From Solibacillus sp. FSL R7-0682 (GTDB taxonomy: Bacteria; Bacillota; Bacilli; Bacillales_A; Planococcaceae), in the NCBI RefSeq assembly GCF_038005985.1, contig NZ_JBBOUI010000001.1:1570001-1634000 (forward strand): DNA of 64,000 bases, written 5' to 3'. The position numbers were made by a program, and so were the translations under genes. A model generated the notes under the pieces. The model had not been told where the DNA came from. It did not search any database and saw nothing but the letters and a program-made list of their open reading frames with translations. This document shows positions 1 through 64,000 of this stretch, piece by piece (within the stretch, counting starts at the first letter, position 1; every line of letters begins with the position of its first letter).

Positions 1-100
1 TCGAAACGTTGATATTAGTGGACTTACTATAAAAAAAAAAAAATCAAGCCCTTGTTTGAAAAAAATATATGTTGTAATCTTTTTTAAGTAAATAAATTGG

Positions 101-148
101 ACTCAACATATAGTTTAGTACAAAAGAATCAAACACAATATATAGTGT
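101..148. promoter_or_regulatory. Tandem NrdR boxes upstream of nrdJ
   Basis: Two 16-bp sites, ACTCAACATATAGTTT (101-116) and ACACAATATATAGTGT (133-148), lie 32 bp apart start to start, about three helical turns. That pairing and spacing is what is known for the ribonucleotide-reductase repressor NrdR. The second site sits in a longer perfect inverted repeat with 12-bp arms (125-136 and 145-156), so the RNA could also form a hairpin. A weak promoter candidate lies upstream (TTGTTT at 52-57, TAATCT at 75-80, 17-bp spacer). The nrdR gene is not in this window. Confidence 0.75.
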
Positions 149-209
149 TTGATTCTCATTTTTGTTGGGAAGTTTAACAATATTCAATCGTTCAAAGGGG
201 GCTTTTGTG

Positions 210-2777
210 ATGGCAAGTGTAGTAGAGCAAACCATCCCAGTCGATCAATTAAATCAAGATATTAAGGAATTTCCGCAAGTGCATCCAATTACACCGGATA
301 TGCACATTACCCATAAAGGGGTATCTCGTCTTGTAATGATCGACCGTTATTCTTTTAAGGACACGGAAAAGAAAACATTAAAAGCAGGTGATTTTGTTGT
401 ACTAACTGTAAAACAAGATCCGAAATTCCCTGCTCGTGGGTTAGGCATTGTACAATCAATCGACCACGAAAACAAAACCGCATCAATTTTAATAGAAGAA
501 GATTATCGTCATGTGCTAGAACCGGACGAGCAAGTAACGGGTATTATTGTCCGTTCACTTGATATTATCGAAAAACCATTAGAAATTTATTATGAGCAAA
601 TTGCTAAACGTAATGCAACAGGGCTAGCTTCAGTAGAAAAAACACCAGAGAAACGTCAAGAATGGTTTGAAAAATTTTACGAGCAACTTGTAAAATTAAA
701 TTTCATTCCAGCTGGTCGCGTAATTTACGGTGCTGGCTCTGAAACGGAAGTTACATTCTTTAACTGTTATGTTATGCCATTTGTGGCTGATTCTCGTGAG
801 GGCATTAGTGATCACCGTAAGCAAGTAATGGAAATTATGAGTCGCGGCGGTGGTGTTGGGACAAACGGTTCAACACTTCGACCACGTAATACGTTAGCGC
901 GCGGTGTAAATGGTAAATCATCAGGTTCTGTTAGCTGGTTAGATGATATTGCAAAGCTAACACATCTAGTTGAACAAGGTGGTTCAAGACGCGGTGCTCA
1001 AATGATTATGTTAGCGGATTGGCATCCAGATATCGTTGAATTCATCATTTCAAAAATGCAAAATCCACGTATTTTACGTTATTTAATCGAAAATACAACA
1101 GATGAATCAATTATCCGTTTAGCAAAAGAAAAATTAAAATTCAAGCCTTTAACACAGCAAGAAGATGCAATGTATCAAGGTATTGTAAACTATAAAAACA
1201 TCGAAGGCTTCGGTGGGTTTAACGAATCGATTATCCGTGATGCAGAAATGAAGCTTCGTGATGGTGGAACATATTCGGTGCATAACCCAGAGTTTTTAAC
1301 GGGCGCTAATATTTCAGTTACATTAACGAAAGAGTTTATGCATGCAGTTGAAACGGATAGTGACTTCCCATTACGCTTCCCAGATGTTGCAAACTACACA
1401 CCAGAGCAAATGAAGGATTACAACGAAAAATGGCATGAAGTAGGCGATGTTCGTGAATGGGAAAAGCTAGGCTATCCAGTACGTACATACCGCACAATTA
1501 AAGCAAAGGATCTTTGGAATTTAATTAATATTTGTGCGACTTATGCTGCGGAGCCAGGAATTTTCTTTATCGATAATGCAAACGATATGACAAATGCAAA
1601 AGCATATGGTCAACAGGTTGTAGCAACGAATCCGTGTGGTGAACAACCTCTTGCGCCATACTCAGTATGTAACTTAGCTGCAGTGAACTTAGCGCAGTTT
1701 GCAAATAAAGAAACAAAAACAGTTGATTTTGATGCGTTACGTAAAACTGTAAAAGTTGGCGTACGTATGCAAGACAACGTTATTGATGCAACACCTTACT
1801 TCTTAGAAGATAACAAAAAGCAAGCACTAGGCGAACGCCGTGTAGGTCTTGGCGTTATGGGACTTGCTGACTTACTAATTTATTGTGAAAAAGAATACGG
1901 TTCAGAAGAGGGCAATCAGCTTGTCGATGAAATCTTTAAAACAATTGCAATCGCTGCATATGAACAATCGATTGAATTAGCAACAGAGCGCGGAAGCTTC
2001 CCATTCTTAGAAGGTGAAACAGGCGAAGAAACAGCTCGTTTACGTGAAGCATTTATTAATACTGGCTTTATGAAAAAAATGCCAGAGCATATTCGAGAAG
2101 GGATTATCGCAAGTGGTATCCGTAACTCGCATTTATTAACAGTTGCTCCTACAGGAAGCACAGGTACAATGGTTGGCGTGGCAACAGGTCTAGAGCCATA
2201 CTTCAGCTTTACTTACTACCGTTCAGGTCGTTTAGGTAAATTTATTGAAGTAAAAGCAGAAATCGTAAAAGAGTACTTAGATGCAAATCCAGGTGTAGAT
2301 GAAAACAATTTACCAAGTTGGTTCAAATCGTCCATGGAACTATCTGCAGAAGCCCATGCGGATGTACAATGCATCATCCAAAACTGGATTGACTCATCAA
2401 TTTCTAAAACTGTAAATGCACCAAAAGGCTACGGTGTAGAACAAGTACAACAAGTGTACGAGCGTCTATACAAAGGCGGCGCTAAAGGTGGTACGGTATA
2501 TGTAGATGGCTCTCGTGATACACAAGTATTAACGTTAAAAGCAGAAGAATCTCATTCAGATGAGCAATTAGAATTTGAAGAATTAAAGCAAGCTGAAGAA
2601 CAAGTGAAGCGCCAAGTCGTATTAGTGGATACAATTAAGCCATTAACAGATACTGACGTAACAATTGGCTCTGAAGTTGGTAATACTTGCCCAGTTTGCC
2701 GTCAAGGTACGGTAGAGGAAATGGGCGGCTGTAACACATGTACAAACTGTGGTGCACAGCTTAAATGTGGTTTATAA
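210..2777 (+). CDS. nrdJ: Adenosylcobalamin-dependent (class II) ribonucleoside reductase
   Basis: Cytoplasmic enzyme that reduces ribonucleotides to deoxyribonucleotides using a cobalamin-generated thiyl radical, so it works with or without oxygen. The 855-residue protein carries the NPCGE motif with the probable thiyl cysteine at C476. C186 (FFNC) and C487 (SVCNL) fit the redox pair, by analogy with class I enzymes. The C-terminal tail has a CxxC...CxxC zinc-ribbon-like cluster ending LKCGL, typical of bacterial NrdJ and probably the re-reduction tail. The start is the ATG at 210, eight bases after AAAGGGGG; an in-frame upstream start at 162 lacks a ribosome-binding site. Tandem NrdR boxes precede it and a strong terminator follows, so it is a monocistronic unit. 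No cobalamin riboswitch was seen upstream. Confidence 0.96.
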   Translation: MASVVEQTIPVDQLNQDIKEFPQVHPITPDMHITHKGVSRLVMIDRYSFKDTEKKTLKAGDFVVLTVKQDPKFPARGLGIVQSIDHENKTASILIEEDYRHVLEPDEQVTGIIVRSLDIIEKPLEIYYEQIAKRNATGLASVEKTPEKRQEWFEKFYEQLVKLNFIPAGRVIYGAGSETEVTFFNCYVMPFVADSREGISDHRKQVMEIMSRGGGVGTNGSTLRPRNTLARGVNGKSSGSVSWLDDIAKLTHLVEQGGSRRGAQMIMLADWHPDIVEFIISKMQNPRILRYLIENTTDESIIRLAKEKLKFKPLTQQEDAMYQGIVNYKNIEGFGGFNESIIRDAEMKLRDGGTYSVHNPEFLTGANISVTLTKEFMHAVETDSDFPLRFPDVANYTPEQMKDYNEKWHEVGDVREWEKLGYPVRTYRTIKAKDLWNLINICATYAAEPGIFFIDNANDMTNAKAYGQQVVATNPCGEQPLAPYSVCNLAAVNLAQFANKETKTVDFDALRKTVKVGVRMQDNVIDATPYFLEDNKKQALGERRVGLGVMGLADLLIYCEKEYGSEEGNQLVDEIFKTIAIAAYEQSIELATERGSFPFLEGETGEETARLREAFINTGFMKKMPEHIREGIIASGIRNSHLLTVAPTGSTGTMVGVATGLEPYFSFTYYRSGRLGKFIEVKAEIVKEYLDANPGVDENNLPSWFKSSMELSAEAHADVQCIIQNWIDSSISKTVNAPKGYGVEQVQQVYERLYKGGAKGGTVYVDGSRDTQVLTLKAEESHSDEQLEFEELKQAEEQVKRQVVLVDTIKPLTDTDVTIGSEVGNTCPVCRQGTVEEMGGCNTCTNCGAQLKCGL

Positions 2778-2849
2778 GGTGTACGTTCAGAAAGTAAAAG
2801 TTACACTATGTTATTAAAAGTTTAAGAAAAAATCCTGTATTGTTTAAAT

Positions 2850-2899
2850 TGCACCTTCACTTGTTAGACATATCTAACAAGTGAAGGTGCAGTTTTTTT
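2850..2899 (+). terminator. Intrinsic terminator of nrdJ
   Basis: Perfect 19-bp arms (2850-2868 and 2873-2891) with a CATA loop, followed by a run of seven T. The arms contain CTTCACTTGTTAGA and its complement. Confidence 0.93.
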
Positions 2900-3675
2900 A
2901 ATTTACTTTTAAAGATAATTGTAGTGATATGGGTGTTGATCCGAGTAGCTCATATTATTTAGTGGATTTGGAAAGGGGAAAAGTTCTTCAAGATTCCTAT
3001 GATTAAAGTAATTTTTTTCATTTTTACACATCCTAAAGTAATTTTACACATTAGCTATTACTTCGGCATTTTAGTTACTATTTCCTTTGAACATTGATAG
3101 AGCGGTGTTTAGTAGCCTTAATTTAAATTTAGTCCCAAAAATCGTATTGTGCTTAGCCACCCTTATGCAACAATCTTGCGCAATTCATGAAGAGGAATTG
3201 TGCCATTTTCTGTAATAGGGATTTATCTCACCTTTGGCAGTATTTGTCCAATATTTATAATCCAACTTTTTATATCCAATACGAAATCCGCATTCATCTT
3301 TATAGAATACAACTTCATAAACATCCTTTTACTGTTTATCTAATAAACTCATTGAAAATTGAAGCATTTGATATTTATGGAACCATTTTGTGGAAAGATC
3401 GCGTGTGTGAAGATGGATAAGTAATTAGCCTAAACTTTCAAATGTTAAGAGTTTTGTAATGGAGGTTTTGAAAACTTTGTTGTTGTGGGTAAGGCACGAA
3501 TCTTTAATAAAGATTGCGTCATTTTTTATTAAAGGACCATATTGATGAATAAAAACCTTTTTGGGATGTTATCAAACAATCCTTCGGGAACGATTTATTA
3601 TAAAGGGGTTTAGAAATTTTTGTAGAAATAAATCGATATGCTATTTAGCAATACCAGAATGAGGTGGATTAATAG
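2900..3675. other. Gene-poor decayed stretch
   Basis: No credible intact gene. Short in-frame scraps look protein-like without starts or signals: one ends at 3004-3006 and reads SSYYLVDLERGKVL; another, starting at about 3545, reads MLSNNPSGTIYYKG. The longest frame, 3187-3420, has no ribosome-binding site and a composition unlike its neighbours, so it is not called. A weak 7-bp AATCTTT/AAAGATT hairpin followed by T-rich sequence lies near 3500-3530. Confidence 0.5.
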
Positions 3676-3768
3676 ATGACTAAAATAATTTATCCTAAAT
3701 TGAGTAAAAATGAACTTACTTTTGGAGTTATGGCTCCATCTAGTGGAGTAGAAGCCCATTGCGTCTAA
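3676..3768 (+). pseudogene. Remnant of LD-carboxypeptidase (S66/MccF-like) N-terminus
   Basis: Thirty codons from an ATG with a GAGGTGG site upstream read MTKIIYPKLSKNELTFGVMA and continue with PSSGVEAHCV before a stop. That matches the start of S66 peptidases, where a KYPKL...GD.IGV.APSSG segment leads into the first strand. The rest of the protein (roughly 270 more residues in an intact member) is absent downstream, so this is a 5' fragment of a lost peptidoglycan-recycling or microcin-immunity-type peptidase. The family call rests on a short segment. Confidence 0.6.
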
Positions 3769-3850
3769 AGAGAGATATTATATTTATGAAATTAATGCGA
3801 CATGGGATAAAGGAAAAATAACATACTTATTTGATGTTAATATGAAATGA
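3764..3850 (+). pseudogene. C-terminal scrap of an unknown protein
   Basis: In another frame, overlapping the end of the peptidase remnant, 28 codons read ...YYIYEINATWDKGKITYLF and end at a TGA. The segment resembles the C-terminal strand pair of a small secreted Bacillales protein, but no start or upstream part remains. It abuts a short GAAAT tandem run (about 3843-3859). Together these suggest a deletion junction near 3760. Confidence 0.3.
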
Positions 3851-3957
3851 AATGAAATGAGAGTGACCTACAATTAAAAACTTAAGGTCGATCTTCTTAA
3901 ACTAAAGGGGTCTTTAGTGAATGATAAAGGTTTTCTAATTATGCGAGGGGGGAGAAA

Positions 3958-4380
3958 ATGAGGGGAAATTTATTTGTGTTAACAGTATTTTTGTTATTTG
4001 TATTAGTTGGTTGTTCACAACAAGAAACATTAACAAAGGAAGCAGATAACAGTAACAATCATTTAGGGGGAGATGCTTCAGATTTAGATATACCTTCTAA
4101 GGAAAGTATTTTAAAAGTGGGTTATCCAAAAAATGAAAATGGGCAAACCTACGGACCTGATATTTCAGGCTTAAATCCTGGTGAACTTGGAGTACCTGAT
4201 TTAATATTGGCACAAGGTGAGAACGGTATAATAGGGTATGCAAAAAAAGTAGAATTGGAAGGACCGAAGCCAAAAACCCCTGAAGAAGCACTTAAACTAA
4301 ATAATCTTCCTCCAAGAGCAGTTCCTTTGTATGCTGTTGATGGAGAGACTATTATTGGTGAGTTTTGGATAGGTAAATAG
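3958..4380 (+). CDS. Small secreted lipoprotein of unknown function
   Basis: 140 residues. A hydrophobic signal peptide (about residues 4-18) ends in the lipobox LVGC, so the mature protein should be lipid-anchored at C19 on the outer face of the membrane. The mature part has an Asn/Asp-rich linker and then a compact domain with YPKNENGQTYGPD, PDLILAQGENGIIGY and PKTPEEAL. I recall this domain from Bacillaceae hypothetical proteins, where it is described only loosely, so no function is claimed. The start follows GAGGGGGG with good spacing. It is the only intact gene in a decayed region. A short hairpin with six T (4460-4483) probably terminates it. Confidence 0.82.
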   Translation: MRGNLFVLTVFLLFVLVGCSQQETLTKEADNSNNHLGGDASDLDIPSKESILKVGYPKNENGQTYGPDISGLNPGELGVPDLILAQGENGIIGYAKKVELEGPKPKTPEEALKLNNLPPRAVPLYAVDGETIIGEFWIGK

Positions 4381-4459
4381 ATGATGTTCTATTATTGAAT
4401 AATTTATGATAAAGAGCATCTGTAATTCAACTAACGTGCTACTATTCTTGAAGATCATT

Positions 4460-4483
4460 GAGTTGCATATGCAGCTCTTTTTT
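4460..4483 (+). terminator. Probable terminator after the lipoprotein gene
   Basis: GAGTTGC (4460-4466), ATAT loop, GCAGCTC (4471-4477), then TTTTTT; one G-U pair. Confidence 0.55.
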
Positions 4484-4515
4484 CTTACTAAACTAAATTA
4501 TCAGGTTAGTTTAAG

Positions 4516-4763
4516 AAGAATAAGAAAAAGGGAGCAACAATTCATGAGGTTGCGTATTGTCCAGATAAACCAAAGGCTTGATGTAAATGTAAAAAACCAA
4601 ATAGCAAAATGATTTTAGATTTAGGAGAAAAATACAATATCTTGAGAAATCATATATGGTTGGAGATACTGATACGGATATGCAGGTAGGTAAAAAAGCA
4701 GGTACAAGAACCGTTTTTATTGGTAAGAGTGATCCATTAGCAGATGAAGTGTTCCCAAATTAA
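4516..4763 (+). pseudogene. Broken HAD-type phosphatase (histidinol-/heptose-bisphosphatase-like)
   Basis: The reading starts without an N-terminus (KKKGATIHEVAYCPDKPKA), meets an in-frame TGA, and continues C-K-C-K-K-P-N-S-K-M with LGEKYNI. It then shifts by one base between about 4640 and 4653 and resumes YMVGDTDTDMQVGKKAG before stopping at 4761-4763. The YCP.KP...C.C.KP loop and MVGD.D.D motif are hallmarks of HisB-N/GmhB-type HAD phosphatases. The nucleophile-bearing N-terminus (DxDGT) is missing. With one nonsense codon, one frameshift and a 5' truncation this is a dead gene. Confidence 0.78.
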
Positions 4764-4868
4764 ATAGAGGCAAAGCAATGGATTATTTTGATATTGAAAA
4801 TGAAAAGAATTAACTCACAGTGGAAACAGGTAGGATCATATTTTTTAAAATGTAATTAAATATAAAGA

Positions 4869-4970
4869 AGCTGGGACAGAAGTGAAAATTTCTCTATTTA
4901 CGGTAAAGTGCAGTACAAAAAAACATCATTTTTCTCACTCGAGAAAAATGATGTTTTTGTATTGTCCCAG
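4869..4970. repeat. Nested inverted-repeat element, possible bidirectional terminator
   Basis: Outer arms CTGGGACA (4871-4878) and TGTCCCAG (4963-4970) enclose a perfect 18-bp inner hairpin (4919-4936 and 4941-4958) with the loop ACTC. TTTACGGTAAA (4897-4907) is also partly complementary to a TTGCCGTAAA segment just outside the right arm (about 4981-4990). The inner stem is A-rich on the left and T-rich on the right, so it could terminate transcription both ways. The nested design looks like a dispersed intergenic repeat, but only one copy is in this window. Confidence 0.55.
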
Positions 4971-5203
4971 ACTCTTTAATTTGCCGTAAAATGCTATTAA
5001 TCTTTTTAAAACAACAACATGTATCTAATGATGGCTAACCGTATCATCAGTAGATCTCCGAATAAATTCTAAGTATGTTAAATAGCAAAATTAATATATT
5101 AAAATTCCTAAGGGGAGGCATTTTTTTATATTTTCATGTCGAGTGTATTTTGCATTTTATAACCTAGAGAAGTTACTATTTAAGTGTCACTGAGCAGAAT
5201 AAA

Positions 5204-5635
5204 CTATTTTGAACTGTTAATTTGTTGTAGTAACTTTTTTTGAATATTAATGTACTGAAGTAATTCTTCCTCGGTAAGAATACCATAGACTGATTCATAG
5301 TATTGTTGACCAAGACTTTCTGCTTCACGTAATATATTCATCCCACATTCAGTAATATGAAGATACATCTTTCTTCGATCGTGTACATCTGTTGCTTGTT
5401 CAATATAGCTAGCAGTAATTAACTTATTAATAATGGTAGAAATGCTGCTTTTTGAGTAGCCTAATTTTTTTGCTAACTCAACGGGCTGACATTTACCGAG
5501 TTTGCGAATTTCACTAAGTACAATAATTAGTGAAATCCCAATCGGTTGCTTAAATCCTTCCGTGTATCGAATAATACTCGCATTATTTACTTGCTCTACC
5601 ATATTAATTAATTCATAAAATTTTGGTTTATCCAT
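5204..5635 (-). CDS. MarR-family transcriptional regulator
   Basis: 143-residue DNA-binding repressor-type protein. The winged helix-turn-helix (about residues 45-100) contains CQPVELAKKLGYSKSSISTI as recognition region and a wing with DVHDRRKMYLHIT, matching the MarR D.RDRR...LT signature. N- and C-terminal helices would form the dimer interface. The start follows AAAGGAG at good spacing. It lies 18 bp downstream of the SDR gene on the same strand, so the two are probably co-transcribed and autoregulated through the palindrome at 6445-6464. The ligand is unknown. Confidence 0.9.
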   Translation of the reverse strand: MDKPKFYELINMVEQVNNASIIRYTEGFKQPIGISLIIVLSEIRKLGKCQPVELAKKLGYSKSSISTIINKLITASYIEQATDVHDRRKMYLHITECGMNILREAESLGQQYYESVYGILTEEELLQYINIQKKLLQQINSSK

Positions 5636-5653
5636 CGCTTTGTCTCCTTTAGA

Positions 5654-6406
5654 CTAGCGCAATTGAATCGAACCACCATCAACCATAAATGTTTGTCCTG
5701 TAATGTATCGTGCGTCATCAGAAGCTAAGAATACTGCCACTCGACCGATATCTTCTTCGGGTTCGCCCCAACGGCCTAATGGAATTGATGTCAGGCTAGC
5801 TTCATACATTTCTGGGAATGCTTCAGCCCATTTTTCAACAGCAGGACTTTTGGCAATCGGGCTAATTAAATTCACATTGATGTTAAATTTACCCCATTCA
5901 TTTGCTGCAACACGTGAAATTGCACGAATTGCTTCTTTTGCAGCAGCGTAGGCTGTTTGTGTTGGTTGACCATTTAATCCGGCACCAGACGCAAAATTAA
6001 TGACTGAACCTTGAGTTTCCTTAAGGTAAGGAAGGGCAGCTTTCATTAAATAAAAGGTTGGGTAAAAACCTGTACCAAATGAAAGATCAAAATCTTCTTG
6101 TGTAATTTCTTCAAATGGTTTTTGTTTCGATGCATGCGCATTATTTACTAATACGTCTAATTTACCATACTTTTTAACAACGGATTCAATGATGTTTGGT
6201 AAATTTTCTACATCAAATAAATTGCCAACTAAAAACGTTGACTTTGGTGAAAATTGCTGAACTTTTGCTTCTACAATTTTCCCCGCTTCTTCATTAACAT
6301 CTACTAATGCTAAAATAGCACCTTCTTTGGCCATAGCTAGAGCCATACCAGTAGCAATACCACCAGCACCTCCAGTAATAATGACAACTTTATCTTTTAA
6401 ACGCAT
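5654..6406 (-). CDS. SDR-family NAD(P)-dependent oxidoreductase
   Basis: Classical short-chain dehydrogenase/reductase of 250 residues. The Rossmann cofactor motif TGGAGGIATG is at the N-terminus. DVNE after the second strand suggests NAD(H) preference, NNAH follows strand 4, and the catalytic set is Ser in INFASG, Tyr and Lys in YAAAKEA. The C-terminus has the usual ITGQ.FMVDGG. The substrate cannot be read from sequence. The start is taken as the ATG at 6406, about 11 bases after AAAGGAG; a GTG four codons upstream overlaps that site and is unlikely. Its promoter region carries TATAAT (minus strand, 6433-6438) next to a perfect 20-bp palindrome, and a marR gene follows. Confidence 0.9.
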   Translation of the reverse strand: MRLKDKVVIITGGAGGIATGMALAMAKEGAILALVDVNEEAGKIVEAKVQQFSPKSTFLVGNLFDVENLPNIIESVVKKYGKLDVLVNNAHASKQKPFEEITQEDFDLSFGTGFYPTFYLMKAALPYLKETQGSVINFASGAGLNGQPTQTAYAAAKEAIRAISRVAANEWGKFNINVNLISPIAKSPAVEKWAEAFPEMYEASLTSIPLGRWGEPEEDIGRVAVFLASDDARYITGQTFMVDGGSIQLR

Positions 6407-6444
6407 AAAATTAGTCACTCCTTTCGAAAAGCATTATAGCACAG

Positions 6445-6464
6445 ATAGTTCACTAGTGAACTAT
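6445..6464. promoter_or_regulatory. Palindromic operator of the SDR-marR operon
   Basis: ATAGTTCACTAGTGAACTAT is a perfect 20-bp palindrome. It lies immediately upstream of a minus-strand TATAAT (6433-6438) and covers the expected -35 position, so bound repressor would block RNA polymerase. Size and symmetry fit MarR-family sites, and the nearest regulator is the co-directional MarR protein. Assignment to that protein is inference. Confidence 0.72.
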
Positions 6465-6684
6465 AAAGATTATTCTGAAAAATTAGGTGGTTTTTTACTA
6501 ATGATGGTCGCATTTTGTTGAAGGATAGATTGAATAAGGCTTTAGCGTTGGAAGATTAGGTATTATTCCTTAAAACTTAAGACTAATTACTGATATTTTT
6601 TTGCTTTACATTGCTTTATCATTGAAAGGCAGTATAAAAACTATCAAGTATATCCTGCAAATATATGAATGATAGGTGAACAAC

Positions 6685-7626
6685 ATGAATTATCAAGTAT
6701 TATTATATTACCATTACACAACGATTGAAGATCCAGCAGCATTTTCTGTGGAGCATTTAGCGTTTTGTAAGGAAATCGGCTTAAAGGGTCGTATATTAGT
6801 CGCAAATGAAGGCATTAACGGGACTGTTTCGGGAACAATCGAGCAAACAGAAGCTTATATGCAAAAAATGAAGGCAGATCCATTATTTGATGGCATCGTA
6901 TTTAAAATTGATGTAGTAGACAACCATGCGTTTAAAAAAATGCACGTTCGTCCACGTCCAGAACTAGTGAACTTAGGTTTAGAGGAAGACGTAAATCCGC
7001 ATGAATTAACGGGCCGTTATTTAACGCCAGAGCAATTTATGAACGAAATGCAAGATGAGAACACCGTTATTTTAGATGTGCGTAACACATATGAGTATGA
7101 TGTCGGTCACTTCCGCGGGGCAATTCGCCCAGAAGTACAAAATTTCCGTGATACCCCACAATGGGTACGTGAAAACCGCGAGTTATTTGAAGGTAAAAAC
7201 GTATTAACATATTGTACAGGGGGAATTCGTTGTGAAAAATTCTCAGGTTGGATGAAGCGTGAAGGGTTTGGCGATGTTGGGCAATTACACGGTGGTGTCG
7301 CAACATATAGTAAAGACCCGTCGACAAAAGGGCAATTATGGGACGGCCAAATGTATGTATTTGATGAGCGTTTAACAGTGCCAATTAACCAGGTGGAGCA
7401 TGTTGTAGTTGGGCGCGATCATTTTGATGGCACACCATGTGAACGCTATATTAACTGTGCAAACCCAGAATGTAACAAGCAAGTTTTAGCGTCTGAGGAA
7501 AATGAAGCGAAGCATTTAGGTGGCTGTACGATTGAATGTACGAAGCATGAGCGTAACCGCTTTATCGTACGTAAAGGTTTAACAGAAGAACAAGTTGCAG
7601 AGGCAATCGCTCAATTAGAAGCATAA
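6685..7626 (+). CDS. trhO: tRNA uridine(34) hydroxylase TrhO (YbfQ-type rhodanese-domain protein)
   Basis: 313 residues. The family hydroxylates U34 of certain tRNAs, the first step to 5-methoxyuridine-type wobble modifications, in an oxygen-dependent reaction. The N-terminal UPF0176 domain reads [10 protein letters not shown]...[14 protein letters not shown] central rhodanese domain (about residues 115-220) has the active-site loop CTGGIRCE with the catalytic cysteine in YCTGG. The C-terminal region has paired cysteines ([12 protein letters not shown] and [10 protein letters not shown]) that look metal-binding. The start is the ATG at 6685 behind AGGTGA; a GTG nine bases upstream is part of that site. 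Monogenic, with a shared terminator to the convergent VOC gene. Confidence 0.93.
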
Positions 7627-7680
7627 TAAAAATTTGACGTCTACCTTATTTAAAGGATGTACAAAATTAAATAAATAGAG

Positions 7681-7720
7681 AAAGGTAAGCTATTACATAC
7701 AGTAATTCGCTTACCTTTTT
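7681..7720. terminator. Bidirectional terminator between trhO and the VOC gene
   Basis: AAAGGTAAGC (7681-7690) pairs with GCTTACCTTT (7709-7718), with an inner ATTAC/GTAAT helix. T-run on the right, A-run on the left. Confidence 0.8.
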
Positions 7721-7735
7721 TTATGTTATTCTCTC

Positions 7736-8095
7736 TTATTTACCTACTAAAACAAAGACATTTCCATCAGGTGCTTGCATGACGGCTACATGACCACCTA
7801 AATGATTTGGGAATGGAGTTTGAATCCATTGAACTTCATTGTTCGCTTTTAAAGTTTCGTAAGTTTTTTGAACGTCTTCACAAACAATCTCAATTTCTTC
7901 AAAATTTAATTTTGGATTATTCTTTAACACTAATTCTGAATTACCCTCAGGGAATTTCATACCAATTAGTTTCCATTGTCCTTCTGCGTCTTGAAAGGTT
8001 TCCCAACTTTTTGTTAAACCGAGTGATTCATAAAACTTTACCGACTTTTCAATGTCCTCCGTATAAATAGCAATACATTCAATTTTCTTCCACAT
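7736..8095 (-). CDS. VOC-superfamily (glyoxalase/bleomycin-resistance fold) protein
   Basis: 119 residues with the vicinal-oxygen-chelate layout: CIAIYTEDIEKSVKFYESLG as the first betaalphabetabetabeta half, and HLGGHVAVMQAPDGNVFVLV as the second half with the usual D..GN.F.L ending. Such proteins dimerise and act as metal-dependent lyases, dioxygenases or drug-binding proteins; the substrate cannot be told here. The start follows AAAGGAGG. It stands alone between two terminated units. Confidence 0.85.
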   Translation of the reverse strand: MWKKIECIAIYTEDIEKSVKFYESLGLTKSWETFQDAEGQWKLIGMKFPEGNSELVLKNNPKLNFEEIEIVCEDVQKTYETLKANNEVQWIQTPFPNHLGGHVAVMQAPDGNVFVLVGK

Positions 8096-8275
8096 GACTC
8101 TATTTCCTCCTTTATAGAACGTATGTTCCTTATGATAGAATAAACCAAATTTAACTAAAAGTATAGGGGTATAACCAGGTGATCAATTTTTTTCGGAAGG
8201 TAGTTATTTAATTTATCAGGGGATCTGTAATCATCATGTATAATAAGGGAAAATGTTATAAAAGGGGTACGTTAC

Positions 8276-8887
8276 GTGCAAAAAATTTATGTAGTAGAAG
8301 ATGATGTGGTCATTTTAGAAGAATTAAAAAGACTTTTAAAAAGTAATGGCTACTTACCCGTGGATGCACCACCTTGTGACTTAGCGTTGCTAGATATCAA
8401 TTTGCCAGGAAGCAATGGTTTTGAAATTTGTCGTAAACTTCGTGAATCATCAGATGTACCAATCATCTTTTTGACGGCAAGAGATTCCACGGAGGATGAG
8501 CTAGTAGGTTTCGGGGTTGGTGCGGATGATTATATCCGTAAACCTTATAATTCATCTATACTATTAGCCCGTATTTCACGTTTATTGCTGAGAAAAGCAA
8601 CAACTCAACAAACAGTACGTGGTTTGACATTAGATATAGGAAATATGACCATTAGCTTTGAGGATAATTCGTCAGAGCTTACAAAAAATGAAACGCGTAT
8701 TTTAGCGTGCTTAATGAAGAAAGAACTTGTAACAAGGGAAGAAATTATAGAGGATTTGTGGAATAACTCACTTTATATCGATGAAAATACATTGTATGTA
8801 AATATTAACCGTCTCCGGGATAAGCTAAAGCAACTCAATGCTAATGATTTTATTAAAACGGTACGTGGTGTAGGTTATCGATTATGA
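8276..8887 (+). CDS. OmpR-family response regulator, BceR-like
   Basis: 203 residues: a receiver domain with the acidic pocket (EDD, residues 7-9), a phospho-acceptor Asp in LALLDINLPG and the conserved Lys in IRKPY, then a winged-helix DNA-binding domain (ELTKNE...VREE...TVRGVGYRL-type). The start is a GTG behind AAAGGGG. It overlaps the downstream kinase gene by four bases (ATGA). The receiver is short: between NGY and the phospho-acceptor strand only about 11 residues are present where typical BceR-type proteins have some 25, so helix 2 seems missing although the frame is continuous. Context makes it the regulator of the adjoining BceAB-like transporter. Confidence 0.88.
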   Translation: MQKIYVVEDDVVILEELKRLLKSNGYLPVDAPPCDLALLDINLPGSNGFEICRKLRESSDVPIIFLTARDSTEDELVGFGVGADDYIRKPYNSSILLARISRLLLRKATTQQTVRGLTLDIGNMTISFEDNSSELTKNETRILACLMKKELVTREEIIEDLWNNSLYIDENTLYVNINRLRDKLKQLNANDFIKTVRGVGYRL

Positions 8888-9858
8888 TCCGCGATTTTTT
8901 AAATGCTAAATTAATTTCTGTAGGATTTTTGTGGATTGGCTATTTTTTGTTGCTATTATTTTTTATGTTGATCAATGTGCCATTTGGAACGATTGTGATG
9001 ATGACAGTCGCTTTTATTGTTATCCAGCTCAGCTGGCTCGTCGTAAGCTTTTTATATGAAAAAAAGCGCTATGGAGAAGTGCAAAAGTTAAAGGAAAAGC
9101 TACAAGAGACGTATTTATTAGGTGAGATATTGCCAAAACCGAGATCGTTAATGGAGCGTAAATACTTTGAAGCGATGCTGGCTGTTTCTCAAGATGCAAT
9201 AACTCGTGTTGAACAATCAGAACGGTCCTCGAAGGAATATAAGGAATACGTGGAGCTTTGGATTCATGAAATTAAAACCCCTCTCACTGCTATGTCGTTA
9301 ATTTTAGCAAATGAGCAGGATGTACGAAAGTTAAGGAGAGAGTTAAAACGAGCGGATAATTTAACCGACAATATTTTGCATTATGCGCGCCTAGACTCCA
9401 TTGAAAAGGATAAACAGCTGAAAGCACATTCGATTAATGGCATCTTAAATGATGCAGTAAAAAATCAAATGGATTTATTAATTGCTGCAAAAATGCAAGT
9501 AGAAATCTTTGGGGAATCTTCTGTATATACGGATAGTAAGGCACTTCAATTTATCGTCAATCAGCTCTTAACAAATAGTGCAAAGTATAGTCCTGGTGCA
9601 AAAATCATAATGCATATTAAGGGGAATGTTTTAATCTATGAAGATGATGGCATTGGTATCCCAAGTCATGAATTAGAGCGTATTACAGAGCGGGGATATA
9701 CAGGGACAAATGGGCGTAAGTTAGGGACGAGTACAGGAATGGGCTTATATATTGTGGCACAACTGTGTAGAGAGTTACATATTGATTTGCAAATTAGCTC
9801 TGAATTAAAGCAATTCACACGTTTTGAGTTAATCTTTCCAAAACTAACGAAAATGTAA
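8884..9858 (+). CDS. Intramembrane-sensing histidine kinase, BceS-like
   Basis: 324 residues with two adjacent N-terminal transmembrane helices (about residues 12-34 and 37-57) joined by a loop of only a few residues. This lack of an extracellular sensor is the hallmark of BceS-type kinases, which sense through their ABC transporter. The DHp motif is WIHEIKTPL with the phospho-acceptor His. The ATP lid has N (QLLTNSAKY), DDGIGI (G1) and GMGLYIV (G2). Translationally coupled to the response regulator and followed within 75 bp by the ABC genes, so sensor, regulator and transporter form one module. Confidence 0.92.
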   Translation: MIRDFLNAKLISVGFLWIGYFLLLLFFMLINVPFGTIVMMTVAFIVIQLSWLVVSFLYEKKRYGEVQKLKEKLQETYLLGEILPKPRSLMERKYFEAMLAVSQDAITRVEQSERSSKEYKEYVELWIHEIKTPLTAMSLILANEQDVRKLRRELKRADNLTDNILHYARLDSIEKDKQLKAHSINGILNDAVKNQMDLLIAAKMQVEIFGESSVYTDSKALQFIVNQLLTNSAKYSPGAKIIMHIKGNVLIYEDDGIGIPSHELERITERGYTGTNGRKLGTSTGMGLYIVAQLCRELHIDLQISSELKQFTRFELIFPKLTKM

Positions 9859-9932
9859 GATTTCTTGCCAACACTGTTAGATAATATGTGCTCATCGAAT
9901 GGTACGATAAGGTCGAAACGGAGGGAGTTTCG

Positions 9933-10697
9933 ATGAAAAAGAGATTACAAATTGAACAAGTAACCAAATATTATGGTGCAGAGGCTATTGTAACCAAAGC
10001 ACTTGATGGCATTTCCTTTGAAGTTGCAGATGGAGATTTTGTAGCAATTATGGGTGCTTCAGGCTCTGGAAAAAGTACACTATTAAATTGTATTGCAACG
10101 ATAGATCGAGTTAGTGCAGGGGAAATTTTATTAAATGGGGAGCAAATTTCTCATAAGAAGGAAAAGGAGTTGGCGGATTATCGCCGCGATAAGCTCGGTT
10201 TTATTTTCCAAGATTATAATTTGCTCGATACATTAACCGTCGAAGAAAATATTACCTTACCACTAAATTTACAAGGTGTCCCGCTTAAAGAAACAGAACA
10301 ACGCTTAACAGACATTGCAAAAAAGCTAGGGATAGAGGAACAACTAAACAAGTTCCCGATGACGCTTTCAGGTGGGCAACGTCAGCGTGTCGCCTGTGCA
10401 AGAGCACTTATTACAGAGCCAAGCATTGTATTAGCAGATGAACCTACTGGCGCATTAGATTCAGCCAATTCAAAAAAGCTAATGGAGACGCTATTATTCA
10501 TGAATGAACGGATGCACGCCACGATTTTAATGGTAACGCATGATGCACTCGTTGGTAGCTTCGCAAAGCGGGTCTTATTTTTAAAAGATGGAAAAATTTG
10601 GAATGAATTGTATCGAGGGGATCGAAGTCAACGGACGATGCATGAAGAAATTTTAGCAACGATGGCATTGCTCGGAGGTGAAGGGCATGTATCGTAA
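9933..10697 (+). CDS. ABC transporter ATP-binding protein, BceA-like
   Basis: 254 residues, MacB/LolD-type ATPase. Walker A GASGSGKST, Q-loop FQDYNLLDT, signature LSGGQRQR, Walker B VLADEPTGALD and H-loop VTHD are all intact. It would drive the BceB-like permease in an antimicrobial-peptide sensing and resistance complex. The start is the ATG at 9933 behind CGGAGGGAG; an upstream in-frame start at 9888 has no such site. It overlaps the permease start by 11 bp. Confidence 0.94.
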   Translation: MKKRLQIEQVTKYYGAEAIVTKALDGISFEVADGDFVAIMGASGSGKSTLLNCIATIDRVSAGEILLNGEQISHKKEKELADYRRDKLGFIFQDYNLLDTLTVEENITLPLNLQGVPLKETEQRLTDIAKKLGIEEQLNKFPMTLSGGQRQRVACARALITEPSIVLADEPTGALDSANSKKLMETLLFMNERMHATILMVTHDALVGSFAKRVLFLKDGKIWNELYRGDRSQRTMHEEILATMALLGGEGHVS

Positions 10698-12642
10698 GCT
10701 TGCCTTTCGCAATGTACGAAGACAAATTGGCAACTATCTTATTTATTTTATGACGGTTGCCTTAACAATTTCTCTAATTTTTGCAATGAATAACTTAATA
10801 TTTAATGAACAATTACAAACTCAAGCTCAATCGATTGGGGAGCTGGCGTTAGGATTAGTTTTTTTATCGCTATTTATTTGCATCATTGTGGCCTTTGTAC
10901 TCGGTTATGCGAATGCCTTTATGTTACGTCTGCGGAAAAGAGAATTTGGCACTTATTTAACGGTCGGAATGAAGCGTCAGCATATTGTGAAGTTATTTTT
11001 ATTTGAAAATAGCTTACTAGGTATTTTTGCCATGCTCGTTGGATTTTTTGTAGGGTCATTGTTTTATCAGGGGCTCATGCTCTTAATGACTCAACTTTTA
11101 GATATTCCATTTGAGTTCTCGATGTTTTCATTAAATGGTGTTCTATTAACGGTTGGGATGGTATGTGGCATATTTTTATTCTCTTCTGTAACATCAAGTT
11201 TTTATTTAAATCGTGTAACCATTTACGAACTCATTCATGGGGAAAAGAAAGTAGAGCAGGGCGTTAAGCATCCTTATATCGCGATGGTGACGACTGGCAT
11301 ATCTTTCGTCGCAATTATTACATCATTTATCCTTTTTTCTCAGGAGTTAGAGCAGCTCTTTTTAAAAGTAGATTCAAATCCAGTAATGCTCGTTTGGATG
11401 TTGGTTTTATTAGCTGTGTCATTAGTTACATTTCATATTGGACTAGCAAAAAGCGCAATGTTTATTTTGTTAAGCTATAAACGGTTTGCCCAACGTGGAA
11501 CAAATCAATTTTTATTGCGCCAATTAAGTGCGATGTTAAGCGCAAATGCCATTCTACTTGGTGTCTTGTCATTTTTAATCGTATTTGCCATGATTGCCTC
11601 AAATTTTAGCTTCTTATATAAAGCAATTGAAGAAGCAAGTTTGGATAAGCAATTTCCGTTTGATATTGTAGCGAATATTGATGTTGAGCAAGAGGGAAGT
11701 ATTCCAATGGAACAAGCAAAGGAAACGATTGAATCTTATGTGCCCATTGATTGGTGGAAAACGTATAACGGCTATACGACAAATGAGCAAACCTTTCACA
11801 AGTATACGATTTGGCATGGAGAGAAGTATGCAGATGTCGATACGTACATGAAGGAGTCCGATGTAAATGAGCTTTTACGTGCATTAGGTAAGGAGCCACT
11901 AAATCTTCGAAATCAGTTTGCGATTTTTTCTGATATGCCAGGCATTCAAGGGGCAAACTTTTCAAATGCTTCATTTGAGCATAATGGCAAAACATATACT
12001 TTGGGTCAAGTGATTGAATCAATGCCAATGTTTTTATGGAGTTACTTTGTTATTGTTGTGCCGGATGAAGTTGTGGAAGGGATGGAAGTAAGTCAAATGG
12101 CGGTTGCCATTGATTTAAAAGAACAGCCATTTGATACGAAAAAACTACAAGAAGCGTTAAGTTACACATATAAAATTGAAGAAAGCAATTATTTTGTGCA
12201 AAATAGTGATTTCGCAATTAAAGAGCAACGTCGATTAGAAGCAGCTGCATTTTCTGCGATCTTTATTGTAGGAGCATTATATGTAGCGGTCGTCTTTATT
12301 TTACTAGCGATGGCGATTTTAGCGCTAAAAATATTGTCAAATGTGCGTGATGATGAGAAAAAGTATATGTTGTTAAATCGATTAGGGGTTAATAGTGCTT
12401 TACAACGAGCAACTTTAGGTAAACAAATTTTTGTGTTCTTTACGTTCCCGATCATTGTGCCAATTTGTCTAGCGTTCCCGATCGCATCCATTGTTGATCA
12501 ATTTATACACCTTGTCGGATTTAGCGCGGTACTAAATATGAATGTTGTATCTTTTGCAATAGTAGTTGTCATTGTGATGGTGTACTTCCTTTATTTTGCC
12601 GTAACGTTTGCACTTACAAAAAAATATGTTGTTCATGAATAG
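10687..12642 (+). CDS. FtsX-family ABC transporter permease, BceB-like
   Basis: 651 residues with the BceB layout: one N-terminal helix (about residues 17-38), a first membrane bundle to about residue 320, a large extracytoplasmic domain (about 330-525), and a C-terminal FtsX-like bundle (about 530-650). The large loop between helices 7 and 8 is the expected peptide-binding domain. By family knowledge it protects lipid II-cycle targets and signals through the BceS-like kinase. The start is the ATG at 10687, six bases after GGAGGTG; a GTG at 10678 is part of that site. The resistance spectrum cannot be predicted. Confidence 0.92.
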   Translation: MYRKLAFRNVRRQIGNYLIYFMTVALTISLIFAMNNLIFNEQLQTQAQSIGELALGLVFLSLFICIIVAFVLGYANAFMLRLRKREFGTYLTVGMKRQHIVKLFLFENSLLGIFAMLVGFFVGSLFYQGLMLLMTQLLDIPFEFSMFSLNGVLLTVGMVCGIFLFSSVTSSFYLNRVTIYELIHGEKKVEQGVKHPYIAMVTTGISFVAIITSFILFSQELEQLFLKVDSNPVMLVWMLVLLAVSLVTFHIGLAKSAMFILLSYKRFAQRGTNQFLLRQLSAMLSANAILLGVLSFLIVFAMIASNFSFLYKAIEEASLDKQFPFDIVANIDVEQEGSIPMEQAKETIESYVPIDWWKTYNGYTTNEQTFHKYTIWHGEKYADVDTYMKESDVNELLRALGKEPLNLRNQFAIFSDMPGIQGANFSNASFEHNGKTYTLGQVIESMPMFLWSYFVIVVPDEVVEGMEVSQMAVAIDLKEQPFDTKKLQEALSYTYKIEESNYFVQNSDFAIKEQRRLEAAAFSAIFIVGALYVAVVFILLAMAILALKILSNVRDDEKKYMLLNRLGVNSALQRATLGKQIFVFFTFPIIVPICLAFPIASIVDQFIHLVGFSAVLNMNVVSFAIVVVIVMVYFLYFAVTFALTKKYVVHE

Positions 12643-12644
12643 AC

Positions 12645-12689
12645 GAAGCCCTTTTTATTAGTAAAAGCTAATAAAGAGGGTTTCTTTTT
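12645..12689 (+). terminator. Terminator of the Bce-like operon
   Basis: 17-bp stem with two G-U pairs (12645-12661 and 12668-12684), starting directly after the permease stop codon and ending in TTTCTTTTT. Confidence 0.85.
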
Positions 12690-12930
12690 GTAAATAAAAC
12701 AGCGCTTTGTAAAGGGGATGTAAATGATTTTTTCAGAAAGTTCACAAGAAAAGAGGTTAATTACTTTATTTGTACATCCATTTCTAGCGTTGTTTAAAGA
12801 AATGCACATAATTTAGACAAATTTAACGGCAAAAATATTGAAATACTCATATTAAATAATATGAAATTTACTTTTATTAGGTGATATTTTACAAAAAACT
12901 TGACAGAAAACAAAATTGTCAGATTATATT
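12690..12930. other. Gap before pstS with a palindrome and a promoter candidate
   Basis: No credible gene; a 63-codon frame starting at 12881 lacks a ribosome-binding site. TCATATTA-AA-TAATATGA (12847-12864) is a perfect 18-bp palindrome. TTGACA (12900-12905) with TTATAT (12924-12929, 18-bp spacer) is a candidate housekeeping promoter toward pstS. Confidence 0.45.
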
Positions 12931-12937
12931 TAAAGTT

Positions 12938-12994
12938 TTTACAAATCTCTCACCCCTTCCAACCACAATTTACAGAAGGTTTACATGTTTCACA
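12938..12994 (+). promoter_or_regulatory. Pho-box-like TTTACA repeats upstream of pstS
   Basis: TTTACA occurs at 12938-12943, 12969-12974 and 12980-12985, with TTCACA at 12989-12994. The middle pair is exactly 11 bp apart, the spacing of PhoP-binding direct repeats (TT(A/C/T)ACA-N5) in Bacillus. A TATTAT near 12997 could serve as a PhoP-dependent -10. Position before pstS supports a phosphate-starvation promoter. The phoPR genes are not in the window. Confidence 0.55.
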
Positions 12995-13065
12995 CATATT
13001 ATTAATTTTTTAAAGGTATTGTTAAGGCAGATAGAAAAGAGAACAGGTTATTGGAGGATTAAAGG

Positions 13066-13896
13066 ATGTTGAAAAAAACATTTTACTTCATAGGTTTCAC
13101 AATAGTAATGGCAGTACTAGCAGCATGTGGGGGAGAAGGAGAAAGTTCATCTAACTCAGGTGGTGGCTCACTTGTTACAATTTCAGGTTCGACTTCAGTT
13201 GGACCTTTAGCGGAAAAATTAGCAATAAAATATGAAGAAACAGCGGATGTCAAAATTGAGGTCAATCAAATTGGTTCTTCAGCTGGGATTACAAACGCGA
13301 TAAACGGTGTCTCTCAAATCGGGATGTCGTCTCGAGACTTAAAGCAAGAAGAAGTTGACTCAGGTATTGAGCAACTTGTCATCGCATACGACGGAATTGT
13401 TGTTGTTACACATCCATCCAATCCGGTAAAAGATTTAACGATGGAGCAAGTAAAACAAATTTTTACAGGTGAAATTACAAACTGGCAAGAGGTCGGCGGT
13501 AAAGATATGGAGATTGTCGTTGTTTCCCGCGAAGATGGTTCAGGCTCACGCGATGCCTTCCAGGAAATTGTTGGGTATGAATCAGGACAACTTATCCGAA
13601 ATGCAATTGTCGCAAGTGGAAATGGAAATATTAAAACGACAGTTGCAACAAACAAACATGCAATTGGATTTATTTCATTTGAATATATTGATGCTTCTGT
13701 TTCTGCTTTGAATATTAACGGTGTGGAAGCATTAGCGGAAAACGTATTAGACGGAAAGTATGAATTATCACGTCCATTCTTATTTGTTTATAAAGAAGGT
13801 GTGCCACAGGCGGCAACGCAGTTTATGGACTTTATTTTAAGCCCAGATGGCCAAAAAATCGTGGAATCTGCAGGCGCGATTCCATTAACGAAATAA
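13066..13896 (+). CDS. pstS: Phosphate ABC transporter substrate-binding lipoprotein PstS
   Basis: 276 residues. Signal peptide with lipobox VLAAC (Cys about residue 21), a Gly/Ser-rich linker, then a periplasmic-binding-protein fold. Phosphate-binding loops are visible: SGSTSVGP near the N-terminus, GSSAGI, SSRDL and SREDGSGSRDAF. It captures phosphate outside the membrane and delivers it to PstCA. ATG start with GGAGG eight bases upstream. First gene of pstSCAB-phoU, behind Pho-box-like repeats. Confidence 0.96.
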   Translation: MLKKTFYFIGFTIVMAVLAACGGEGESSSNSGGGSLVTISGSTSVGPLAEKLAIKYEETADVKIEVNQIGSSAGITNAINGVSQIGMSSRDLKQEEVDSGIEQLVIAYDGIVVVTHPSNPVKDLTMEQVKQIFTGEITNWQEVGGKDMEIVVVSREDGSGSRDAFQEIVGYESGQLIRNAIVASGNGNIKTTVATNKHAIGFISFEYIDASVSALNINGVEALAENVLDGKYELSRPFLFVYKEGVPQAATQFMDFILSPDGQKIVESAGAIPLTK

Positions 13897-13917
13897 CGAA
13901 TGCTGGAGGATAAATTT

Positions 13918-14829
13918 GTGACGACACAAAAAATAAACGAACTAGAACAGCAAATTAGTAAAGGCAACAAGCGAAAATATTTTTTAGAAGGTCTTTCATC
14001 GAAAATATTTTTAGGATGTGCCCTCTTATCAGTTGTCAGTTTAATGCTTATTGTTGGATTTGTATTTTATAAAGGCGCGAATCCTTTCGTAACAGGAGAT
14101 TATAGCTTTTTAAGCTTTATCTTCGGAAGTGAATGGGTGCCATCAGAAGATAAGTTCGGAATATTTCCAATGATTGTCGCATCGATTTATGCGACGATTG
14201 GAGCCCTAATCATTGGTGTACCGGTTGGTTTATTTACAGCAATATTTTTAGCTGAAATCGCACCGAAGCCAATTGCTAAAATTGTATCACCAGCAATTCA
14301 ATTATTAGCTGGTATCCCATCAGTACTATACGGGGTGTTTGGATTAGCAATTATCGTGCCATTTTTACAAAATAATTTAGGACTTGCACGAGGACAAAGC
14401 TTAATCGCAGTTATTTTAGTACTGGCAATCATGATGTTACCAACCATTGTAACAGTAGCCGAAACAGCAATTCGTGCAGTGCCAAAAACGTATCGTGAAG
14501 GCTCACTTGCTCTTGGTGTTTCGCAAATTGGGACAATCTTTAAAGTCGTTGTTCCAGCAGCAAAATCAGGGATTATGGCGGCAATAGTTTTAGGTCTAGG
14601 CCGAGCTCTTGGTGAGACAATGGCAGTAATATTAGTAGCAGGTAACTCTTTAATTATCCCAACGAGCTTAACAGATAGTGTCCGTCCACTAACGACGAAT
14701 ATTGCACTTGAGATGGGTTATGCAGCAGGTACACACCAAGAAATGCTCTTTGCAACAGGGATTGTGTTATTCTCATTCATTTTAATTTTAAACTTCGTAT
14801 TAGCTCGAATTACGGCGAAAGGGGCGTAA
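13918..14829 (+). CDS. pstC: Phosphate ABC transporter permease PstC
   Basis: 303 residues, six predicted membrane helices. The cytoplasmic EAA-type loop that contacts PstB reads [16 protein letters not shown]. The N-terminal hydrophilic segment precedes a first helix, as usual for PstC. The start is the GTG at 13918, seven bases after GGAGG; an ATG at 13900 precedes that site and is rejected. Pairs with PstA, whose gene begins four bases after the stop. Confidence 0.95.
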   Translation: MTTQKINELEQQISKGNKRKYFLEGLSSKIFLGCALLSVVSLMLIVGFVFYKGANPFVTGDYSFLSFIFGSEWVPSEDKFGIFPMIVASIYATIGALIIGVPVGLFTAIFLAEIAPKPIAKIVSPAIQLLAGIPSVLYGVFGLAIIVPFLQNNLGLARGQSLIAVILVLAIMMLPTIVTVAETAIRAVPKTYREGSLALGVSQIGTIFKVVVPAAKSGIMAAIVLGLGRALGETMAVILVAGNSLIIPTSLTDSVRPLTTNIALEMGYAAGTHQEMLFATGIVLFSFILILNFVLARITAKGA

Positions 14830-14833
14830 AATC

Positions 14834-15655
14834 ATGCGACAAACAAAAGATCATATTCTACGCGGGTTACTATGGGGCGCGGCGTTGTTATCCGTAACCG
14901 TTCTAGTCGTAATTGTTGGCTATTTGTTTTATAAAGGAATTTCTTATATTAGCTTTGATTTCATCTTTGGAGACTATTCACCATCAGGTGGTGGAGGAAT
15001 TTTCCCGATGATCGTCACAACAATCTATACGATCTTAATTTCGCTAGCCATTGCGACGCCAATAGGTATTTTAGCAGCGGTATATTTACAGGAGTATGCA
15101 AAGCAAGGGCGTCTAGTGAAAATGATTCGCTATGCGACAGAATCTTTAACAGGGATTCCATCAATCATTTATGGTTTATTCGGTGCAGTATTCTTTGTAG
15201 CCATTTTAAAGCTTGGAATGTCTATTATCGCAGCGTCTTTAACATTAACAATTATCGTGTTACCAGTCATTATCCGAACAACGGAAGAAGCATTAAAAAC
15301 TGTACCACCATCGTATCGTGAAGGATCATTAGCCCTTGGAACAACAAAATTACAAACATTATATAAAGTCATTTTACCAAGTGCAATGCCAGGGATTTTA
15401 TCGGGAATTATTTTATCGATTGGCCGAATCGTCGGGGAATCAGCAGCAATCTTTTTAACGGCAGGTACAGTAGCTGCGATGCCAAGTAGTATTTTCTCAT
15501 CAGCTCGTACGTTAACCGTACACTCTTATTTAGTAACTCAAGAAGCGGGTGATATCGGGTTAGCGGCAGCGATTGGTATTGTTTTAATCGTTATCATTTT
15601 AGCGCTTAACTTATCCGCAACCTATATTTCGAAAAAGTTCAATAAAGCAGATTAA
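14834..15655 (+). CDS. pstA: Phosphate ABC transporter permease PstA
   Basis: 273 residues, six predicted membrane helices. The EAA-type loop [16 protein letters not shown] closely mirrors that of PstC, as expected for the heterodimeric channel. [15 protein letters not shown] and GESAAIF motifs are typical for the family. Tightly packed between pstC and pstB in one transcription unit. Confidence 0.95.
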
Positions 15656-15672
15656 AAGGAGCCTACTATACT

Positions 15673-16485
15673 ATGACTATTATGGTATCTGAATCAACAA
15701 TTTTGAATACGTCTACGACTGCCACGGCTGAACAACAAACAAAAATTAACGTCAATGACTTAAACTTATATTATGGTGAAAAGCAAGCGTTGTTTAATGT
15801 AAATTTAGACATTAAAGAAAAAGAAGTAACAGCTTTAATCGGACCGTCGGGCTGTGGGAAATCAACGTTTTTACGTACGTTAAATCGTATGAATGATTTA
15901 ATTGATGGTGTACGCGTTATCGGAAATATTCATATTGATGGGGAAAATATATATGAATCAAACGATGTCATTAAGCTTCGCACAAAAGTTGGGATGGTAT
16001 TCCAAAAGTCGAATCTATTCCCAATGAGCATTTATGATAATGTTGCGTATGGACCGCGTATGCAAGGCATAAAAAATAAAAAAGCATTAGATGCGATTGT
16101 CGAGGAATCACTACGTGGTGCAGCGATTTGGGATGAAGTAAAAGACCGTTTAAAATCATCTGCATTAGGGCTTTCAGGTGGTCAGCAGCAACGTATCTGT
16201 ATTGCCCGTGCAATTGCAATGAAACCAGATGTTATTTTAATGGATGAGCCAACTTCTGCCCTTGACCCAATTTCTACGTTAAAGGTAGAAGAATTAATTA
16301 CTCAAATGAAAAAGGATTATACAATTGTTATTGTAACGCACAACATGCAACAAGCAGCACGTATTAGTGATAAGACAGCATTCTTCTTAAACGGGGAAGT
16401 GGTGGAATTTGACGATACGAATGTGATTTTCTCAACACCTAAAGATCAGCGTACAGAAGACTATGTAACAGGACGATTCGGTTAA
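15673..16485 (+). CDS. pstB: Phosphate ABC transporter ATP-binding protein PstB
   Basis: 270 residues, intact ATPase: Walker [11 protein letters not shown]-loop [11 protein letters not shown], signature LSGGQQQR, Walker [14 protein letters not shown]-loop [23 protein letters not shown] after the P-loop is characteristic of PstB. An N-terminal extension of about 25 Thr/Ala-rich residues precedes [11 protein letters not shown]. The start ATG at 15673 follows AAAAGGAG by 11 bases; an ATG three codons later is possible. Powers PstCA. Confidence 0.96.
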
Positions 16486-16498
16486 GGAGGAAGGCTTT

Positions 16499-17152
16499 AT
16501 GATTCGCGAAAATTTTGAAAAAAACATGCTTGAATTACAAAATAAAATGGTTGAAATGGTTGATTCTACTGTTATTGCAATGGAGCAAGCCTTTACAGCA
16601 CTTGAACAGCAAGACATGGCATTAGCGCTTAAAGTGATTGAAGAAGATGCTTACATCGATACATTAGAAAATGAGATTAATCAAATGGCAATATGGCTTA
16701 TGGCAAAAGAACAGCCAGTTGCCCGAGATTTACGACGTATTATTAGTATGATAAAAATGTCTTCAGATATTGAACGAATTGCGGATTTTGCAGTAAATAC
16801 AGCAAAAGCAACAATTAAAATTAGTAAGACAGATTCAATTTTGGCGAATACCTCTTTAATCGAAATGAAGGACATTTCAATGGACATGTTGAAAAAGTCG
16901 ATGAAGGCATTTATTGAAGAAGATATTGCATTAGCCAAGGCAGTTGGCGAATTAGATGATGAGGTCGACAAAAAAAATCATCAAAATTATGCTGTGTTAA
17001 CGGAGTATTTAGCAGAAAATCCTTCGCAAACAGAGCAGGTTGTACAATTGTTATTTATTAATCGCTTTGTTGAACGAACAGCTGACCATATAACAAATAT
17101 GGCTGAATCTACAGCTTACTTTATTAAAGGTCAATTATTTGATTTGAATTAA
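16499..17152 (+). CDS. phoU: Phosphate signalling/transport regulator PhoU
   Basis: 217 residues, all-helical, two PhoU repeats. The E/DxxxD metal-binding patterns are visible in VIEEDAYIDTLENEI and GELDDEVDKKNHQ; the first repeat ends with ARDLRRIISMIKMSSDIERI and the second with RFVERTADHITNMAE. PhoU restrains the Pst transporter and phosphate signalling. 13 bp behind pstB with GGAGG; last canonical gene of the pst operon. Confidence 0.95.
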   Translation: MIRENFEKNMLELQNKMVEMVDSTVIAMEQAFTALEQQDMALALKVIEEDAYIDTLENEINQMAIWLMAKEQPVARDLRRIISMIKMSSDIERIADFAVNTAKATIKISKTDSILANTSLIEMKDISMDMLKKSMKAFIEEDIALAKAVGELDDEVDKKNHQNYAVLTEYLAENPSQTEQVVQLLFINRFVERTADHITNMAESTAYFIKGQLFDLN

Positions 17153-17183
17153 ACAAAATCATACACTAAGCGAGGTCTCATTT

Positions 17184-17885
17184 ATGACGAAAAAAATATT
17201 AGTCGTTGAAGATGAGCAGCACTTAACAAGCCTTTTACGGTTGTATTTAACAAAGGATGGTTATGAGGTCTATTGCGTGTCGAGCGGTAAGGAAGTAATG
17301 GATGCCATTCGTCTGTACGAACCAGATGCCATGCTGCTCGATTGGATGTTGCCTGATGTAGAAGGAATAGAAATTTGTCGACAGGTACGCTATCAGTATG
17401 ATTTTCCTATTATTATGATTAGCGCTCGTACCGATGAACTTGATATCGTATTAGCCCTTGAAATAGGGGCGACCGAGTATATAAGAAAGCCATTTGGATT
17501 TAGAGAGCTATTAACACGTTTACGAATTCATTTAAAACGCTATGAAAAAGAAATACAACAGTCCACACGTGTTTCTGAATACTTAATAGGTCCATTTAGA
17601 GTAGATTTAGTAACGTTTAAAGTGTATAAAGAAAATGTTGAGATTCCTCTTACGAAGCGTGAATTTAAGTTATTACTTCATTTACTTGAGCAGCCTGGTA
17701 ATATAAGATCCCGTGAGGAAATCATCGATGAACTAGAGTTCACAAAAGGTGATCGCCGGACGGTTGATGTACATATTCGCAGGCTACGAGAAAAAATTGA
17801 GGAACAGCCAAGTTCACCTAAATGGATCAAAACAAAAAGCGGCATGGGCTATTACTTTGATGATAAAGTGAAGGTACAGTCATAA
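17184..17885 (+). CDS. Orphan OmpR/PhoB-family response regulator
   Basis: 233 residues: receiver domain (acidic pair ED, phospho-acceptor Asp in MLLDWMLPDVEG, Lys in YIRKPF) and winged helix with LTKREFKLLLHLLEQPG and RTVDVHIRRLREKIE. It lies 31 bp behind phoU with its own AGCGAGG site and ends at a terminator; no histidine kinase gene is adjacent. Position suggests a link to phosphate physiology, but the local sequence GATEYIRKPF is not the common GADDY version and PhoP identity cannot be claimed. Confidence 0.88.
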   Translation: MTKKILVVEDEQHLTSLLRLYLTKDGYEVYCVSSGKEVMDAIRLYEPDAMLLDWMLPDVEGIEICRQVRYQYDFPIIMISARTDELDIVLALEIGATEYIRKPFGFRELLTRLRIHLKRYEKEIQQSTRVSEYLIGPFRVDLVTFKVYKENVEIPLTKREFKLLLHLLEQPGNIRSREEIIDELEFTKGDRRTVDVHIRRLREKIEEQPSSPKWIKTKSGMGYYFDDKVKVQS

Positions 17886-17908
17886 TCTTAAATAGTGAAA
17901 TAATACAT

Positions 17909-17939
17909 AGTCTCCTACTATTTTGTAGGGGGCTTTTTG
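17909..17939 (+). terminator. Terminator of the pst-phoU-regulator unit
   Basis: CTCCTAC (17912-17918) pairs with GTAGGGG from 17925, loop TATTTT, followed by CTTTTTG. Confidence 0.8.
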
Positions 17940-17996
17940 TTTATTTACAATTTTTGTTAAAAGTATTAAAATCGCAATAAAGTAAGGAGTGGTCAT

Positions 17997-19061
17997 ATGT
18001 TTTATTTAACGAAGGAAAAGCAAAGTAAAGTAGATGTAGCACATTTATTATACTATCCAGATGAATCGCCTGACATGGAGCTTCTACACGCACATATTAA
18101 ACAATTAAAAGAGTCGCTTTATTTTATTCCAGAACATTTTCATGGGGCAATTTTAGATGGTACATTACTAACGAATAACCGTTTATTCTCTGATTATATC
18201 AATTGGTGTGAGAACGTTATTTTTTACAATGAGGAGCAACTAACGCTTCGTTATGAGAAACGAGATAAGATAGTTCACAAATTAAGCGAATCCGGTGCAA
18301 GTGTCTTTTCGGAAACATTGCATGATGGGAAGCTCTTATGTACGAAACGACAAGATGGACAAGTAAAACTACTTTTTGACATGTGTGGGGGCTTTACAAC
18401 AAAAGCGATTATTGAGTTAACCTTCATTGACGCAACTGAGTCGGGTAACTTGTGGAACTATTATATTTATGATGAGCTTATTGAAACAGATGAAGGCTTT
18501 GGCTTACGTGTTCTAAGTGGAAATCCATACGAGGAATGGACTATTTTCTTTAAAGACGTAACAGCTTTTTATTTATTTAGGCCAGCTGCCACTATAGAAG
18601 GGGAGCAAATTACTACTTTGGCACAATTGATTGAAGCACTAAATCCGGATATGAATTACTTCATTATGGAGAATGATCAGTTTATTGAAGTGGAGCTAGA
18701 ACAATTTAGAGAGTGTGAAAACGGGATTTACGCTGGGACTACATGCCTTGCTAGTGACTTGAAAGAAGCGAAAAGACGGATTTATTGTGACCAATATGAA
18801 GATCCATATGCCCATTTTAGTGACATGATTCCACTAGAACAGTTAGAGGAAGCCGCGTTAAGTGATGATCAAGTGTTGCGAATCCGTGCCTTTAATACGA
18901 TGTTTGAGCTAGGTGAAGAGGCAGCACATATAGTGAATCGAGTATTAACCAATATAAAGGTACCGGAACATGAGCAGATACTAATGGAGATTACAGCAAG
19001 CCATTTCAAAAATTTGGATTTATTAGGAGAAGAAGCAAAAACAAGATGGTTGCTTGAATAA
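17997..19061 (+). CDS. DUF4085-family protein of unknown function
   Basis: 354 residues, no signal peptide or membrane segment, so probably cytosolic. An N-terminal helical part (LTKEKQSKVDVAHLL) and a central beta-rich part (LHDGKLL...MCGGFTTKAIIELTF, YYIYDELIETDEGFGLRVL and YEEWTIFFKDVTAFYLFRP) match my recollection of DUF4085, a Bacillales family with no known role. The C-terminal 130 residues are acidic and helical. The start follows AAGGAG. Single-gene unit behind a terminator. Confidence 0.72.
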   Translation: MFYLTKEKQSKVDVAHLLYYPDESPDMELLHAHIKQLKESLYFIPEHFHGAILDGTLLTNNRLFSDYINWCENVIFYNEEQLTLRYEKRDKIVHKLSESGASVFSETLHDGKLLCTKRQDGQVKLLFDMCGGFTTKAIIELTFIDATESGNLWNYYIYDELIETDEGFGLRVLSGNPYEEWTIFFKDVTAFYLFRPAATIEGEQITTLAQLIEALNPDMNYFIMENDQFIEVELEQFRECENGIYAGTTCLASDLKEAKRRIYCDQYEDPYAHFSDMIPLEQLEEAALSDDQVLRIRAFNTMFELGEEAAHIVNRVLTNIKVPEHEQILMEITASHFKNLDLLGEEAKTRWLLE

Positions 19062-19266
19062 AGGATTTCATTACCAAATTAAACCATTAAGTGACTTTAA
19101 ACACATTTAATAGTAAAATAAGGAAAATAAATAAGTAATATTGACCTATAAACAAAAGAAATGTATTATTGAATTATTGCAAGAATATTTCGGTAATATT
19201 GAATCATCTTACCCTTTATTGTAAATGATAGTATTGCAAAAATAATTTAAAAGGGGCAAGCATGAG

Positions 19267-20238
19267 ATGAAGTGGATTTATTTTATTTTTGGACTAATAG
19301 CTGGTGTTGTATTCATGCAGTGCTTTAGGAAAATTAGAAAATATAATAAAAACGTAGGCTTTGTTACAGAAAGTGCAATTTTAAAACTTGCTGAAAGTTC
19401 AAAAGATATTATTTATTATTACCAAGTGCACCCGGACTACGGACATAAATACATGAGTCCTTCCGTTGAATGTTTTTTAGGTGAAGGTATGCAACAACGA
19501 TTATTTACTGAGCCGTATTTAATCTTTGAACGTATTCATCCTAAAGATTATGATATTCTTTTAAGTAAATTAAATGGTACAATAGATTATTCAAAGGCAA
19601 TTAAACAGCGTATTCGTGATAATGACGGGAATTATAAATGGTTTGAGGAACACGCAACCCCGGTATATGAAAATGGAGAGCTGATCGCCGTACAGGGAAT
19701 TCTAAGGAATATTGATGAAAAGGTCCAGTTAGAGCAAGAATTAAATTATAAATTATATCATGACTCATTAACGAATATTTATAATCGTGATTTCTTTGAA
19801 AAATTAATGGATACATATAATACGATCGAAAATACGTCCATTGCGATAATTTTATGTGATTTAGATGATTTAAAAATGATTAATGATACAAAAGGTCATA
19901 AAAGTGGGGATCATTTAATTCAGGAAGCAGCAAAGGTACTCGATCAATTTAGTACGGATTGTCTATTCGTATCGAGAATTGGTGGGGATGAATTTGCGAT
20001 AATTATGCCTAATGTCGATCAAAATCAGGTAGAGGACTTATGTACACGCATTGTAGAGCAATTACACTACTATAACGACAGCCAGCCATCCTTCAAACTT
20101 CGTATGTCAATGGGCTTTGCACATAGTCAGCAATCTGTTGGTGAAATGGATCGTTTATTTGTGGAAGCCGATGGAAAAATGTATGAACAAAAGAGGAATA
20201 GGAAACAAAGTAACGATAGGCTCCTATCTTTCGATTAA
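19267..20238 (+). CDS. Membrane-anchored PAS-GGDEF diguanylate cyclase
   Basis: 323 residues. One N-terminal membrane helix (about residues 3-20), a PAS domain (about 35-150) with the PAS_3-type ending DGNYKWFEEHATPVYENGEL, then a GGDEF domain (about 160-315) with SLTNIYNRDFFEK at its start and the intact active-site loop RIGGDEF. It should make cyclic di-GMP from two GTP in response to a signal sensed by PAS. The RxxD product-inhibition site expected five residues before GGDEF is absent, so feedback inhibition is probably lost. ATG at 19267 behind AAAAGGGG. Downstream effectors are not in the window. Confidence 0.92.
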   Translation: MKWIYFIFGLIAGVVFMQCFRKIRKYNKNVGFVTESAILKLAESSKDIIYYYQVHPDYGHKYMSPSVECFLGEGMQQRLFTEPYLIFERIHPKDYDILLSKLNGTIDYSKAIKQRIRDNDGNYKWFEEHATPVYENGELIAVQGILRNIDEKVQLEQELNYKLYHDSLTNIYNRDFFEKLMDTYNTIENTSIAIILCDLDDLKMINDTKGHKSGDHLIQEAAKVLDQFSTDCLFVSRIGGDEFAIIMPNVDQNQVEDLCTRIVEQLHYYNDSQPSFKLRMSMGFAHSQQSVGEMDRLFVEADGKMYEQKRNRKQSNDRLLSFD

Positions 20239-20327
20239 AATACAGCGTATGTTTAGTTATCTTTTACAAATATGCATGAATCCGTATATACTGTATTCAT
20301 AATAAAATTGGACAGGGGGAATACAAA

Positions 20328-20516
20328 ATGACTGAAAATCATGAAGCACCAAAAAAGAAAATGAGTTTGCAAGATTTAGTAAAGCAACAGCTTGAAAATA
20401 AAAAAAATAATGGAGCAAATAATAAAAACAATTTAAAGGGCGATACATCAACGAAAAAGATGAAAAGCCAACAATCGAAAAAAACAAGCAACACGCGCCG
20501 TAAAATGGGCGTGTAA
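20328..20516 (+). CDS. Small basic, low-complexity protein
   Basis: 62 residues, very rich in Lys, Asn and Gln, no Cys or Trp. The N-terminal MSLQDLVKQQLENKK forms a likely amphipathic helix; the rest is a disordered basic tail ending NTRRKMGV. The ATG follows ACAGGGGG with good spacing and the gene ends at a terminator, so it looks real despite its size. Composition suggests an RNA- or ribosome-associated role, but I do not recognise it. Confidence 0.7.
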   Translation: MTENHEAPKKKMSLQDLVKQQLENKKNNGANNKNNLKGDTSTKKMKSQQSKKTSNTRRKMGV

Positions 20517-20524
20517 AACATGTG

Positions 20525-20560
20525 ACATGCTAAAAGGAAATCTTATAGCATGTTTTTTTA
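20525..20560 (+). terminator. Terminator after the small basic protein gene
   Basis: ACATGCTA (20525-20532) and TAGCATGT (20546-20553), followed by seven T. Confidence 0.82.
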
Positions 20561-20643
20561 TTAAAACCAATGCTTTGGTCATTTCACAAATTTTACTTTT
20601 TCTTTTACAAGTTTATGATACAATAATGACGAATTGAATAAAT

Positions 20644-20771
20644 TCCTTCGGGGTCGGGTGAAATTCCCAATCGACGGTGATGAGAAATTCTCTAAGCCCG
20701 TGAGCCACTTTTAGTGTGCAGGATTTGGTGCAAGTCCAAAGCCGACAGTTACAGTCTGGATGGGAGAAGGA
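20644..20771 (+). promoter_or_regulatory. FMN riboswitch (RFN element), copy 1
   Basis: All conserved RFN blocks occur in order: P1 strand CCTTC (20645-20649), GGGGTCGGGTGAAATTCCC, AATCGACGGTGA, AAGCCCGTGAGCC, CAGGATTTGGTG, AGTCCAAAGCCGACAGT, AGTCTGGATGGGAGAAGG closing P1 (20766-20770). An extended -10 (TG at 20616-20617, TACAAT at 20619-20624) lies just upstream. Its own terminator follows at 20896. It is followed not by a gene but by a second complete riboswitch. Confidence 0.96.
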
Positions 20772-20895
20772 GCAGGCAAGCATTTTAACCAATTGTTAAA
20801 TGTTTAATTTGGCATACATATTAGAAGTAGGCCAAATTTGTAGTATCTTTTTGTGCGAAAATTTTGCAACAAAGAGGTCTATTTGTGTTGCATAT

Positions 20896-20929
20896 AATCC
20901 CTTCACCCCAGTGAAAGGGATTTTTTTCA
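20896..20929 (+). terminator. Expression-platform terminator of FMN riboswitch 1
   Basis: AATCCCTTCAC (20896-20906), loop CCCA, GTGAAAGGGATT (20911-20922, one bulged A), followed by a T-run. It would end transcription before riboswitch 2 when FMN is bound. Confidence 0.85.
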
Positions 20930-20948
20930 TTTCAAAAATTAATAGATT

Positions 20949-21076
20949 TCCTTCGGGGTCGGGTGAAATTCCCAATCGACGGTGAGGAGGTATTCTCTAA
21001 GCCCGTGAGCCACTTTTAGTGTGCAGGATTTGGTGTGAGTCCAAAGCCGACAGTTATAGTCTGGATGGGAGAAGGA
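20949..21076 (+). promoter_or_regulatory. FMN riboswitch (RFN element), copy 2
   Basis: Complete RFN element with P1 strands CCTTC (20950-20954) and GAAGG (21071-21075). By eye it differs from copy 1 at about six positions in roughly 125, three in the variable GATGAGAAA/GAGGAGGTA hairpin, two in GGTGCAAG/GGTGTGAG and one in TTACAG/TTATAG. This is the copy directly controlling ribE-ribB-ribH. Confidence 0.96.
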
Positions 21077-21150
21077 AGCAGTGCAAGTAGACTTTGAAAA
21101 AAATTTACGTTCAAAAGTCTTATTTGACGATGCCAATTTTACCTCTCATC

Positions 21151-21182
21151 AAACTCCGAACCTTATGCTCGGGGTTTTTTTA
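21151..21182 (+). terminator. Expression-platform terminator of FMN riboswitch 2
   Basis: AAACTCCGA (21151-21159) pairs with TCGGGGTTT (21169-21177), then T-rich sequence. ACCTCT at 21141-21146 is complementary to AGAGGT (21191-21196) in the ribE ribosome-binding site, so translation could also be affected; that is inference. Confidence 0.85.
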
Positions 21183-21205
21183 TTTTAAAAAGAGGTGAGA
21201 AAAAG

Positions 21206-21841
21206 ATGTTTACCGGAATTATTGAAGAAATAGGAACCGTGACGCAAATGCGCCTATCCAGGCAAGCAATGGAACTATCAATTCAAGCTACGAAAATTTT
21301 AGAAGATGTAAAGTTAGGAGACAGCATCGCAGTAAATGGTGTTTGTCTAACAGTCATCAATTTTACGAAGGGTGAGTTTACTGTTGATGTTATGCCTGAA
21401 ACGATCAAGTCAACGAGTATCCAAAGCCTGCGAATGGGCTCAAAAGTAAATCTTGAACGCGCAATGTCTTTACAAGGACGCTTTGGTGGACATATCATAT
21501 CAGGCCATGTAGATGGGATAGCGACCATTTTACGAAAAAGACCAGTGGAAAATGCGGTGTACGTAGATTTAATGATGGAGAAGTCACTGCTTAACAACTG
21601 CATTTTAAAAGGGTCCATTACGATTGACGGAACAAGCTTAACGATTTTTGATTTGTCTGATTCAACAATTACGGTGTCATTAATTCCACACACTTATAAA
21701 GAATCCATTCTCGGCATAAAAAGGGTCGGAGAAATCGTCAATATTGAAACGGATTTGATTGGCAAATATGTAGAAAAGCATATAGCGAATCGAGGAACGG
21801 CGAATATTACGAAAGATTTTCTACAACGAAACGGATTTTAA
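21206..21841 (+). CDS. ribE: Riboflavin synthase alpha chain
   Basis: 211 residues. Condenses two 6,7-dimethyl-8-ribityllumazine molecules to riboflavin plus the pyrimidinedione precursor. N-terminal MFTGIIEEIGT and two tandem lumazine-binding barrels (about 1-95 and 96-195) are visible: GDSIAVNGVCLTV and KGSITIDGTSLTI are the paired motifs, with SGHVDG and SLIPHTYKES closing the active site. ATG behind AGAGGTGAG. First gene of a three-gene rib operon controlled by the second FMN riboswitch. Confidence 0.96.
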   Translation: MFTGIIEEIGTVTQMRLSRQAMELSIQATKILEDVKLGDSIAVNGVCLTVINFTKGEFTVDVMPETIKSTSIQSLRMGSKVNLERAMSLQGRFGGHIISGHVDGIATILRKRPVENAVYVDLMMEKSLLNNCILKGSITIDGTSLTIFDLSDSTITVSLIPHTYKESILGIKRVGEIVNIETDLIGKYVEKHIANRGTANITKDFLQRNGF

Positions 21842-21853
21842 GGAGAGGTTGAA

Positions 21854-22465
21854 ATGAACACAATAGATGAGGCAATTTTATCACTTAAAAAAGGTGAAAT
21901 AATCATCGTTGTCGATGATGAAAATCGTGAAAACGAAGGTGATTTTGTTGTGCTAGGTGAACATGCGACACCGCAAAATATTAATTTTATGGCTGTACAT
22001 GGACGTGGTTTAATTTGTACACCCATTTCTGAAAAAGTTGCAACAAGCTTGGCGTTGACGCCGATGGTTGAGCGTAATACGGATGCTCACCAAACAGCCT
22101 TTACAATTAGTATTGACCATCAATCGACAACAACAGGTATTAGTGCCTTTGAACGTTCGGCAACGATTTTAGCGATGCTTGATAAACAGTCAAAACCAAC
22201 AGATTTTCACCGACCAGGTCATGTGTTTCCGCTAATTGCAAAAGATGGAGGGGTACTGAAGCGTCGCGGCCATACAGAGGCTAGTATTGATTTAGCACGT
22301 TTAAGCAATTCACAAGAGGTAGCAGTTATTTGTGAAATTTTAAAGGATGATGGGACGATGGCTCGATTACCTGAGCTTGAGCAAATTGCTGAAAAACACA
22401 ATATGAAATTAATATGTATCGACCACTTAGTCACATATATTCAAACAAAATTCCAACAAGTTTAA
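21854..22465 (+). CDS. ribB: 3,4-dihydroxy-2-butanone-4-phosphate synthase, monofunctional
   Basis: 203 residues. Converts ribulose 5-phosphate to dihydroxybutanone phosphate for lumazine synthase. Acidic metal-binding loop [28 protein letters not shown] and [20 protein letters not shown] with the catalytic HTEA are all present. Unlike the RibBA fusion common in Bacillales, it stops without a GTP cyclohydrolase II domain. AAGGAG upstream; 12 bp from ribE and 13 bp from ribH. Confidence 0.95.
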
Positions 22466-22478
22466 AGGAGCAATCAAC

Positions 22479-22943
22479 ATGGGACAAATTTTTGAAGCAC
22501 AATTAGTAGGCACAGACTTAAAAATTGGGATTGTCGTAGGACGATTTAATGAATTTATTAATGATAAATTACTGAGCGGCGCATTAGATGGTTTAAAGCG
22601 TCATGGAGTAGATGAAAATAATATTGATATCGCTTGGGTACCTGGAGCATTTGAAGTTCCGTTCATCACGAAAAAAATGGCGGAATCTTCAAAATATGAT
22701 GCTGTAATAGGTCTTGGAACTGTCATTCGTGGCGCAACTACACATTATGATTATGTTTGCAATGAAGCAGCAAAAGGCATTGCAAAAGTAGGTTTAGATA
22801 CAGGAGTACCAATAATTTTTGGCGTTGTCACAACAGAAAATATCGAGCAAGCAATCGAGCGAGCAGGTACAAAAGCTGGAAATAAAGGCTATGATAGTGC
22901 TATTTCAGCGATAGAAATGGCAAATTTGAATCGAATGTTTTAA
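22479..22943 (+). CDS. ribH: 6,7-dimethyl-8-ribityllumazine synthase
   Basis: 154 residues, capsid-forming lumazine synthase. [24 protein letters not shown] (substrate-binding PGAxE) and [15 protein letters not shown] with the catalytic His, then GVVTTEN and KAGNKG. Combines the RibB product with the pyrimidinedione. Last gene of the operon; ribD and a GTP cyclohydrolase II gene are not in the window. Confidence 0.96.
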
Positions 22944-23084
22944 TTTGTTAATTAATAACAATTGTTGAAAAATGATGTAACGTATATATGATCTAATGTA
23001 AGAAATGTCATTTAGTCAAATAAATTTTAAATTTAGAGAGATAATAATCCTGATTGTATTTTTTACTTTACAGGAGGAAAAGAA

Positions 23085-23936
23085 ATGGATCAGGAAATGA
23101 ACTACGGTAGTGATTATAAATATGTTCCGGCAACTACAATTAATAGTGGTCGAGGGGAAGAAGTATTACCAGATATATTTTACTATACAATTCAAATTTC
23201 GAATATTTGCTTAGTGGGAGAGCAAAACACACAGGACTTTGTATTAGTTGATGCCGGCATGCCGGATTCTGCAGATCAAATTATTGCGATTACTGCTGAA
23301 CGATTTGGTACAAAGAGTCGTCCTAAAGCAATTATTTTAACCCATGGGCATTTTGATCATGTAGGCGCATTAATTGAATTAGTGAGGCATTGGGAAGTAC
23401 CTGTGTATGCCCATAAGCTAGAAATGCCCTATTTAACTGGGGAAAAAAGCTACCCTGAGCCGGATTCCACTGTAGAAGGTGGACTTATGGCAAAAATGGC
23501 ACCATTTTTTCCACATGAACCAATTAATTTAGGCGATTATATTCATACTTTGCCGGAAGATGGTACTGTACCACATATGCCAGATTTTAAATGGATTCAT
23601 ACACCTGGACATACACCGGGACACATTTCATTATTTAGAGAAAAGGACGGGACTTTAATTGCGGGAGATGCATTTGTAACCGTAAAACAGGACTCCCTTA
23701 CAAAAGTATATTTGCAGACACAAGAAATTAACGGTCCCCCAAAATATTTTACACCAGATTGGATCGCATCGAGGGAGTCTGTCATGAAACTAGAGGCACT
23801 AAAGCCAGAAGTTGCTGTCACAGGTCATGGTATTCCGATGTCTGGACAACAGCTAGCAGAAGGATTAGAAAAATTAGTGAAGAATTTCGACAACTTGGCC
23901 ATTCCCGATCACGGAAAGTATGTAGATCGAAACTAA
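23085..23936 (+). CDS. MBL-fold metallo-hydrolase
   Basis: 283 residues, metallo-beta-lactamase fold. Metal ligands: THGHFDHVG (HxHxDH), HTPGHTPGH (third His), AGDAF (bridging Asp) and VTGHG near the C-terminus. A cytosolic hydrolase, since no signal peptide is seen; substrate unknown. Start behind AGGAGG. Monogenic, sharing a bidirectional terminator with the convergent acetyltransferase gene. Confidence 0.88.
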   Translation: MDQEMNYGSDYKYVPATTINSGRGEEVLPDIFYYTIQISNICLVGEQNTQDFVLVDAGMPDSADQIIAITAERFGTKSRPKAIILTHGHFDHVGALIELVRHWEVPVYAHKLEMPYLTGEKSYPEPDSTVEGGLMAKMAPFFPHEPINLGDYIHTLPEDGTVPHMPDFKWIHTPGHTPGHISLFREKDGTLIAGDAFVTVKQDSLTKVYLQTQEINGPPKYFTPDWIASRESVMKLEALKPEVAVTGHGIPMSGQQLAEGLEKLVKNFDNLAIPDHGKYVDRN

Positions 23937-23980
23937 TTAAATATAAAGCACTTTAAAATAGTAATGCTGTTTATCAATCA

Positions 23981-24014
23981 AAACGGGAAACCCGAAAACT
24001 AAGGTTTCCCGTTT
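23981..24014. terminator. Bidirectional terminator
   Basis: Perfect 12-bp arms AAACGGGAAACC (23981-23992) and GGTTTCCCGTTT (24003-24014) between two convergent genes. Confidence 0.85.
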
Positions 24015-24035
24015 CATTTTATGCGCTTAATTATT

Positions 24036-24857
24036 CTACTTTTCAACCCATATTGCCTTCGTATAAGCTATACTTAATCCCGCTCTTTCCATATTATTTT
24101 GGCTGACAGAGCCGTATTTTGCCTGTCCTACAACGAATTCGCATTCCTGTCTAGTCGCTTCCTGAATACGCTGCTTTATTAATGCACTTTGAATTCCTTT
24201 GTTTCTTAAGCCCGGTATCGTAGCTGCTGCGGCTAAATTCGCGATTCCATTTTGAATAAATAAAACACCTATTCCAACAGGTTCGTCTTCATAGGTAGCT
24301 ATATAAAATGTCCAGTTTTGATTATTAAAAAGGATTTTATTATTTTTAGCTATTCCACTTTTTAAAAACGTTGGCATTTGAAAACCTTTCGTATATATAT
24401 CTGCAAAAGTATCAAATTCCTGTTCTTTTAACTTTCGGATAATAATTCCTGAATTATGTATGGCAATCATTTCGTTTAGATTATTTTTAAGTGATGCGTA
24501 AAGTGTTGAATGAAAATCGTTGTGGAAAAGACCTGTTTCATTTAAGCGAGATAGTAATTTTGAAGATGTATGTGCTGGTGTTAATTCAAAACGAGCTGGA
24601 ATTTCTTTTTGTTTGTAAAATTGTATAATGTGTTCGATTTGTTCTTCATCACCCTGTTTTAAACCTTTTACTGTATTAAAGGAAGGACCAGGCATGTTCT
24701 TTGCTGAAAATGCAGTAGCATGTCCAAACTTTTTAATTTCTACCTCCATCGGATTACCTTCTATTTTTTGAATCTCCGTAAGTCTTGAGGTTAAAGCATC
24801 AACCTCAGAATTTTCCAGCCTTTCTGCTAATTCTAGATTTAGTACTTTTAAATTCAT
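24036..24857 (-). CDS. GNAT-family N-acetyltransferase
   Basis: 273 residues. The C-terminal GNAT domain (about residues 130-273) has the acetyl-CoA loop LRNKGIQSAL after AAAATIPG, preceded by the strand YEDEPVGIGVLFIQNGIANL. The N-terminal 120 residues form a second, divergent region (EVEIKKFGHATAFSAKN), as in tandem-GNAT proteins. The start is placed at the ATG at 24857 behind a GGGGGTAGG stretch; the frame stays open 20 codons upstream without a better site. Substrate unknown. Confidence 0.8.
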   Translation of the reverse strand: MNLKVLNLELAERLENSEVDALTSRLTEIQKIEGNPMEVEIKKFGHATAFSAKNMPGPSFNTVKGLKQGDEEQIEHIIQFYKQKEIPARFELTPAHTSSKLLSRLNETGLFHNDFHSTLYASLKNNLNEMIAIHNSGIIIRKLKEQEFDTFADIYTKGFQMPTFLKSGIAKNNKILFNNQNWTFYIATYEDEPVGIGVLFIQNGIANLAAAATIPGLRNKGIQSALIKQRIQEATRQECEFVVGQAKYGSVSQNNMERAGLSIAYTKAIWVEK

Positions 24858-25032
24858 CCTGCCTACCCCCGCTTTAAAATTCAGTGTATATATAACTGTT
24901 TCGATAGTCCACTTCAATTATCCTCCAAAATCCAATTTAGCGTGCCCTCGAATATTAAGTGTAAAGAAATTTTTTATACGGCAAACTTTTTTGTTAGTGT
25001 TACGTTTATAGTGTAAGAAAGGAAGTGAGTCT

Positions 25033-25551
25033 TTGGGTGAACAACTGGATTTGAATGAAGTGATGGAGCTGCACACGGAACGGCTTCTTCGAGTAGCCTT
25101 TTATTATACAAAAAATATACAAACTGCTGAGGATATCGTGCAGGATGTTTTCATTAAGTTTTATGAAGTCTATGAACATTACGAAGAGCGGGGTGAATTA
25201 CAAGCATATTTAACACGCATGACGATTAATAAATGTAAAGATTATTTAAGAAGCTGGCATTATCGAAAACTACAATTTCTACAAAAATGGACGACAGCCA
25301 ATCAAACAGACTTATTACATAATAAAATTGCTAAAGATGAGAAAGCTTTTTTACATGAACAAATATTACAATTACCTATAATGAATCGAGAAGTAATCGT
25401 TTATTATTATTTTGAAGAAATGTCCTTAGCTGAAATAGCCGTACTTTTAAACATTCCCTTAAGTACAGTAAAAACAAGAATGACACGTAGTCGTAGCTTG
25501 CTAAAACAAAAATTATCAATGTGCGAATGGGAGGGGCTATATGATGAATAA
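25033..25551 (+). CDS. ECF-type RNA polymerase sigma factor (pair 1)
   Basis: 172 residues, ECF sigma with region 2 (TAEDIVQDVFIKFYE, then AYLTRMTINKCKDYLRSW) and region 4 (LPIMNREVIVYYYFEEMSLA followed by EIAVLLNIPLSTVKTRMTRS). The start is a TTG at 25033 after GGAAGTGAG, chosen because it keeps the helix LDLNEVMELHTERL. It overlaps the membrane partner gene by 11 bp. A candidate autoregulatory promoter is CAAAC at 24982-24986 with CGTTTA at 25003-25008. Confidence 0.9.
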   Translation: MGEQLDLNEVMELHTERLLRVAFYYTKNIQTAEDIVQDVFIKFYEVYEHYEERGELQAYLTRMTINKCKDYLRSWHYRKLQFLQKWTTANQTDLLHNKIAKDEKAFLHEQILQLPIMNREVIVYYYFEEMSLAEIAVLLNIPLSTVKTRMTRSRSLLKQKLSMCEWEGLYDE

Positions 25552-26485
25552 TCAATTGCCAAAGCAACTTCAAAATTTATCTGACAATAAAAAACGGGTT
25601 ATAAGGAAGGTCAATCAAAAAATTAACGACAATAAACAACCTCAACGTACAATTAGAAATAGAACAATTCCGATTTTGTTCACTGGGCTTATAACATGCA
25701 TCATTATTTTGTCCGTCGTTTTTTTGACATTGGAAGTGAAACCACATCTTTCTTCGACTGATTTAAACGAGCAGCACAACTTGCAGGAACAAGTACGAGA
25801 AGCGAGCTTTACGATTATAGAAAATGTTACAGATGCGCCTACTTTTCATACAGAATGGCAAACTTCACCGAGTCAAAAGTGGCAGTTAACCCTCGATGGG
25901 AAAGGTGAATTTGGTGAAGAAGAAGGGATGGGGACTATATACTTACAGCATCGTGAAACGAATGAGATGACAGAATATATTTTAACTGACAATGAAAATA
26001 AAATGCGTACACCAAAAAAATTAGTATGGCTAGATGATAATCGAATACTAATGACGATTGGACTTTCCCAAGGAATGGTGTCACAGGGAGGGGATGTATA
26101 TGTGTGGGATATTAGGAAAAATGCGCTCCTCCCACTTATTATCCTAACATCACCGCGTGAAGAAATTTCAAATGTTGAGCTAATAGAAAACAATCAGTTT
26201 ATCTATGAAAAGTTTATTTATGAAACAGATCAAATGGAATATAACCAAAGTCGAATTGAAAATGGAACAATTGACCGAATAATGGGGACAGTGGAACAAT
26301 TTGGGCAAGGTACAATGACCATCAAGCAAGAGAATGATGTGGTGGTCACATATGCAGTTGATTTAGAAAACATTCAGTATTGGTCTGGTGAAAAGCTTGA
26401 AGAAGTGGAGGAAGGGACCTTAAAAAACGGACATTTCGAAATAATAGTAGTAGACGGGATCGTTACGCTCATACTTAAGAAGTAA
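25541..26485 (+). CDS. Membrane partner/probable anti-sigma factor (pair 1)
   Basis: 314 residues: a basic cytoplasmic N-terminus of about 40 residues, one membrane helix (about 43-65, IPILFTGLITCIIILSVVFL), then an extracytoplasmic beta-rich domain of about 240 residues with TDNENKMRTPKKLVWLDDNR. Layout and overlap with the ECF gene fit an anti-sigma factor, but the zinc-binding HxxxCxxC motif is absent. The ectodomain is not recognised and would be the signal sensor. Confidence 0.75.
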   Translation: MMNNQLPKQLQNLSDNKKRVIRKVNQKINDNKQPQRTIRNRTIPILFTGLITCIIILSVVFLTLEVKPHLSSTDLNEQHNLQEQVREASFTIIENVTDAPTFHTEWQTSPSQKWQLTLDGKGEFGEEEGMGTIYLQHRETNEMTEYILTDNENKMRTPKKLVWLDDNRILMTIGLSQGMVSQGGDVYVWDIRKNALLPLIILTSPREEISNVELIENNQFIYEKFIYETDQMEYNQSRIENGTIDRIMGTVEQFGQGTMTIKQENDVVVTYAVDLENIQYWSGEKLEEVEEGTLKNGHFEIIVVDGIVTLILKK

Positions 26486-26492
26486 TGTAAAT

Positions 26493-26540
26493 AAAGCACT
26501 TCCACGGCGTATTAATCTATAAAGTGGAAGTGCTTTTATG
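26493..26540. terminator. Bidirectional terminator
   Basis: Perfect 13-bp arms AAAGCACTTCCAC (26493-26505) and GTGGAAGTGCTTT (26524-26536) between convergent genes. Confidence 0.8.
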
Positions 26541-26548
26541 TAGCATTT

Positions 26549-26914
26549 TTACGATTCAAATTGCAAATATTCTAATACGTTGCCGAATGGGTCCTTAATG
26601 CGAATAAATTTGCCAGGAGGACAGCTTGTTGGTACATCGATAATAAATTCAACATTGGCATCCTTTAAAAAAGCTACCGTCTCCTCAATATTTTCTGTTT
26701 GCAAACCGAGGACAATGCCAGGTGATTGACCTTCAGAATTGGTTGATGTCTTGTCATTTTCTTCTAGAACGATTGGTAAATCTCCATGGAGAAGGGAAAC
26801 GATTTTAGGGCCGTAATGTTTAGAAATTTCAAATCCTAAAACATTCGTATAAAAATCAATAGCTTTACTTATGTCCGGAACATAAATACTAATGACGCAA
26901 ATACTAGTTTTCAT
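26549..26914 (-). CDS. VOC-superfamily (glyoxalase-like) protein
   Basis: 121 residues: SIYVPDISKAIDFYTNVLGF opens the first half and KFIRIKDPFGNVLEYLQF closes the second, the standard VOC pattern with a terminal Glu as possible metal ligand. A small intracellular dimer-type enzyme or binding protein of unknown substrate. AAAGGAGG precedes the start. The neighbouring amidohydrolase runs in the same direction 64 bp upstream; co-transcription is possible. Confidence 0.85.
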   Translation of the reverse strand: MKTSICVISIYVPDISKAIDFYTNVLGFEISKHYGPKIVSLLHGDLPIVLEENDKTSTNSEGQSPGIVLGLQTENIEETVAFLKDANVEFIIDVPTSCPPGKFIRIKDPFGNVLEYLQFES

Positions 26915-26978
26915 TAGACAACCTCCTTTATTTATTTACTATCATTCGACTATTATTGTGATATTCCTTTTTTATTCT

Positions 26979-28313
26979 TTAGACTTTTTCTGTTGGCGTT
27001 AACCCTAACTCATTAAATTTGTCTACTATTTTCTGATAGCGAAGCTCATATTCTTCTTCAGAAAGTATTTCATTTAATAACTGCTGTGGTGTATGCACCT
27101 GCCCACCCTTTACTACATATGCAATATTCATTGTTTGCTCAATGTCCTTTAGTGGATTGTCGTTTAATACGAGAATATCCGTAGTAAAACCTTCTTGTAT
27201 TTTTCCTAAGTGTGGGATGTTTAAAGCTTGTGCGGCCTTTGACGTTGCTGCAAAAATGGCCTCAAATGATGTGAAGCCTGCTTCAACAAATAACTGTAGT
27301 TCTCGATGCAGTGCAAGACCAGGGTAGGTGAATATACCAGCTGGTGTATCGGTGCCTGCTACTACAGTGCCACCCATTTTAAAATACGTATGGGCAATCT
27401 TTTGGATTGTTTTAACATGCTGACCTAACTTTTTTAACTGGTCCCCATAAGTTAATTGATTTTCCCACATCTTTATTAAGCTTCCTATTTCATGGATATG
27501 ATTGGCTATAAGATGTTCAGGCTTCCAATATTGGTCTACTAAATTTAGCTGATCATATAAAGTTAAGGTTGGACAAAAAGCTACATCATATTGTAGAAGT
27601 TGTTTGCAAATGTCCTGAATTAATGCTTCATCAGGCTCGTTCCAAGGAATTTGAGCATATACATTCTCTGGCGCATTCATTGTAAAGTTTGGATACATTG
27701 CCTGAAGTACGCCAGAACAATGCTCGACCCATTTTATCCCCATTTTTGCTGCGTCTAATGCATGCATTTTTTTTGAATGAAGAATATCACAGCTTACTTC
27801 TTTCCCAAATTGCCTTGCCTCATCTACAACAATTTCCATAATCATTGGATCAAGCCAGCCGTAAACCTTTATAAAATGGGCCCCAAGTGCAACTTGTCTA
27901 CGCACTTCCTCACGGGCAGCCTGTTCTTCAGTAATATTGACATTGTAAGGACTGTCTGCTCCCCATATACCTGGAGGCCCATCAATCATTCGATCGGCTG
28001 AAATAACGCGCGGTGTAAATGAATCGGCAGCTGCTTTCATTAACTGCTCAAGCTCGATAATACTACCAGCTGTATTACGAACAGTTGTCACGCCAGCAGC
28101 TGTAAAGTATTGTGCAAAATTTTCTTTAATATGCACATGCATATCAATTAATCCTGGGATAAGCCATAGATTTTCACATGAAATGATGAGTACGTCTTCA
28201 ACCAAGATGTCAGCTGAGACTTGTAAAATCGTATCACCATGTAACAAAATGTCTTTTTGTTCAAATAAACCTGTTGTCATATTTAACACATTGCCGTCTT
28301 TTAAAAGTATCAT
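26979..28313 (-). CDS. Amidohydrolase-family protein (imidazolonepropionase/prolidase-like)
   Basis: 444 residues, metal-dependent hydrolase. Metal ligands: IDMHVHI (HxH), the bridging-type Lys in AHFIKVYGW, His in DILHSKK, His in WVEHCSG and Asp in AGTDTPAG. The N-terminal composite beta domain (MILLKDGNVLNMTTGL) and C-terminal KIQEGFTTDILVLNDNPL are typical. Substrate unknown; family members cleave cyclic amides or dipeptides. Start behind AAAAGGAG. Divergent from an HTH regulator across a 116-bp region holding a 15-bp inverted repeat. Confidence 0.9.
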   Translation of the reverse strand: MILLKDGNVLNMTTGLFEQKDILLHGDTILQVSADILVEDVLIISCENLWLIPGLIDMHVHIKENFAQYFTAAGVTTVRNTAGSIIELEQLMKAAADSFTPRVISADRMIDGPPGIWGADSPYNVNITEEQAAREEVRRQVALGAHFIKVYGWLDPMIMEIVVDEARQFGKEVSCDILHSKKMHALDAAKMGIKWVEHCSGVLQAMYPNFTMNAPENVYAQIPWNEPDEALIQDICKQLLQYDVAFCPTLTLYDQLNLVDQYWKPEHLIANHIHEIGSLIKMWENQLTYGDQLKKLGQHVKTIQKIAHTYFKMGGTVVAGTDTPAGIFTYPGLALHRELQLFVEAGFTSFEAIFAATSKAAQALNIPHLGKIQEGFTTDILVLNDNPLKDIEQTMNIAYVVKGGQVHTPQQLLNEILSEEEYELRYQKIVDKFNELGLTPTEKV

Positions 28314-28348
28314 TCAAACCACTCCTTTTAATTTATATTTAAAATGTT

Positions 28349-28392
28349 AATACAATTAAAATTATTTGTCTATTTAAAATTTTAATTGTATT
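28349..28392. promoter_or_regulatory. Long inverted repeat between amidohydrolase and HTH regulator
   Basis: Perfect 15-bp arms AATACAATTAAAATT (28349-28363) and AATTTTAATTGTATT (28378-28392) separated by 14 bases. The right arm lies just upstream of a TATAAT (28403-28408) serving the HTH gene, and the left arm faces the amidohydrolase start. Arm centres are about 29 bp apart. A dual operator for the divergent regulator is the simplest reading; A/T richness makes chance symmetry more likely than usual but 15 of 15 is long. Confidence 0.65.
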
Positions 28393-28429
28393 GAAATTAT
28401 TGTATAATGAACAACATAGAGGTGAGCGT

Positions 28430-29662
28430 ATGAGTACGTTAGGAAAAAAAATAAAAGCACGTAGAAAAGAAATGAAGCTAACTTTAAAGGAGCTAGCAGG
28501 AGATGATTTTTCCTACAGCTTACTAAGTCAAATTGAGAATGATAAAGCTAATCCGTCGATGGAGACCCTTCAAAAGTTGGCAGAAAAGCTTCAACTCGTT
28601 GCAAGCGAATTGTTAAATCCAGTGGATATAGAGTTGTATAAGCAACTTCTTATAGAAAATGAAAGGAAATTTGTAATGCCTTATGATCGGGATCCAAAAG
28701 TCGATCGTGCAATTTTAGAATCGATACAGCCTCACATTGAGCATTTCACATATCGGTATTATGAAGAAGCACGTTTATGTGAGCTGTTTTGTATGTCTTC
28801 GTATTACGTAACGAATGAATTAAACGAGCCATTAATGAATCGGGCAATTGACTATTATCGTCAATCAGGTGCCATTCAACATTTGTATAAGGCGCAATTG
28901 TTTGTTATTAATTATTATTTTGCCCAAAAGGAATATGAAGAAAGTCATCGTAAAATAAAGGAGCTTTTATTAAAGTTACCTCAAGAAGAGTACTTACTCG
29001 ATACGAAGACGATATTGGATTGCTTATTTTTAAAAAGCATGTTAGAGAGTGCAGTAGGAAATTATGGGGAATCTTTGCAGGCAATTGATAAATGTTTTAC
29101 TATTGCCCATGAGCAATCCTTTTATGCCCGTTTTGACCGTATGCTCCAATCTCGCACGTTGTTAACGATTCAATTAAATGATGAAATAGAAGTTCAGCAG
29201 CAGCTTCAAGCATTTAAACGGTATGTAGACTTTACAGAAAATGTGTACAATGAGGCACATTATATGTATACGTATCTTCATGTAGAAAACCGGTTAAATG
29301 AAAAACCAACTATAGTAGAAGAGGCAAGAAGTTATATAGAGGCACATGATGAAGAGGAGTATGGGCCACTGTCGGTCATTTTTAATCAAGAGATTGGCTA
29401 TGCCTATTGGAAACAGGGAGACTATGAAAAGGCTTTGGATGAATTAAAATCGTTTGACATTCCACCTTATTTAATTCATCCATTAGATCGTGCAGCAGGA
29501 TTAGAAATATTGGCTATTCGTGCGTATTGTTATGAGATGCTAGGGGATAGAGCAAGCGCTGTCGAGGAAATTAGCCAATGCCATCAGCAAATGAAAAAAT
29601 TCCCACCATCTACTTATAAACAACATGTGGATGAAATTTATAAAGACATTATGAGGCTCTAA
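28430..29662 (+). CDS. HTH (XRE-type) regulator with TPR-like C-terminal domain
   Basis: 410 residues. N-terminal XRE helix-turn-helix (about 1-65: LGKKIKARRKEMKLTLKELA then SYSLLSQIENDKANPSMETL). The remaining ~340 residues are helical with TPR-like pairs such as AYWKQGDYEKALDELKSFD, an architecture shared with Rgg/PlcR/NprR-type regulators that often bind peptides. The start is the ATG at 28430 behind GAGGTGAG. Divergent from the amidohydrolase gene, its most likely target. No exported pheromone-like peptide was seen nearby. Confidence 0.85.
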   Translation: MSTLGKKIKARRKEMKLTLKELAGDDFSYSLLSQIENDKANPSMETLQKLAEKLQLVASELLNPVDIELYKQLLIENERKFVMPYDRDPKVDRAILESIQPHIEHFTYRYYEEARLCELFCMSSYYVTNELNEPLMNRAIDYYRQSGAIQHLYKAQLFVINYYFAQKEYEESHRKIKELLLKLPQEEYLLDTKTILDCLFLKSMLESAVGNYGESLQAIDKCFTIAHEQSFYARFDRMLQSRTLLTIQLNDEIEVQQQLQAFKRYVDFTENVYNEAHYMYTYLHVENRLNEKPTIVEEARSYIEAHDEEEYGPLSVIFNQEIGYAYWKQGDYEKALDELKSFDIPPYLIHPLDRAAGLEILAIRAYCYEMLGDRASAVEEISQCHQQMKKFPPSTYKQHVDEIYKDIMRL

Positions 29663-29731
29663 TGTTAATTTTGAAAGGAAATAAAAGAAAGAATTAACTA
29701 CTACTGATGAATTATACAGGAGCGTTAGTAT

Positions 29732-29751
29732 AAAAAGCTCAACGCTTTTTG
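29732..29751 (+). terminator. Probable terminator after the HTH gene
   Basis: AAAAAGC (29732-29738), loop TCAAC, GCTTTTT (29744-29750). Short but with its own T-run. Confidence 0.5.
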
Positions 29752-29866
29752 TTGCTGCTGCTAGTTAGTGTAACAAAGCAGATCATCTGTATTTACCCTT
29801 ATAGTGAGGAGGCTAAAAGTTTTAATCCTTGAATGAAAGACATATCTTCTTATCAGGAGGAATTGA

Positions 29867-30496
29867 ATGTCAAAAAAGATAGGGGTTACTTTAGTACTGC
29901 TAATACTAGGAATAACATTATACTTGTTAAAAACCCCCTTTACATCGGACGCTCATGTCACAACGCAAAAACCTTTCGTTACGATTGAAGAAGTTACATT
30001 AAATAAGGTAATTGAAAAACTTCAGGAGAAATATGTGGGGGTTGATGTGACAATAACGCCAAACAAAGAGCTGGTGTTACAAGTTGTAGGAGATGTAGAA
30101 TATTTTAATTCCATTAAAAAAGAAATGGAATCTATTGCGAGAAGTGTTATCGAAGGTTCCATATTAAAGGAATATACGGTTATTTTTAAGAGATGGGATT
30201 TGATTGGTCATGCAGATAAAATGATCGGTAAAGAAATCCAACTGATTCTTCAAACTTTAACGTACGGTCTAAAAGATTACGAAGAAATCAAACGTATTAC
30301 TACTGAATCTCAACAACGACTAATTACTATTCATACAACACTAAAAGGTAAGGATAAAAATGCACAAAAGGCAGCATTTGAAATTGAACAGAAAGTAAAG
30401 GTTCTTTTAAAATCGAATGAACTAAATTCATTAGCAACTCTACACTCATATAGTTTTAAGATAGTAAATATTGAAGGAATAGAAATCAATAGTTAA
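29867..30496 (+). CDS. Membrane-anchored or secreted protein of unknown function
   Basis: 209 residues. One N-terminal hydrophobic helix (about residues 5-21, IGVTLVLLILGITLYLL) without lipobox, then a charged domain of alternating strands and helices: VDVTITPNKELVLQVVGD, SILKEYTVIFKRWDLIG and RLITIHTTLKGK. The repeated strand-helix rhythm suggests two copies of one small alpha/beta unit. Not recognised. Start behind AGGAGGA; a strong terminator follows, so it is a single-gene unit. Confidence 0.78.
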   Translation: MSKKIGVTLVLLILGITLYLLKTPFTSDAHVTTQKPFVTIEEVTLNKVIEKLQEKYVGVDVTITPNKELVLQVVGDVEYFNSIKKEMESIARSVIEGSILKEYTVIFKRWDLIGHADKMIGKEIQLILQTLTYGLKDYEEIKRITTESQQRLITIHTTLKGKDKNAQKAAFEIEQKVKVLLKSNELNSLATLHSYSFKIVNIEGIEINS

Positions 30497-30513
30497 CTCA
30501 AAATTATATTTTG

Positions 30514-30551
30514 AAAGTCAGTAAACATAAAAATGTTTACTGACTTTTTTC
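30514..30551. terminator. Bidirectional terminator
   Basis: Perfect 15-bp arms (30514-30528 and 30533-30547, AAAGTCAGTAAACAT and complement), AAAA loop, T-run following. Confidence 0.9.
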
Positions 30552-30583
30552 AATCCACTAGTAACTAAAAGGTTACATATTTG

Positions 30584-31516
30584 TTATTGCCCTTGGAGCT
30601 GACTCACTAAAGATTTTGCTTGTGTATCTAGCTGACAGGCTGACTCATCAATTTCAATAAATTCACGTACTGCTTGTTCGATACGAATTTGACTTTCTGA
30701 TATCGTCTTTTCTGATTTTTCTGTTCCTAAGCTAATAATCTGAACTTGTTCAGTTATACTTTTTACGTTAGTTTGTACTTCTTGAGTGGCTTTCTTTGAC
30801 TGATTTGCTAACTTTTGAACCTCACCAGCAACAACGTTAAAAGCACGTCCATGTTCACCAGCATGAGCAGCTTGGATTGCTGCATTTAATGCCAATAAAT
30901 TCGTTTGTGAAGCAATATCTTCGATAGTTTTTACTATACCTTGGATGGATATTGTTTGATTTTTAAGCTTTTGTAAAACTTCGATGTTTTCCTTCGTTAG
31001 TTCAACTATTTCTTTTATTGCAGATGTCACTTCATAACTGCTGTTAATACCTTTTTCTGCACGTCTTTTCAAATCACTCGACATTTTTTGTAAATTATAT
31101 GTAACATTAGCGGTACCGTTTTCGCGAGCTGTAATATTGGTTGCTACTTTTATTACTGCACTTATTAATCCACTTTCATCAAAAACTGGAGTGTACGTTG
31201 CCTCAAGCCAGATTAAATCTCCCTGTTTTGTTACTCTCTGAATTTTTTGTTGGAAAGATTTACCGCTTCGTAAATTTTCCCAGAAAATATTATATTCTGG
31301 ACTATTTACAAACTCAGAAGTACAGAATTGCCTATGGTGTAAAGTAGATAATTCATCTGCTTTATAGCCCATCACTTGTGAGAAATTTTGATTTGCCCAA
31401 AGTACATTCCCATAAGGGTCAAATTCAATTAATGCTAACGATGATTCTAATGCAGCGAGTACGGAATATTGATCTAATACTTGTGTACTTATTGGCTTTG
31501 TAAAAGTTTTAATCAT
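30584..31516 (-). CDS. Soluble PAS-domain methyl-accepting chemotaxis protein
   Basis: 310 residues, no membrane segment. An N-terminal PAS domain (about 20-130: [20 protein letters not shown] then [11 protein letters not shown] and [20 protein letters not shown]) is followed by a short MCP signalling coiled coil. Its hairpin tip reads [21 protein letters not shown] then [21 protein letters not shown]. It resembles cytoplasmic energy/redox receptors such as Bacillus HemAT-like or YfmS-type short transducers. The start is taken at the second ATG (31516), about ten bases after GGGAG; an ATG six codons upstream lacks a site. No CheR-docking pentapeptide is visible. Confidence 0.88.
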
Positions 31517-31750
31517 TATATACTTATCTCCCATTCTTATATAGAATCACTATTTTTGCTAGTTTGATTATAATAATTATTAGACCTAATGTCATATTTT
31601 AAGTGCAAGAAAATACAACTATAGTTAAAAATGGGTAAATATAACTACTTAAAGTTGGTTGGAAAATTAATCCGCTAATAATGTTTATTAGCATAATTAT
31701 ACGCAAAGTAGAGGATTTAAGTTTAATGGAGTAAATATTGTAAAATAATT
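31517..31750. other. Intergenic region, no gene seen
   Basis: AT-rich spacer between the divergent chemoreceptor and GntR genes. No open frame with a ribosome-binding site and no strong hairpin; the GntR operon promoter begins at 31751. Confidence 0.5.
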
Positions 31751-31801
31751 TTGACAATTAAAATGAAAACGGATACATTGTTAATAGTTAACTGTTAACA
31801 A
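31751..31801 (+). promoter_or_regulatory. Promoter and palindromic operator of the gntR-TRAP operon
   Basis: TTGACA (31751-31756) and TACATT (31774-31779) are separated by 17 bp. A 24-bp near-palindrome follows at 31778-31801: TTGTTAA..AGTTAACT..TTAACAA, mismatched at only one symmetric pair. It overlaps the -10 and transcription start, so a repressor bound there would block initiation. The first gene is a GntR/FadR-type regulator, the obvious candidate. Confidence 0.75.
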
Positions 31802-31825
31802 TTTTCTCGAGAAGGAATTATGACT

Positions 31826-32488
31826 ATGAAAAACTTAAAAACAAACTTGAGTAAGCAAGTTGAACAGATTTTGAGAAGTAGAATAATGCTTTTAGAATTA
31901 AAAGAAGGCGAACATTTGAAGGAAAACAATCTCGCAATTGAATTTAATATAAGTCGAGGTCCTATTCGTGAAGCGATTATAAAGCTAGAGCAGGAAGGGT
32001 TAGTAGCCACTTCGTCAAATGGGCGTACACTCGTTTCAAAATTTGATATTCGTTATATTAAAAATTTATACGACGTACGTATTCTTCTGGAAAAGTATGC
32101 AATTCAATCTTTGGATGAGGAATTAGTTGCATGTGACAAGGAAGAAATGAATGAACTTATTCGTCAGATGATTGAAAACGTTGGGGATAATGAGTTGTAT
32201 CATGAGGCAGATTTAAATTTCCATTTTCAAATAGTAAAAATGACAAAAAATATTACGCTTATTAATTCATGGTTAGGGATGAAAGAATTATTTTCCACTT
32301 TAATCCAAGTGACGACAAAGGCATCTACTGAACGAAGTCAAGAAATTATGCAAGAACATCAGCAAATATATGATGCGATTAGCAATAAACAATTTGAAAA
32401 AGCAAGTAAATACTTAGAAGACCATTTAAAAAGTGCCGCAGATTATTATTGCGAAGCTGTATTTCGCTTACAAAATATGGAGGTGTAA
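31826..32488 (+). CDS. GntR/FadR-family transcriptional regulator
   Basis: 220 residues. N-terminal winged helix (about 8-75) with LKENNLAIEFNISRGPIREA and LEQEGLVATSSNGRTLV; C-terminal all-helical FCD effector domain (about 85-215) with DLNFHFQIV and EHQQIYDAI, where the His residues usually bind a metal that contacts an acidic ligand. The ATG at 31826 lies nine bases from AAGGA; an ATG at 31820 is only three bases away and less likely. First gene of the catabolic operon. Confidence 0.92.
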   Translation: MKNLKTNLSKQVEQILRSRIMLLELKEGEHLKENNLAIEFNISRGPIREAIIKLEQEGLVATSSNGRTLVSKFDIRYIKNLYDVRILLEKYAIQSLDEELVACDKEEMNELIRQMIENVGDNELYHEADLNFHFQIVKMTKNITLINSWLGMKELFSTLIQVTTKASTERSQEIMQEHQQIYDAISNKQFEKASKYLEDHLKSAADYYCEAVFRLQNMEV

Positions 32489-32489
32489 A

Positions 32490-33386
32490 ATGGCTAACAA
32501 GATTAGATGTGCCATTGTTGGATCTGGGAATATTGGGACAGATTTATTATACAAATTACAAAGAAGTGAGTTACTAGAGCCGACTGTAATGGTTGGAATT
32601 GATATAGACTCTAAAGGCTTAGCACTTGCTAAAGAGCAGGGGCTAAAAGTAGTTTACAATGGCGTGGAAGGATTAGCAGGCTTGAAAGATGAAATCGATT
32701 TCATTTTTGAGGCAACTTCTGCAAAAGCCCATCTTGCCAATGCTCCATTATTTAAGGATTGGGGCAAGAAAGTAATAGATTTAACGCCAGCAGCTGTAGG
32801 ACCATTTATGATTCCAGCGGTAAACTTAACGAATTTGCAAATTAATGAGTTAGATAATGTCAACATGGTCACATGCGGTGGTCAGGCGACAGTGCCAATT
32901 GTTAGTGCAATTTCAAAGATTGTAGATGTAACATACGCAGAAATTGTTTCTTCTGTATCGAGTAAAAGTGCAGGTCCAGGTACACGTCAAAACATAGATG
33001 AATTTACTGTCACTACAGCAAAAGCATTGCGTGAAGTTGGAGGAGCAAAAGAATCGAAAACAATTATTGTGTTAAATCCTGCTGACCCGCCAATTTTAAT
33101 GCGTAATACAATTTATGCAAAGATTGAACGATACTCAGAAGATATTTACACTAAAATTCAGCAGTCACTTGATGCAATGGTTGAAACATTACAGAGCTAT
33201 GTACCAGGTTATCGCTATAAATCACAGCCAGTATTTAAAGAAGATATAATTACAGTTCAAATAGAAGTGGAAGGTATGGGGGATTTTCTGCCGGTGTATG
33301 CAGGCAACTTAGACATTATTACTGCAGCAGCTGTTAAGACAGCAGAAATGATGGCAGTTAGCCTAAAAAGCGGGGTAAATAGCTAA
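32490..33386 (+). CDS. mhpF: Acetaldehyde dehydrogenase (acetylating)
   Basis: 298 residues. Oxidises acetaldehyde with CoA and NAD+ to acetyl-CoA. Rossmann motif VGSGNIGTDL at the N-terminus, catalytic Cys at about C129 in VTCGGQATVPI, SSVSSKSAGPGTRQNIDEFT, and the conserved NPADPPI.MRNT. The family forms a channelling complex with 4-hydroxy-2-oxovalerate aldolase, and the aldolase gene follows with a one-base overlap (TAATG). Start is the ATG at 32490 behind GGAGGTG. Propionaldehyde is an alternative substrate. Confidence 0.95.
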   Translation: MANKIRCAIVGSGNIGTDLLYKLQRSELLEPTVMVGIDIDSKGLALAKEQGLKVVYNGVEGLAGLKDEIDFIFEATSAKAHLANAPLFKDWGKKVIDLTPAAVGPFMIPAVNLTNLQINELDNVNMVTCGGQATVPIVSAISKIVDVTYAEIVSSVSSKSAGPGTRQNIDEFTVTTAKALREVGGAKESKTIIVLNPADPPILMRNTIYAKIERYSEDIYTKIQQSLDAMVETLQSYVPGYRYKSQPVFKEDIITVQIEVEGMGDFLPVYAGNLDIITAAAVKTAEMMAVSLKSGVNS

Positions 33387-34393
33387 TGACGAAAAAAATA
33401 GTAATTAATGATGTTACTTTACGCGATGGTATGCATGCAATTTCGCACCAATACAGTAAGGAGCAGATTGCAGAGCTTACACGAATTATTGATGAATCAG
33501 GTGTAGACATTATCGAAGCGACACATGGTGACGGATTAGGTGGTAGTTCCATTCAATATGGTTTTTCGAAAGAATCAGAGGATGATATTATACGTACGGC
33601 TGTTGAAAATGCAAAAACCGCTAAAGTAGGTGTTCTATTAGTTCCGGGTATTGGAACAATTGAACATTTAAAAAATGCACATCAACTTGGTGTCCAAACG
33701 GTTCGTGTAGCAACACACTGTACAGAGGCAGATGTATCCGAGCAACATATTAAAGCAGGTGTCCGCTTAGGTATGGACACAGTAGGTTTCTTGATGATGT
33801 CACATCGTACAACACCAGAAAACCTGTTAGAGGAAGCAAAAAAAATGGAGTCTTATGGTGCACAAACTATTTATGTTGTGGATTCAGCAGGTGCGCTAAC
33901 AATGGATGATGTACGACGTAGAATACAATTATTTAAAGCTAATTTATCCACACAAATAGGCTTCCATGCCCATAATAATTTATCACTTGGTGTTGCTAAT
34001 TCAATTGTTGCGATTGAAGAAGGGGCCGATCGTATTGATGCTAGTTTAGCAGGTATGGGTGCAGGAGCAGGGAATGCTTCATTAGAACAATTAGTTGCTT
34101 TAATGAATCGTTTGAAAATTGATCACAATGTAGATTTATATAAGGTGATGGATGCGGCTGAATATACAATGAAGCCAATGATGGTGCGTCCAGTTCAAAT
34201 TGATAGATTAAGTTTGATGCTTGGTTACACAGGTGTTTATTCGAGTTTTTTACTTTTCGCTGAGCGAGCAGGTAAAGAATACGGTGTCGATGCACGTGAT
34301 ATATTAGTTAAAATTTCGGAGATGAATGCAGTTGGGGGACAAGAGGACTGGATCATTGGTGTAGCACAAGAGTTAGCCAATCAAAAAGTGTAG
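33386..34393 (+). CDS. mhpE: 4-hydroxy-2-oxovalerate aldolase
   Basis: 335 residues, DmpG/MhpE type. Cleaves 4-hydroxy-2-oxopentanoate to pyruvate and acetaldehyde. The HMGL-like barrel start VTLRDGMHAISHQYS supplies Arg, Asp and His of the active site; GFHAHNN carries the metal-binding His pair; ASLAGMGAGAGN follows. The C-terminal DmpG communication domain (about 270-335) that contacts the dehydrogenase is present. Coupled to mhpF for aldehyde channelling. Confidence 0.95.
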   Translation: MTKKIVINDVTLRDGMHAISHQYSKEQIAELTRIIDESGVDIIEATHGDGLGGSSIQYGFSKESEDDIIRTAVENAKTAKVGVLLVPGIGTIEHLKNAHQLGVQTVRVATHCTEADVSEQHIKAGVRLGMDTVGFLMMSHRTTPENLLEEAKKMESYGAQTIYVVDSAGALTMDDVRRRIQLFKANLSTQIGFHAHNNLSLGVANSIVAIEEGADRIDASLAGMGAGAGNASLEQLVALMNRLKIDHNVDLYKVMDAAEYTMKPMMVRPVQIDRLSLMLGYTGVYSSFLLFAERAGKEYGVDARDILVKISEMNAVGGQEDWIIGVAQELANQKV

Positions 34394-34404
34394 GGGGATG
34401 TAAA

Positions 34405-35454
34405 ATGTCGACGTTCAAAAAATGGGGTTTAGTATTTGTTATGGCATTATTAGTTTCTGTTCTGGCAGCTTGTAGTGGTTCGGATGAATCGAGTGTGGGG
34501 GAAGCAAGTAGCGGCACAGAAGGGGGTTCAGGGAGCAAAACATATGTAATTAAGGCAGGACATGCTGCATCTGAAGAACATTTTGCACAAGCGACATTTG
34601 AAAAGTTTAAAGAATTAGTTGAAGAAAAATCAGACGGTCAAATAAAAGTTGAAATTTATCCAAATGGTCAAGTTGGTGGTGAGCGTGAAATGGTTGAAGC
34701 GCTGCAACTAGGTAATTTAACACTTGCGGCGCCATCCAGTTCTGTTGTTACCGCATTTTCACCAAGCATGTACTTATGGGATTTGCCATTCTTATTTAAA
34801 GATGCAAATCAAGCACATACCGTATTAGACGGAGCAGTTGGTCAAGAAGTACTTGCTGATTTGGAAGCAGTAGGGATTAAAGGATTAGGCTATTGGGAAA
34901 ATGGATTCCGCCATATTATGAACGATAAACATCCGGTAAATAAACTAGAAGATATGAAAGGTTTAAAATTCCGAACTTTAGAGAGTCAACAACAAATTCA
35001 AATGTGGAATGCAACAGGTGCAAATGCTACGCCAATCGCGTTCACAGAGTTATATTCTGCTTTACAACAAGGAACAGTCGATGGTGCTGAATCACCATTG
35101 GCCTTAATGTATGCACAAAAATTCCAAGAAGTTCAACAATATTTAACATTATCAGGTCACCTTTATTCACCATGGCCAGTGCTTATGAATAAAGCATTCT
35201 TTGATGGTTTACCTGCAGATTTACAACAAGTTGTGCTAGATGCAGTTGAGGAAACGAAAGCACATAACCGTCAACTATCAGCAGACGATGAGCAAAAATC
35301 ATTAAAGTTACTTGAAGACGGTGGTATGACATATAACGAGCTCACAGCAGATGAAAAAGCACGTTTCCAAGAGGCAATGCAAGTTGTTTACCCCGAAATT
35401 AGTGGGTTAGCTGGCGAAGAAATCTTTAATAAGCTTATGGAAGAAGTGAAGTAA
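34405..35454 (+). CDS. dctP: TRAP transporter substrate-binding lipoprotein (DctP type)
   Basis: 349 residues. Signal peptide with lipobox VLAAC (about residue 22), a Ser/Gly/Glu linker, and a DctP fold. The carboxylate-binding region is recognisable: FRTLESQQQIQMWNATGANA supplies the Arg that typically salt-bridges an organic-acid substrate, followed by PIAFTELYSALQQGTVDG. It captures the substrate outside the cell. 11 bp from mhpE. A hairpin follows the gene. Confidence 0.95.
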   Translation: MSTFKKWGLVFVMALLVSVLAACSGSDESSVGEASSGTEGGSGSKTYVIKAGHAASEEHFAQATFEKFKELVEEKSDGQIKVEIYPNGQVGGEREMVEALQLGNLTLAAPSSSVVTAFSPSMYLWDLPFLFKDANQAHTVLDGAVGQEVLADLEAVGIKGLGYWENGFRHIMNDKHPVNKLEDMKGLKFRTLESQQQIQMWNATGANATPIAFTELYSALQQGTVDGAESPLALMYAQKFQEVQQYLTLSGHLYSPWPVLMNKAFFDGLPADLQQVVLDAVEETKAHNRQLSADDEQKSLKLLEDGGMTYNELTADEKARFQEAMQVVYPEISGLAGEEIFNKLMEEVK

Positions 35455-35463
35455 TATGTGAAT

Positions 35464-35490
35464 GCGGTAGTCTACGATGGCTACCGCTTT
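35464..35490 (+). terminator. Intercistronic hairpin between dctP and dctQ
   Basis: GCGGTAG (35464-35470) pairs with CTACCGC (35481-35487), then TTTCTTT. In TRAP operons a hairpin here often keeps the binding protein more abundant than the permeases by partial termination or mRNA protection. Confidence 0.6.
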
Positions 35491-35510
35491 CTTTAAAGGG
35501 GGCTATGCGT

Positions 35511-36017
35511 ATGAAAAAGTTGTTATTAGTTTTTAATAATATCGAACGAGCCTTAATCACAATAATGATGATGATTATGGTCGTATTAATTTTTACACAA
35601 GTATTTACACGCTATGTTTTAGGCAGCTCATTAGGCTGGACAGAGGAAGCTTCTCGCTATTTATTTATTTGGCTAATATTCCTATCAATTGGGATTGCAT
35701 TTGTAGATAAAAAGCATATTAGTATTGATATTTTATTAGATATGTTACCGAGAGCATTTCAAAAATTAATTTTACAAATTAGTTATGTATGTTTAATGGG
35801 CTTATCGATTTTCTTATTTATGCAAGGTATGGATTTAGTAAGTAAACTCCAACAATTTGCACAAAAATCTTCTACACTTCAAATACCGATGTGGATGATT
35901 TATTTATCATTACCAGTAGGGTTTTTAGTAGCATTTGTTCGTCTTATTCATGTGTCGATTTTATTGTATGTGAAAAAAGAAGACGAAAAGGAAAGTGAGG
36001 TTAATCCAATCGTATGA
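35511..36017 (+). CDS. dctQ: TRAP transporter small permease (DctQ)
   Basis: 168 residues, four predicted membrane helices. The family signature FTRYVLGSSLGWTEEASRYL is near helix 1-2, and LPVGFLVAFVRLIHV is in helix 4. Works with DctM in sodium-coupled import. The start ATG at 35511 is nine bases from AAAGGGGG; an ATG at 35505 is too close to it. Overlaps dctM by four bases. Confidence 0.93.
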   Translation: MKKLLLVFNNIERALITIMMMIMVVLIFTQVFTRYVLGSSLGWTEEASRYLFIWLIFLSIGIAFVDKKHISIDILLDMLPRAFQKLILQISYVCLMGLSIFLFMQGMDLVSKLQQFAQKSSTLQIPMWMIYLSLPVGFLVAFVRLIHVSILLYVKKEDEKESEVNPIV

Positions 36018-37285
36018 CACCTACATTCATCTTATTTGGACTATTAATCATTTTCCTTTTATTATCTGTACCAGTAGGATTTGCTCTGCTCTTAGCGAGT
36101 TTAGGGACGATTGTATTGGCTGATGTCGAAATTCCATTTAGTATTTTAACGCAAGTTATGGTTACGGCTAATGATTCGTTTCCATTAATGGCCATTCCGT
36201 TTTTCATTTTAGCGGGTGTGCTTATGGGACGCGGTGGTGTTTCGGAGCGGCTATTAAATATTGCGAACTCATTTGTTGGTCATTATCGTGGTGGTTTTGC
36301 GATTGCGGCCGTATTAACAGCAATGTTCTTTTCAGCAATCTCTGGTTCAGGACCTGCAACTGTTGCAGCAATCGGTTCAATTATGATTCCTGAAATGGTA
36401 AAACGTGGATATAAAAAATTGTTTGCTACTGCTTTAATTGCATCTGCAGGAACGATCGGGATTGTCATTCCACCAAGTATACCGTTAGTCATTTATGGAG
36501 TGTCTTCAGGCACTTCGATTGGTGATTTATTTAAAGCTGGTGTTATTCCGGGAATTCTAATGGGTGGCGCTTTAATGTTATGGGCCTACATTCACGCGAA
36601 AAAAGAAAATTATAAGCCAGATTCTAAAGCGACATGGAAAGAACGATTACATCATATTAACCGTGGTAAAGGCGCATTGCTTATGCCCGTTGTAATTTTA
36701 GGTGGGATTTATGGGGGGATTTTTACACCAACAGAAGCGGCTGTTATTGCCGTAGTTTATGGATTAATTTTAAGCTTTTTCATTTACCGAGAGCTTACTT
36801 GGAAGGATACGATTGCATTATTTTACGATTCAGCCGTTTCTACAGGTTCGATTATGGTAATCGTAGCAGCTGCGGCCGTATTTGGTCGCATTTTAACACT
36901 TGAACAAATACCAAACAACGTTGCTGCAACAATGCTTTCATTATCAGATAATCCAATTGTATTTTTATTACTAGTGAATATCCTGCTAATAATAGTGGGA
37001 ACATTTATGGAAACAATTGCTGCTGTAATTATATTAACACCCATTTTATTGCCGTTGAGTACTCAAATGGGTATTGATCCTGTACATTTTGGAATCATCA
37101 TGATTGTAAACTTAAGTATTGGATTTATAACACCGCCGTTAGGGATGAATCTATTTGTTGCATCTAGTATTTCTAATATTAAAATTGTTCAGCTAAGTAA
37201 AGGGATCGTTCCAGGCTTTATAACTTTAGTGATTGTGTTATTTGTCATCACGTACATTTCATGGTTCTCACTTGTCTTAGTTTAG
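36014..37285 (+). CDS. dctM: TRAP transporter large permease (DctM)
   Basis: 423 residues, about 11-12 membrane helices. FPLMAIPFFILAGVLMGRGGV, the signature AISGSGPATVAAIGSIMIPEM, IVIPPSIPLVIYGV and NLSIGFITPPLGMNLFV are diagnostic for the DctM/IT superfamily. Forms the ion-coupled channel fed by the DctP lipoprotein. Confidence 0.95.
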   Translation: MTPTFILFGLLIIFLLLSVPVGFALLLASLGTIVLADVEIPFSILTQVMVTANDSFPLMAIPFFILAGVLMGRGGVSERLLNIANSFVGHYRGGFAIAAVLTAMFFSAISGSGPATVAAIGSIMIPEMVKRGYKKLFATALIASAGTIGIVIPPSIPLVIYGVSSGTSIGDLFKAGVIPGILMGGALMLWAYIHAKKENYKPDSKATWKERLHHINRGKGALLMPVVILGGIYGGIFTPTEAAVIAVVYGLILSFFIYRELTWKDTIALFYDSAVSTGSIMVIVAAAAVFGRILTLEQIPNNVAATMLSLSDNPIVFLLLVNILLIIVGTFMETIAAVIILTPILLPLSTQMGIDPVHFGIIMIVNLSIGFITPPLGMNLFVASSISNIKIVQLSKGIVPGFITLVIVLFVITYISWFSLVLV

Positions 37286-37296
37286 GAGGAAAATAC

Positions 37297-38247
37297 ATGT
37301 TTAAAGTTACATTAGTAGATTATGAATGGGAAGATATTGAGTTAGAAAAACGGATGTTTTCGGAGGCTGGAATAAAGCTGCAAGTGCTTCAATCGAGAGA
37401 TAAAGGAGAAATTATTGAAGCAGCAAAGAATTCGGATGCATTACTCGTTTTATATGCAAATATTGATGAGGAAGTATTGGCATCAGCTCCAAATCTTCAA
37501 ATAGTATCTCGTTATGGGATTGGCGTAAATATGATTGATGTCGATTATGCAACACAAGTTGGTATTCAAGTTGCTAATGTGAATGATTATTGTGTGGATG
37601 AAGTATCCGATCATGCATTAGCTAGCATTTTAGCAGGTGCACGTCGTTTATTTGAATATAATGAAGATACAGCAAACGGTAATTGGGATTTTAAAGCAGC
37701 TAAACGTCCATTACGCGCTTCGAAGGCAATTGTAGGATTGCTTGGATACGGCAAAATTCCAAAGCGTTTAGCAGTTAAGCTAAATGCGATTGGCTATAAT
37801 GTACTCGCATTTGATCCGTTTGTAGATGCTAACACAATGGCCATTGATGATGTCACTAAAGCTACTGTTGAGGAGATTATGGAAGTAAGTGATTTCGTAT
37901 CGGTACATGTTCCTTTAATTAAAGCGACACATCATTTAATTGGAGAAAATGAGTTTAATAGAGCAAAAAAAATGCCTTATATTATCAATACGGCTCGCGG
38001 GCCAATTATTGATGAACATGCACTTATCAAAGCGATTCAAAATAATCAAATAGCAGGTGCCTTTTTAGATGTTACAGAAGAGGAGCCATTAGCAGTAGAT
38101 AGTGTTTTAAGAAAAATGAAAAATGTTGTACTCACACCTCATGCGGCATGGTATTCGGAAGATGCATATCGTGAAATTCGTGAGAAGGCAGTAATGAATA
38201 TTATCGAAAAATCAAAAGGTCAAAAGCCAACGTATGCGCTAAATTAA
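37297..38247 (+). CDS. D-isomer-specific 2-hydroxyacid dehydrogenase (CtBP-like)
   Basis: 316 residues. NAD-binding motif VGLLGYGKIPKRLA, where the third Gly of GxGxxG is Pro, then catalytic Arg in INTARGP, Glu in DVTEEEP and His in TPHAAWYSE. NAD-linked interconversion of a D-2-hydroxyacid and its 2-oxoacid is the expected reaction. True start ATG 37297 behind TAGGAGGA; upstream codons belong to the dctM end. As last gene of this operon it could turn an imported 2,4-dihydroxyacid into the 4-hydroxy-2-oxoacid that the aldolase needs; this is inference. Confidence 0.9.
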   Translation: MFKVTLVDYEWEDIELEKRMFSEAGIKLQVLQSRDKGEIIEAAKNSDALLVLYANIDEEVLASAPNLQIVSRYGIGVNMIDVDYATQVGIQVANVNDYCVDEVSDHALASILAGARRLFEYNEDTANGNWDFKAAKRPLRASKAIVGLLGYGKIPKRLAVKLNAIGYNVLAFDPFVDANTMAIDDVTKATVEEIMEVSDFVSVHVPLIKATHHLIGENEFNRAKKMPYIINTARGPIIDEHALIKAIQNNQIAGAFLDVTEEEPLAVDSVLRKMKNVVLTPHAAWYSEDAYREIREKAVMNIIEKSKGQKPTYALN

Positions 38248-38352
38248 CATAGATCCATTTAGTGATATATGGTTTTGTACGGATGTTTTTTGCGTACAGA
38301 GCTTTAAATATTGAATCCTATAGGGGGAAAGTAAAAGAGAACGCAAAATATT

Positions 38353-38389
38353 AGCACTTGTGATGATTATATTCACAAGTGCTTTTTTT
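38353..38389 (+). terminator. Terminator of the gntR-TRAP operon
   Basis: AGCACTTGTGA (38353-38363) pairs with TCACAAGTGCT (38373-38383), then seven T. Confidence 0.88.
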
Positions 38390-38552
38390 AATTTAATTAT
38401 TGAAAGATTAATATGAAACTTGTCCTAATTATATTAACTTGCTGTTTCTATCCGAAGATAATTTTTACTATTTTACCTTTTCTAAAACGTAATACATGTT
38501 TGAATCGTCTATTTCATAAAGGTGGGTAGAAGAGGAAAGCCTATATAATTGA

Positions 38553-38807
38553 AGGCAACACTGCCATATTAAGTATTATTATGATGGTAGTTATGGTGAA
38601 GCCACTGAATTTCTTGTACGTAATGTAAATGGAAGGTTAGTGATTGTTGATTGGTATACCGGTGGAAAAGATAGTTATGATTTCATAGTTCGTGGAGAAA
38701 AGGAAACGATTGACAACCCATATATTTGGAAAGACCAAGAATGGGTAAAGAAAATAAATAAAAAAAAGAATGAATTTTCGGGTTCAACTCGCTAGTTCGA
38801 GGGATTA
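38553..38807 (+). pseudogene. 5'-truncated remnant of an unknown protein
   Basis: After a TGA at 38550-38552 an 84-codon frame without a start codon runs to TAA at 38805. It reads like a real domain: YDGSYGEATEFLVRN, GRLVIVDWYTGG, KDSYDFIVRGE and PYIWKDQEWVKK. No ribosome-binding site precedes it. It is probably the C-terminal part of a lost small secreted protein; the family is not recognised. Confidence 0.45.
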
Positions 38808-38814
38808 AAAATAC

Positions 38815-38848
38815 CCTATAGGATAACCTTTTAAAGTGCTATCCTATA
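38815..38848. repeat. Inverted repeat between the remnant and the PepSY gene
   Basis: Perfect 10-bp arms CTATAGGATA (38815-38824) and TATCCTATAG (38839-38848), 14-base loop. No T-run, so termination is uncertain. Confidence 0.45.
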
Positions 38849-38907
38849 GAGAACATTCTCAGTGTTTAAAGCGCTATTTTAACGAAGTTTCCTTAAAGAA
38901 GGTATCA

Positions 38908-39441
38908 TTAATCTTCTAAATCTTCTTCATATTTTAAAATTGCCCCAGTATATGCGTCGATGTTAAATTCATACTCTGTTTTGCCATTACGAATTTCGAT
39001 TTCGTATGCTACTTGTTGATCATCTTTGTCAAGTTCAACACTTACTAATGTTCCAGAAGCTTTGTCTGTTGCAATTTTTATAGCCTCTTCTTCGGTAATT
39101 ATTTTCGCAGTTGTTGATTCGGGAACTGTTTCAGTCTGTGATGTGCTTACGATTTCACGTTCTTTAACTTTTACGTCTCCATTTTTTGCGTCAATTTTAT
39201 ATTCCACTTTTTCTCCGTCTTTTACTACTTCAATTTCATAATGAGGTGTGAAGTCGTCCCCGTCGTATTCAAAATCAACAATTTGACCATTTAATTCTTT
39301 TAAGGCAATGTCCTTTGCCTGTTGTGCAGAGATTGCTGGATTTGCATTCGCTTTTGCAAATATATCTGTTTGGGCAAGTACTGCACCTCCACCAATAGCT
39401 GCGATTAGTATAGCAGGAATAACGAATCGTTTTTTGTTCAT
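38908..39441 (-). CDS. Secreted protein with two PepSY domains
   Basis: 177 residues. N-terminal signal peptide or anchor (about 5-24, FVIPAILIAAIGGGAVLAQ), then two PepSY repeats. Repeat 1 (about 37-90): ISAQQAKDIALKELNG then YEIEVVKDGEKVEYKIDAKNG. Repeat 2 (about 115-175): ITEEEAIKIATDKASGTLVS then YEFNIDAYTGAIL. PepSY domains bind or inhibit proteases and other exported proteins. GGAGAGA precedes the start. It lies downstream of a PepSY/two-component locus and is a probable target or partner. Confidence 0.9.
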   Translation of the reverse strand: MNKKRFVIPAILIAAIGGGAVLAQTDIFAKANANPAISAQQAKDIALKELNGQIVDFEYDGDDFTPHYEIEVVKDGEKVEYKIDAKNGDVKVKEREIVSTSQTETVPESTTAKIITEEEAIKIATDKASGTLVSVELDKDDQQVAYEIEIRNGKTEYEFNIDAYTGAILKYEEDLED

Positions 39442-39531
39442 TTTATTTCTCTCCTTTGATTGTTTGTAGCTTTAGTTTACTAAGGAAAGATGAAAAGGCG
39501 CTGAGAGAAATATTAGAATTTGATGAGAAAA

Positions 39532-40044
39532 TTAATCTTCATATTCAATCAATAAAATTTCGCCCGTGATGGCATGTATTTGAACAGTTATTTCTAAATC
39601 TTCTTGATCCATTTCGATAAAGTAATGTCCACCATCCGTGCTTTCCTTAAAGTCCACCGAATCGAGTACACCATTTACTTCACTACGTGCAATATCGATT
39701 GCCTGTTGCTCCGTAAGGCGAGCTGTTGGAGGGTTATTATTATTTTTCGTAGATTCTATTTGCTGTTCTGCTTGTACAATATGTACCGCCTGTAGTTTAG
39801 ATACTTCACCAGTTATTGGATGGATCCGTACCTCATATACAGACTGTTCCTTTTCAAAAGAAGCAATATAGTGACTGTTTTGTTTAATGAGTGAGTGTAC
39901 TTTCGCTTGATACATTGTTTCAACTTGATTCGTCATTTCTTGTTTTGTCAGTGGTGTAGCGGTCATTAATTCGCGAACAGCAATAAAAATGAATGCTAAT
40001 ATCGCAATAATAAGTAAAATGATTATATTACGCTTTATATTCAT
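39532..40044 (-). CDS. Membrane-anchored PepSY-domain protein (YkoI-like)
   Basis: 170 residues. One N-terminal membrane helix (about 7-24), followed by an N-terminal PepSY-like half (MTNQVETMYQAKVHSLIKQN then YEVRIHPITGEVSKL) and a clear C-terminal PepSY domain (LTEQQAIDIARSEVNGVL then EITVQIHAITGEILLIEYE). Its start overlaps the histidine kinase gene by 17 bp, so it is the third gene of a regulator-kinase-PepSY operon, the arrangement known from Bacillus ykoG-ykoH-ykoI. Confidence 0.88.
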   Translation of the reverse strand: MNIKRNIIILLIIAILAFIFIAVRELMTATPLTKQEMTNQVETMYQAKVHSLIKQNSHYIASFEKEQSVYEVRIHPITGEVSKLQAVHIVQAEQQIESTKNNNNPPTARLTEQQAIDIARSEVNGVLDSVDFKESTDGGHYFIEMDQEDLEITVQIHAITGEILLIEYED

Positions 40045-41392
40045 TTTTTTGCCCTCCGTTCAATGGAATTTTAATAGAAATAGTCGTACCTTGCCCGACG
40101 TCGCTCTTTACGTGTATTGAAGCAAGAAGCTGCTTAGCAATTTCATGGGCAATCGAAAGGCCAATGCCAACACCACCTGTTTTACGATTACGATCTTTAT
40201 CGACCCGATAAAAACGTTGGAATAAATGCGGAATATCAGCTCTTGGAATGCCTACACCTTGATCAATAATTTGGATTTCTACATTATTTTTAGGGAGACG
40301 CTGCACAGTAATAGAAATTTCTTGTTCACTATATTTTCGCGCATTGTCTAAAAAGATAAAGAGTAGCTGCTTAAGCTTAGCTTCATCCGAAACAAGCTCA
40401 ATTTCAGGACATTCTACATGTACTTCACGGTAATAAGCTTGATGAAAGTTATGTGCAATCGCTTGTAAAAAGGGCTGTAAGGAAATTTTTGTATTTGTCA
40501 CAATTGTCATTTCGGACGTTTTTGCCAGTGCGAGCATTTGTTCAATCATCGCCTTCATATTTTCCGCTTCCCCAATAATAGCAGTTAACGCTTCCTTTGT
40601 GATTTCTTTATTTTCAGTACCTCGACGATTCAGTAGCTTCGCATAGCTTTCAATAACGGTTAACGGGGTTTTTAATTCGTGTGAAGCATTACCGACAAAT
40701 TGCTGTTGGCGTTCATGCTGCTGTTCAATTTGTGCCATCAATTCATTATATGTGTTCGCCATGTTCGCAAGCTCATCTTTTGAGCGTTTTTTCGCGTTAA
40801 TTTGTTCAAAGCTTGAATTTCGGATATTGTGTTCCATTGTATCGGTCATTTGCTGAACGGGCTTGACGATATAGCGAATCAATAGTTGACCAGCAAAAAA
40901 TATCGGTAGTAGGGCAATGAGCGTCATTAATACAAAGATCAGCTTTAGTCGAGATAAATTTTCTGGAATCGTTGGGAGCGGTTGAATCAATATGGTTTCT
41001 ACTACTTGTTGATCGGGCCAAATCATCGGCGTTGCTAGTGCAATATGGGGGATATCATCAATCGTCTGTATTGAATAATGTTCCTCTTCATGCGGTGCAA
41101 ATTCGATGTTTTTGGAAGTTGTTTGCAATCGGATTAAGTTTTTTCCTGCCGTATCCTTTACAAAAATTGCCCCATCAGTAGGGATGTACGCACGAAAAAC
41201 CGTATCAATATCCTGTGTCGTTGCAAGGGAACTAATGGCAGTTGCCAATTCAAAGGAGCGTTCCTGTAGTTGTTCCGCTTCTGTTGTATAGGCAAGCTCC
41301 TTATATAAAAAATAGATCCCGGTAAAGCTTCCGATTAAAATAATCGAGGTAAGGAAAGTAGATAGGATATTTACTTTTGTACTAAGCTTCAT
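40028..41392 (-). CDS. Sensor histidine kinase (YkoH/ArlS-like)
   Basis: 454 residues. Two membrane helices (about 10-30 and 147-170) flank an extracytoplasmic domain; HAMP (about 170-225) ends before the DHp motif GNASHELKTPLTVIESY with the phospho-His. The ATPase part has N in FIFLDNARKY, DQGVGIP, FQRFYR and GVGIGLSIAHEIA. Overlaps the response regulator by 11 bp. With PepSY proteins as partners it probably monitors the cell envelope; the signal is unknown. Confidence 0.93.
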   Translation of the reverse strand: MKLSTKVNILSTFLTSIILIGSFTGIYFLYKELAYTTEAEQLQERSFELATAISSLATTQDIDTVFRAYIPTDGAIFVKDTAGKNLIRLQTTSKNIEFAPHEEEHYSIQTIDDIPHIALATPMIWPDQQVVETILIQPLPTIPENLSRLKLIFVLMTLIALLPIFFAGQLLIRYIVKPVQQMTDTMEHNIRNSSFEQINAKKRSKDELANMANTYNELMAQIEQQHERQQQFVGNASHELKTPLTVIESYAKLLNRRGTENKEITKEALTAIIGEAENMKAMIEQMLALAKTSEMTIVTNTKISLQPFLQAIAHNFHQAYYREVHVECPEIELVSDEAKLKQLLFIFLDNARKYSEQEISITVQRLPKNNVEIQIIDQGVGIPRADIPHLFQRFYRVDKDRNRKTGGVGIGLSIAHEIAKQLLASIHVKSDVGQGTTISIKIPLNGGQKNEYKA

Positions 41393-42083
41393 TCACTGGC
41401 TCCTTCAAAACATAGCCAACACCACGCACCGTATGGATGGCTGTTGGTAAATGTAGTGCAGTATCAAGTTTTTGGCGCAAATAGCGAACATATACGTCAA
41501 CAACATTAGTATCACCATAATAATCAAAGCCCCACACCGCATTTAACAATTGATCACGGGATTGGACTAGCTTAGGATGCTTCATAAAATGCAGCAACAA
41601 ATCGAATTCCCTCGGCGTTAGTTCGACAAAGGTATTGTTCCGCTTTACTTCACGGGTTTGCTCGTTCAGTTGAATATTAGCGAATTGATACACATTCGTT
41701 TGTTCCATAGGTTGCAATTTTTTTGAAAACCGTAATGCCACACGAATACGTGCTAATAGCTCATCAAATTCAAACGGCTTCGTCACATAATCATTTGCCC
41801 CATAGTCTAACCCAGTCACTTTATCTTGTATATCGCTTTTTGCAGTCAGCATGATCACTGGAATCGTCTCATTATGCTTGCGAATTCGTTTTAACACATC
41901 AAGACCATTGAGCTCAGGAAGCATCATATCCAGTAAAACTAAATCAAATTGTTCATCATGAAATTTCAGTAAGCCTTCTGTACCAGTATGAGCAAGAGTC
42001 GTTTCATAGCCTTCATAGCCAAGCTCGAGCTGCAGTACGCGGGCTATTTGTACTTCATCTTCTACGATTAATATATGTGACAA
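41382..42083 (-). CDS. OmpR-family response regulator (YkoG/ArlR-like)
   Basis: 233 residues: receiver with phospho-Asp in VLLDMMLPELNG, Thr in MLTAKSD and Lys in YVTKPFEF; winged helix with LTPREFDLLLHFMKHPKLVQ, NVVDVYVRYLRQKLD and TVRGVGYVL. First gene of the regulator-kinase-PepSY operon. The upstream stretch (42084-42200) probably holds the promoter, but no clear boxes were identified. Confidence 0.93.
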   Translation of the reverse strand: MSHILIVEDEVQIARVLQLELGYEGYETTLAHTGTEGLLKFHDEQFDLVLLDMMLPELNGLDVLKRIRKHNETIPVIMLTAKSDIQDKVTGLDYGANDYVTKPFEFDELLARIRVALRFSKKLQPMEQTNVYQFANIQLNEQTREVKRNNTFVELTPREFDLLLHFMKHPKLVQSRDQLLNAVWGFDYYGDTNVVDVYVRYLRQKLDTALHLPTAIHTVRGVGYVLKEPVNEA

Positions 42084-42204
42084 AAAAACACCTTCTTTAC
42101 TTATGGTTTGCTAATAATATCGCAGTAGAAAGGGAAGCTAAAAAGCAATGATAAGTTATTCAACTGGGGTATATTAAATAATTATTTTTTATTTTAATCA
42201 AAAA

Positions 42205-42230
42205 TGGCTTATCTAATGTAGGATAAGCCA
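42205..42230 (-). terminator. Terminator of bstA
   Basis: TGGCTTATC (42205-42213) and GATAAGCCA (42222-42230). Read on the minus strand it is followed by TTTTTGATT. Confidence 0.7.
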
Positions 42231-42247
42231 CTTTTATCAAGAGTGTA

Positions 42248-42757
42248 TTATTTTGATAAGGCGATTTTTATTTGGGCTAAGTGATGTTCCTCATGCCAAG
42301 CTAATTTTGCTATTTTAGCTGCAACCTTAATTTTACCGTTAATCTGATGGGTAAAAGCTCGATCTAATTGTTCTTCGGTTAAACTCTGACCTAAAGATAC
42401 AATACGTGCATTTATTCCTTCTAACATTTTAATCGAACTTTCTACAGGAAGTTTTGTATCTGGTTGGATAGCCCACTTTTCTTCATCAAAAGGGGGAACT
42501 GTTGGATTCTCATCTGTTAAAGCGAGCTTTAAACGCTGATACATGTTCAGCTGAGAGTCTGCAATGTGATGGACAAGTTGGCGAACCGTCCAAGCTCCTT
42601 CACGATATGTTTTATTTAAACTTTCGTCCGGTATTAAATCGACCGTTTCTCTTAGGCGAATCGTGTAAGTCTCGATTTCTTTTAACCATTCTTGAATATT
42701 TTGTAACGTAACATTTTCAGGTACTTGTAATTGTCCAATTGGGTATTTCACATCCAT
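42248..42757 (-). CDS. bstA: Bacillithiol transferase BstA (YfiT/DinB fold)
   Basis: 169 residues. Four-helix DinB-like metalloprotein; family members conjugate bacillithiol to electrophiles. N-terminal MDVKYPIGQL and TYREGAWTVRQLVHHIADSQ with the first metal His, and WHEEHHLAQI with the other two ligands, match YfiT. Full family length. The start follows AAAGGGG. It stands alone between two terminated units. Confidence 0.9.
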   Translation of the reverse strand: MDVKYPIGQLQVPENVTLQNIQEWLKEIETYTIRLRETVDLIPDESLNKTYREGAWTVRQLVHHIADSQLNMYQRLKLALTDENPTVPPFDEEKWAIQPDTKLPVESSIKMLEGINARIVSLGQSLTEEQLDRAFTHQINGKIKVAAKIAKLAWHEEHHLAQIKIALSK

Positions 42758-42946
42758 TTTAAAACCCCTTTCCTTATTTTACTTCGTATTATCGTATAAT
42801 ATATCAATCTACTTAATACTTGTAAACTATTGGCATTATTAAATTCAACGTTGTTTCCAGTGTTTATATTAGCTTTGAAAATTTATGCTAGGTTAATTAC
42901 TATTAATTTTAGTTGAACAAAACGGTAAAAGAAAATTATTATTCCC

Positions 42947-42984
42947 GAAAGTTTTGAAACTTTCAATTACATAGCTTACGTCTA
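42947..42984 (+). promoter_or_regulatory. Candidate ECF-type promoter of pair 2, inside a palindrome
   Basis: TGAAAC (42955-42960) and CGTCTA (42979-42984) resemble ECF-type -35/-10 elements. The -35 lies in the palindrome GAAAGTTT-TG-AAACTTTC (42947-42964). A GAAAC...GTCTAA pair also precedes the pair-3 sigma gene. Function is inferred from position and resemblance. Confidence 0.5.
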
Positions 42985-43007
42985 AGAAATGAAAAAGGAG
43001 GTTCGTC

Positions 43008-43520
43008 ATGTTAACGAATGAACAAATGCATGAATTGATGGACACCTACAGTCCGTATTTATTGCAAATAAGCTATATGTACGTGAAGGACTTTTCTGCA
43101 GCAGAAGATATCGTACAAGATGTATTTATCCATTATTTTAAAACAGCTGAACAATTTGAAGGGCGATCTAGCATTAAAACGTATTTAACGAGAATGACCA
43201 TACATAAGTGCACGGATTATTTACGTAGCTGGGCTTCACGAAAACGTACATTAACGAAGCTTTTAGGACAAAAACCTAAAGTATCCTATGAAATTGACAC
43301 ACGTATCGAGCATAGTCCGTTAATGAGGCAGGTGCTAAGCTTGCCGTTTAAATACCGAGAAAGTATTTTACTCTTTTATTATGAAGAAATGACGACGCAA
43401 GAAATAGCTCAACTCCTTAGTCTTTCTGAAAATACAGTGAAGACAAGGTTACGTAGGGCAAGGGAGCTATTGAAGGAGCGTACAGCAACACAAAGTTGGG
43501 AGGAACTTGCAGATGAATAA
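43008..43520 (+). CDS. ECF-type RNA polymerase sigma factor (pair 2)
   Basis: 170 residues: region 2 SAAEDIVQDVFIHYFK and SIKTYLTRMTIHKCTDYLRS, region 4 LPFKYRESILLFYYEEMTTQ, EIAQLLSLSENTVKTRLRRA. Close in plan to the sigma factors at 25 and 50 kb. AAAGGAGG precedes the ATG. It overlaps its partner gene by eight bases. Confidence 0.92.
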   Translation: MLTNEQMHELMDTYSPYLLQISYMYVKDFSAAEDIVQDVFIHYFKTAEQFEGRSSIKTYLTRMTIHKCTDYLRSWASRKRTLTKLLGQKPKVSYEIDTRIEHSPLMRQVLSLPFKYRESILLFYYEEMTTQEIAQLLSLSENTVKTRLRRARELLKERTATQSWEELADE

Positions 43521-45084
43521 ATTTCAAAAAGAACGAGATGAAATTTTTGGAACAAAAAAGCTAAGCGAAGAACAAAAACGAGCAGTCATTGATGCAGTAC
43601 ATGCTCCTTTAAAAAGAAAAACCCAATGGCTTACTGCTGTTGTCGTTGCAGGTGTACTCGGTATTAGTTCGTTTTTATTGTTCGTGCCAAATGAGCAGCA
43701 AGTAGTAGAGGAGGAGCCCTCACCAATAGAAAATCAATATACAGCCACCACCCTTGAGCAATTAACTGAGCAACAATTAGGAAACATGCCTTTTAAGACA
43801 TTAAAAATCGTTGAGCCATTTGTTACAAATAATGATGCACTTATTATAAACAAAGTACAATGGGAGGGGGAGGGATTCGACGATTTGCAGTACTACCTTC
43901 TATATGCTGAAAAAAACAATGGAAAATGGGAACAGCAAAATCTTTTTCCCGGTTTCGTCAATGATAATCGATGGAATAATGTGACCCTCCATAATGAGGA
44001 TTACTTTTATGGTATTTTAACAGATAACGAGGTAGAGAATGTAATTGTTGGGAATACCGAAGCATCATTATGGGATGTAGATGGAAACACGCGTGTCTGG
44101 TTTGCCAAAGCAAAATCAATAAATACGCCGGTTTATTATGAAAAAAATGAAACAAGGTCCCTTCTAAGCATAGGGTGGACAAATTTGTCGACTACGATTC
44201 CGTTTATTGAGGGCAATGCAAATGAACAAACGCTCCGCTATACAGGCGACACGATGTACCGAGGGAATAAGGAGTATACAGAATTTCCGTTACTAATAGA
44301 CCCGTATTATTATGGACAAAATCCATATAACTCTGGTGATGTTGTTGCAATTGAAACGTTGAATGGTGTGGAAATAACCCGAATAATTGATACAAATCAA
44401 AATAAAGTGACCATTGATGAAAGTAAAATTATCATTGGGGAGAATTTTGTTTCCTATGAATTTTATCTTGCAGCGAATTACAACGGAGATACGTCCATAT
44501 ACTTGGATGAACGAATCGAATTCACAAGAACTGAGTCCGATGAAGTATTCGTTCATCCAGATAACTGGGGAAGTAGTGGAACACGTGGACCAATTTCAAA
44601 AGAAGCAATTAAGGGGAAAGTAATAGGTTATGATTTACACGGTGTTACGAATACAATGACACAACAGGACCTGAACTTGTTTAGTGAAGTACAAGAAATG
44701 GTGCAGAAAATGAAATGGAGGGAATATGCGGTAAATCCGTTAAATACAATTTTAAAGGATGCCTCTGCCCAATCCGTAGCAAAGCTTTATTTTTACGCCC
44801 ATTATTTAGAGGATTACGAAACGATGTATGCGCTAATTAATCAAAGTCAAAACACACCACCACCTTATAAACAGTGGGTAGAGAATATGAAACTAGTCAC
44901 TACTAAATCCAGTAAGCAGCGTTTGTTAGTGAACATTTATGAAGCGAATCGTATGACAATGAATACGGCTACGAAGCGTTTAGAGTGGCTAGATGAAAAT
45001 TCTGGCCAGACGATAAGCTATTTGCCGATGGTGAAGGATGAAGGCATTTGGAAGATCACATATGAGACAGTTAAACGAAATTAA
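43513..45084 (+). CDS. Large membrane partner/probable anti-sigma factor (pair 2)
   Basis: 523 residues: a cytoplasmic N-terminus of about 35 residues (KFQKERDEIFGTKKLSEEQK), one membrane helix (about 38-58), and an ectodomain of about 460 residues rich in Asn, Tyr and Thr with no recognised family. No zinc-anti-sigma motif. Overlap with the sigma gene and single-pass topology fit a co-sensor/anti-sigma. The ATG at 43513 follows GGAGGAAC. The ectodomain is unusually long for an ECF partner. Confidence 0.75.
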   Translation: MNKFQKERDEIFGTKKLSEEQKRAVIDAVHAPLKRKTQWLTAVVVAGVLGISSFLLFVPNEQQVVEEEPSPIENQYTATTLEQLTEQQLGNMPFKTLKIVEPFVTNNDALIINKVQWEGEGFDDLQYYLLYAEKNNGKWEQQNLFPGFVNDNRWNNVTLHNEDYFYGILTDNEVENVIVGNTEASLWDVDGNTRVWFAKAKSINTPVYYEKNETRSLLSIGWTNLSTTIPFIEGNANEQTLRYTGDTMYRGNKEYTEFPLLIDPYYYGQNPYNSGDVVAIETLNGVEITRIIDTNQNKVTIDESKIIIGENFVSYEFYLAANYNGDTSIYLDERIEFTRTESDEVFVHPDNWGSSGTRGPISKEAIKGKVIGYDLHGVTNTMTQQDLNLFSEVQEMVQKMKWREYAVNPLNTILKDASAQSVAKLYFYAHYLEDYETMYALINQSQNTPPPYKQWVENMKLVTTKSSKQRLLVNIYEANRMTMNTATKRLEWLDENSGQTISYLPMVKDEGIWKITYETVKRN

Positions 45085-45116
45085 TGAAGCAGCCCTTAAT
45101 TAGGGGCTTCTTTCTT
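45085..45116 (+). terminator. Terminator of ECF pair 2
   Basis: GAAGC-AG-CCCT pairs with AGGGGCTTC after a TTAAT loop, followed by TTTCTTTTTT; the stem has a bulge. Confidence 0.65.
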
Positions 45117-45182
45117 TTTTGTGAATTTATGTAAATTTATACCTTTTCGTATGTTATACTTTACACTAAAGGAGGGAAACAA

Positions 45183-46037
45183 ATGGACTTAAGCAACTTA
45201 AAAAAATTCAAAATACGATGGTTTGTTGTATTTGCATTTTTATTGTTCATTGGGATGTTCATCATTTCAATATTTGCGATTTCGGTACAAGGGATCCAGG
45301 AATGGATTACTTTGTTCGTTTCAATTGGGTTATTAGCGTATGTTTTATACCAATCAAAAAAGCATCAGTTTGTTTATAGTGAAGCGGAGCTACCACGGGC
45401 AATGTCTGCCAAAAGCTGGGGCAAATATTTAACGTTAACTGCGAGTTTGCAGTTAATAGCGGTGATGATTGGTACCTTTTTATTGATGCTCGTTTATCTT
45501 CAATTTGAAAACTGGATTCGTGATCTAATGGAATTTATATTAGTTGATGAAGCCGTTGAAACGCCAATCTTCGTTTTTGTACTGTTTTTTATCAATGTAT
45601 GTATTTTAGCCCCACTCTGGGAGGAACTCTTTTTTAGAGGCATTTTATTAAGAAGGTTTATGCTGAAGTGGAGTCCGCAAAAAAGTATTATTATCTCGTC
45701 ACTTTTATTTGGCATAATTCATTTGAACCCAATTAATGTTGTATTTGCCTTTTTCCTTGGCTGTGTGTTAGCCTTTGTGTATTTAAAAACAAAATCCATT
45801 ATCGTACCCATGATTTTACATAGCTTTAGTAACTTTTTAGCCTTTATCCAATACTATTTATCAAATCAAACAACGGCAATTTCCTTACCAACATCAGAGG
45901 ATGCGCAGTTTGCAATTTTAGTGAGCGGGATTGCGATCGTCGTTTTAGGCAGTGTTATTCTTTTCTTTATTGTGAAGTATTATAAAAGCTTCCGTAGCTT
46001 TACTTATCAAAATGAAAACTCCGACATCCTCGTATAG
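45183..46037 (+). CDS. CPBP-family intramembrane metalloprotease
   Basis: 284 residues, about seven membrane helices. The catalytic motif LWEELFFRGILLRRF (EExxxR) and the second and third motifs FGIIHLNP and VPMILHSFSN are intact. CPBP (Abi/Rce1-type) proteases cleave substrates within membranes and act in bacteriocin self-protection or signalling. Located 98 bp behind the ECF-2 pair with its own AAAGGAGGG. The stop codon lies in the following terminator stem. Confidence 0.92.
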   Translation: MDLSNLKKFKIRWFVVFAFLLFIGMFIISIFAISVQGIQEWITLFVSIGLLAYVLYQSKKHQFVYSEAELPRAMSAKSWGKYLTLTASLQLIAVMIGTFLLMLVYLQFENWIRDLMEFILVDEAVETPIFVFVLFFINVCILAPLWEELFFRGILLRRFMLKWSPQKSIIISSLLFGIIHLNPINVVFAFFLGCVLAFVYLKTKSIIVPMILHSFSNFLAFIQYYLSNQTTAISLPTSEDAQFAILVSGIAIVVLGSVILFFIVKYYKSFRSFTYQNENSDILV

Positions 46038-46055
46038 AGGGTGTTGGAGTCTTTT
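46018..46055. terminator. Bidirectional terminator
   Basis: ACTCCGACATCCTC (46018-46031) pairs with GAGGGTGTTGGAGT (46037-46050), loop GTATA, then CTTTTT. The CPBP stop codon overlaps the loop. Confidence 0.85.
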
Positions 46056-46079
46056 TATTTATTCGTTTTTATTAAAACT

Positions 46080-47876
46080 TCATTTATTGATCATTTGACC
46101 AAATACACCTTGCTGTTCAAGTAATGCTTGGCGTGCACCGTGCTCGATGATTTTACCTTGATTTAGTACAATGACATAGTCAACTTTACGAATGGTGTTT
46201 AAGCGGTGCGCAATAATAAAGCTTGTGCGACCTTCCATCAAGTTTTCAAGTGCTGCTTGAATATGCAGTTCTGTCACCGTATCAATGCTACTAGTTGCTT
46301 CATCTAACAATAAAATTTTCGGATTTGCAACAAAGGCTCGAGCAATCGATATGAGCTGCTTTTGTCCTTGAGAAATTTGATTGCCATCTGAGGACAAAAT
46401 GGTGTCATATCCTTCAGGGAGTTTTTCAATAAAGCTGTGGGCATTCGCTTTCTGTGCCGCTTCGATAACTTCCTCATCCGTCGCATCTAAACGACCGTAG
46501 CGAATATTTTCCTTTACAGACATATCAAATAAAAACGGATCCTGTAGCACGAAGGCCATTTGTTCACGTAACGAAGCCTTTGAAATGACGTCTATTTGCT
46601 TTCCGTCGAATAGTATCTCTCCAGCTGTTTTTTCGTATAGACCGGTTAACAGTTGAAGAATTGTCGTTTTCCCAGCACCTGTTTGACCAATCAATGCAAC
46701 AGACTGTCCAGCCTTAATGGTAAAGGATACATTAGAAAGAGTAGGCGTTTTTGCATCCTGCTCATATTGAAATGAAACATTTTGAAACGCCACATTGCCT
46801 TGAAGCGCCACTTTCTCTCCATCCATTTTATCCTCTTCTTCATCCATAATTAAAAATACGCGCTCTGCACCCGCTAAGGCTGAAAGTACTGTATTAAATT
46901 GGTTCGCTAAATCATTAAGTGGTCGTGTAAATTGGCGCGCATATTCTGTAAAAATAACAATGGTCCCAATTGAAATATGTCCATAATACGCAAATAAACC
47001 ACCGACAAACGCTACAATAGCAAAGCTTAAGCTGTTTAAAGTATTCATAACCTTTGGGATAAAGCCTGAGTATGTTAAGCTCCAAAAGCCGACGTTGCGA
47101 ATACGGTTATTTTTTTCATCAAATTGGCGAAGCATTTCCTCTTCTTGGGAAAAGGCTTTAACGACATGCTGCCCTGTAATTGACTCTTCAATTAATCCAT
47201 TCATCTCACCAATTGCGGCTTGTTGCTGTTTAAAAAGAAGACTTGTTCTTTTCGTAATCCAACGCATTCCGTAAAACATGAGAGGAACAATAATTAACGT
47301 AATGAGCGTAAGCAAAGGACTTAACCAAAGCATAACAGCGACGGTCCCCGTTAATGTTAAAATACTCGAGACAACTTGAATAAATGCGCTATTTAATGTC
47401 GCACTAATTGTTTCAATGTCATTTGTTGCGCGGCTCATTAATTCCCCGTGTTTGCGCTTATCAAAAAAGCGTAACGGTAGCTTAAAGAATTGTCCATAAA
47501 GCTTCGTTCGTATACGGTATACGGTTTGCTGCGCAATGCTGACCATCCAGTAGTTTTGGAAATAGCTTGCTAAGCCGTACAGGAAATAAATAAGTGCTAA
47601 TCCATAAAGCCAAATGTGTAGCTCATTAAATGTACTACCATCAATAAATCGGTCGGTTAAGCGTCCGATAATAAAGGGACCAATTAAGGCGAGAACAGAG
47701 CTTGCCACAACTAGCAAAATGACAATTATTAATAGTATTTTTTGTTCAGCTACAAAATCAAGAATACGCTTTAATGTATATTTCCAGTTATCTGCACGCC
47801 CACCTTTCTTCTTTTTGCCACTAGCCGTTTTTAGTTGTTCCTTTGTAAGGATTCTCTCATAATCAAAGATTTTCAT
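46080..47876 (-). CDS. ABC exporter half-transporter, catalytic subunit (YfiC-like)
   Basis: 598 residues: six membrane helices (about 45-340), then an ATPase. Walker A GQTGAGKTT, Walker B ILLLDEATSSID with catalytic Glu, and H-loop IAHRLNT are intact, but the signature is ISQGQ instead of LSGGQ. Its partner has the mirror-image defect, so the two form a heterodimer with one consensus and one degenerate ATP site, as known for BmrCD and TM287/288. Overlaps the upstream gene by four bases. Multidrug or lipid substrates are likely. Confidence 0.92.
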   Translation of the reverse strand: MKIFDYERILTKEQLKTASGKKKKGGRADNWKYTLKRILDFVAEQKILLIIVILLVVASSVLALIGPFIIGRLTDRFIDGSTFNELHIWLYGLALIYFLYGLASYFQNYWMVSIAQQTVYRIRTKLYGQFFKLPLRFFDKRKHGELMSRATNDIETISATLNSAFIQVVSSILTLTGTVAVMLWLSPLLTLITLIIVPLMFYGMRWITKRTSLLFKQQQAAIGEMNGLIEESITGQHVVKAFSQEEEMLRQFDEKNNRIRNVGFWSLTYSGFIPKVMNTLNSLSFAIVAFVGGLFAYYGHISIGTIVIFTEYARQFTRPLNDLANQFNTVLSALAGAERVFLIMDEEEDKMDGEKVALQGNVAFQNVSFQYEQDAKTPTLSNVSFTIKAGQSVALIGQTGAGKTTILQLLTGLYEKTAGEILFDGKQIDVISKASLREQMAFVLQDPFLFDMSVKENIRYGRLDATDEEVIEAAQKANAHSFIEKLPEGYDTILSSDGNQISQGQKQLISIARAFVANPKILLLDEATSSIDTVTELHIQAALENLMEGRTSFIIAHRLNTIRKVDYVIVLNQGKIIEHGARQALLEQQGVFGQMINK

Positions 47877-49591
47877 GATGGAAGCACCTCCTGCTGTGAA
47901 GCGACAATTTGTTTATAAAGTGCATTTGCTTTTAACAGCTCCTCATGGGTACCAAAACCATCAATTTGTCCTTCATTGAGCAATAAAATACGGTCGGCAG
48001 TTTTTGCTGTATGAATTTTTTGTGTAACGACAAGCATTGTCATTTGTTCTTGATCGAGTGCTTGCCATAAACGTTTTTCTGTATTTACATCAAGTGCCGA
48101 TGTACTATCATCCAATATAAGAAGAGAGGCAGGTTTTAATAATGCACGAGAAATAGCAAGACGTTGCTTCTGACCACCAGATAAATTGACACCTTTTTGT
48201 CCAACAACGGTTTCATAGCCTAATTCAAAATGTTCAATTGCCTCATGAATTTGTGCTTTTGTCGTTGCCTCGATACATTGTTCAAAGGATGCCTCCTTTT
48301 GTCCCCACTTTAAATTATCTAAAATCGTTCCAGAGAACAATAAAGACTGTTGTGGTACGTATGCAATCGAGCTTCGTAACTGTTGTAATGGGATCTCCTT
48401 TATATTTTGATTATTAATATAGATTTCGCCATCGCTCGTTGCGTAAAACTTTTCAATGAGCTGTAAAATAGTGGACTTTCCTGAGCCAGTAGCCCCCATA
48501 ATGGCAATTTTTTCTCCAGATTCGATTGAAAAAGATAGGCTGTGTAATGTATTTTCTTTTGCTCCTGGATAAGAGAAAGAGACATTGTCAAAGCGAATCG
48601 AAAACTCCGGTAAAACAGGTGCATGATTTTTCTGTATTTCTTCCGTACCGTCATTAATTGTCAAAATCTCCTCAATACGCTCTGCTGAAGCTTTCGCGCG
48701 AGCATAAGCTATAATGATGAATGAGAAAATCGAAAAAGCAGCTGTCATTCGAAATGCGTAGTTAATAATTGCTACTAAATCTCCAACAAGAATGCTGCTT
48801 GTATCAATAAGCTGTGCACCTACCCATATAACAACAAGTAAACTAATATTCATGGCAAATTGCAAAATTGGCAAGGCGATTTCCATGACACGGGTTGCTT
48901 TCATCGTATCAAGCTTTAACTTTTCAGCTACGGATTGGAAACGACCTTCTTCATATTGACCACGCATGTACGCTTTAATTAATCGTACTGCTTGTAAGCC
49001 CTCTTGTAATTGCCTATTCACCCCGTCTAAGCGGTTTTGAACTTGGGCAAATAATTTTATGCCGATTGAAATCATCCAAACGAGAAAAATAACAAGGAAT
49101 GGAAAGCTCACACATAAAATTAATGCCATTTTTGCATTAATGAAAAAGGCCATAACAAGCGAACCAATAGCCATTAATGGGGCCTTCATTGCAATACGAA
49201 GCATCATAAAGACAATATTCATCGTTTGCGTAACGTCACTAGTTAATCGGGTAATTAGTCCTGATGTAGGAAAGGTTAAGTACGTCGCCATCGTTAGCGA
49301 TTGAATTTTTGCATAGAGTGCCTTGCGCAAATCAAAGCCAAAGCTATGCGCGACGTGAGATGAAAAGTAGGAATTAAGTATACCACTTAAAAATGAAAAT
49401 AAAGTTAAGATGAATAAACATCCACCCCAAAAGGCTACATTATGTAAGTTTTCTTCTAATAAACCTTCATTAATCATTCGTGCCATAAAGAGCGGTTGAA
49501 TCAAATCGGATAGCAGCTCTAAAAACATAAGAAATAGGGCAAGTAGTGCTGCTATTTTGTAACGCTTAACAAATTGAAAGACTGTTTTCAT
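47873..49591 (-). CDS. ABC exporter half-transporter, degenerate-site subunit (YfiB-like)
   Basis: 572 residues: six membrane helices (about 15-300) and an ATPase with Walker A GATGSGKST and a canonical LSGGQKQR signature. The residue after Walker B is Asp (LLILDDSTSALD) where Glu is catalytic, and the H-loop His is replaced (VVTQKIHT). It therefore supplies the good signature to its partner's ATP site and carries the degenerate one. Length matches YfiB. First gene of the pair. Confidence 0.92.
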   Translation of the reverse strand: MKTVFQFVKRYKIAALLALFLMFLELLSDLIQPLFMARMINEGLLEENLHNVAFWGGCLFILTLFSFLSGILNSYFSSHVAHSFGFDLRKALYAKIQSLTMATYLTFPTSGLITRLTSDVTQTMNIVFMMLRIAMKAPLMAIGSLVMAFFINAKMALILCVSFPFLVIFLVWMISIGIKLFAQVQNRLDGVNRQLQEGLQAVRLIKAYMRGQYEEGRFQSVAEKLKLDTMKATRVMEIALPILQFAMNISLLVVIWVGAQLIDTSSILVGDLVAIINYAFRMTAAFSIFSFIIIAYARAKASAERIEEILTINDGTEEIQKNHAPVLPEFSIRFDNVSFSYPGAKENTLHSLSFSIESGEKIAIMGATGSGKSTILQLIEKFYATSDGEIYINNQNIKEIPLQQLRSSIAYVPQQSLLFSGTILDNLKWGQKEASFEQCIEATTKAQIHEAIEHFELGYETVVGQKGVNLSGGQKQRLAISRALLKPASLLILDDSTSALDVNTEKRLWQALDQEQMTMLVVTQKIHTAKTADRILLLNEGQIDGFGTHEELLKANALYKQIVASQQEVLPS

Positions 49592-49712
49592 GCAAGTTCT
49601 CCTAGTTTGAATTATCAGATATATGTATTATGCCATTCCTAAATGCTGAACTCAATGTAAATCCTTCGAGAGTCTAAATGTTTTACACTAAAATTAGAAA
49701 AAATGAGAAAAC

Positions 49713-49741
49713 GAAACCTTTTTTCCAGTAAACTAGTCTAA
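49713..49741 (+). promoter_or_regulatory. Candidate ECF-type promoter of pair 3
   Basis: GAAACC (49713-49718) followed by AGTCTAA (49735-49741), an 18-base gap between GAAAC and GTCTA, close to the arrangement before pair 2 (19 bases). Inferred from resemblance only. Confidence 0.45.
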
Positions 49742-49768
49742 TGGGGAATACTTGAAGGGAGGGGTTTT

Positions 49769-50296
49769 GTGACTACGCATGAGGAGGAGCATTTACAGCA
49801 AGTGATGCAGCAATACGGCGATGAAATTTTACGCTTATGTTATACATATGTACATAGCTGGCAAACAGCGGAGGATTTAACACAGGAAACATTTTTAAAG
49901 TTTTATAGGGCTTCTGGGAAATTTCGTGGGGAGTCCACAGTAAAAACCTATCTTTTTCGAATCGCGATAAATGTTTGTAAAGACTATTTAAGCAGCTGGA
50001 AATATCAAAAAATCCAGCTTTCGAATACATTGACAACCTTCTTAAAAAGTAAAGACAACTTGGAGCAAATCATTGTTGAAAAATCGGAGCAACAGCTGCT
50101 TGTAGAAAAAATTGAGCAGCTACCATTGAAATATAAGGATGTGCTCATGCTTTATTATTATGCGGAGCTACCGATTGCAGAGGTTGCAGAGACATTGGAT
50201 TTACCAGTCAACACGGTAAAAACAAGATTAAGAAGGGCGCGGGTGCAATTGAAGCTGAAAATAGAGGAAGGGGAAGACTTCAGTGAATTCGCTTAA
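49769..50296 (+). CDS. ECF-type RNA polymerase sigma factor (pair 3)
   Basis: 175 residues: region 2 TAEDLTQETFLKFYRASGKF and TVKTYLFRIAINVCKDYLSS, region 4 LPLKYKDVLMLYYYAELPIA and DLPVNTVKTRLRRARVQLKL. GTG start behind GAAGGGAGGGG. Overlaps the partner gene by 14 bases. Divergent from the YfiBC-like exporter, which could be a target. Confidence 0.92.
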   Translation: MTTHEEEHLQQVMQQYGDEILRLCYTYVHSWQTAEDLTQETFLKFYRASGKFRGESTVKTYLFRIAINVCKDYLSSWKYQKIQLSNTLTTFLKSKDNLEQIIVEKSEQQLLVEKIEQLPLKYKDVLMLYYYAELPIAEVAETLDLPVNTVKTRLRRARVQLKLKIEEGEDFSEFA

Positions 50297-51515
50297 AGAT
50301 CATATTAATGAGGTCCATAAAGAGAAGCATTTTGATTTGGAACGTCAGCTTGAAACAATACAAAAGGCCCGTCAAAAAAAGGCTGGACGGCGAAAATTTC
50401 ATTGGCAGCCGCTTTTCGCAACGGTTGGGATTGCATTCATTACACTATTGTTTGTGTATTTCCAGGTGGAACAGCAGCCGGCCAATCTTCCTGCTAGTAG
50501 CGAGTTAGCACCAGAGCATGCAGAGGTTGCTTTTATGGAGCGGCTTGCGCAATTTCAGCAAATCATTGCAGATGGCACAATTACTGATGAGGAGCGTAGG
50601 CAATTTTTAAGCACGAGTGATTGGCTATTGCAGCGGGCATTTGAATCAGGAAATAGTCTTTTTTATAATCGGCCAAAAATGACGGCAGATGAAGTACTAC
50701 AGGTGAATATGCTGTTATCGTATATGAATGAGTTTGTCGAACAACATGAGCATGTGCGTAAGCTGGCGAATATTGAATTAGAGGGCGAGTCATTTCGGGA
50801 AGTATTAGCATTACTCCCAGAATGGAATGCTCATTTTGCAACACTTATTCCAAATACTTACGTACCAACAAATGAGGAAAAACCTCGGACAAATAATGCC
50901 TTTCTTAATGGACCACTTAACATTAAGCTTCTATGGACCGTTGGATTTTTACTTTTAGTTTATGCTTTTGTCTTTAATTTACGGTATATGCGAAAAATTT
51001 TACTAGGGGTTATTCAAATAAGTTTAATCTTTTTTTTCGGGTCAGCCTTTTTTAAGGAGGATACGAGATTATATGGACACGATGAAACAGCGATAATGCA
51101 TTCGATTAATCAAAATAATGAAATGAAGAATTCCGAAACGTTGCTTGCTGCTGCAACATTTCACAATGTGCGCTATGTGTTAACTCGTTTTTCGGATAAT
51201 AGTCGGATTGGAATTTCAATATTTTCAAGGGGAGATAAAACATATGAATTGTATGGCGGACACTATCTGCATAGTAGTGCAAACATTGTAATTATACCTA
51301 ATTCTTTGGAATATTTAGAGCAGGGCAATATTGTTGGAATTGCTGACAATAGTAAAATTACAAAAGTGGTCTTAACCGACAATTATACGAACGAGCAGTA
51401 TGAGATAGAAATCGACCCAGTAAAAGCGAATATATATCGGCTCATTATTCCGGAACAATTAAAAAGCTATTACATCGATGTCTATGATGTAGAGGGGGAG
51501 AGAGTTCCATGGTAG
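50283..51515 (+). CDS. Membrane partner/probable anti-sigma factor (pair 3)
   Basis: 410 residues. A cytoplasmic, basic and coiled N-terminus of about 40 residues, a first membrane helix (about 44-60), an acidic extracytoplasmic helical region (about 65-210), two more hydrophobic segments (about 217-235 and 242-258), and a C-terminal beta-rich domain of about 150 residues. This three-helix layout differs from the other two partners. GTG start. No zinc-anti-sigma motif. Family not recognised; the role is inferred from overlap with the sigma gene. Confidence 0.72.
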   Translation: MNSLKDHINEVHKEKHFDLERQLETIQKARQKKAGRRKFHWQPLFATVGIAFITLLFVYFQVEQQPANLPASSELAPEHAEVAFMERLAQFQQIIADGTITDEERRQFLSTSDWLLQRAFESGNSLFYNRPKMTADEVLQVNMLLSYMNEFVEQHEHVRKLANIELEGESFREVLALLPEWNAHFATLIPNTYVPTNEEKPRTNNAFLNGPLNIKLLWTVGFLLLVYAFVFNLRYMRKILLGVIQISLIFFFGSAFFKEDTRLYGHDETAIMHSINQNNEMKNSETLLAAATFHNVRYVLTRFSDNSRIGISIFSRGDKTYELYGGHYLHSSANIVIIPNSLEYLEQGNIVGIADNSKITKVVLTDNYTNEQYEIEIDPVKANIYRLIIPEQLKSYYIDVYDVEGERVPW

Positions 51516-51517
51516 TA

Positions 51518-51558
51518 AAAAAGACGAAACGCTCTTTTTAGCAGCGTTTCGTCTTTTT
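51518..51558. terminator. Bidirectional terminator
   Basis: Perfect 16-bp arms (51518-51533 and 51543-51558; AAAAGACGAAACGCT and complement) between convergent genes. Confidence 0.9.
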
Positions 51559-51563
51559 AAATA

Positions 51564-52502
51564 TTAATCATGTGCTAGAGTCATAGCAATTTCAGGGTTT
51601 TTTTCAACTTCATGTAATTTTTCGAATGAAGCGATGGCCACTTCGACCATTTCATCTTTAGGTTCTTTCGTTGTTAACAATTGAAGCCATAAACCTGGAT
51701 AGCCTAAAAAACGAAGCACTGGAATATCACGTACTGCGTTTGTCGCTTGTAACACCTCAAAGGAAATACCAATTACGACAGGAATTAATAAAATACGACT
51801 AACTAAACGTACCCAAAGTGGATCAACAGGTACAAAGAAGTAAGTAAACATTCCAACGATAACAGTAAATAAAATGAAGCTAGAACCGCAGCGATAATGT
51901 AGACGTGATTGCTTTTGTACATTTTCTACCGTTAACTCTAAACCTGCTTCATAACAGTTAATCACTTTATGCTCGGCGCCGTGATATTGGAACACACGTT
52001 TTATTAACGGTGTCATCGATATAATTTGTAAATAAGCTAATAGTAAAACGAGCTTAAAGCCAGTTTCGATAAAAATTTGTACAGTTTTTCCTGGAAACCA
52101 TGGCTTTAAAAATTCTGCCATGAACATTGGTACAAGTGTGAAAACGAACTTACCAAATAAAAACGACAGCACGCCGATCACAGCAACACCAAGAATCATC
52201 ATGAGCTTGGAAGGCTCTTCACCTTCTTCAAGCTGTTCCTCACCAGGATTTACATCGTAGCGATCTGATGCAAATTGTAAATGGCGAGAACCAAAACCTG
52301 CCGATTCGATTAAGGCGATCACACCACGTACGAATGGAATTTTCTTTAGCTTTTGATAAATTGGTTTCTTCTCTTTTTTTACATGGAAGTAATCAATGGA
52401 GTTGTCATTACGGCGAATCGCCGTCACCATATGATCCTGTCCAGTAAACATGACACCTTCTAAAAGTGCCTGTCCCCCATAAACCGGCGTATTATTACTC
52501 AC
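51564..52502 (-). CDS. yqhQ: DUF1385 membrane protein YqhQ
   Basis: 312 residues. Family signature VYGGQALLEGVMFTG at the N-terminus, about four membrane helices in the middle and C-terminal half, and YHGAEHKVINCYEAG followed by HYRCGSSFIL, both hallmark motifs of DUF1385/YqhQ. The conserved His/Glu/Cys residues hint at metal binding, but the function is unknown. The start is a GTG at 52502 without an obvious strong ribosome-binding site. Divergent from the gene block leading to efp, as in Bacillus. Confidence 0.92.
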   Translation of the reverse strand: MSNNTPVYGGQALLEGVMFTGQDHMVTAIRRNDNSIDYFHVKKEKKPIYQKLKKIPFVRGVIALIESAGFGSRHLQFASDRYDVNPGEEQLEEGEEPSKLMMILGVAVIGVLSFLFGKFVFTLVPMFMAEFLKPWFPGKTVQIFIETGFKLVLLLAYLQIISMTPLIKRVFQYHGAEHKVINCYEAGLELTVENVQKQSRLHYRCGSSFILFTVIVGMFTYFFVPVDPLWVRLVSRILLIPVVIGISFEVLQATNAVRDIPVLRFLGYPGLWLQLLTTKEPKDEMVEVAIASFEKLHEVEKNPEIAMTLAHD

Positions 52503-52641
52503 CTGCAGTACACCACTCTCTATATAGATATAATTTGACTTCTTAACTTTTCCATTGTACTAAATTTTCTGTGAAAGCACTATTGTTTACGCATAGTTAA
52601 TTTGAAAATGGTCAAGACTTCAGGAAAAGGAGGGCGAAGGA

Positions 52642-53046
52642 TTGACTAGTATTTTGACATGTATTGTAGCAGCATGTGTATTAGCTTTATTATTAAAATT
52701 TTTACATTTATTTCACTTTATAAAATGGAGTCCAGTTGGATTTACAAAAAAATTAGGGATTGAGGATATTACAGCTTTTGAGAAGTGGTTAATCATTATA
52801 TTAATTTTCTTTGTTATTGCTCTTTTACTATATTATTTATTTGTTTATATTCCGATTCGACCAGACATCGCAAGTATTCTATTAGGGCTTGCTGTCGCAA
52901 TATTAGTGGAATGGATCATTTATCGTTATCCGTTGGAATTGAGTTCCTTTAAAAAATTATCGATTCCTTTTATCGTGGTCATCATGATTATGTTTCGCTT
53001 TATCATTGAATCTGCCGCATATTTACGAAATAATTTAGTTCGCTAA
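52642..53046 (+). CDS. Small integral membrane protein
   Basis: 134 residues, four predicted membrane helices (about 3-22, 48-68, 74-92, 105-125). TTG start behind AGGAGGGCGAAGG. It lies between yqhQ and aroQ, a slot where Bacillus has small membrane proteins (YqhP/YqhR), but the sequence alone does not let me assign it to either. No catalytic motif seen. Confidence 0.78.
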   Translation: MTSILTCIVAACVLALLLKFLHLFHFIKWSPVGFTKKLGIEDITAFEKWLIIILIFFVIALLLYYLFVYIPIRPDIASILLGLAVAILVEWIIYRYPLELSSFKKLSIPFIVVIMIMFRFIIESAAYLRNNLVR

Positions 53047-53114
53047 ATTATTTCGTTACTCTCACAATTGACTATGATAAAATAAAGAAAATGGTAAGAG
53101 AGAAGGGAAAGTTT

Positions 53115-53555
53115 GTGGAAAAATATTTACTATTAAATGGCCCAAATTTAAACCGCCTTGGTATTCGTGAGCCTGAAAAATATGGCTACGAAACTTTAGA
53201 AGATATTTTAAATAAATGCCAAAAGGTTGCATCAGAATATGGAGCAGAAGTAGAATTATTACAATCAAATCACGAGGGGCAATTAATTGATTGGATTCAT
53301 GAAGCGCATGATCGAGGGATTGCTGGCGTAGTATTTAATCCGGGTGCATACACGCATACAAGTATTGCATTACGTGATGCTGTAGCCTCAGTTAATGCAA
53401 AATTACCATTTATTGAAGTACATATTACAAATATCCATAATCGGGAAGAATTCCGCCATCAATCAATGATTGTTGCCAACTGTATTGGGCAAATAACAGG
53501 CTTAGGAACAATTGGTTACGAGTTGGCATTACGTAAGTTTTTAGAAAATCGATAA
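53115..53555 (+). CDS. aroQ: Type II 3-dehydroquinate dehydratase
   Basis: 146 residues. Dehydrates 3-dehydroquinate to 3-dehydroshikimate in aromatic amino-acid biosynthesis. LLLNGPNLNRLGIREPEKYG with the catalytic Tyr on the flexible lid, QSNHEGQLIDWIH, FNPGAYTHTSIALRDA and EVHITNIHNREEFRH are all diagnostic. GTG start at 53115 behind AGAAGGGAAA gives the usual family length; an ATG 24 bases upstream would overlap that site. Followed by pepP and efp. Confidence 0.95.
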   Translation: MEKYLLLNGPNLNRLGIREPEKYGYETLEDILNKCQKVASEYGAEVELLQSNHEGQLIDWIHEAHDRGIAGVVFNPGAYTHTSIALRDAVASVNAKLPFIEVHITNIHNREEFRHQSMIVANCIGQITGLGTIGYELALRKFLENR

Positions 53556-53569
53556 GGGGAATGACAGAG

Positions 53570-54628
53570 ATGAAACTAACAAAATTACGTCAAGCTTTAA
53601 TCGACAATAATGTCGATGCATTATTAATTACAAATGGGTACAACCGTCGATATATGACAGGTTTTACTGGTACAGCTGGTGTAGCAATTGTATCCCAACA
53701 TGATGCAGTGTTTATTACAGACTTCCGTTATACAGAGCAAGCATCTGTACAAGTAAAGGATTTCCGTATTGAACAACATACTGGCACAATTTTTGAAGAA
53801 GTTGCAAATCAAGTTGCATTAATGGGCATAAAGACGTTAGGTTTTGAAAAAGATGCTATGCACTACGGTATGTATGAAGTATACAAAGCGGCAGTAAAAG
53901 CAGATTTTGTTCCACTTTCAGGTTTAATTGAAAAAATTCGCTTGATTAAGACAGAAGAAGAGATTAATATTATTAAGGTTGCATGTGAAATTGCAGACAA
54001 TGCATTTACACATATTTTAGATTTTATTAAGCCTGGCGTATCAGAGCTTGATGTCTCGAATGAACTAGAATTTTTCATGCGTAAACAAGGTGCTACAAGC
54101 TCATCTTTTGATATTATCGTTGCCAGTGGTTTACGTTCAGCGTTACCACATGGTGTTGCGACGGATAAAATCATCGAGTCAGGTGATTTTGTAACACTTG
54201 ATTTTGGTGCATACTATAATGGCTACATTTCAGATATTACGCGTACAATAGCGGTAGGGCAACCTTCCGAAAAGTTAGTAGAAATGTACAACGCGGTGCT
54301 AGAATCACAAGTTTTAGCACTTGATAAAGTTGGTCCAGGCATGACAGGTATTGAGGCAGATGCTGTCGCACGCGATTACTTAAAATCGAAGGGCTTAGGC
54401 GAAGCATTTGGGCATTCAACTGGTCATGGTATCGGTTTAGAAGTGCATGAAGGCCCTGGTCTTTCTTTCCGTTCTGAAACGGTGTTAGAGCCAAACATGG
54501 TTGTAACAATTGAGCCAGGTGTATACATTCCTGGAATCGGTGGTGTCCGAATCGAGGATGATATTTTAATTACTGATACGGGTAATGAAGTACTAACACA
54601 TTCGAGCAAACAATTAATTATTTTATAA
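53570..54628 (+). CDS. pepP: Xaa-Pro peptidase (M24 family, YqhT-type)
   Basis: 352 residues. Creatinase N-terminal domain (about 1-125) with [17 protein letters not shown], then the M24 pita-bread domain. Metal ligands: [19 protein letters not shown] (two Asp), [15 protein letters not shown] (His), VTIEPGVYI (Glu) and [11 protein letters not shown] (Glu). Cleaves proline-containing peptides in the cytoplasm. The ATG at 53570 suits the GGGGA spacing better than one at 53561. Directly upstream of efp, as in Bacillus. Confidence 0.94.
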
Positions 54629-54644
54629 TTTGGAGGAAATATTC

Positions 54645-55202
54645 ATGATCTCAGTAAACGATTTCCGTACAGGTTTAACAATTATCGTTGATGGTAACTT
54701 ATTCCGTGTACTGGAATTCCAACACGTAAAACCAGGTAAAGGTGCAGCATTCGTACGTTCAAAATTACGTAACTTACGTAACGGTAACGTAACTGAAAAA
54801 ACATTCCGCGCTGGTGAAAAAGTAGAAAAAGCGATGATCGAAAACCGTAAAATGCAATACTTATATGCACAAGGTGACGAGCACGTATTCATGGACATGG
54901 AGTCTTATGATCAAACGACTTTAGCAGCTGCTCAAATTGAAGACGAGTTATTCTACTTATTAGAAAACATGGAGCTTCACATCCAATCTTACCAAGGTGA
55001 ATTAATCGGTATTGAATTACCAAACACAGTTGTTCTGGAAGTAGAAGAAACTGAACCAGGTATTAAAGGTGATACTGCTTCAGGTGGTTCAAAACCAGCA
55101 AAAATGCAAACTGGTTTAATGGTAAACGTACCATTCTTCGTAAACCAAGGCGACAAACTAATCATCAACACAACAGATGGTTCTTACGTATCACGTGCGT
55201 AA
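54645..55202 (+). CDS. efp: Translation elongation factor P
   Basis: 185 residues, three OB-type barrels. It relieves ribosome stalling at polyproline. The tip loop [12 protein letters not shown] carries Lys32, the residue modified in many bacteria. [17 protein letters not shown] and the C-terminal [17 protein letters not shown] are typical. Start ATG 54645 behind TTGGAGGAA; a start 15 bases upstream is not supported. Highly biased codon use fits a highly expressed gene. Confidence 0.97.
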
Positions 55203-55237
55203 TTAAACTAAATAATATAGCAATGTAACGCTAATTG

Positions 55238-55277
55238 AAAAGTCATTCACTCTTAATGGGTGAATGGCTTTTTTTAT
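55238..55277 (+). terminator. Terminator of the aroQ-pepP-efp unit
   Basis: AAAAGTCATTCAC (55238-55250) pairs with GTGAATGGCTTTT (55260-55272, one G-U), then more T. Confidence 0.85.
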
Positions 55278-55465
55278 AGTTAATATGAGTTGGTCTATTT
55301 AAGAAAGAGTTGTTCTCCTGCATATTTAAAGAGTCACCTGTACTTAAAATGGTGCTGTGTTTAATAAGAAATATTTTGGGGGATTTGACGAAAGGAAATA
55401 AATCACTTTTAATTCTAGATAGTAATTGTTTTAAAATTTAATATGTGTAAACGGGGAGGAATAGG

Positions 55466-56350
55466 ATGGAGAGCTTCGAAGAAATTTGTTTGAAAAAAAA
55501 TACAATCTTAGATGATACATATAAAATCACAAAAGTTATTTCAATCAGTGAGATTTCAATTATTTATTTAGCTATTAATATATATACAGAAAAAGTAATT
55601 GCGATTAAGGAATTCTATCCGAAAAATCTAGCACTGAGAGATATAGACAATTTAACAGTTGTTAACCGTTTACCATCTACAAAAAAAAAATATGAGGATT
55701 TAAAAAAGGATTTTCATAATGAAATCCTCATATTGCAACAAATTTATCATGAAAAGATCGTTAAGTATTTATCTCACTTTGAGGAAAATGAGACAATCTA
55801 TATTGTTATGGAATATTATGAAGGCATTACATTAAATGAATATTTAAAAAATACCCCATTAAAAGATAGGAAAAATATTAATGAAATTCTATTTATTCCT
55901 CTAATAGATGCACTTCAATATATTCATAAAATGGGAATAATACATCGAGATATTAAACCTAGTAATATAATTATCGATTCAAATAACAACGTTCATTTAC
56001 TTGATTTTGGCGCAGCAGTATTTTATAAAAATCAAAAAGAATTTAAAATCTATACAACCTCAGGATATTCTCCACTAGAACAATATTCTAAACAATCTAT
56101 CCAAGGTGTACATACGGATTTATATAGTTACGCAGCAACATTGTACTATTCATTGACAGGTGTGCTTGTAGAAGATATATCGAAGCGTTTAATAAATGAA
56201 AAAATAAAAAATGTTCGCTACTATAACAAAGAAGTTAGTTTTTTATTATCTTTTATAATTAACTGGGGACTTGCTGTGAATTTTAAGAAAAGATGTTTTT
56301 CATTTACTGTTATAAAAATTACTTTATTTATTGATAAATGGATAAAGTAA
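55466..56350 (+). CDS. Hanks-type Ser/Thr protein kinase with degenerate glycine loop
   Basis: 294 residues, a kinase domain alone without membrane helix. ATP-anchoring Lys48 in IAIKEFYPKNLALRD, catalytic loop HRDIKPSN (His160-Asn167, Asp162), metal-binding DFG (Asp180) in LLDFGAA, and GYSPLEQYS in place of the APE region. The glycine-rich loop is replaced by ISISEISIIYLA with no glycine, so ATP handling may be altered. KEFYP.NLA.RD after the Lys is a pattern I associate with bacterial kinases beside FHA/PP2C modules. Start behind GGGGAGGA. Two hairpins separate it from the downstream cluster, all in the same orientation. Confidence 0.9.
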   Translation: MESFEEICLKKNTILDDTYKITKVISISEISIIYLAINIYTEKVIAIKEFYPKNLALRDIDNLTVVNRLPSTKKKYEDLKKDFHNEILILQQIYHEKIVKYLSHFEENETIYIVMEYYEGITLNEYLKNTPLKDRKNINEILFIPLIDALQYIHKMGIIHRDIKPSNIIIDSNNNVHLLDFGAAVFYKNQKEFKIYTTSGYSPLEQYSKQSIQGVHTDLYSYAATLYYSLTGVLVEDISKRLINEKIKNVRYYNKEVSFLLSFIINWGLAVNFKKRCFSFTVIKITLFIDKWIK

Positions 56351-56363
56351 TTACCTAAAGTCT

Positions 56364-56405
56364 TATAAAAAGAGGAGATTTTTATAAAATCTCCTCTTTT
56401 TTATA
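56364..56405 (+). terminator. Terminator of the kinase gene
   Basis: A long stem around AAAAAGAGGAGATTTT and AAAATCTCCTCTTTTTT (56364-56405) with a three-base loop. Confidence 0.88.
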
Positions 56406-56725
56406 ACTAGTAAATTAATCCTGCGATGTATGAATAATAGACTAGTTAAATAGATGCTATTGTTATGAAATAATTTAATTTGTGCGGCTAGAGTCCCTTG
56501 TTTTAAAGGGTTCTAGCCGCATAATTTTTCTTAGTCACATTGTAAGTTTTAAAAATGAAAAATAGCACTATTTATTGATAAATAACGAGATCAAAAATTA
56601 AAATTTATTATTGAATCATAAAATTAGTTATTTTTTTACAATTTTTTTGTGTCGATAAATATCTCGAAATAGTAAATTGGAATTAAATTAAATAATATAC
56701 AATTATTATATATATTAAACAATTA
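56406..56725. other. Intergenic region with a second strong hairpin
   Basis: No gene seen. TGCGGCTAGA (56483-56492) pairs with TCTAGCCGCA (56512-56521), with an inner CCCTT/AAGGG helix, then TAATTTTTC: a second terminator-like hairpin, GC-rich in an AT-rich stretch. The rest is AT-rich. Confidence 0.6.
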
Positions 56726-56753
56726 TTGACAAAAAACAGTATTGTTTTATAGT
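56726..56753 (+). promoter_or_regulatory. Promoter of the tube/sheath-like cluster
   Basis: TTGACA (56726-56731) and TATAGT (56748-56753), 16-bp spacer, in a very AT-rich region that may act as an UP element. It would leave an untranslated leader of nearly 200 bases. Confidence 0.65.
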
Positions 56754-56947
56754 AAATACAAAGGTAAAAACAAGCAAATAATTAAATTTTACTTACTTTT
56801 CAAAAGTATTTTTACTGCTATTAACATAGTTAATAAGCGGTAAGTTTTTTGAGTTTAATTCCTTTTATTGGTATTTTAGTTTTTAATTGGTATTTACTAA
56901 TTGAAATATTTATTATTCTGAACTTAAAATGAAATGGAGGGATGGCT

Positions 56948-56983
56948 GTGAAAGTAAGCAGCCGTGTAAATGGAGATTATTAA
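56948..56983 (+). other. Short frame with strong ribosome-binding site overlapping the next gene start
   Basis: GTG at 56948 lies seven bases after GGAGG and encodes MKVSSRVNGDY before TAA at 56981. The 722-residue gene starts at an ATG (56970) inside it in another frame and lacks its own site. Skipping base 56978 would fuse the frames into MKVSSRVNGDINQTNRT. Either a leader peptide for translational coupling or the displaced true N-terminus. Confidence 0.45.
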
Positions 56984-59138
56984 TCAGACAAATAGAACTA
57001 TGCTATTTGAAGAAATCAATCCAGAGAAATTAGATTTAATTACACTTGTTGGTGATGTAAAAGGTATTGATAGTCTAAGTGATGAAAAAATTAAAGAGAT
57101 TAACCAATATTTACTAGTAAAAAGTTTTGATGAGTTTTTAGATAAATTTTCTCCGACTGTATATTCATTCTATAATGCTGCAAACCAAAAGGTTATGTAT
57201 ACATTAAAAAAGCCGGAGGGTATTCAAGAAGATTGTATTTCTGAAATTCCGATTGATCAAAATAATGATTTCTTAAAAATGCTTTTTACGCTGATTGATA
57301 CAAAAAGAAGTCAGGGAATCACGAATGTTGATTTCAAATTTGAAAATTTATTAGATATGATTTCTCCAAAAAAAGTGATGGATGATATTCGCCAAGTACG
57401 TAAGGAAATTCATTATCTACACAGTGAGTATGAAAAATTAGATGATAATGACCCGAAGAAGTTAGATACAGGGGACAAACTAAATCTAATGTTTGAAGTA
57501 GCAAGTAAAAATTATAACAATGTCATGGCCATGTTACCTTTGGCAATCGAAGATATAAAAACTAGATTGTTATTAGGCGCTAATCAAGAAGAAGCAACGT
57601 CTGAAAAATTACAAATAGGGACGCTTTCTATTGGAGAAAAGGGTGAACTAAAAATTATCGAAGCACCTAAACCAGATAGTTCAGAGCTTATGGTCCTTTC
57701 AGGTGACGGAAATAATGGTTTAAGTACAATTTTTGAAGAAGATTATGAAGCAATTACTGAGTCACAATCTTCATATGTTAAGGATTTAGTCGTAAGAACG
57801 TTCGCCCCATTACCAATGGTTCAAAATACTATTGATGTAGAAACGGAAGTTCAAAACTATAATACATATCTAGAGTTTTATAAAGATGCCAAGGACGAAT
57901 TCGTAAAAACTGTAAAGCCACTAGTTGAGAAACTGTTAGGCGTGAAAATGTATTTCGATCAATACGCAACGAAAAACAGAGGGATGCAACCATCCTTAAT
58001 TGTGACGAATTCAAAGCTAGATATGCTTGTTAAAAGTAATAATCTTCCACGCTTACAAGCTTATTTAAACACTGTGAACTCTAAAAATGACTTTACAGAT
58101 ACGATTTGGTATGGAATTGTGCCAGCCATTGAACTAGAAGCAACTGGTAAAGCACAAGTTAGCCGAGCAAGATTTAAAGGGAACGAAAAGGTTGCAAAGC
58201 TAGAAGGAAATACAATGGAATCGCTTTCTATGTTATTAGATACGATAAAGGATTATAAAATTCAAATCTTCTTCAATTTCATAGCAGAAGAAACGACAAC
58301 TTTTAACGGCATTGCAACGGCTGGTATAGATCGTCTAATGGATAAATGCCTACCTTTAATGAGAAAAGATTATAGTGAGTTCGCGATTCCTTGTTTACCG
58401 AACTTCACCATTATCCCGAAAGATAAATCTGGCGTAGTTATTGATACAAGAATGGAAGCGCTTGAAAACGGTGCACGTTTATCAAAAGAAAAAGAAGATA
58501 TTTTAAAACTTTGGATTGAAGGAGTTTATGTAGGTGCTAGCTACGTAGCAGCAGGTCTTGCATCGGCTTATCAGTGCCCAGAATATTTAAAAGAGTCCTT
58601 CAGAAATGTGAAGAAATCTTACCCAGGTGTTCGATTTGATATTGAAGCGGGAGATAATTCATTAAGGGCCGTAACAACGATGGCTAAAGAAATTTCAGGT
58701 TTCACGAATAATATAAAAGATTCTATTAATAGTAAAAATTTTGGTTTTGTATTCTCTTCTGAAAATGCCCAGTTACAAGGGAAAGATATTAAAAGAATTA
58801 CAGTATATAAAGCTAGAAGCTTAGCGATGGAAGAAGATGGATTTGATTCCATTTACAAAACGCAAGTAAGTACGTATATTGAGAGAATTTTACGATTCCA
58901 ATCTGGTGACTTTAAACATGAGAATATTGTTCGATTCTTTAGTAACAATCCTTCAAGTCAAAAAAGTCAGTGGATCAATGATAAAGGTTTTATAAACTCT
59001 GTCATTCAAGATGGAGATGACATCGGTTACATCATCGATGAAAAAACTAGCCTATGTCAAATCGATTTAGTATTCAATGGCAATGTTAAAAACCTTGAGG
59101 TATCTATTACAAAAGGTACGAGTGCTGTCAAAGCATAA
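56970..59138 (+). CDS. Large protein, possibly sheath-like, of a tube-forming system
   Basis: 722 residues, no signal peptide or membrane helix. The N-terminal 330 residues are acidic and helical (VDFKFENLLDMI, VRKEIHYLHSEYEK). The C-terminal half has TIWYGIVPAIELEA, IQIFFNFIAEETTTFNGIAT, a WIEGVYVGASYVAAGLASAY segment like the accessory-domain loop of contractile-tail sheaths, and a terminal domain with RFFSNNPSSQKSQWINDKG and FNGNVKNLEVSITKG. I infer a TssC/sheath-like or tail-assembly role because a tube-like gene is next; homology is not proven. No clear ribosome-binding site for the ATG at 56970. Longer than phage or T6SS sheaths (about 400-500 residues). Confidence 0.6.
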   Translation: MEIINQTNRTMLFEEINPEKLDLITLVGDVKGIDSLSDEKIKEINQYLLVKSFDEFLDKFSPTVYSFYNAANQKVMYTLKKPEGIQEDCISEIPIDQNNDFLKMLFTLIDTKRSQGITNVDFKFENLLDMISPKKVMDDIRQVRKEIHYLHSEYEKLDDNDPKKLDTGDKLNLMFEVASKNYNNVMAMLPLAIEDIKTRLLLGANQEEATSEKLQIGTLSIGEKGELKIIEAPKPDSSELMVLSGDGNNGLSTIFEEDYEAITESQSSYVKDLVVRTFAPLPMVQNTIDVETEVQNYNTYLEFYKDAKDEFVKTVKPLVEKLLGVKMYFDQYATKNRGMQPSLIVTNSKLDMLVKSNNLPRLQAYLNTVNSKNDFTDTIWYGIVPAIELEATGKAQVSRARFKGNEKVAKLEGNTMESLSMLLDTIKDYKIQIFFNFIAEETTTFNGIATAGIDRLMDKCLPLMRKDYSEFAIPCLPNFTIIPKDKSGVVIDTRMEALENGARLSKEKEDILKLWIEGVYVGASYVAAGLASAYQCPEYLKESFRNVKKSYPGVRFDIEAGDNSLRAVTTMAKEISGFTNNIKDSINSKNFGFVFSSENAQLQGKDIKRITVYKARSLAMEEDGFDSIYKTQVSTYIERILRFQSGDFKHENIVRFFSNNPSSQKSQWINDKGFINSVIQDGDDIGYIIDEKTSLCQIDLVFNGNVKNLEVSITKGTSAVKA

Positions 59139-59254
59139 ATCATTAAAAAGCTACTATTAAATAGTATATTTTGTATGTTTAAGGTTTATTTCATATAAAT
59201 CTTTTAACATAAATAAGAATTTCTTGCTGTGTTACTTAGATGGAATTTGTACAT

Positions 59255-59279
59255 ATTTCATAATTTCTTTTTATGAAAT
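59255..59279 (+). repeat. Intercistronic hairpin before the tube-like gene
   Basis: ATTTCATAA (59255-59263) and TTATGAAAT (59271-59279), seven-base loop, in the 216-bp gap after the 722-residue gene. No T-run, so RNA processing or stability is more likely than termination. Confidence 0.5.
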
Positions 59280-59354
59280 GTTTTGAATTCATTTATAAAT
59301 TTTATCTAGGTGCAACGGTTGAGGAATTCAATAAAAATTCTAGGAGGTATAAGT

Positions 59355-59780
59355 ATGGGCTTTGTTTTAAAAGTAGAAGGGTCAGAAGCAATTGAACTAG
59401 GATTAGATAGTATTGTTGCTGTCGAGTATGAAACGGATACTCCAAATGACTCGAATGCGCGTTCTACAGATGTAGGTGCAACATTAAAAATTAAAGGGAA
59501 AATTCTTACAGCAACAGATGGTGATAATGCTGATGATACGATGAAATTAGCATTATGGTCATTAGTACCTGCAGAAAAAGCAGATTGTTACCGAAAAGTA
59601 ACGCTTGAAGTTATTTCTGCTGATCAAGTAGTAAGAAAAATTAATTTCCCAAATGCATTTGTTGTTGATTACACGGAGCGTTTTGGTGATACAGAAGGTA
59701 TTGGTGAATTCTTCTTATTCATTAAGCAAAAGAAAGACAAAACAGATTTAGCAAAAGTAGAAGGCGGTTACGCTGTTTAA
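59355..59780 (+). CDS. Small Hcp/tail-tube-like protein
   Basis: 141 residues, no signal peptide, beta-rich. FVLKVEGSEAIELGLDSIV starts the fold; SNARSTDVGATLKIKGKIL, YRKVTLEVISADQVV and NFPNAFVVDYTERFGDTEGI follow, then FLFIKQKK. The 'RKVTLEV...V.FPNA.VVDY...FGDTEG...F.L' plan resembles Hcp/phage tail-tube barrels, in which a late loop and closing strands stack rings. Similar proteins occur in Clostridia under uninformative names, to my recollection. Start ATG 59355 behind TAGGAGG. A strong terminator follows, which would favour its own expression over downstream genes, as expected for a stacked component. Confidence 0.65.
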   Translation: MGFVLKVEGSEAIELGLDSIVAVEYETDTPNDSNARSTDVGATLKIKGKILTATDGDNADDTMKLALWSLVPAEKADCYRKVTLEVISADQVVRKINFPNAFVVDYTERFGDTEGIGEFFLFIKQKKDKTDLAKVEGGYAV

Positions 59781-59800
59781 TAAATAACTGCCATCTTAAT

Positions 59801-59836
59801 ATCTAAGGAGCTATAATAGCTCCTTAGATAATTTTT
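59801..59836 (+). terminator. Terminator or attenuator after the tube-like gene
   Basis: Perfect 14-bp arms TATCTAAGGAGCTA (59801-59814) and TAGCTCCTTAGATA (59818-59831), three-base loop, then TTTTTAATA. The next gene begins 30 bases later, so read-through must serve it or a promoter is hidden nearby. Confidence 0.85.
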
Positions 59837-59865
59837 AATAAGAAAACAAAATAAGGAGAGCTGCT

Positions 59866-60291
59866 ATGAAAACACATTATGACACTTTAGCTGTATCAAA
59901 GGATGCATCGCAGGATCAAATAAAGCTTGCCTATAGAGCACTCTCGAAAAAATATCATCCAGATGTAAACGGTGGAAGTAAGGATGCTGAAAAGATTTTT
60001 CTAGAAGTACAAGAAGCATATACGATTTTGAAAAATAAAACATCTCGAGAAGAATATGATTTAAAGCTAGAAAATTCGACCTACCATACTAGTAAAAATG
60101 TTGAATTTACAAATAGTAAGCAAACGACGGAAAAAAAACAAGCATTTAATATGAATGAGATGGAAAAGAACTTTGAGCAATTTTTTGGATTTAATCCGAA
60201 ATCCAAAGAAATGAAATCGAATACTCAAAATGGAAAAAAGAATCCTATAGATACAAGTGATTTATTTGAACGTTATTTCAATAAGAATTAA
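59866..60291 (+). CDS. J-domain (DnaJ-like) protein
   Basis: 141 residues. N-terminal J-domain (about 3-68) with YDTLAVSKDASQDQIKLAYR and the essential KYHPDVNGGS (HPD), then an unstructured tail ending DLFERYFNKN. No Gly/Phe or zinc-finger region, so a class C J-protein. It would recruit Hsp70 (DnaK) to a client, plausibly the tube/sheath machinery it lies among. AAGGAGAG precedes the ATG. Confidence 0.9.
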   Translation: MKTHYDTLAVSKDASQDQIKLAYRALSKKYHPDVNGGSKDAEKIFLEVQEAYTILKNKTSREEYDLKLENSTYHTSKNVEFTNSKQTTEKKQAFNMNEMEKNFEQFFGFNPKSKEMKSNTQNGKKNPIDTSDLFERYFNKN

Positions 60292-60320
60292 TAATTCGTT
60301 TTTATGGGAGAGAGCATGTA

Positions 60321-60893
60321 ATGGAAGAGGGAAAAGTATCAACAAGTGCATATTTAGAAAATGAGAAGAATCAAAAAATCGTAAAAAGTATAGATATCGC
60401 AATTGTAGTGATAGCGTGCTTTTTTATTTTATTTGTATTCATAATAAGTGAGGACTTTTTAATGAAAGTTATATTGGGAAGTATTTTTTTTATTGTCTCG
60501 TGTATTTATGGAATTATATTGTATGAAACAAGAAATGTAACGAATAGTCATACTAAAATTAGAAAGCTTGTACTCCTTAATAATCAAGGAGATGAAATAG
60601 ATGAATGGATACTAGAAAATCAAACAGCATTAGTAATAGGAAAAAGTTCCCGAGAAAATAAGGTGGATATTGATTTAAGCGGGACAGAATATGAATCGTT
60701 AATAAGTCTAGAACATGCTGTTTTAAATTGTGTTTCTGGAAAATGGTATATCGAAGACATCGATGCGATTAACTGTATAGGAATAAAGAAGGCACACAAT
60801 TTGATGAAGAATCAATTAAAGGATGGAAGTCCACACCCAATAAATAGTGGAGATACATTATATATAGCCAATACTAGAATGTTAGTGAAATAG
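60321..60893 (+). CDS. Membrane-anchored FHA-domain protein
   Basis: 190 residues. Two adjacent membrane helices (about 24-44 and 50-70) with both ends cytoplasmic, then a C-terminal FHA domain (about 80-190): ALVIGKSSRENKVDIDLSG supplies the glycine/arginine turn, ISLEHAVL the Ser-x-x-His motif, and the end PHPINSGDTLYIANTRMLV matches the last strands. FHA domains bind phosphothreonine, so it is a likely docking partner or substrate of the cluster kinase at the membrane. 30 bases behind the J-protein gene. Confidence 0.85.
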   Translation: MEEGKVSTSAYLENEKNQKIVKSIDIAIVVIACFFILFVFIISEDFLMKVILGSIFFIVSCIYGIILYETRNVTNSHTKIRKLVLLNNQGDEIDEWILENQTALVIGKSSRENKVDIDLSGTEYESLISLEHAVLNCVSGKWYIEDIDAINCIGIKKAHNLMKNQLKDGSPHPINSGDTLYIANTRMLVK

Positions 60894-60930
60894 TCATAAA
60901 GATAAAGTGATTGCTAAGGGAGATTAGAAT

Positions 60931-61458
60931 ATGAGTTTAATTAGATGCACAAATGGTCATATGTTTAGTTCAAGGAGACATCGAAATATTTGTCCTTATT
61001 GTAATGTCGTTGTAGAGCAGGAATCTAAAATAGCAAATCAAGCTGTAGCTGTGGCAGAAGTAGATGACAAAACAATGCCTTACTTAGGAGAAATGGATGG
61101 AATCAATCCCGTAACTGGATGGTTAGTATGTATCGAAGGTCCACAGTTGGGAAGAGATTATCGAATCTTATCTGAAAAGAATTTTATCGGTCGAGATGAG
61201 GATATGCATATTCGAATTATAGGGGATAATTCGATTTCAAAACGAAATCATGCAGTTATTGTTTATGACCCTAAAAAAAGGAACTTTTACCTCCTTCCTG
61301 GTGATGCTTCAGGATTAGCCTATCTTAATAATGAGGCAGTATATACCCCTACTGAGCTAGCAGCCTATGATGTTATACAGTTAGGAAGAAGTATTTTTTT
61401 ATTTATACCTTTATGTGGTGTTCATTTCGAATGGGAAAACAATCAAGGTGGGGAATGA
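60931..61458 (+). CDS. Zinc-ribbon and FHA-domain protein
   Basis: 175 residues. The N-terminal CTNGH...RNICPYC (residues 6-25) looks like a one-metal zinc ribbon. A linker with DDKTMPYLGEMDG follows, then the FHA domain (about 65-170): RDYRILSEKNFIGRDEDMHI (GRD turn), NSISKRNHAVIVYD (SxxxxH motif), YLNNEAVYTPTELAAYDVI, QLGRSIFLFI. The linker Thr (KTMPYLG) is a plausible phosphosite by analogy with Fha-type proteins. No membrane helix. Four bases from the PP2C gene. Confidence 0.86.
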   Translation: MSLIRCTNGHMFSSRRHRNICPYCNVVVEQESKIANQAVAVAEVDDKTMPYLGEMDGINPVTGWLVCIEGPQLGRDYRILSEKNFIGRDEDMHIRIIGDNSISKRNHAVIVYDPKKRNFYLLPGDASGLAYLNNEAVYTPTELAAYDVIQLGRSIFLFIPLCGVHFEWENNQGGE

Positions 61459-61461
61459 TGA

Positions 61462-62301
61462 GTGGTGGATTCCAAAATATTGTCATATGTATTTTCAATT
61501 CTTTTAATTCTCATTATGATCTCCCTTTTAATTATTCGAAATATTCTTTTGAGTAAAAAAGAGAATAGTCAAATAGAGATAGGAAATGCACAAACGATCG
61601 GAGCTCGAGAAGAACAAGATGATTATTTTGCAACATGTGAAACAAAAAATGGGACGATGGCTGTATTAGCAGATGGAATTAGTGGCTTAGCGAATGGTCG
61701 CATGGCAAGTACAGTGGCGGTTACTACGTTTATAGAAGCCTTTAGCGCATTGGAGAATCTTGCAAATATACAAGCATTTTTTAAAAAAACAGCCGTAAAG
61801 AGTAATCAACAAATTGTCCAAAATTTAAACGGTTCTAATGGTGGTACAACATTAGTAGCCGTAATTATTGATGAAAAAGGTTATCTTCATTGGGGAGCTG
61901 TTGGAGATAGTGTCATTACGATATTCCGTAAAGGCGAATTTCTTCCTATTAATGAAAAGCATATTTTTGAAAATGTGTTAAAAGAGCGCTACATTGCAGG
62001 AGAAATTTCGCAATTAGAAATACAAGAAAATCCTTTAAAAAAGAGATTGATTAACTATTTAGGTTACGAAGGGTTTAAAAAAATGGATATAGGTACAACG
62101 CCTATCCAATTGTTTTCGGGAGATAAAATATGTCTCTTTAGTGATGGAATATATGATGCGTTAACAGAGGTAGAATTGGAGCAATTACTTTCTCGACAGG
62201 CTGCGCCTTATGATATTGCCAATAACATTATTCATGTTATTGAAAAAAAGCATTTAAAAAATCAAGATAATGCAACTATCGTTATACTCGAAAAACTGTG
62301 A
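61462..62301 (+). CDS. Membrane-anchored PP2C-family protein phosphatase
   Basis: 279 residues. One N-terminal membrane helix (about 6-27) and a PP2C/PPM domain (about 40-279) with all metal-binding Asp motifs: ADGISG (Asp71), VGDSV (Asp149), FSDGIYD (Asp228) and QDNAT (Asp269). It should dephosphorylate Ser/Thr substrates, opposing the kinase. GTG start about eight bases behind GGTGGGG. Directly upstream of a second, degenerate PP2C-like gene. Confidence 0.9.
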   Translation: MVDSKILSYVFSILLILIMISLLIIRNILLSKKENSQIEIGNAQTIGAREEQDDYFATCETKNGTMAVLADGISGLANGRMASTVAVTTFIEAFSALENLANIQAFFKKTAVKSNQQIVQNLNGSNGGTTLVAVIIDEKGYLHWGAVGDSVITIFRKGEFLPINEKHIFENVLKERYIAGEISQLEIQENPLKKRLINYLGYEGFKKMDIGTTPIQLFSGDKICLFSDGIYDALTEVELEQLLSRQAAPYDIANNIIHVIEKKHLKNQDNATIVILEKL

Positions 62302-62334
62302 TAAACATATTGGCGTGTAATAAGGAGGTATATC

Positions 62335-63960
62335 GTGAGAAGAGAAAATAGTGATTTTAAAACTAGCTTCTTATCTGAAGCAGGCTCATTCATGCAAAAT
62401 CGTGATTATTTTGCCTATACCGAATTGGATGACATGGTTTGTTGGGTAGCTGTAAAAGGTTTAGATACCGATCAAGAGATGAAGAGTGCAGAGTTAGCTG
62501 TTAAAGCTGTTCTCGAATCGTTTATGGAAAAACCATCTCTATCGAAAAATAGTGTGAAAAGATATATGAAAAAGGCACATCAACAACTACAAATACAAAG
62601 TTTAAGAGTTCGTTTAAAGGCTAGTATTGTAATTGTTGTTTCAAATTACTCAAAGTTGATTTATGCAGTGGCAGGTAATTCACGGTTTTATCATTTTCGC
62701 AATGGGTCTCTATTACATAGAAGTAATGACCAGAGTTTGGCGCAAGAAATCGTTAATGAAAAGAACCGATCTTTTGAAATAAACAAGCATGAAGAAAAGA
62801 GTAATTTATTAAATTATTTAGGGAAACCAAATGATTTTAAGCCTTATATTTCAAAGAAAATGAAGTTAATGGATGGAGATGTGTTGCTTCTAACTACCCC
62901 TGGATTTTGGGAAGATGTCAATGAAGTTGAAATGGCAGATGCTTTAGAACTAGCAAAAGATCCAATTCAATATACGGACTTATTAGAAGAAGTGCTACTA
63001 AGCAGGCAAAATAAAATCATTAACAATTATACAATTGCCGCAGTATTTGTAAATAAAGTTTATCAAGAATCCAATAAGAAAAAAATGAAATACATTAAAA
63101 TCATTGCGGCAGCACTTATTGCAACCTTGATTGTTGGTGGAAGTACGTTGTTTTATCAAGCGAAACAAGCAAAGAAGCTAGCTGAATTAGCTGTTGAAAT
63201 GAAGGATCATGAAGAAACAGGAAATTTATATTTTGAGGACGCCAGCTACGAGGAAGCACTAATGGAATATAGTAAGGGAAGAAATATCGCAAAGAAATTA
63301 AAAGATCCGGTACATAGAAATTTATTAGGTACAAAGTTAAGAGTAACGCAACTTATTATTAACGGAGATAAGGCAGCAGAGGCAGGTAAATTCCCTGAGG
63401 CAATGGAGCAATTTGAAAAAGCAAGCCAAGAAGGAAAAATCGTAAAAAATTTTGGGAAAGATGTAATACAACAAAAAATTGCTAATATGGATTCTATTGT
63501 TCAAATTGTTGAAACTACAAAGAATGGAGATCATCAATTTGATTCAGAAGATTATTTTACGGCATTAGCTTCCTATGAAAAGGCAAGAAAAAAAGCAGTG
63601 GCAATATCGTTTAGTGGAGAGCCTCAAATAAAGACTAAAATTGAAGAAACGGAAGAAAAAATAGCAGAACTGAAGAAGGTACAAAAAGAACTGAAGGCGG
63701 AATCTCTAGAAAAGAACGGAGACAATAGCTATGCCAAGCAGGACTATGTAAATGCACTAGATTCGTATGTATTAGCACAAGAAATTTATCAAGAGACGGA
63801 ATTACTAGCAAAAGTATTAGGGCTCGAGCGAAAAATTATGAATGTTAATGAAAAGTTAAATCCGGTACTACCAACTCCGGTAGCAGATGTATCACCAAAT
63901 CTTGATCCACTAGAGAGTGAAGAGGAAAGTAGTGAAAACGTGGGGAAGGGAGGGGAATAA
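62335..63960 (+). CDS. Pseudo-PP2C membrane protein with TPR-like repeats
   Basis: 541 residues. N-terminal PP2C-fold domain (about 1-240) lacking every metal Asp: AVKG (Lys41), AGNS (Asn115), TTPG (Pro189) and NNYT (Asn230) stand where PP2C has ADG, GDS, TDG and DN. One membrane helix (about 254-273) follows, then about four helical repeats of TPR type, each starting G(D/N)..(F/Y/A)...Y..AL..Y, and an acidic Pro/Ser tail. Topology would place the pseudophosphatase inside and the repeats outside. GTG start behind AAGGAGG. Probably a phospho-sensing scaffold. Confidence 0.85.
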   Translation: MRRENSDFKTSFLSEAGSFMQNRDYFAYTELDDMVCWVAVKGLDTDQEMKSAELAVKAVLESFMEKPSLSKNSVKRYMKKAHQQLQIQSLRVRLKASIVIVVSNYSKLIYAVAGNSRFYHFRNGSLLHRSNDQSLAQEIVNEKNRSFEINKHEEKSNLLNYLGKPNDFKPYISKKMKLMDGDVLLLTTPGFWEDVNEVEMADALELAKDPIQYTDLLEEVLLSRQNKIINNYTIAAVFVNKVYQESNKKKMKYIKIIAAALIATLIVGGSTLFYQAKQAKKLAELAVEMKDHEETGNLYFEDASYEEALMEYSKGRNIAKKLKDPVHRNLLGTKLRVTQLIINGDKAAEAGKFPEAMEQFEKASQEGKIVKNFGKDVIQQKIANMDSIVQIVETTKNGDHQFDSEDYFTALASYEKARKKAVAISFSGEPQIKTKIEETEEKIAELKKVQKELKAESLEKNGDNSYAKQDYVNALDSYVLAQEIYQETELLAKVLGLERKIMNVNEKLNPVLPTPVADVSPNLDPLESEEESSENVGKGGE

Positions 63961-63961
63961 T

Positions 63962-64000
63962 ATGTTAAAGGAAATCATGTATGAAAGACTACGTAAAATT
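63962..64000 (+). CDS. Start of the next gene in the cluster (partial)
   Basis: An ATG at 63962 follows GGGAAGGGAGGGG and encodes MLKEIMYERLRKI up to the window edge. It is too short to identify. The close spacing to the upstream stop suggests the operon continues. Confidence 0.6.
   Translation, partial: MLKEIMYERLRKI

Follow-up and report, generated by a model that had tools for sequence, protein, structure and literature searches.

A candidate T6SS-like contractile injection locus with kinase, FHA and PP2C genes in Solibacillus

The T6SS is usually presented as a machine of Gram-negative bacteria, in which the PpkA-Fha-PppA threonine phosphorylation pathway gates assembly. At the right-hand end of the window analysed here, a stretch of 64,000 nucleotides from the Gram-positive Solibacillus sp. 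FSL R7-0682, genes for a comparable kinase/FHA/PP2C set lie beside genes for sheath-like and tube-like proteins. What machine, if any, does this locus encode? Probably, in our view, a cell-bound contractile injection system of Gram-positives that resembles the T6SS, with a probable fused sheath, kinase/FHA/PP2C gating, an Hsp70/J-protein pair and delivery of nucleases.

Gene order and possible transcript boundaries

All eight genes that an initial annotation had assigned to positions 55466-64000 are present, and they form a single run, the open reading frames from 55466 to 63960 all lying on the + strand, as do the further features given below. The operon continues past the window edge, as that annotation expected, for about 13 kb: P426 starts at 63959..64000 (contig C1:1633959-1635239) and is followed by P233, an Hsp70-like gene, P260, P231, VgrG1, a pentapeptide protein, P196, a DUF4280 tip gene, VgrG2 and a toxin gene, and then by spare toxin cassettes arrayed over 26 kb. 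The rightward extension proposed in the annotation thus yields spikes, a PAAR-like tip and effectors, but neither an AAA+ ATPase nor any recognizable T6SS or phage baseplate component apart from the hub/spike. Dozens of loci share this gene order, so the arrangement is not due to chance.

Two hairpins may divide this run. In the 620-bp gap between the kinase gene and P722, a hairpin with a T-run is visible to the eye at about 56367-56402 (the hairpin scan did not list it), so the kinase gene may form its own transcription unit, separate from P722 onward. A terminator-like hairpin that the scan did list follows the tube gene at 59800..59830; with three such sites in the region against 1.8 expected, it is weak evidence alone. 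Among relatives, 24 of the 58 gene pairs formed by the tube gene and the next gene have a hairpin at their junction (the pairs come from 49 loci, some counted twice where two Hcp genes stand in tandem; 21 of the loci have the hairpin). The junction just before has one in 4 of 70 pairs and five junctions further on in 0 of 221; because those five are short, 4/70 is the fairer control. The hairpin at 59800..59830 is therefore a possible attenuator that sets the genes for sheath and tube apart from the others, a position expected if these are the most abundant parts.

Spike, tube and candidate sheath

VgrG2 carries the Pfam domains Phage_GPD (5.3e-10) and Phage_base_V (1.5e-5), both over the cut-off; in VgrG1 the same two domains fall under it. 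Profiles of the operon VgrG proteins match T6SS VgrG with a probability of 94-97, which identifies a VgrG spike of the T6SS kind, and the DUF4280 protein (Pfam 1.1e-35) supplies a PAAR-like tip, DUF4280 being of PAAR type according to the available part of PMC8651086. In the stretches read, the annotation is right that integrase, portal and terminase genes are absent, but the spike genes do have phage hub and gp5-type domains. Toxin domains downstream comprise HNH, Endonuclea_NS_2 (with YezG-like immunity), LHH, Ntox15 and GH-E. PT-TG is present in all eight toxin ORFs scanned, a toxin domain exceeds the cut-off in six, one YezG-like immunity protein is encoded, and the cassette array holds 11 further segments of the shared toxin region. 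The organization is that of polymorphic toxins, with a constant N-terminal part, variable toxin tips, immunity and spare cassettes. Two relatives have VgrG as part of a fusion, with Rhs and an AHH nuclease in one (1847 aa) and with an Endonuclea_NS_2 stretch just under the cut-off in the other.

The 141-residue protein at 59355..59780 (ATG at 59355) is probably the inner tube protein, as suggested by weak but repeated matches to TssD/Hcp, in line with the Hcp-like label it had been given. Its own match to Pfam TssD (0.014) is under the cut-off, yet TssD is matched at E<=0.1 by 24 of the 31 members of its family, with a best value of 4.5e-4. The sole PDB match of two tube-family profiles is Hcp1 6bdc (E 0.0046 and 0.0071), and a tube-family profile finds no match in a proteobacterial Hcp set. 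Both 6bdc and TssD presumably belong to T6SS subtype iii.

P722, a protein of 722 residues encoded at 56970..59138, is a candidate one-piece contractile sheath. It has no family in Pfam, Pfam and NCBIfam scans of 30 members gave no sheath family, and PDB searches with the whole protein, its N part and its C part returned no sheath and only chance-looking matches. Residues from about 26 to 147 are TssB-like: the N-part profile scores 30.1 against 15 TssB sequences (E 7.8e-4), a value reached by none of 200 column shuffles (best 25.2), which were run for this 15-TssB version of the N part alone; the profile probability is 25 of 100. Scores are 24.0 (E 0.0083) for the N part against nine TssB sequences in an earlier alignment and 29.6-30.5 (E 0.003-0.005) for full-length P722, so the match depends on the alignment used. 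Single-pair profile E-values are rough, and we put weight instead on the shuffles, on reversed profiles (best 26.4) and on 25 other families, of which the best scores 20.6 against the TssB profile; decoy families made from neighbouring genes number only nine. In the T6SS reference sets, genes of two loci (L237, L238) were placed by position or length, not by annotation.

Beyond its TssB-like part, P722 is TssC-sized, its full length equalling that of TssB plus TssC, and without a convincing match. Its C-terminal 500 residues score 25.7 against TssC, with a best of 25.5 in 100 shuffles and at non-corresponding positions, and another operon family reaches 25.2 in the comparison with TssC. Against 24 phage sheaths the same residues score 16.1, while 60 shuffles give up to 21.8. 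Context adds to the TssB-like match. An Hcp gene is found in 40 of the 41 named loci with enough DNA and comes next in order after P722, an arrangement similar to that of tssC and hcp, which are annotated neighbours in 8 of 16 T6SS loci examined. P722 is also the best conserved component, with a mean column identity of 58-72% vs 40-49% for Hcp, P426, P233, P260, P196 and Hsp70 (in sets that differ in breadth), and searches of 72,556 plasmid and 50,697 phage records gave no match to it. Taking the modest TssB-like match and this context together, P722 is most likely a sheath, with a single chain matching TssB plus TssC.

Signalling genes, chaperones and proteins without a clear family

The kinase is a Ser/Thr (Hanks-type) enzyme of 294 residues at 55466..56350 (Pfam Pkinase 2.9e-34), probably active as judged by its HRDIKPSN and DFG motifs, and in many homologous loci its gene precedes P722. 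The phosphatase at 61462..62301 (PP2C_2 1.2e-15; NCBIfam Stp1 model 9e-31) retains the DG, SDG and DN motifs and has a predicted N-terminal membrane anchor (hydrophobic stretch 1-33). In the protein at 62335..63960, SDG and DN are missing and KG replaces the first DG, so the earlier label of pseudo-PP2C holds by motif; this probably inactive PP2C-like domain, whose Stp1 match (1.6e-12, NCBIfam) lies under the model's cut-off, is followed by a transmembrane helix (hydrophobic stretch 251-269) and a TPR-like tail. One of two proposed FHA proteins is confirmed, with Pfam FHA found only in the protein at 60931..61458 (4e-8). The other, a membrane protein at 60321..60893 with a hydrophobic stretch at 18-60 and a possible degenerate FHA domain, shows just an S..HA motif by eye; it has no Pfam FHA match, and its profile compares with the 60931 FHA domain at a probability of 0.9 of 100. 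Kinase, FHA and PP2C genes of a threonine phosphorylation pathway are thus present together, phosphorylation itself being predicted. Separately, an FHA-like tail suspected by eye on a VWA protein received no support from profile comparison, and no VWA relative was found in the window's own genome by a search without a positive control. From that profile comparison, the score of P08 against P07 was set aside, as P08 members stood in the P07 set.

The J-domain protein (141 aa, 59866..60291; Pfam DnaJ 1e-22) is accompanied in the downstream operon by an Hsp70-like ATPase, whose match is below the Pfam cut-off and whose profile finds no PDB chain at E<=0.01. None of the Pfam matches of the operon proteins is to an AAA+ family, and ClpV (TssH) has no match in a profile comparison of 18, then 11, operon families. 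The same comparisons give no match to the baseplate proteins TssE, TssF, TssG and TssK, nor, among the 18 families, to a TssL profile of five sequences, TssL being the member of the TssJ/L/M membrane complex that was covered. Five operon proteins, P426, P233, P260, P231 and P196, are without a clear family. None of them matches TssA/B/C/E/F/G/H/K/L, Hcp, phage tube or phage sheath profiles, and P426, P233 and P260 have no meaningful PDB chain and no Pfam family above the cut-off.

Relation to known systems and a proposed machine

By its tested gene content the locus is neither a T6SS nor an eCIS. It shares with the T6SS a VgrG spike, a PAAR-like tip, an Hcp-like tube gene beside a probable sheath gene, the kinase/FHA/PP2C set, and VgrG- and Rhs-linked nuclease toxins with immunity. 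It differs from it in a sheath that is probably one chain, in its Hsp70-like and J-proteins, and in having no TssA/E/F/G/K/L or ClpV relative detected by profile comparison. The Bacteroidota T6SS subtype iii resembles it in the TssD and Hcp1 6bdc matches of the tube protein, which are weak; DUF4280 is mentioned in the available part of a paper about the T6SS of Bacteroides fragilis. A 2012 table, as far as available, names firmicutes as one of the phyla that have T6SS-delivered toxins (PMC3482391). A further precedent lies in PMC8651086, whose accessible text speculates about an "unknown phage-like translocation system" for Firmicute Phage_GPD/PAAR_H2 pairs: these, like our locus, place a Phage_GPD-type VgrG beside DUF4280 in Firmicutes that have neither T6SS nor eCIS genes. 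That text describes no sheath, tube or machinery, which the present locus would propose, making it a candidate for the speculated system.

Could the products instead form a free, lysis-released particle related to eCIS (Afp/PVC-like) or R-type tailocins? VgrG and tip proteins do occur in eCIS, and Firmicutes with eCIS include Brevibacillus (PMC4122934) and Paenibacillus (PMC12923769), as far as the available parts of these papers go. Yet a genome search did not turn up the PF04984 sheath, Baseplate_J (PF04865) or gp25 (PF04965), an absence that is soft because the same method missed the FHA domain; moreover, no lysis, tape-measure or tail-fibre family is among the operon's Pfam matches, and three proteins with membrane stretches plus a phospho-circuit suit a cell-bound machine, so we regard a free particle as quite unlikely. 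A non-contractile tube and spike system, in which P722 acts as a scaffold, chaperone or tape-like protein while the spike leaves by another route, would fit the findings that most of P722 matches no sheath convincingly and that no baseplate is recognizable. It is made improbable by the TssB-like N part, which beats its own shuffles and 25 other families, and by the strong conservation of P722 and its place upstream of the tube gene, often before the attenuator-like hairpin. That the locus is a functionless prophage or T6SS remnant is scarcely credible. Its distribution is patchy, P722 occurring in 29 of 200 genomes of the family and 14 of 398 in a phylum survey, or 13 once a false positive is dropped (G300, an unrelated membrane protein), but reading frames are open and gene order is stable across many genera, and the toxin and immunity genes with their spare cassettes imply a system in use.

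The signalling genes might also regulate something else and be mere neighbours. The initial annotation predicted that they would co-occur with the tube and sheath genes, and in the main clade they do: VgrG1 is found in the same 29 family genomes as P722, the FHA protein and P426 share the same 28, all among those 29, and the FHA protein is present in 38 of the 40 named loci with enough sequence, the named loci being mostly from Bacillota. Three distant loci (L034, L229/L230, L231/L232), however, have P722, Hcp and VgrG with no FHA/PP2C relative in the stretch examined, which partly contradicts that prediction; no kinase lies in the stretch examined of L066-L074 and L077-L080, and in L224 and L226 it lies further downstream. 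Set against the shared occurrence of FHA and P426, these exceptions leave a mere-neighbour explanation unlikely. Since the three distant loci keep the core without FHA/PP2C, we read the switch as common but dispensable and the machine as not refuted by them.

In the contractile system that we favour, P722 would form the sheath chain around an inner tube of the 141-residue protein, with VgrG1, VgrG2 and the DUF4280 protein as spike and tip. Some of P426, P233, P260, P231 and P196 may serve as baseplate and loading adaptors, and the transmembrane protein encoded from 60321, the PP2C and the pseudo-PP2C/TPR protein as membrane anchor and signalling hub. The kinase would phosphorylate a partner, which FHA would bind to license assembly, and PP2C would reset the switch. 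As the operon yielded no AAA+ ATPase, we propose that the Hsp70-like ATPase and J-protein fold cargo or recycle the contracted sheath, in the place of ClpV in the T6SS. On firing, nuclease toxins on or fused to VgrG would enter rival bacteria.

Whether this amounts to a separate contractile injection class, mainly of Bacillota, with a one-chain sheath, its own baseplate and anchor, Hsp70/J rather than ClpV recycling and a kinase/FHA/PP2C switch, and is the missing machine behind Firmicute VgrG-DUF4280 toxins, seems to us evenly balanced. Such a class is not described in the papers found, and the machinery is not described in the available parts of PMC8651086, PMC3482391, PMC8651079, PMC12923769 and PMC4122934; this covers an open-access collection, with preprints and most subscription papers outside it, and is not proof that the machinery is unpublished. 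Should the device prove functional and anchored in a single thick-walled envelope, it would show how construction can do without the known membrane complex. If the proposal is true, it would explain the published puzzle of orphan VgrG-PAAR pairs in Firmicutes, and many culturable soil bacteria (Lysinibacillus, Paenibacillus, Brevibacillus) would gain a testable contact weapon and new toxin/immunity pairs.

Extent and gene order of the locus

The genes listed in the initial annotation were all present in the window (positions 1570001-1634000 of contig NZ_JBBOUI010000001.1, hereafter C1, in a genome of 4.06 Mb) by ORF, Pfam and NCBIfam reading. Its claim that the operon continues past the window was borne out in the next 60 kb, read as a right-hand extension, where a gene run leads from P426 to a toxin. 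P426 (C1:1633959-1635239; P names are our own) is followed by P233 (C1:1635230-1635931), an Hsp70-like gene (C1:1635936-1638602), P260 (C1:1638633-1639415), P231 (C1:1639419-1640114), VgrG1 (C1:1640111-1641535), a pentapeptide protein (C1:1641562-1642716), P196 (C1:1642704-1643294), a DUF4280 protein (C1:1643350-1643766), VgrG2 (C1:1643804-1645348), the toxin (C1:1645348-1646631) and a gene presumed from position only to confer immunity, without a Pfam match (C1:1646628-1647302).

Sheath and tube candidates

P722 (window 56970-59138, +), the candidate one-piece sheath, belongs to no database family. Compared with T6SS reference sets from UTI89 and plasmid loci, its residues 1-225 matched a profile of 15 TssB sequences with a score of 30.1 (E 7.8e-4, probability 25), which none of 200 column shuffles reached (best 25.2); scores for 25 other families peaked at 20.6 and those for all reversed-profile comparisons at 26.4. 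An earlier version with 9 TssB sequences gave only 24.0 (E 0.0083), yet ranked first of 13 references, and full-length P722 scored 30.4, 29.6 and 30.5 in three runs. Read by eye, the alignment spans the part of TssB that carries V-x-F-x-F, P, V and LR. With TssC, the remaining 500 residues scored 25.7, barely more than the top value of 100 shuffles (25.5) or than another operon family (25.2), in an alignment of non-corresponding positions. Against phage sheath the score was 16.1, and 60 shuffles reached up to 21.8.

The 722 residues fit a single chain of TssB and TssC, since these span 158-184 and 462-515 residues, respectively, in the T6SS sets. Of 16 T6SS loci fetched, 8 have Hcp annotated immediately downstream of tssC, and an Hcp-like gene likewise follows P722 here. 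A terminator-like hairpin lies after the tube gene in 24/58 gene pairs (21/49 loci) of relatives, against 4/70 before it, the fairer control because later gaps are shorter, and 0/221 at five later junctions; such a hairpin would be expected if sheath and tube are needed in excess. No other component is as well conserved as P722, whose mean column identity is 58-72% vs 40-49% for others, in sets of differing breadth. Together, the TssB match, length, gene order, hairpin and conservation make P722 a likely sheath. In one surveyed genome of the family, apparently Lysinibacillus boronitolerans from match positions shared with the named record, a remnant matching only its two ends lies near VgrG copies (G033:C15:6714-6975), with the intact locus on a different contig.

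The 141-residue protein (window 59355-59780, +) matched TssD at no better than E 0.014 as a single Pfam query, but 24 of 31 family members did so at E<=0.1 (best 4.5e-4). Hcp1 (6bdc) was the one PDB sequence at E<=10, with E 0.0046 and 0.0071 for 31- and 24-member profiles; with a smaller 5-row profile it ranked second (E 0.79). Profile comparison of the family with the proteobacterial Hcp set gave no match. Judged from sequence, it is a probable, not proven, tube protein. Two tandem tube genes follow P722 in L064, L067-L070, L072, L074 and L077-L080, comprising many Clostridia and Negativicutes plus Paenibacillus popilliae, and Acetivibrio (L084) carries two P722-tube pairs.

Spike, cargo and accessory proteins

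VgrG2 matched Phage_GPD and a gp5-type OB domain over Pfam cut-offs; VgrG1 had the same matches below cut-off, and profiles of both matched T6SS VgrG at probability 94-97. The DUF4280 protein (E 1.1e-35, Pfam) is of PAAR type by the classification presented in PMC8651086. A Pfam scan of the 10 ORFs behind VgrG2 found the PT-TG pre-toxin domain in all 8 toxin ORFs and a toxin domain over cut-off in 6 of these (HNH, Endonuclea_NS_2, two LHH, Ntox15 and GH-E); the other two ORFs are a YezG-like immunity protein and one without a Pfam match. Eleven more segments of shared VgrG2-tail/toxin-head DNA (78-98% identity), three extending into the VgrG2 tail, lie at C1:1648406-1674469 and form a store of spare toxin cassettes. 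This 26-kb array, right of the window and with PT-TG heads common to its cassettes, is broken by genes resembling IS66-type transposases, named by eye.

In a Lysinibacillus-group genome, one 1847-aa protein (L241:5004-10544) is a fusion of VgrG, with a GPD match under the Pfam cut-off, Rhs repeats and an AHH nuclease. In another relative, VgrG leads on to an Endonuclea_NS_2 match that falls slightly short of the cut-off and is truncated where the sequence ends. The cargoes are of antibacterial type and ride on the spike. The toxin at L001:13349-14629 has an exceptionally high net charge of +91 over its 427 aa, and this basic character may act as a signal for loading onto the acidic spike. Open frames of ~1600-1880 aa occur at VgrG matches in many relatives.

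P426, P233, P260 and P196 recur in distant loci and matched no T6SS or phage profile tried. Profile and family scans gave the first three no meaningful PDB chain and no Pfam family above cut-off; P196 was scanned against Pfam as a single sequence. From their position we infer that all four are baseplate candidates. The Hsp70-like protein (888 aa) resembles Hsp70/actin weakly (Pfam 0.014, under cut-off), with no PDB chain at E<=0.01 in a profile search; distant loci encode separate, clear Hsp70 proteins (9.9e-56 and 3.3e-102). Neither the operon Pfam scan nor operon-family profile comparison found a ClpV-like ATPase, and we suggest that Hsp70 and the J-protein (window 59866-60291, +) take ClpV's place.

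Regulation, distribution and placement

By motif reading, catalytic motifs are retained in the kinase (window 55466-56350, +) and PP2C (61462-62301, +) and missing from the second, PP2C-like/TPR protein (62335-63960, +). In the Agrobacterium T6SS, work reported in PMC3953482 has Fha binding phosphothreonine of TssL, which activates secretion. The partner of the FHA protein (60931-61458, +) here may be the TM protein (60321-60893, +) or the TPR protein. In 26 loci (21 from Paenibacillus or Brevibacillus), P722 has as its neighbour a VWA protein that contains VWA and Ig-like domains and, by eye, a membrane helix, and that could be a contact sensor. Its gene (L048:7503-9719 and 25 other loci) lies on the opposite strand in these two genera and upstream on the same strand in some Clostridia; a search without positive control detected no relative in the window's own genome.

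P722 occurs in 29/200 genomes of the family and 14/398 of the phylum, one of the latter matches being false. VgrG1 is found in the same 29 genomes, while the FHA protein and P426 share an identical 28, all within these; the odd one, G164, holds a distant version. Across 44 named loci, counted per gene where enough downstream DNA was available, Hcp was present in 40/41, DnaJ, TM and FHA proteins in 38/40 each, PP2C in 37/40, the PP2C-like/TPR protein in 36/38, P426 in 35/38, P233 in 31/36 and Hsp70 in 34/36, with misses including L071 (broken frames) and L086 (the version from Ureibacillus). Among the named hosts are Lysinibacillus, Brevibacillus, Paenibacillus, Clostridium, Propionispira, Selenomonadaceae, Halanaerobacter, Acetivibrio and Cetobacterium; by envelope type, they comprise both one- and two-membrane bacteria.

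The distant loci L034, L229/L230 and L231/L232 carry P722-Hcp-VgrG with P426/P233 and/or P260, and no FHA or PP2C relative within the stretches read; L232 has a kinase relative further down. The P722-Hcp-VgrG machine is the core, and the switch an addition or loss. In a divergent copy from Cetobacterium (L076, Fusobacteriota), P260 adjoins the tube gene; the stretch yielded no PP2C relative.

A table in a 2012 article places firmicutes among T6SS carriers (PMC3482391). Sequence profiles detected no TssE/F/G/K/L or ClpV here, and eCIS features were a soft absence; the whole-genome family search missed an FHA domain found by hmmscan at 34 bits, so its negatives are soft. Because tested features of both systems fail, the locus is filed under neither T6SS nor eCIS. 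It stands as a parts list, for which contraction, anchoring and targets are only proposed; as far as gene content tells, it would work like a T6SS.
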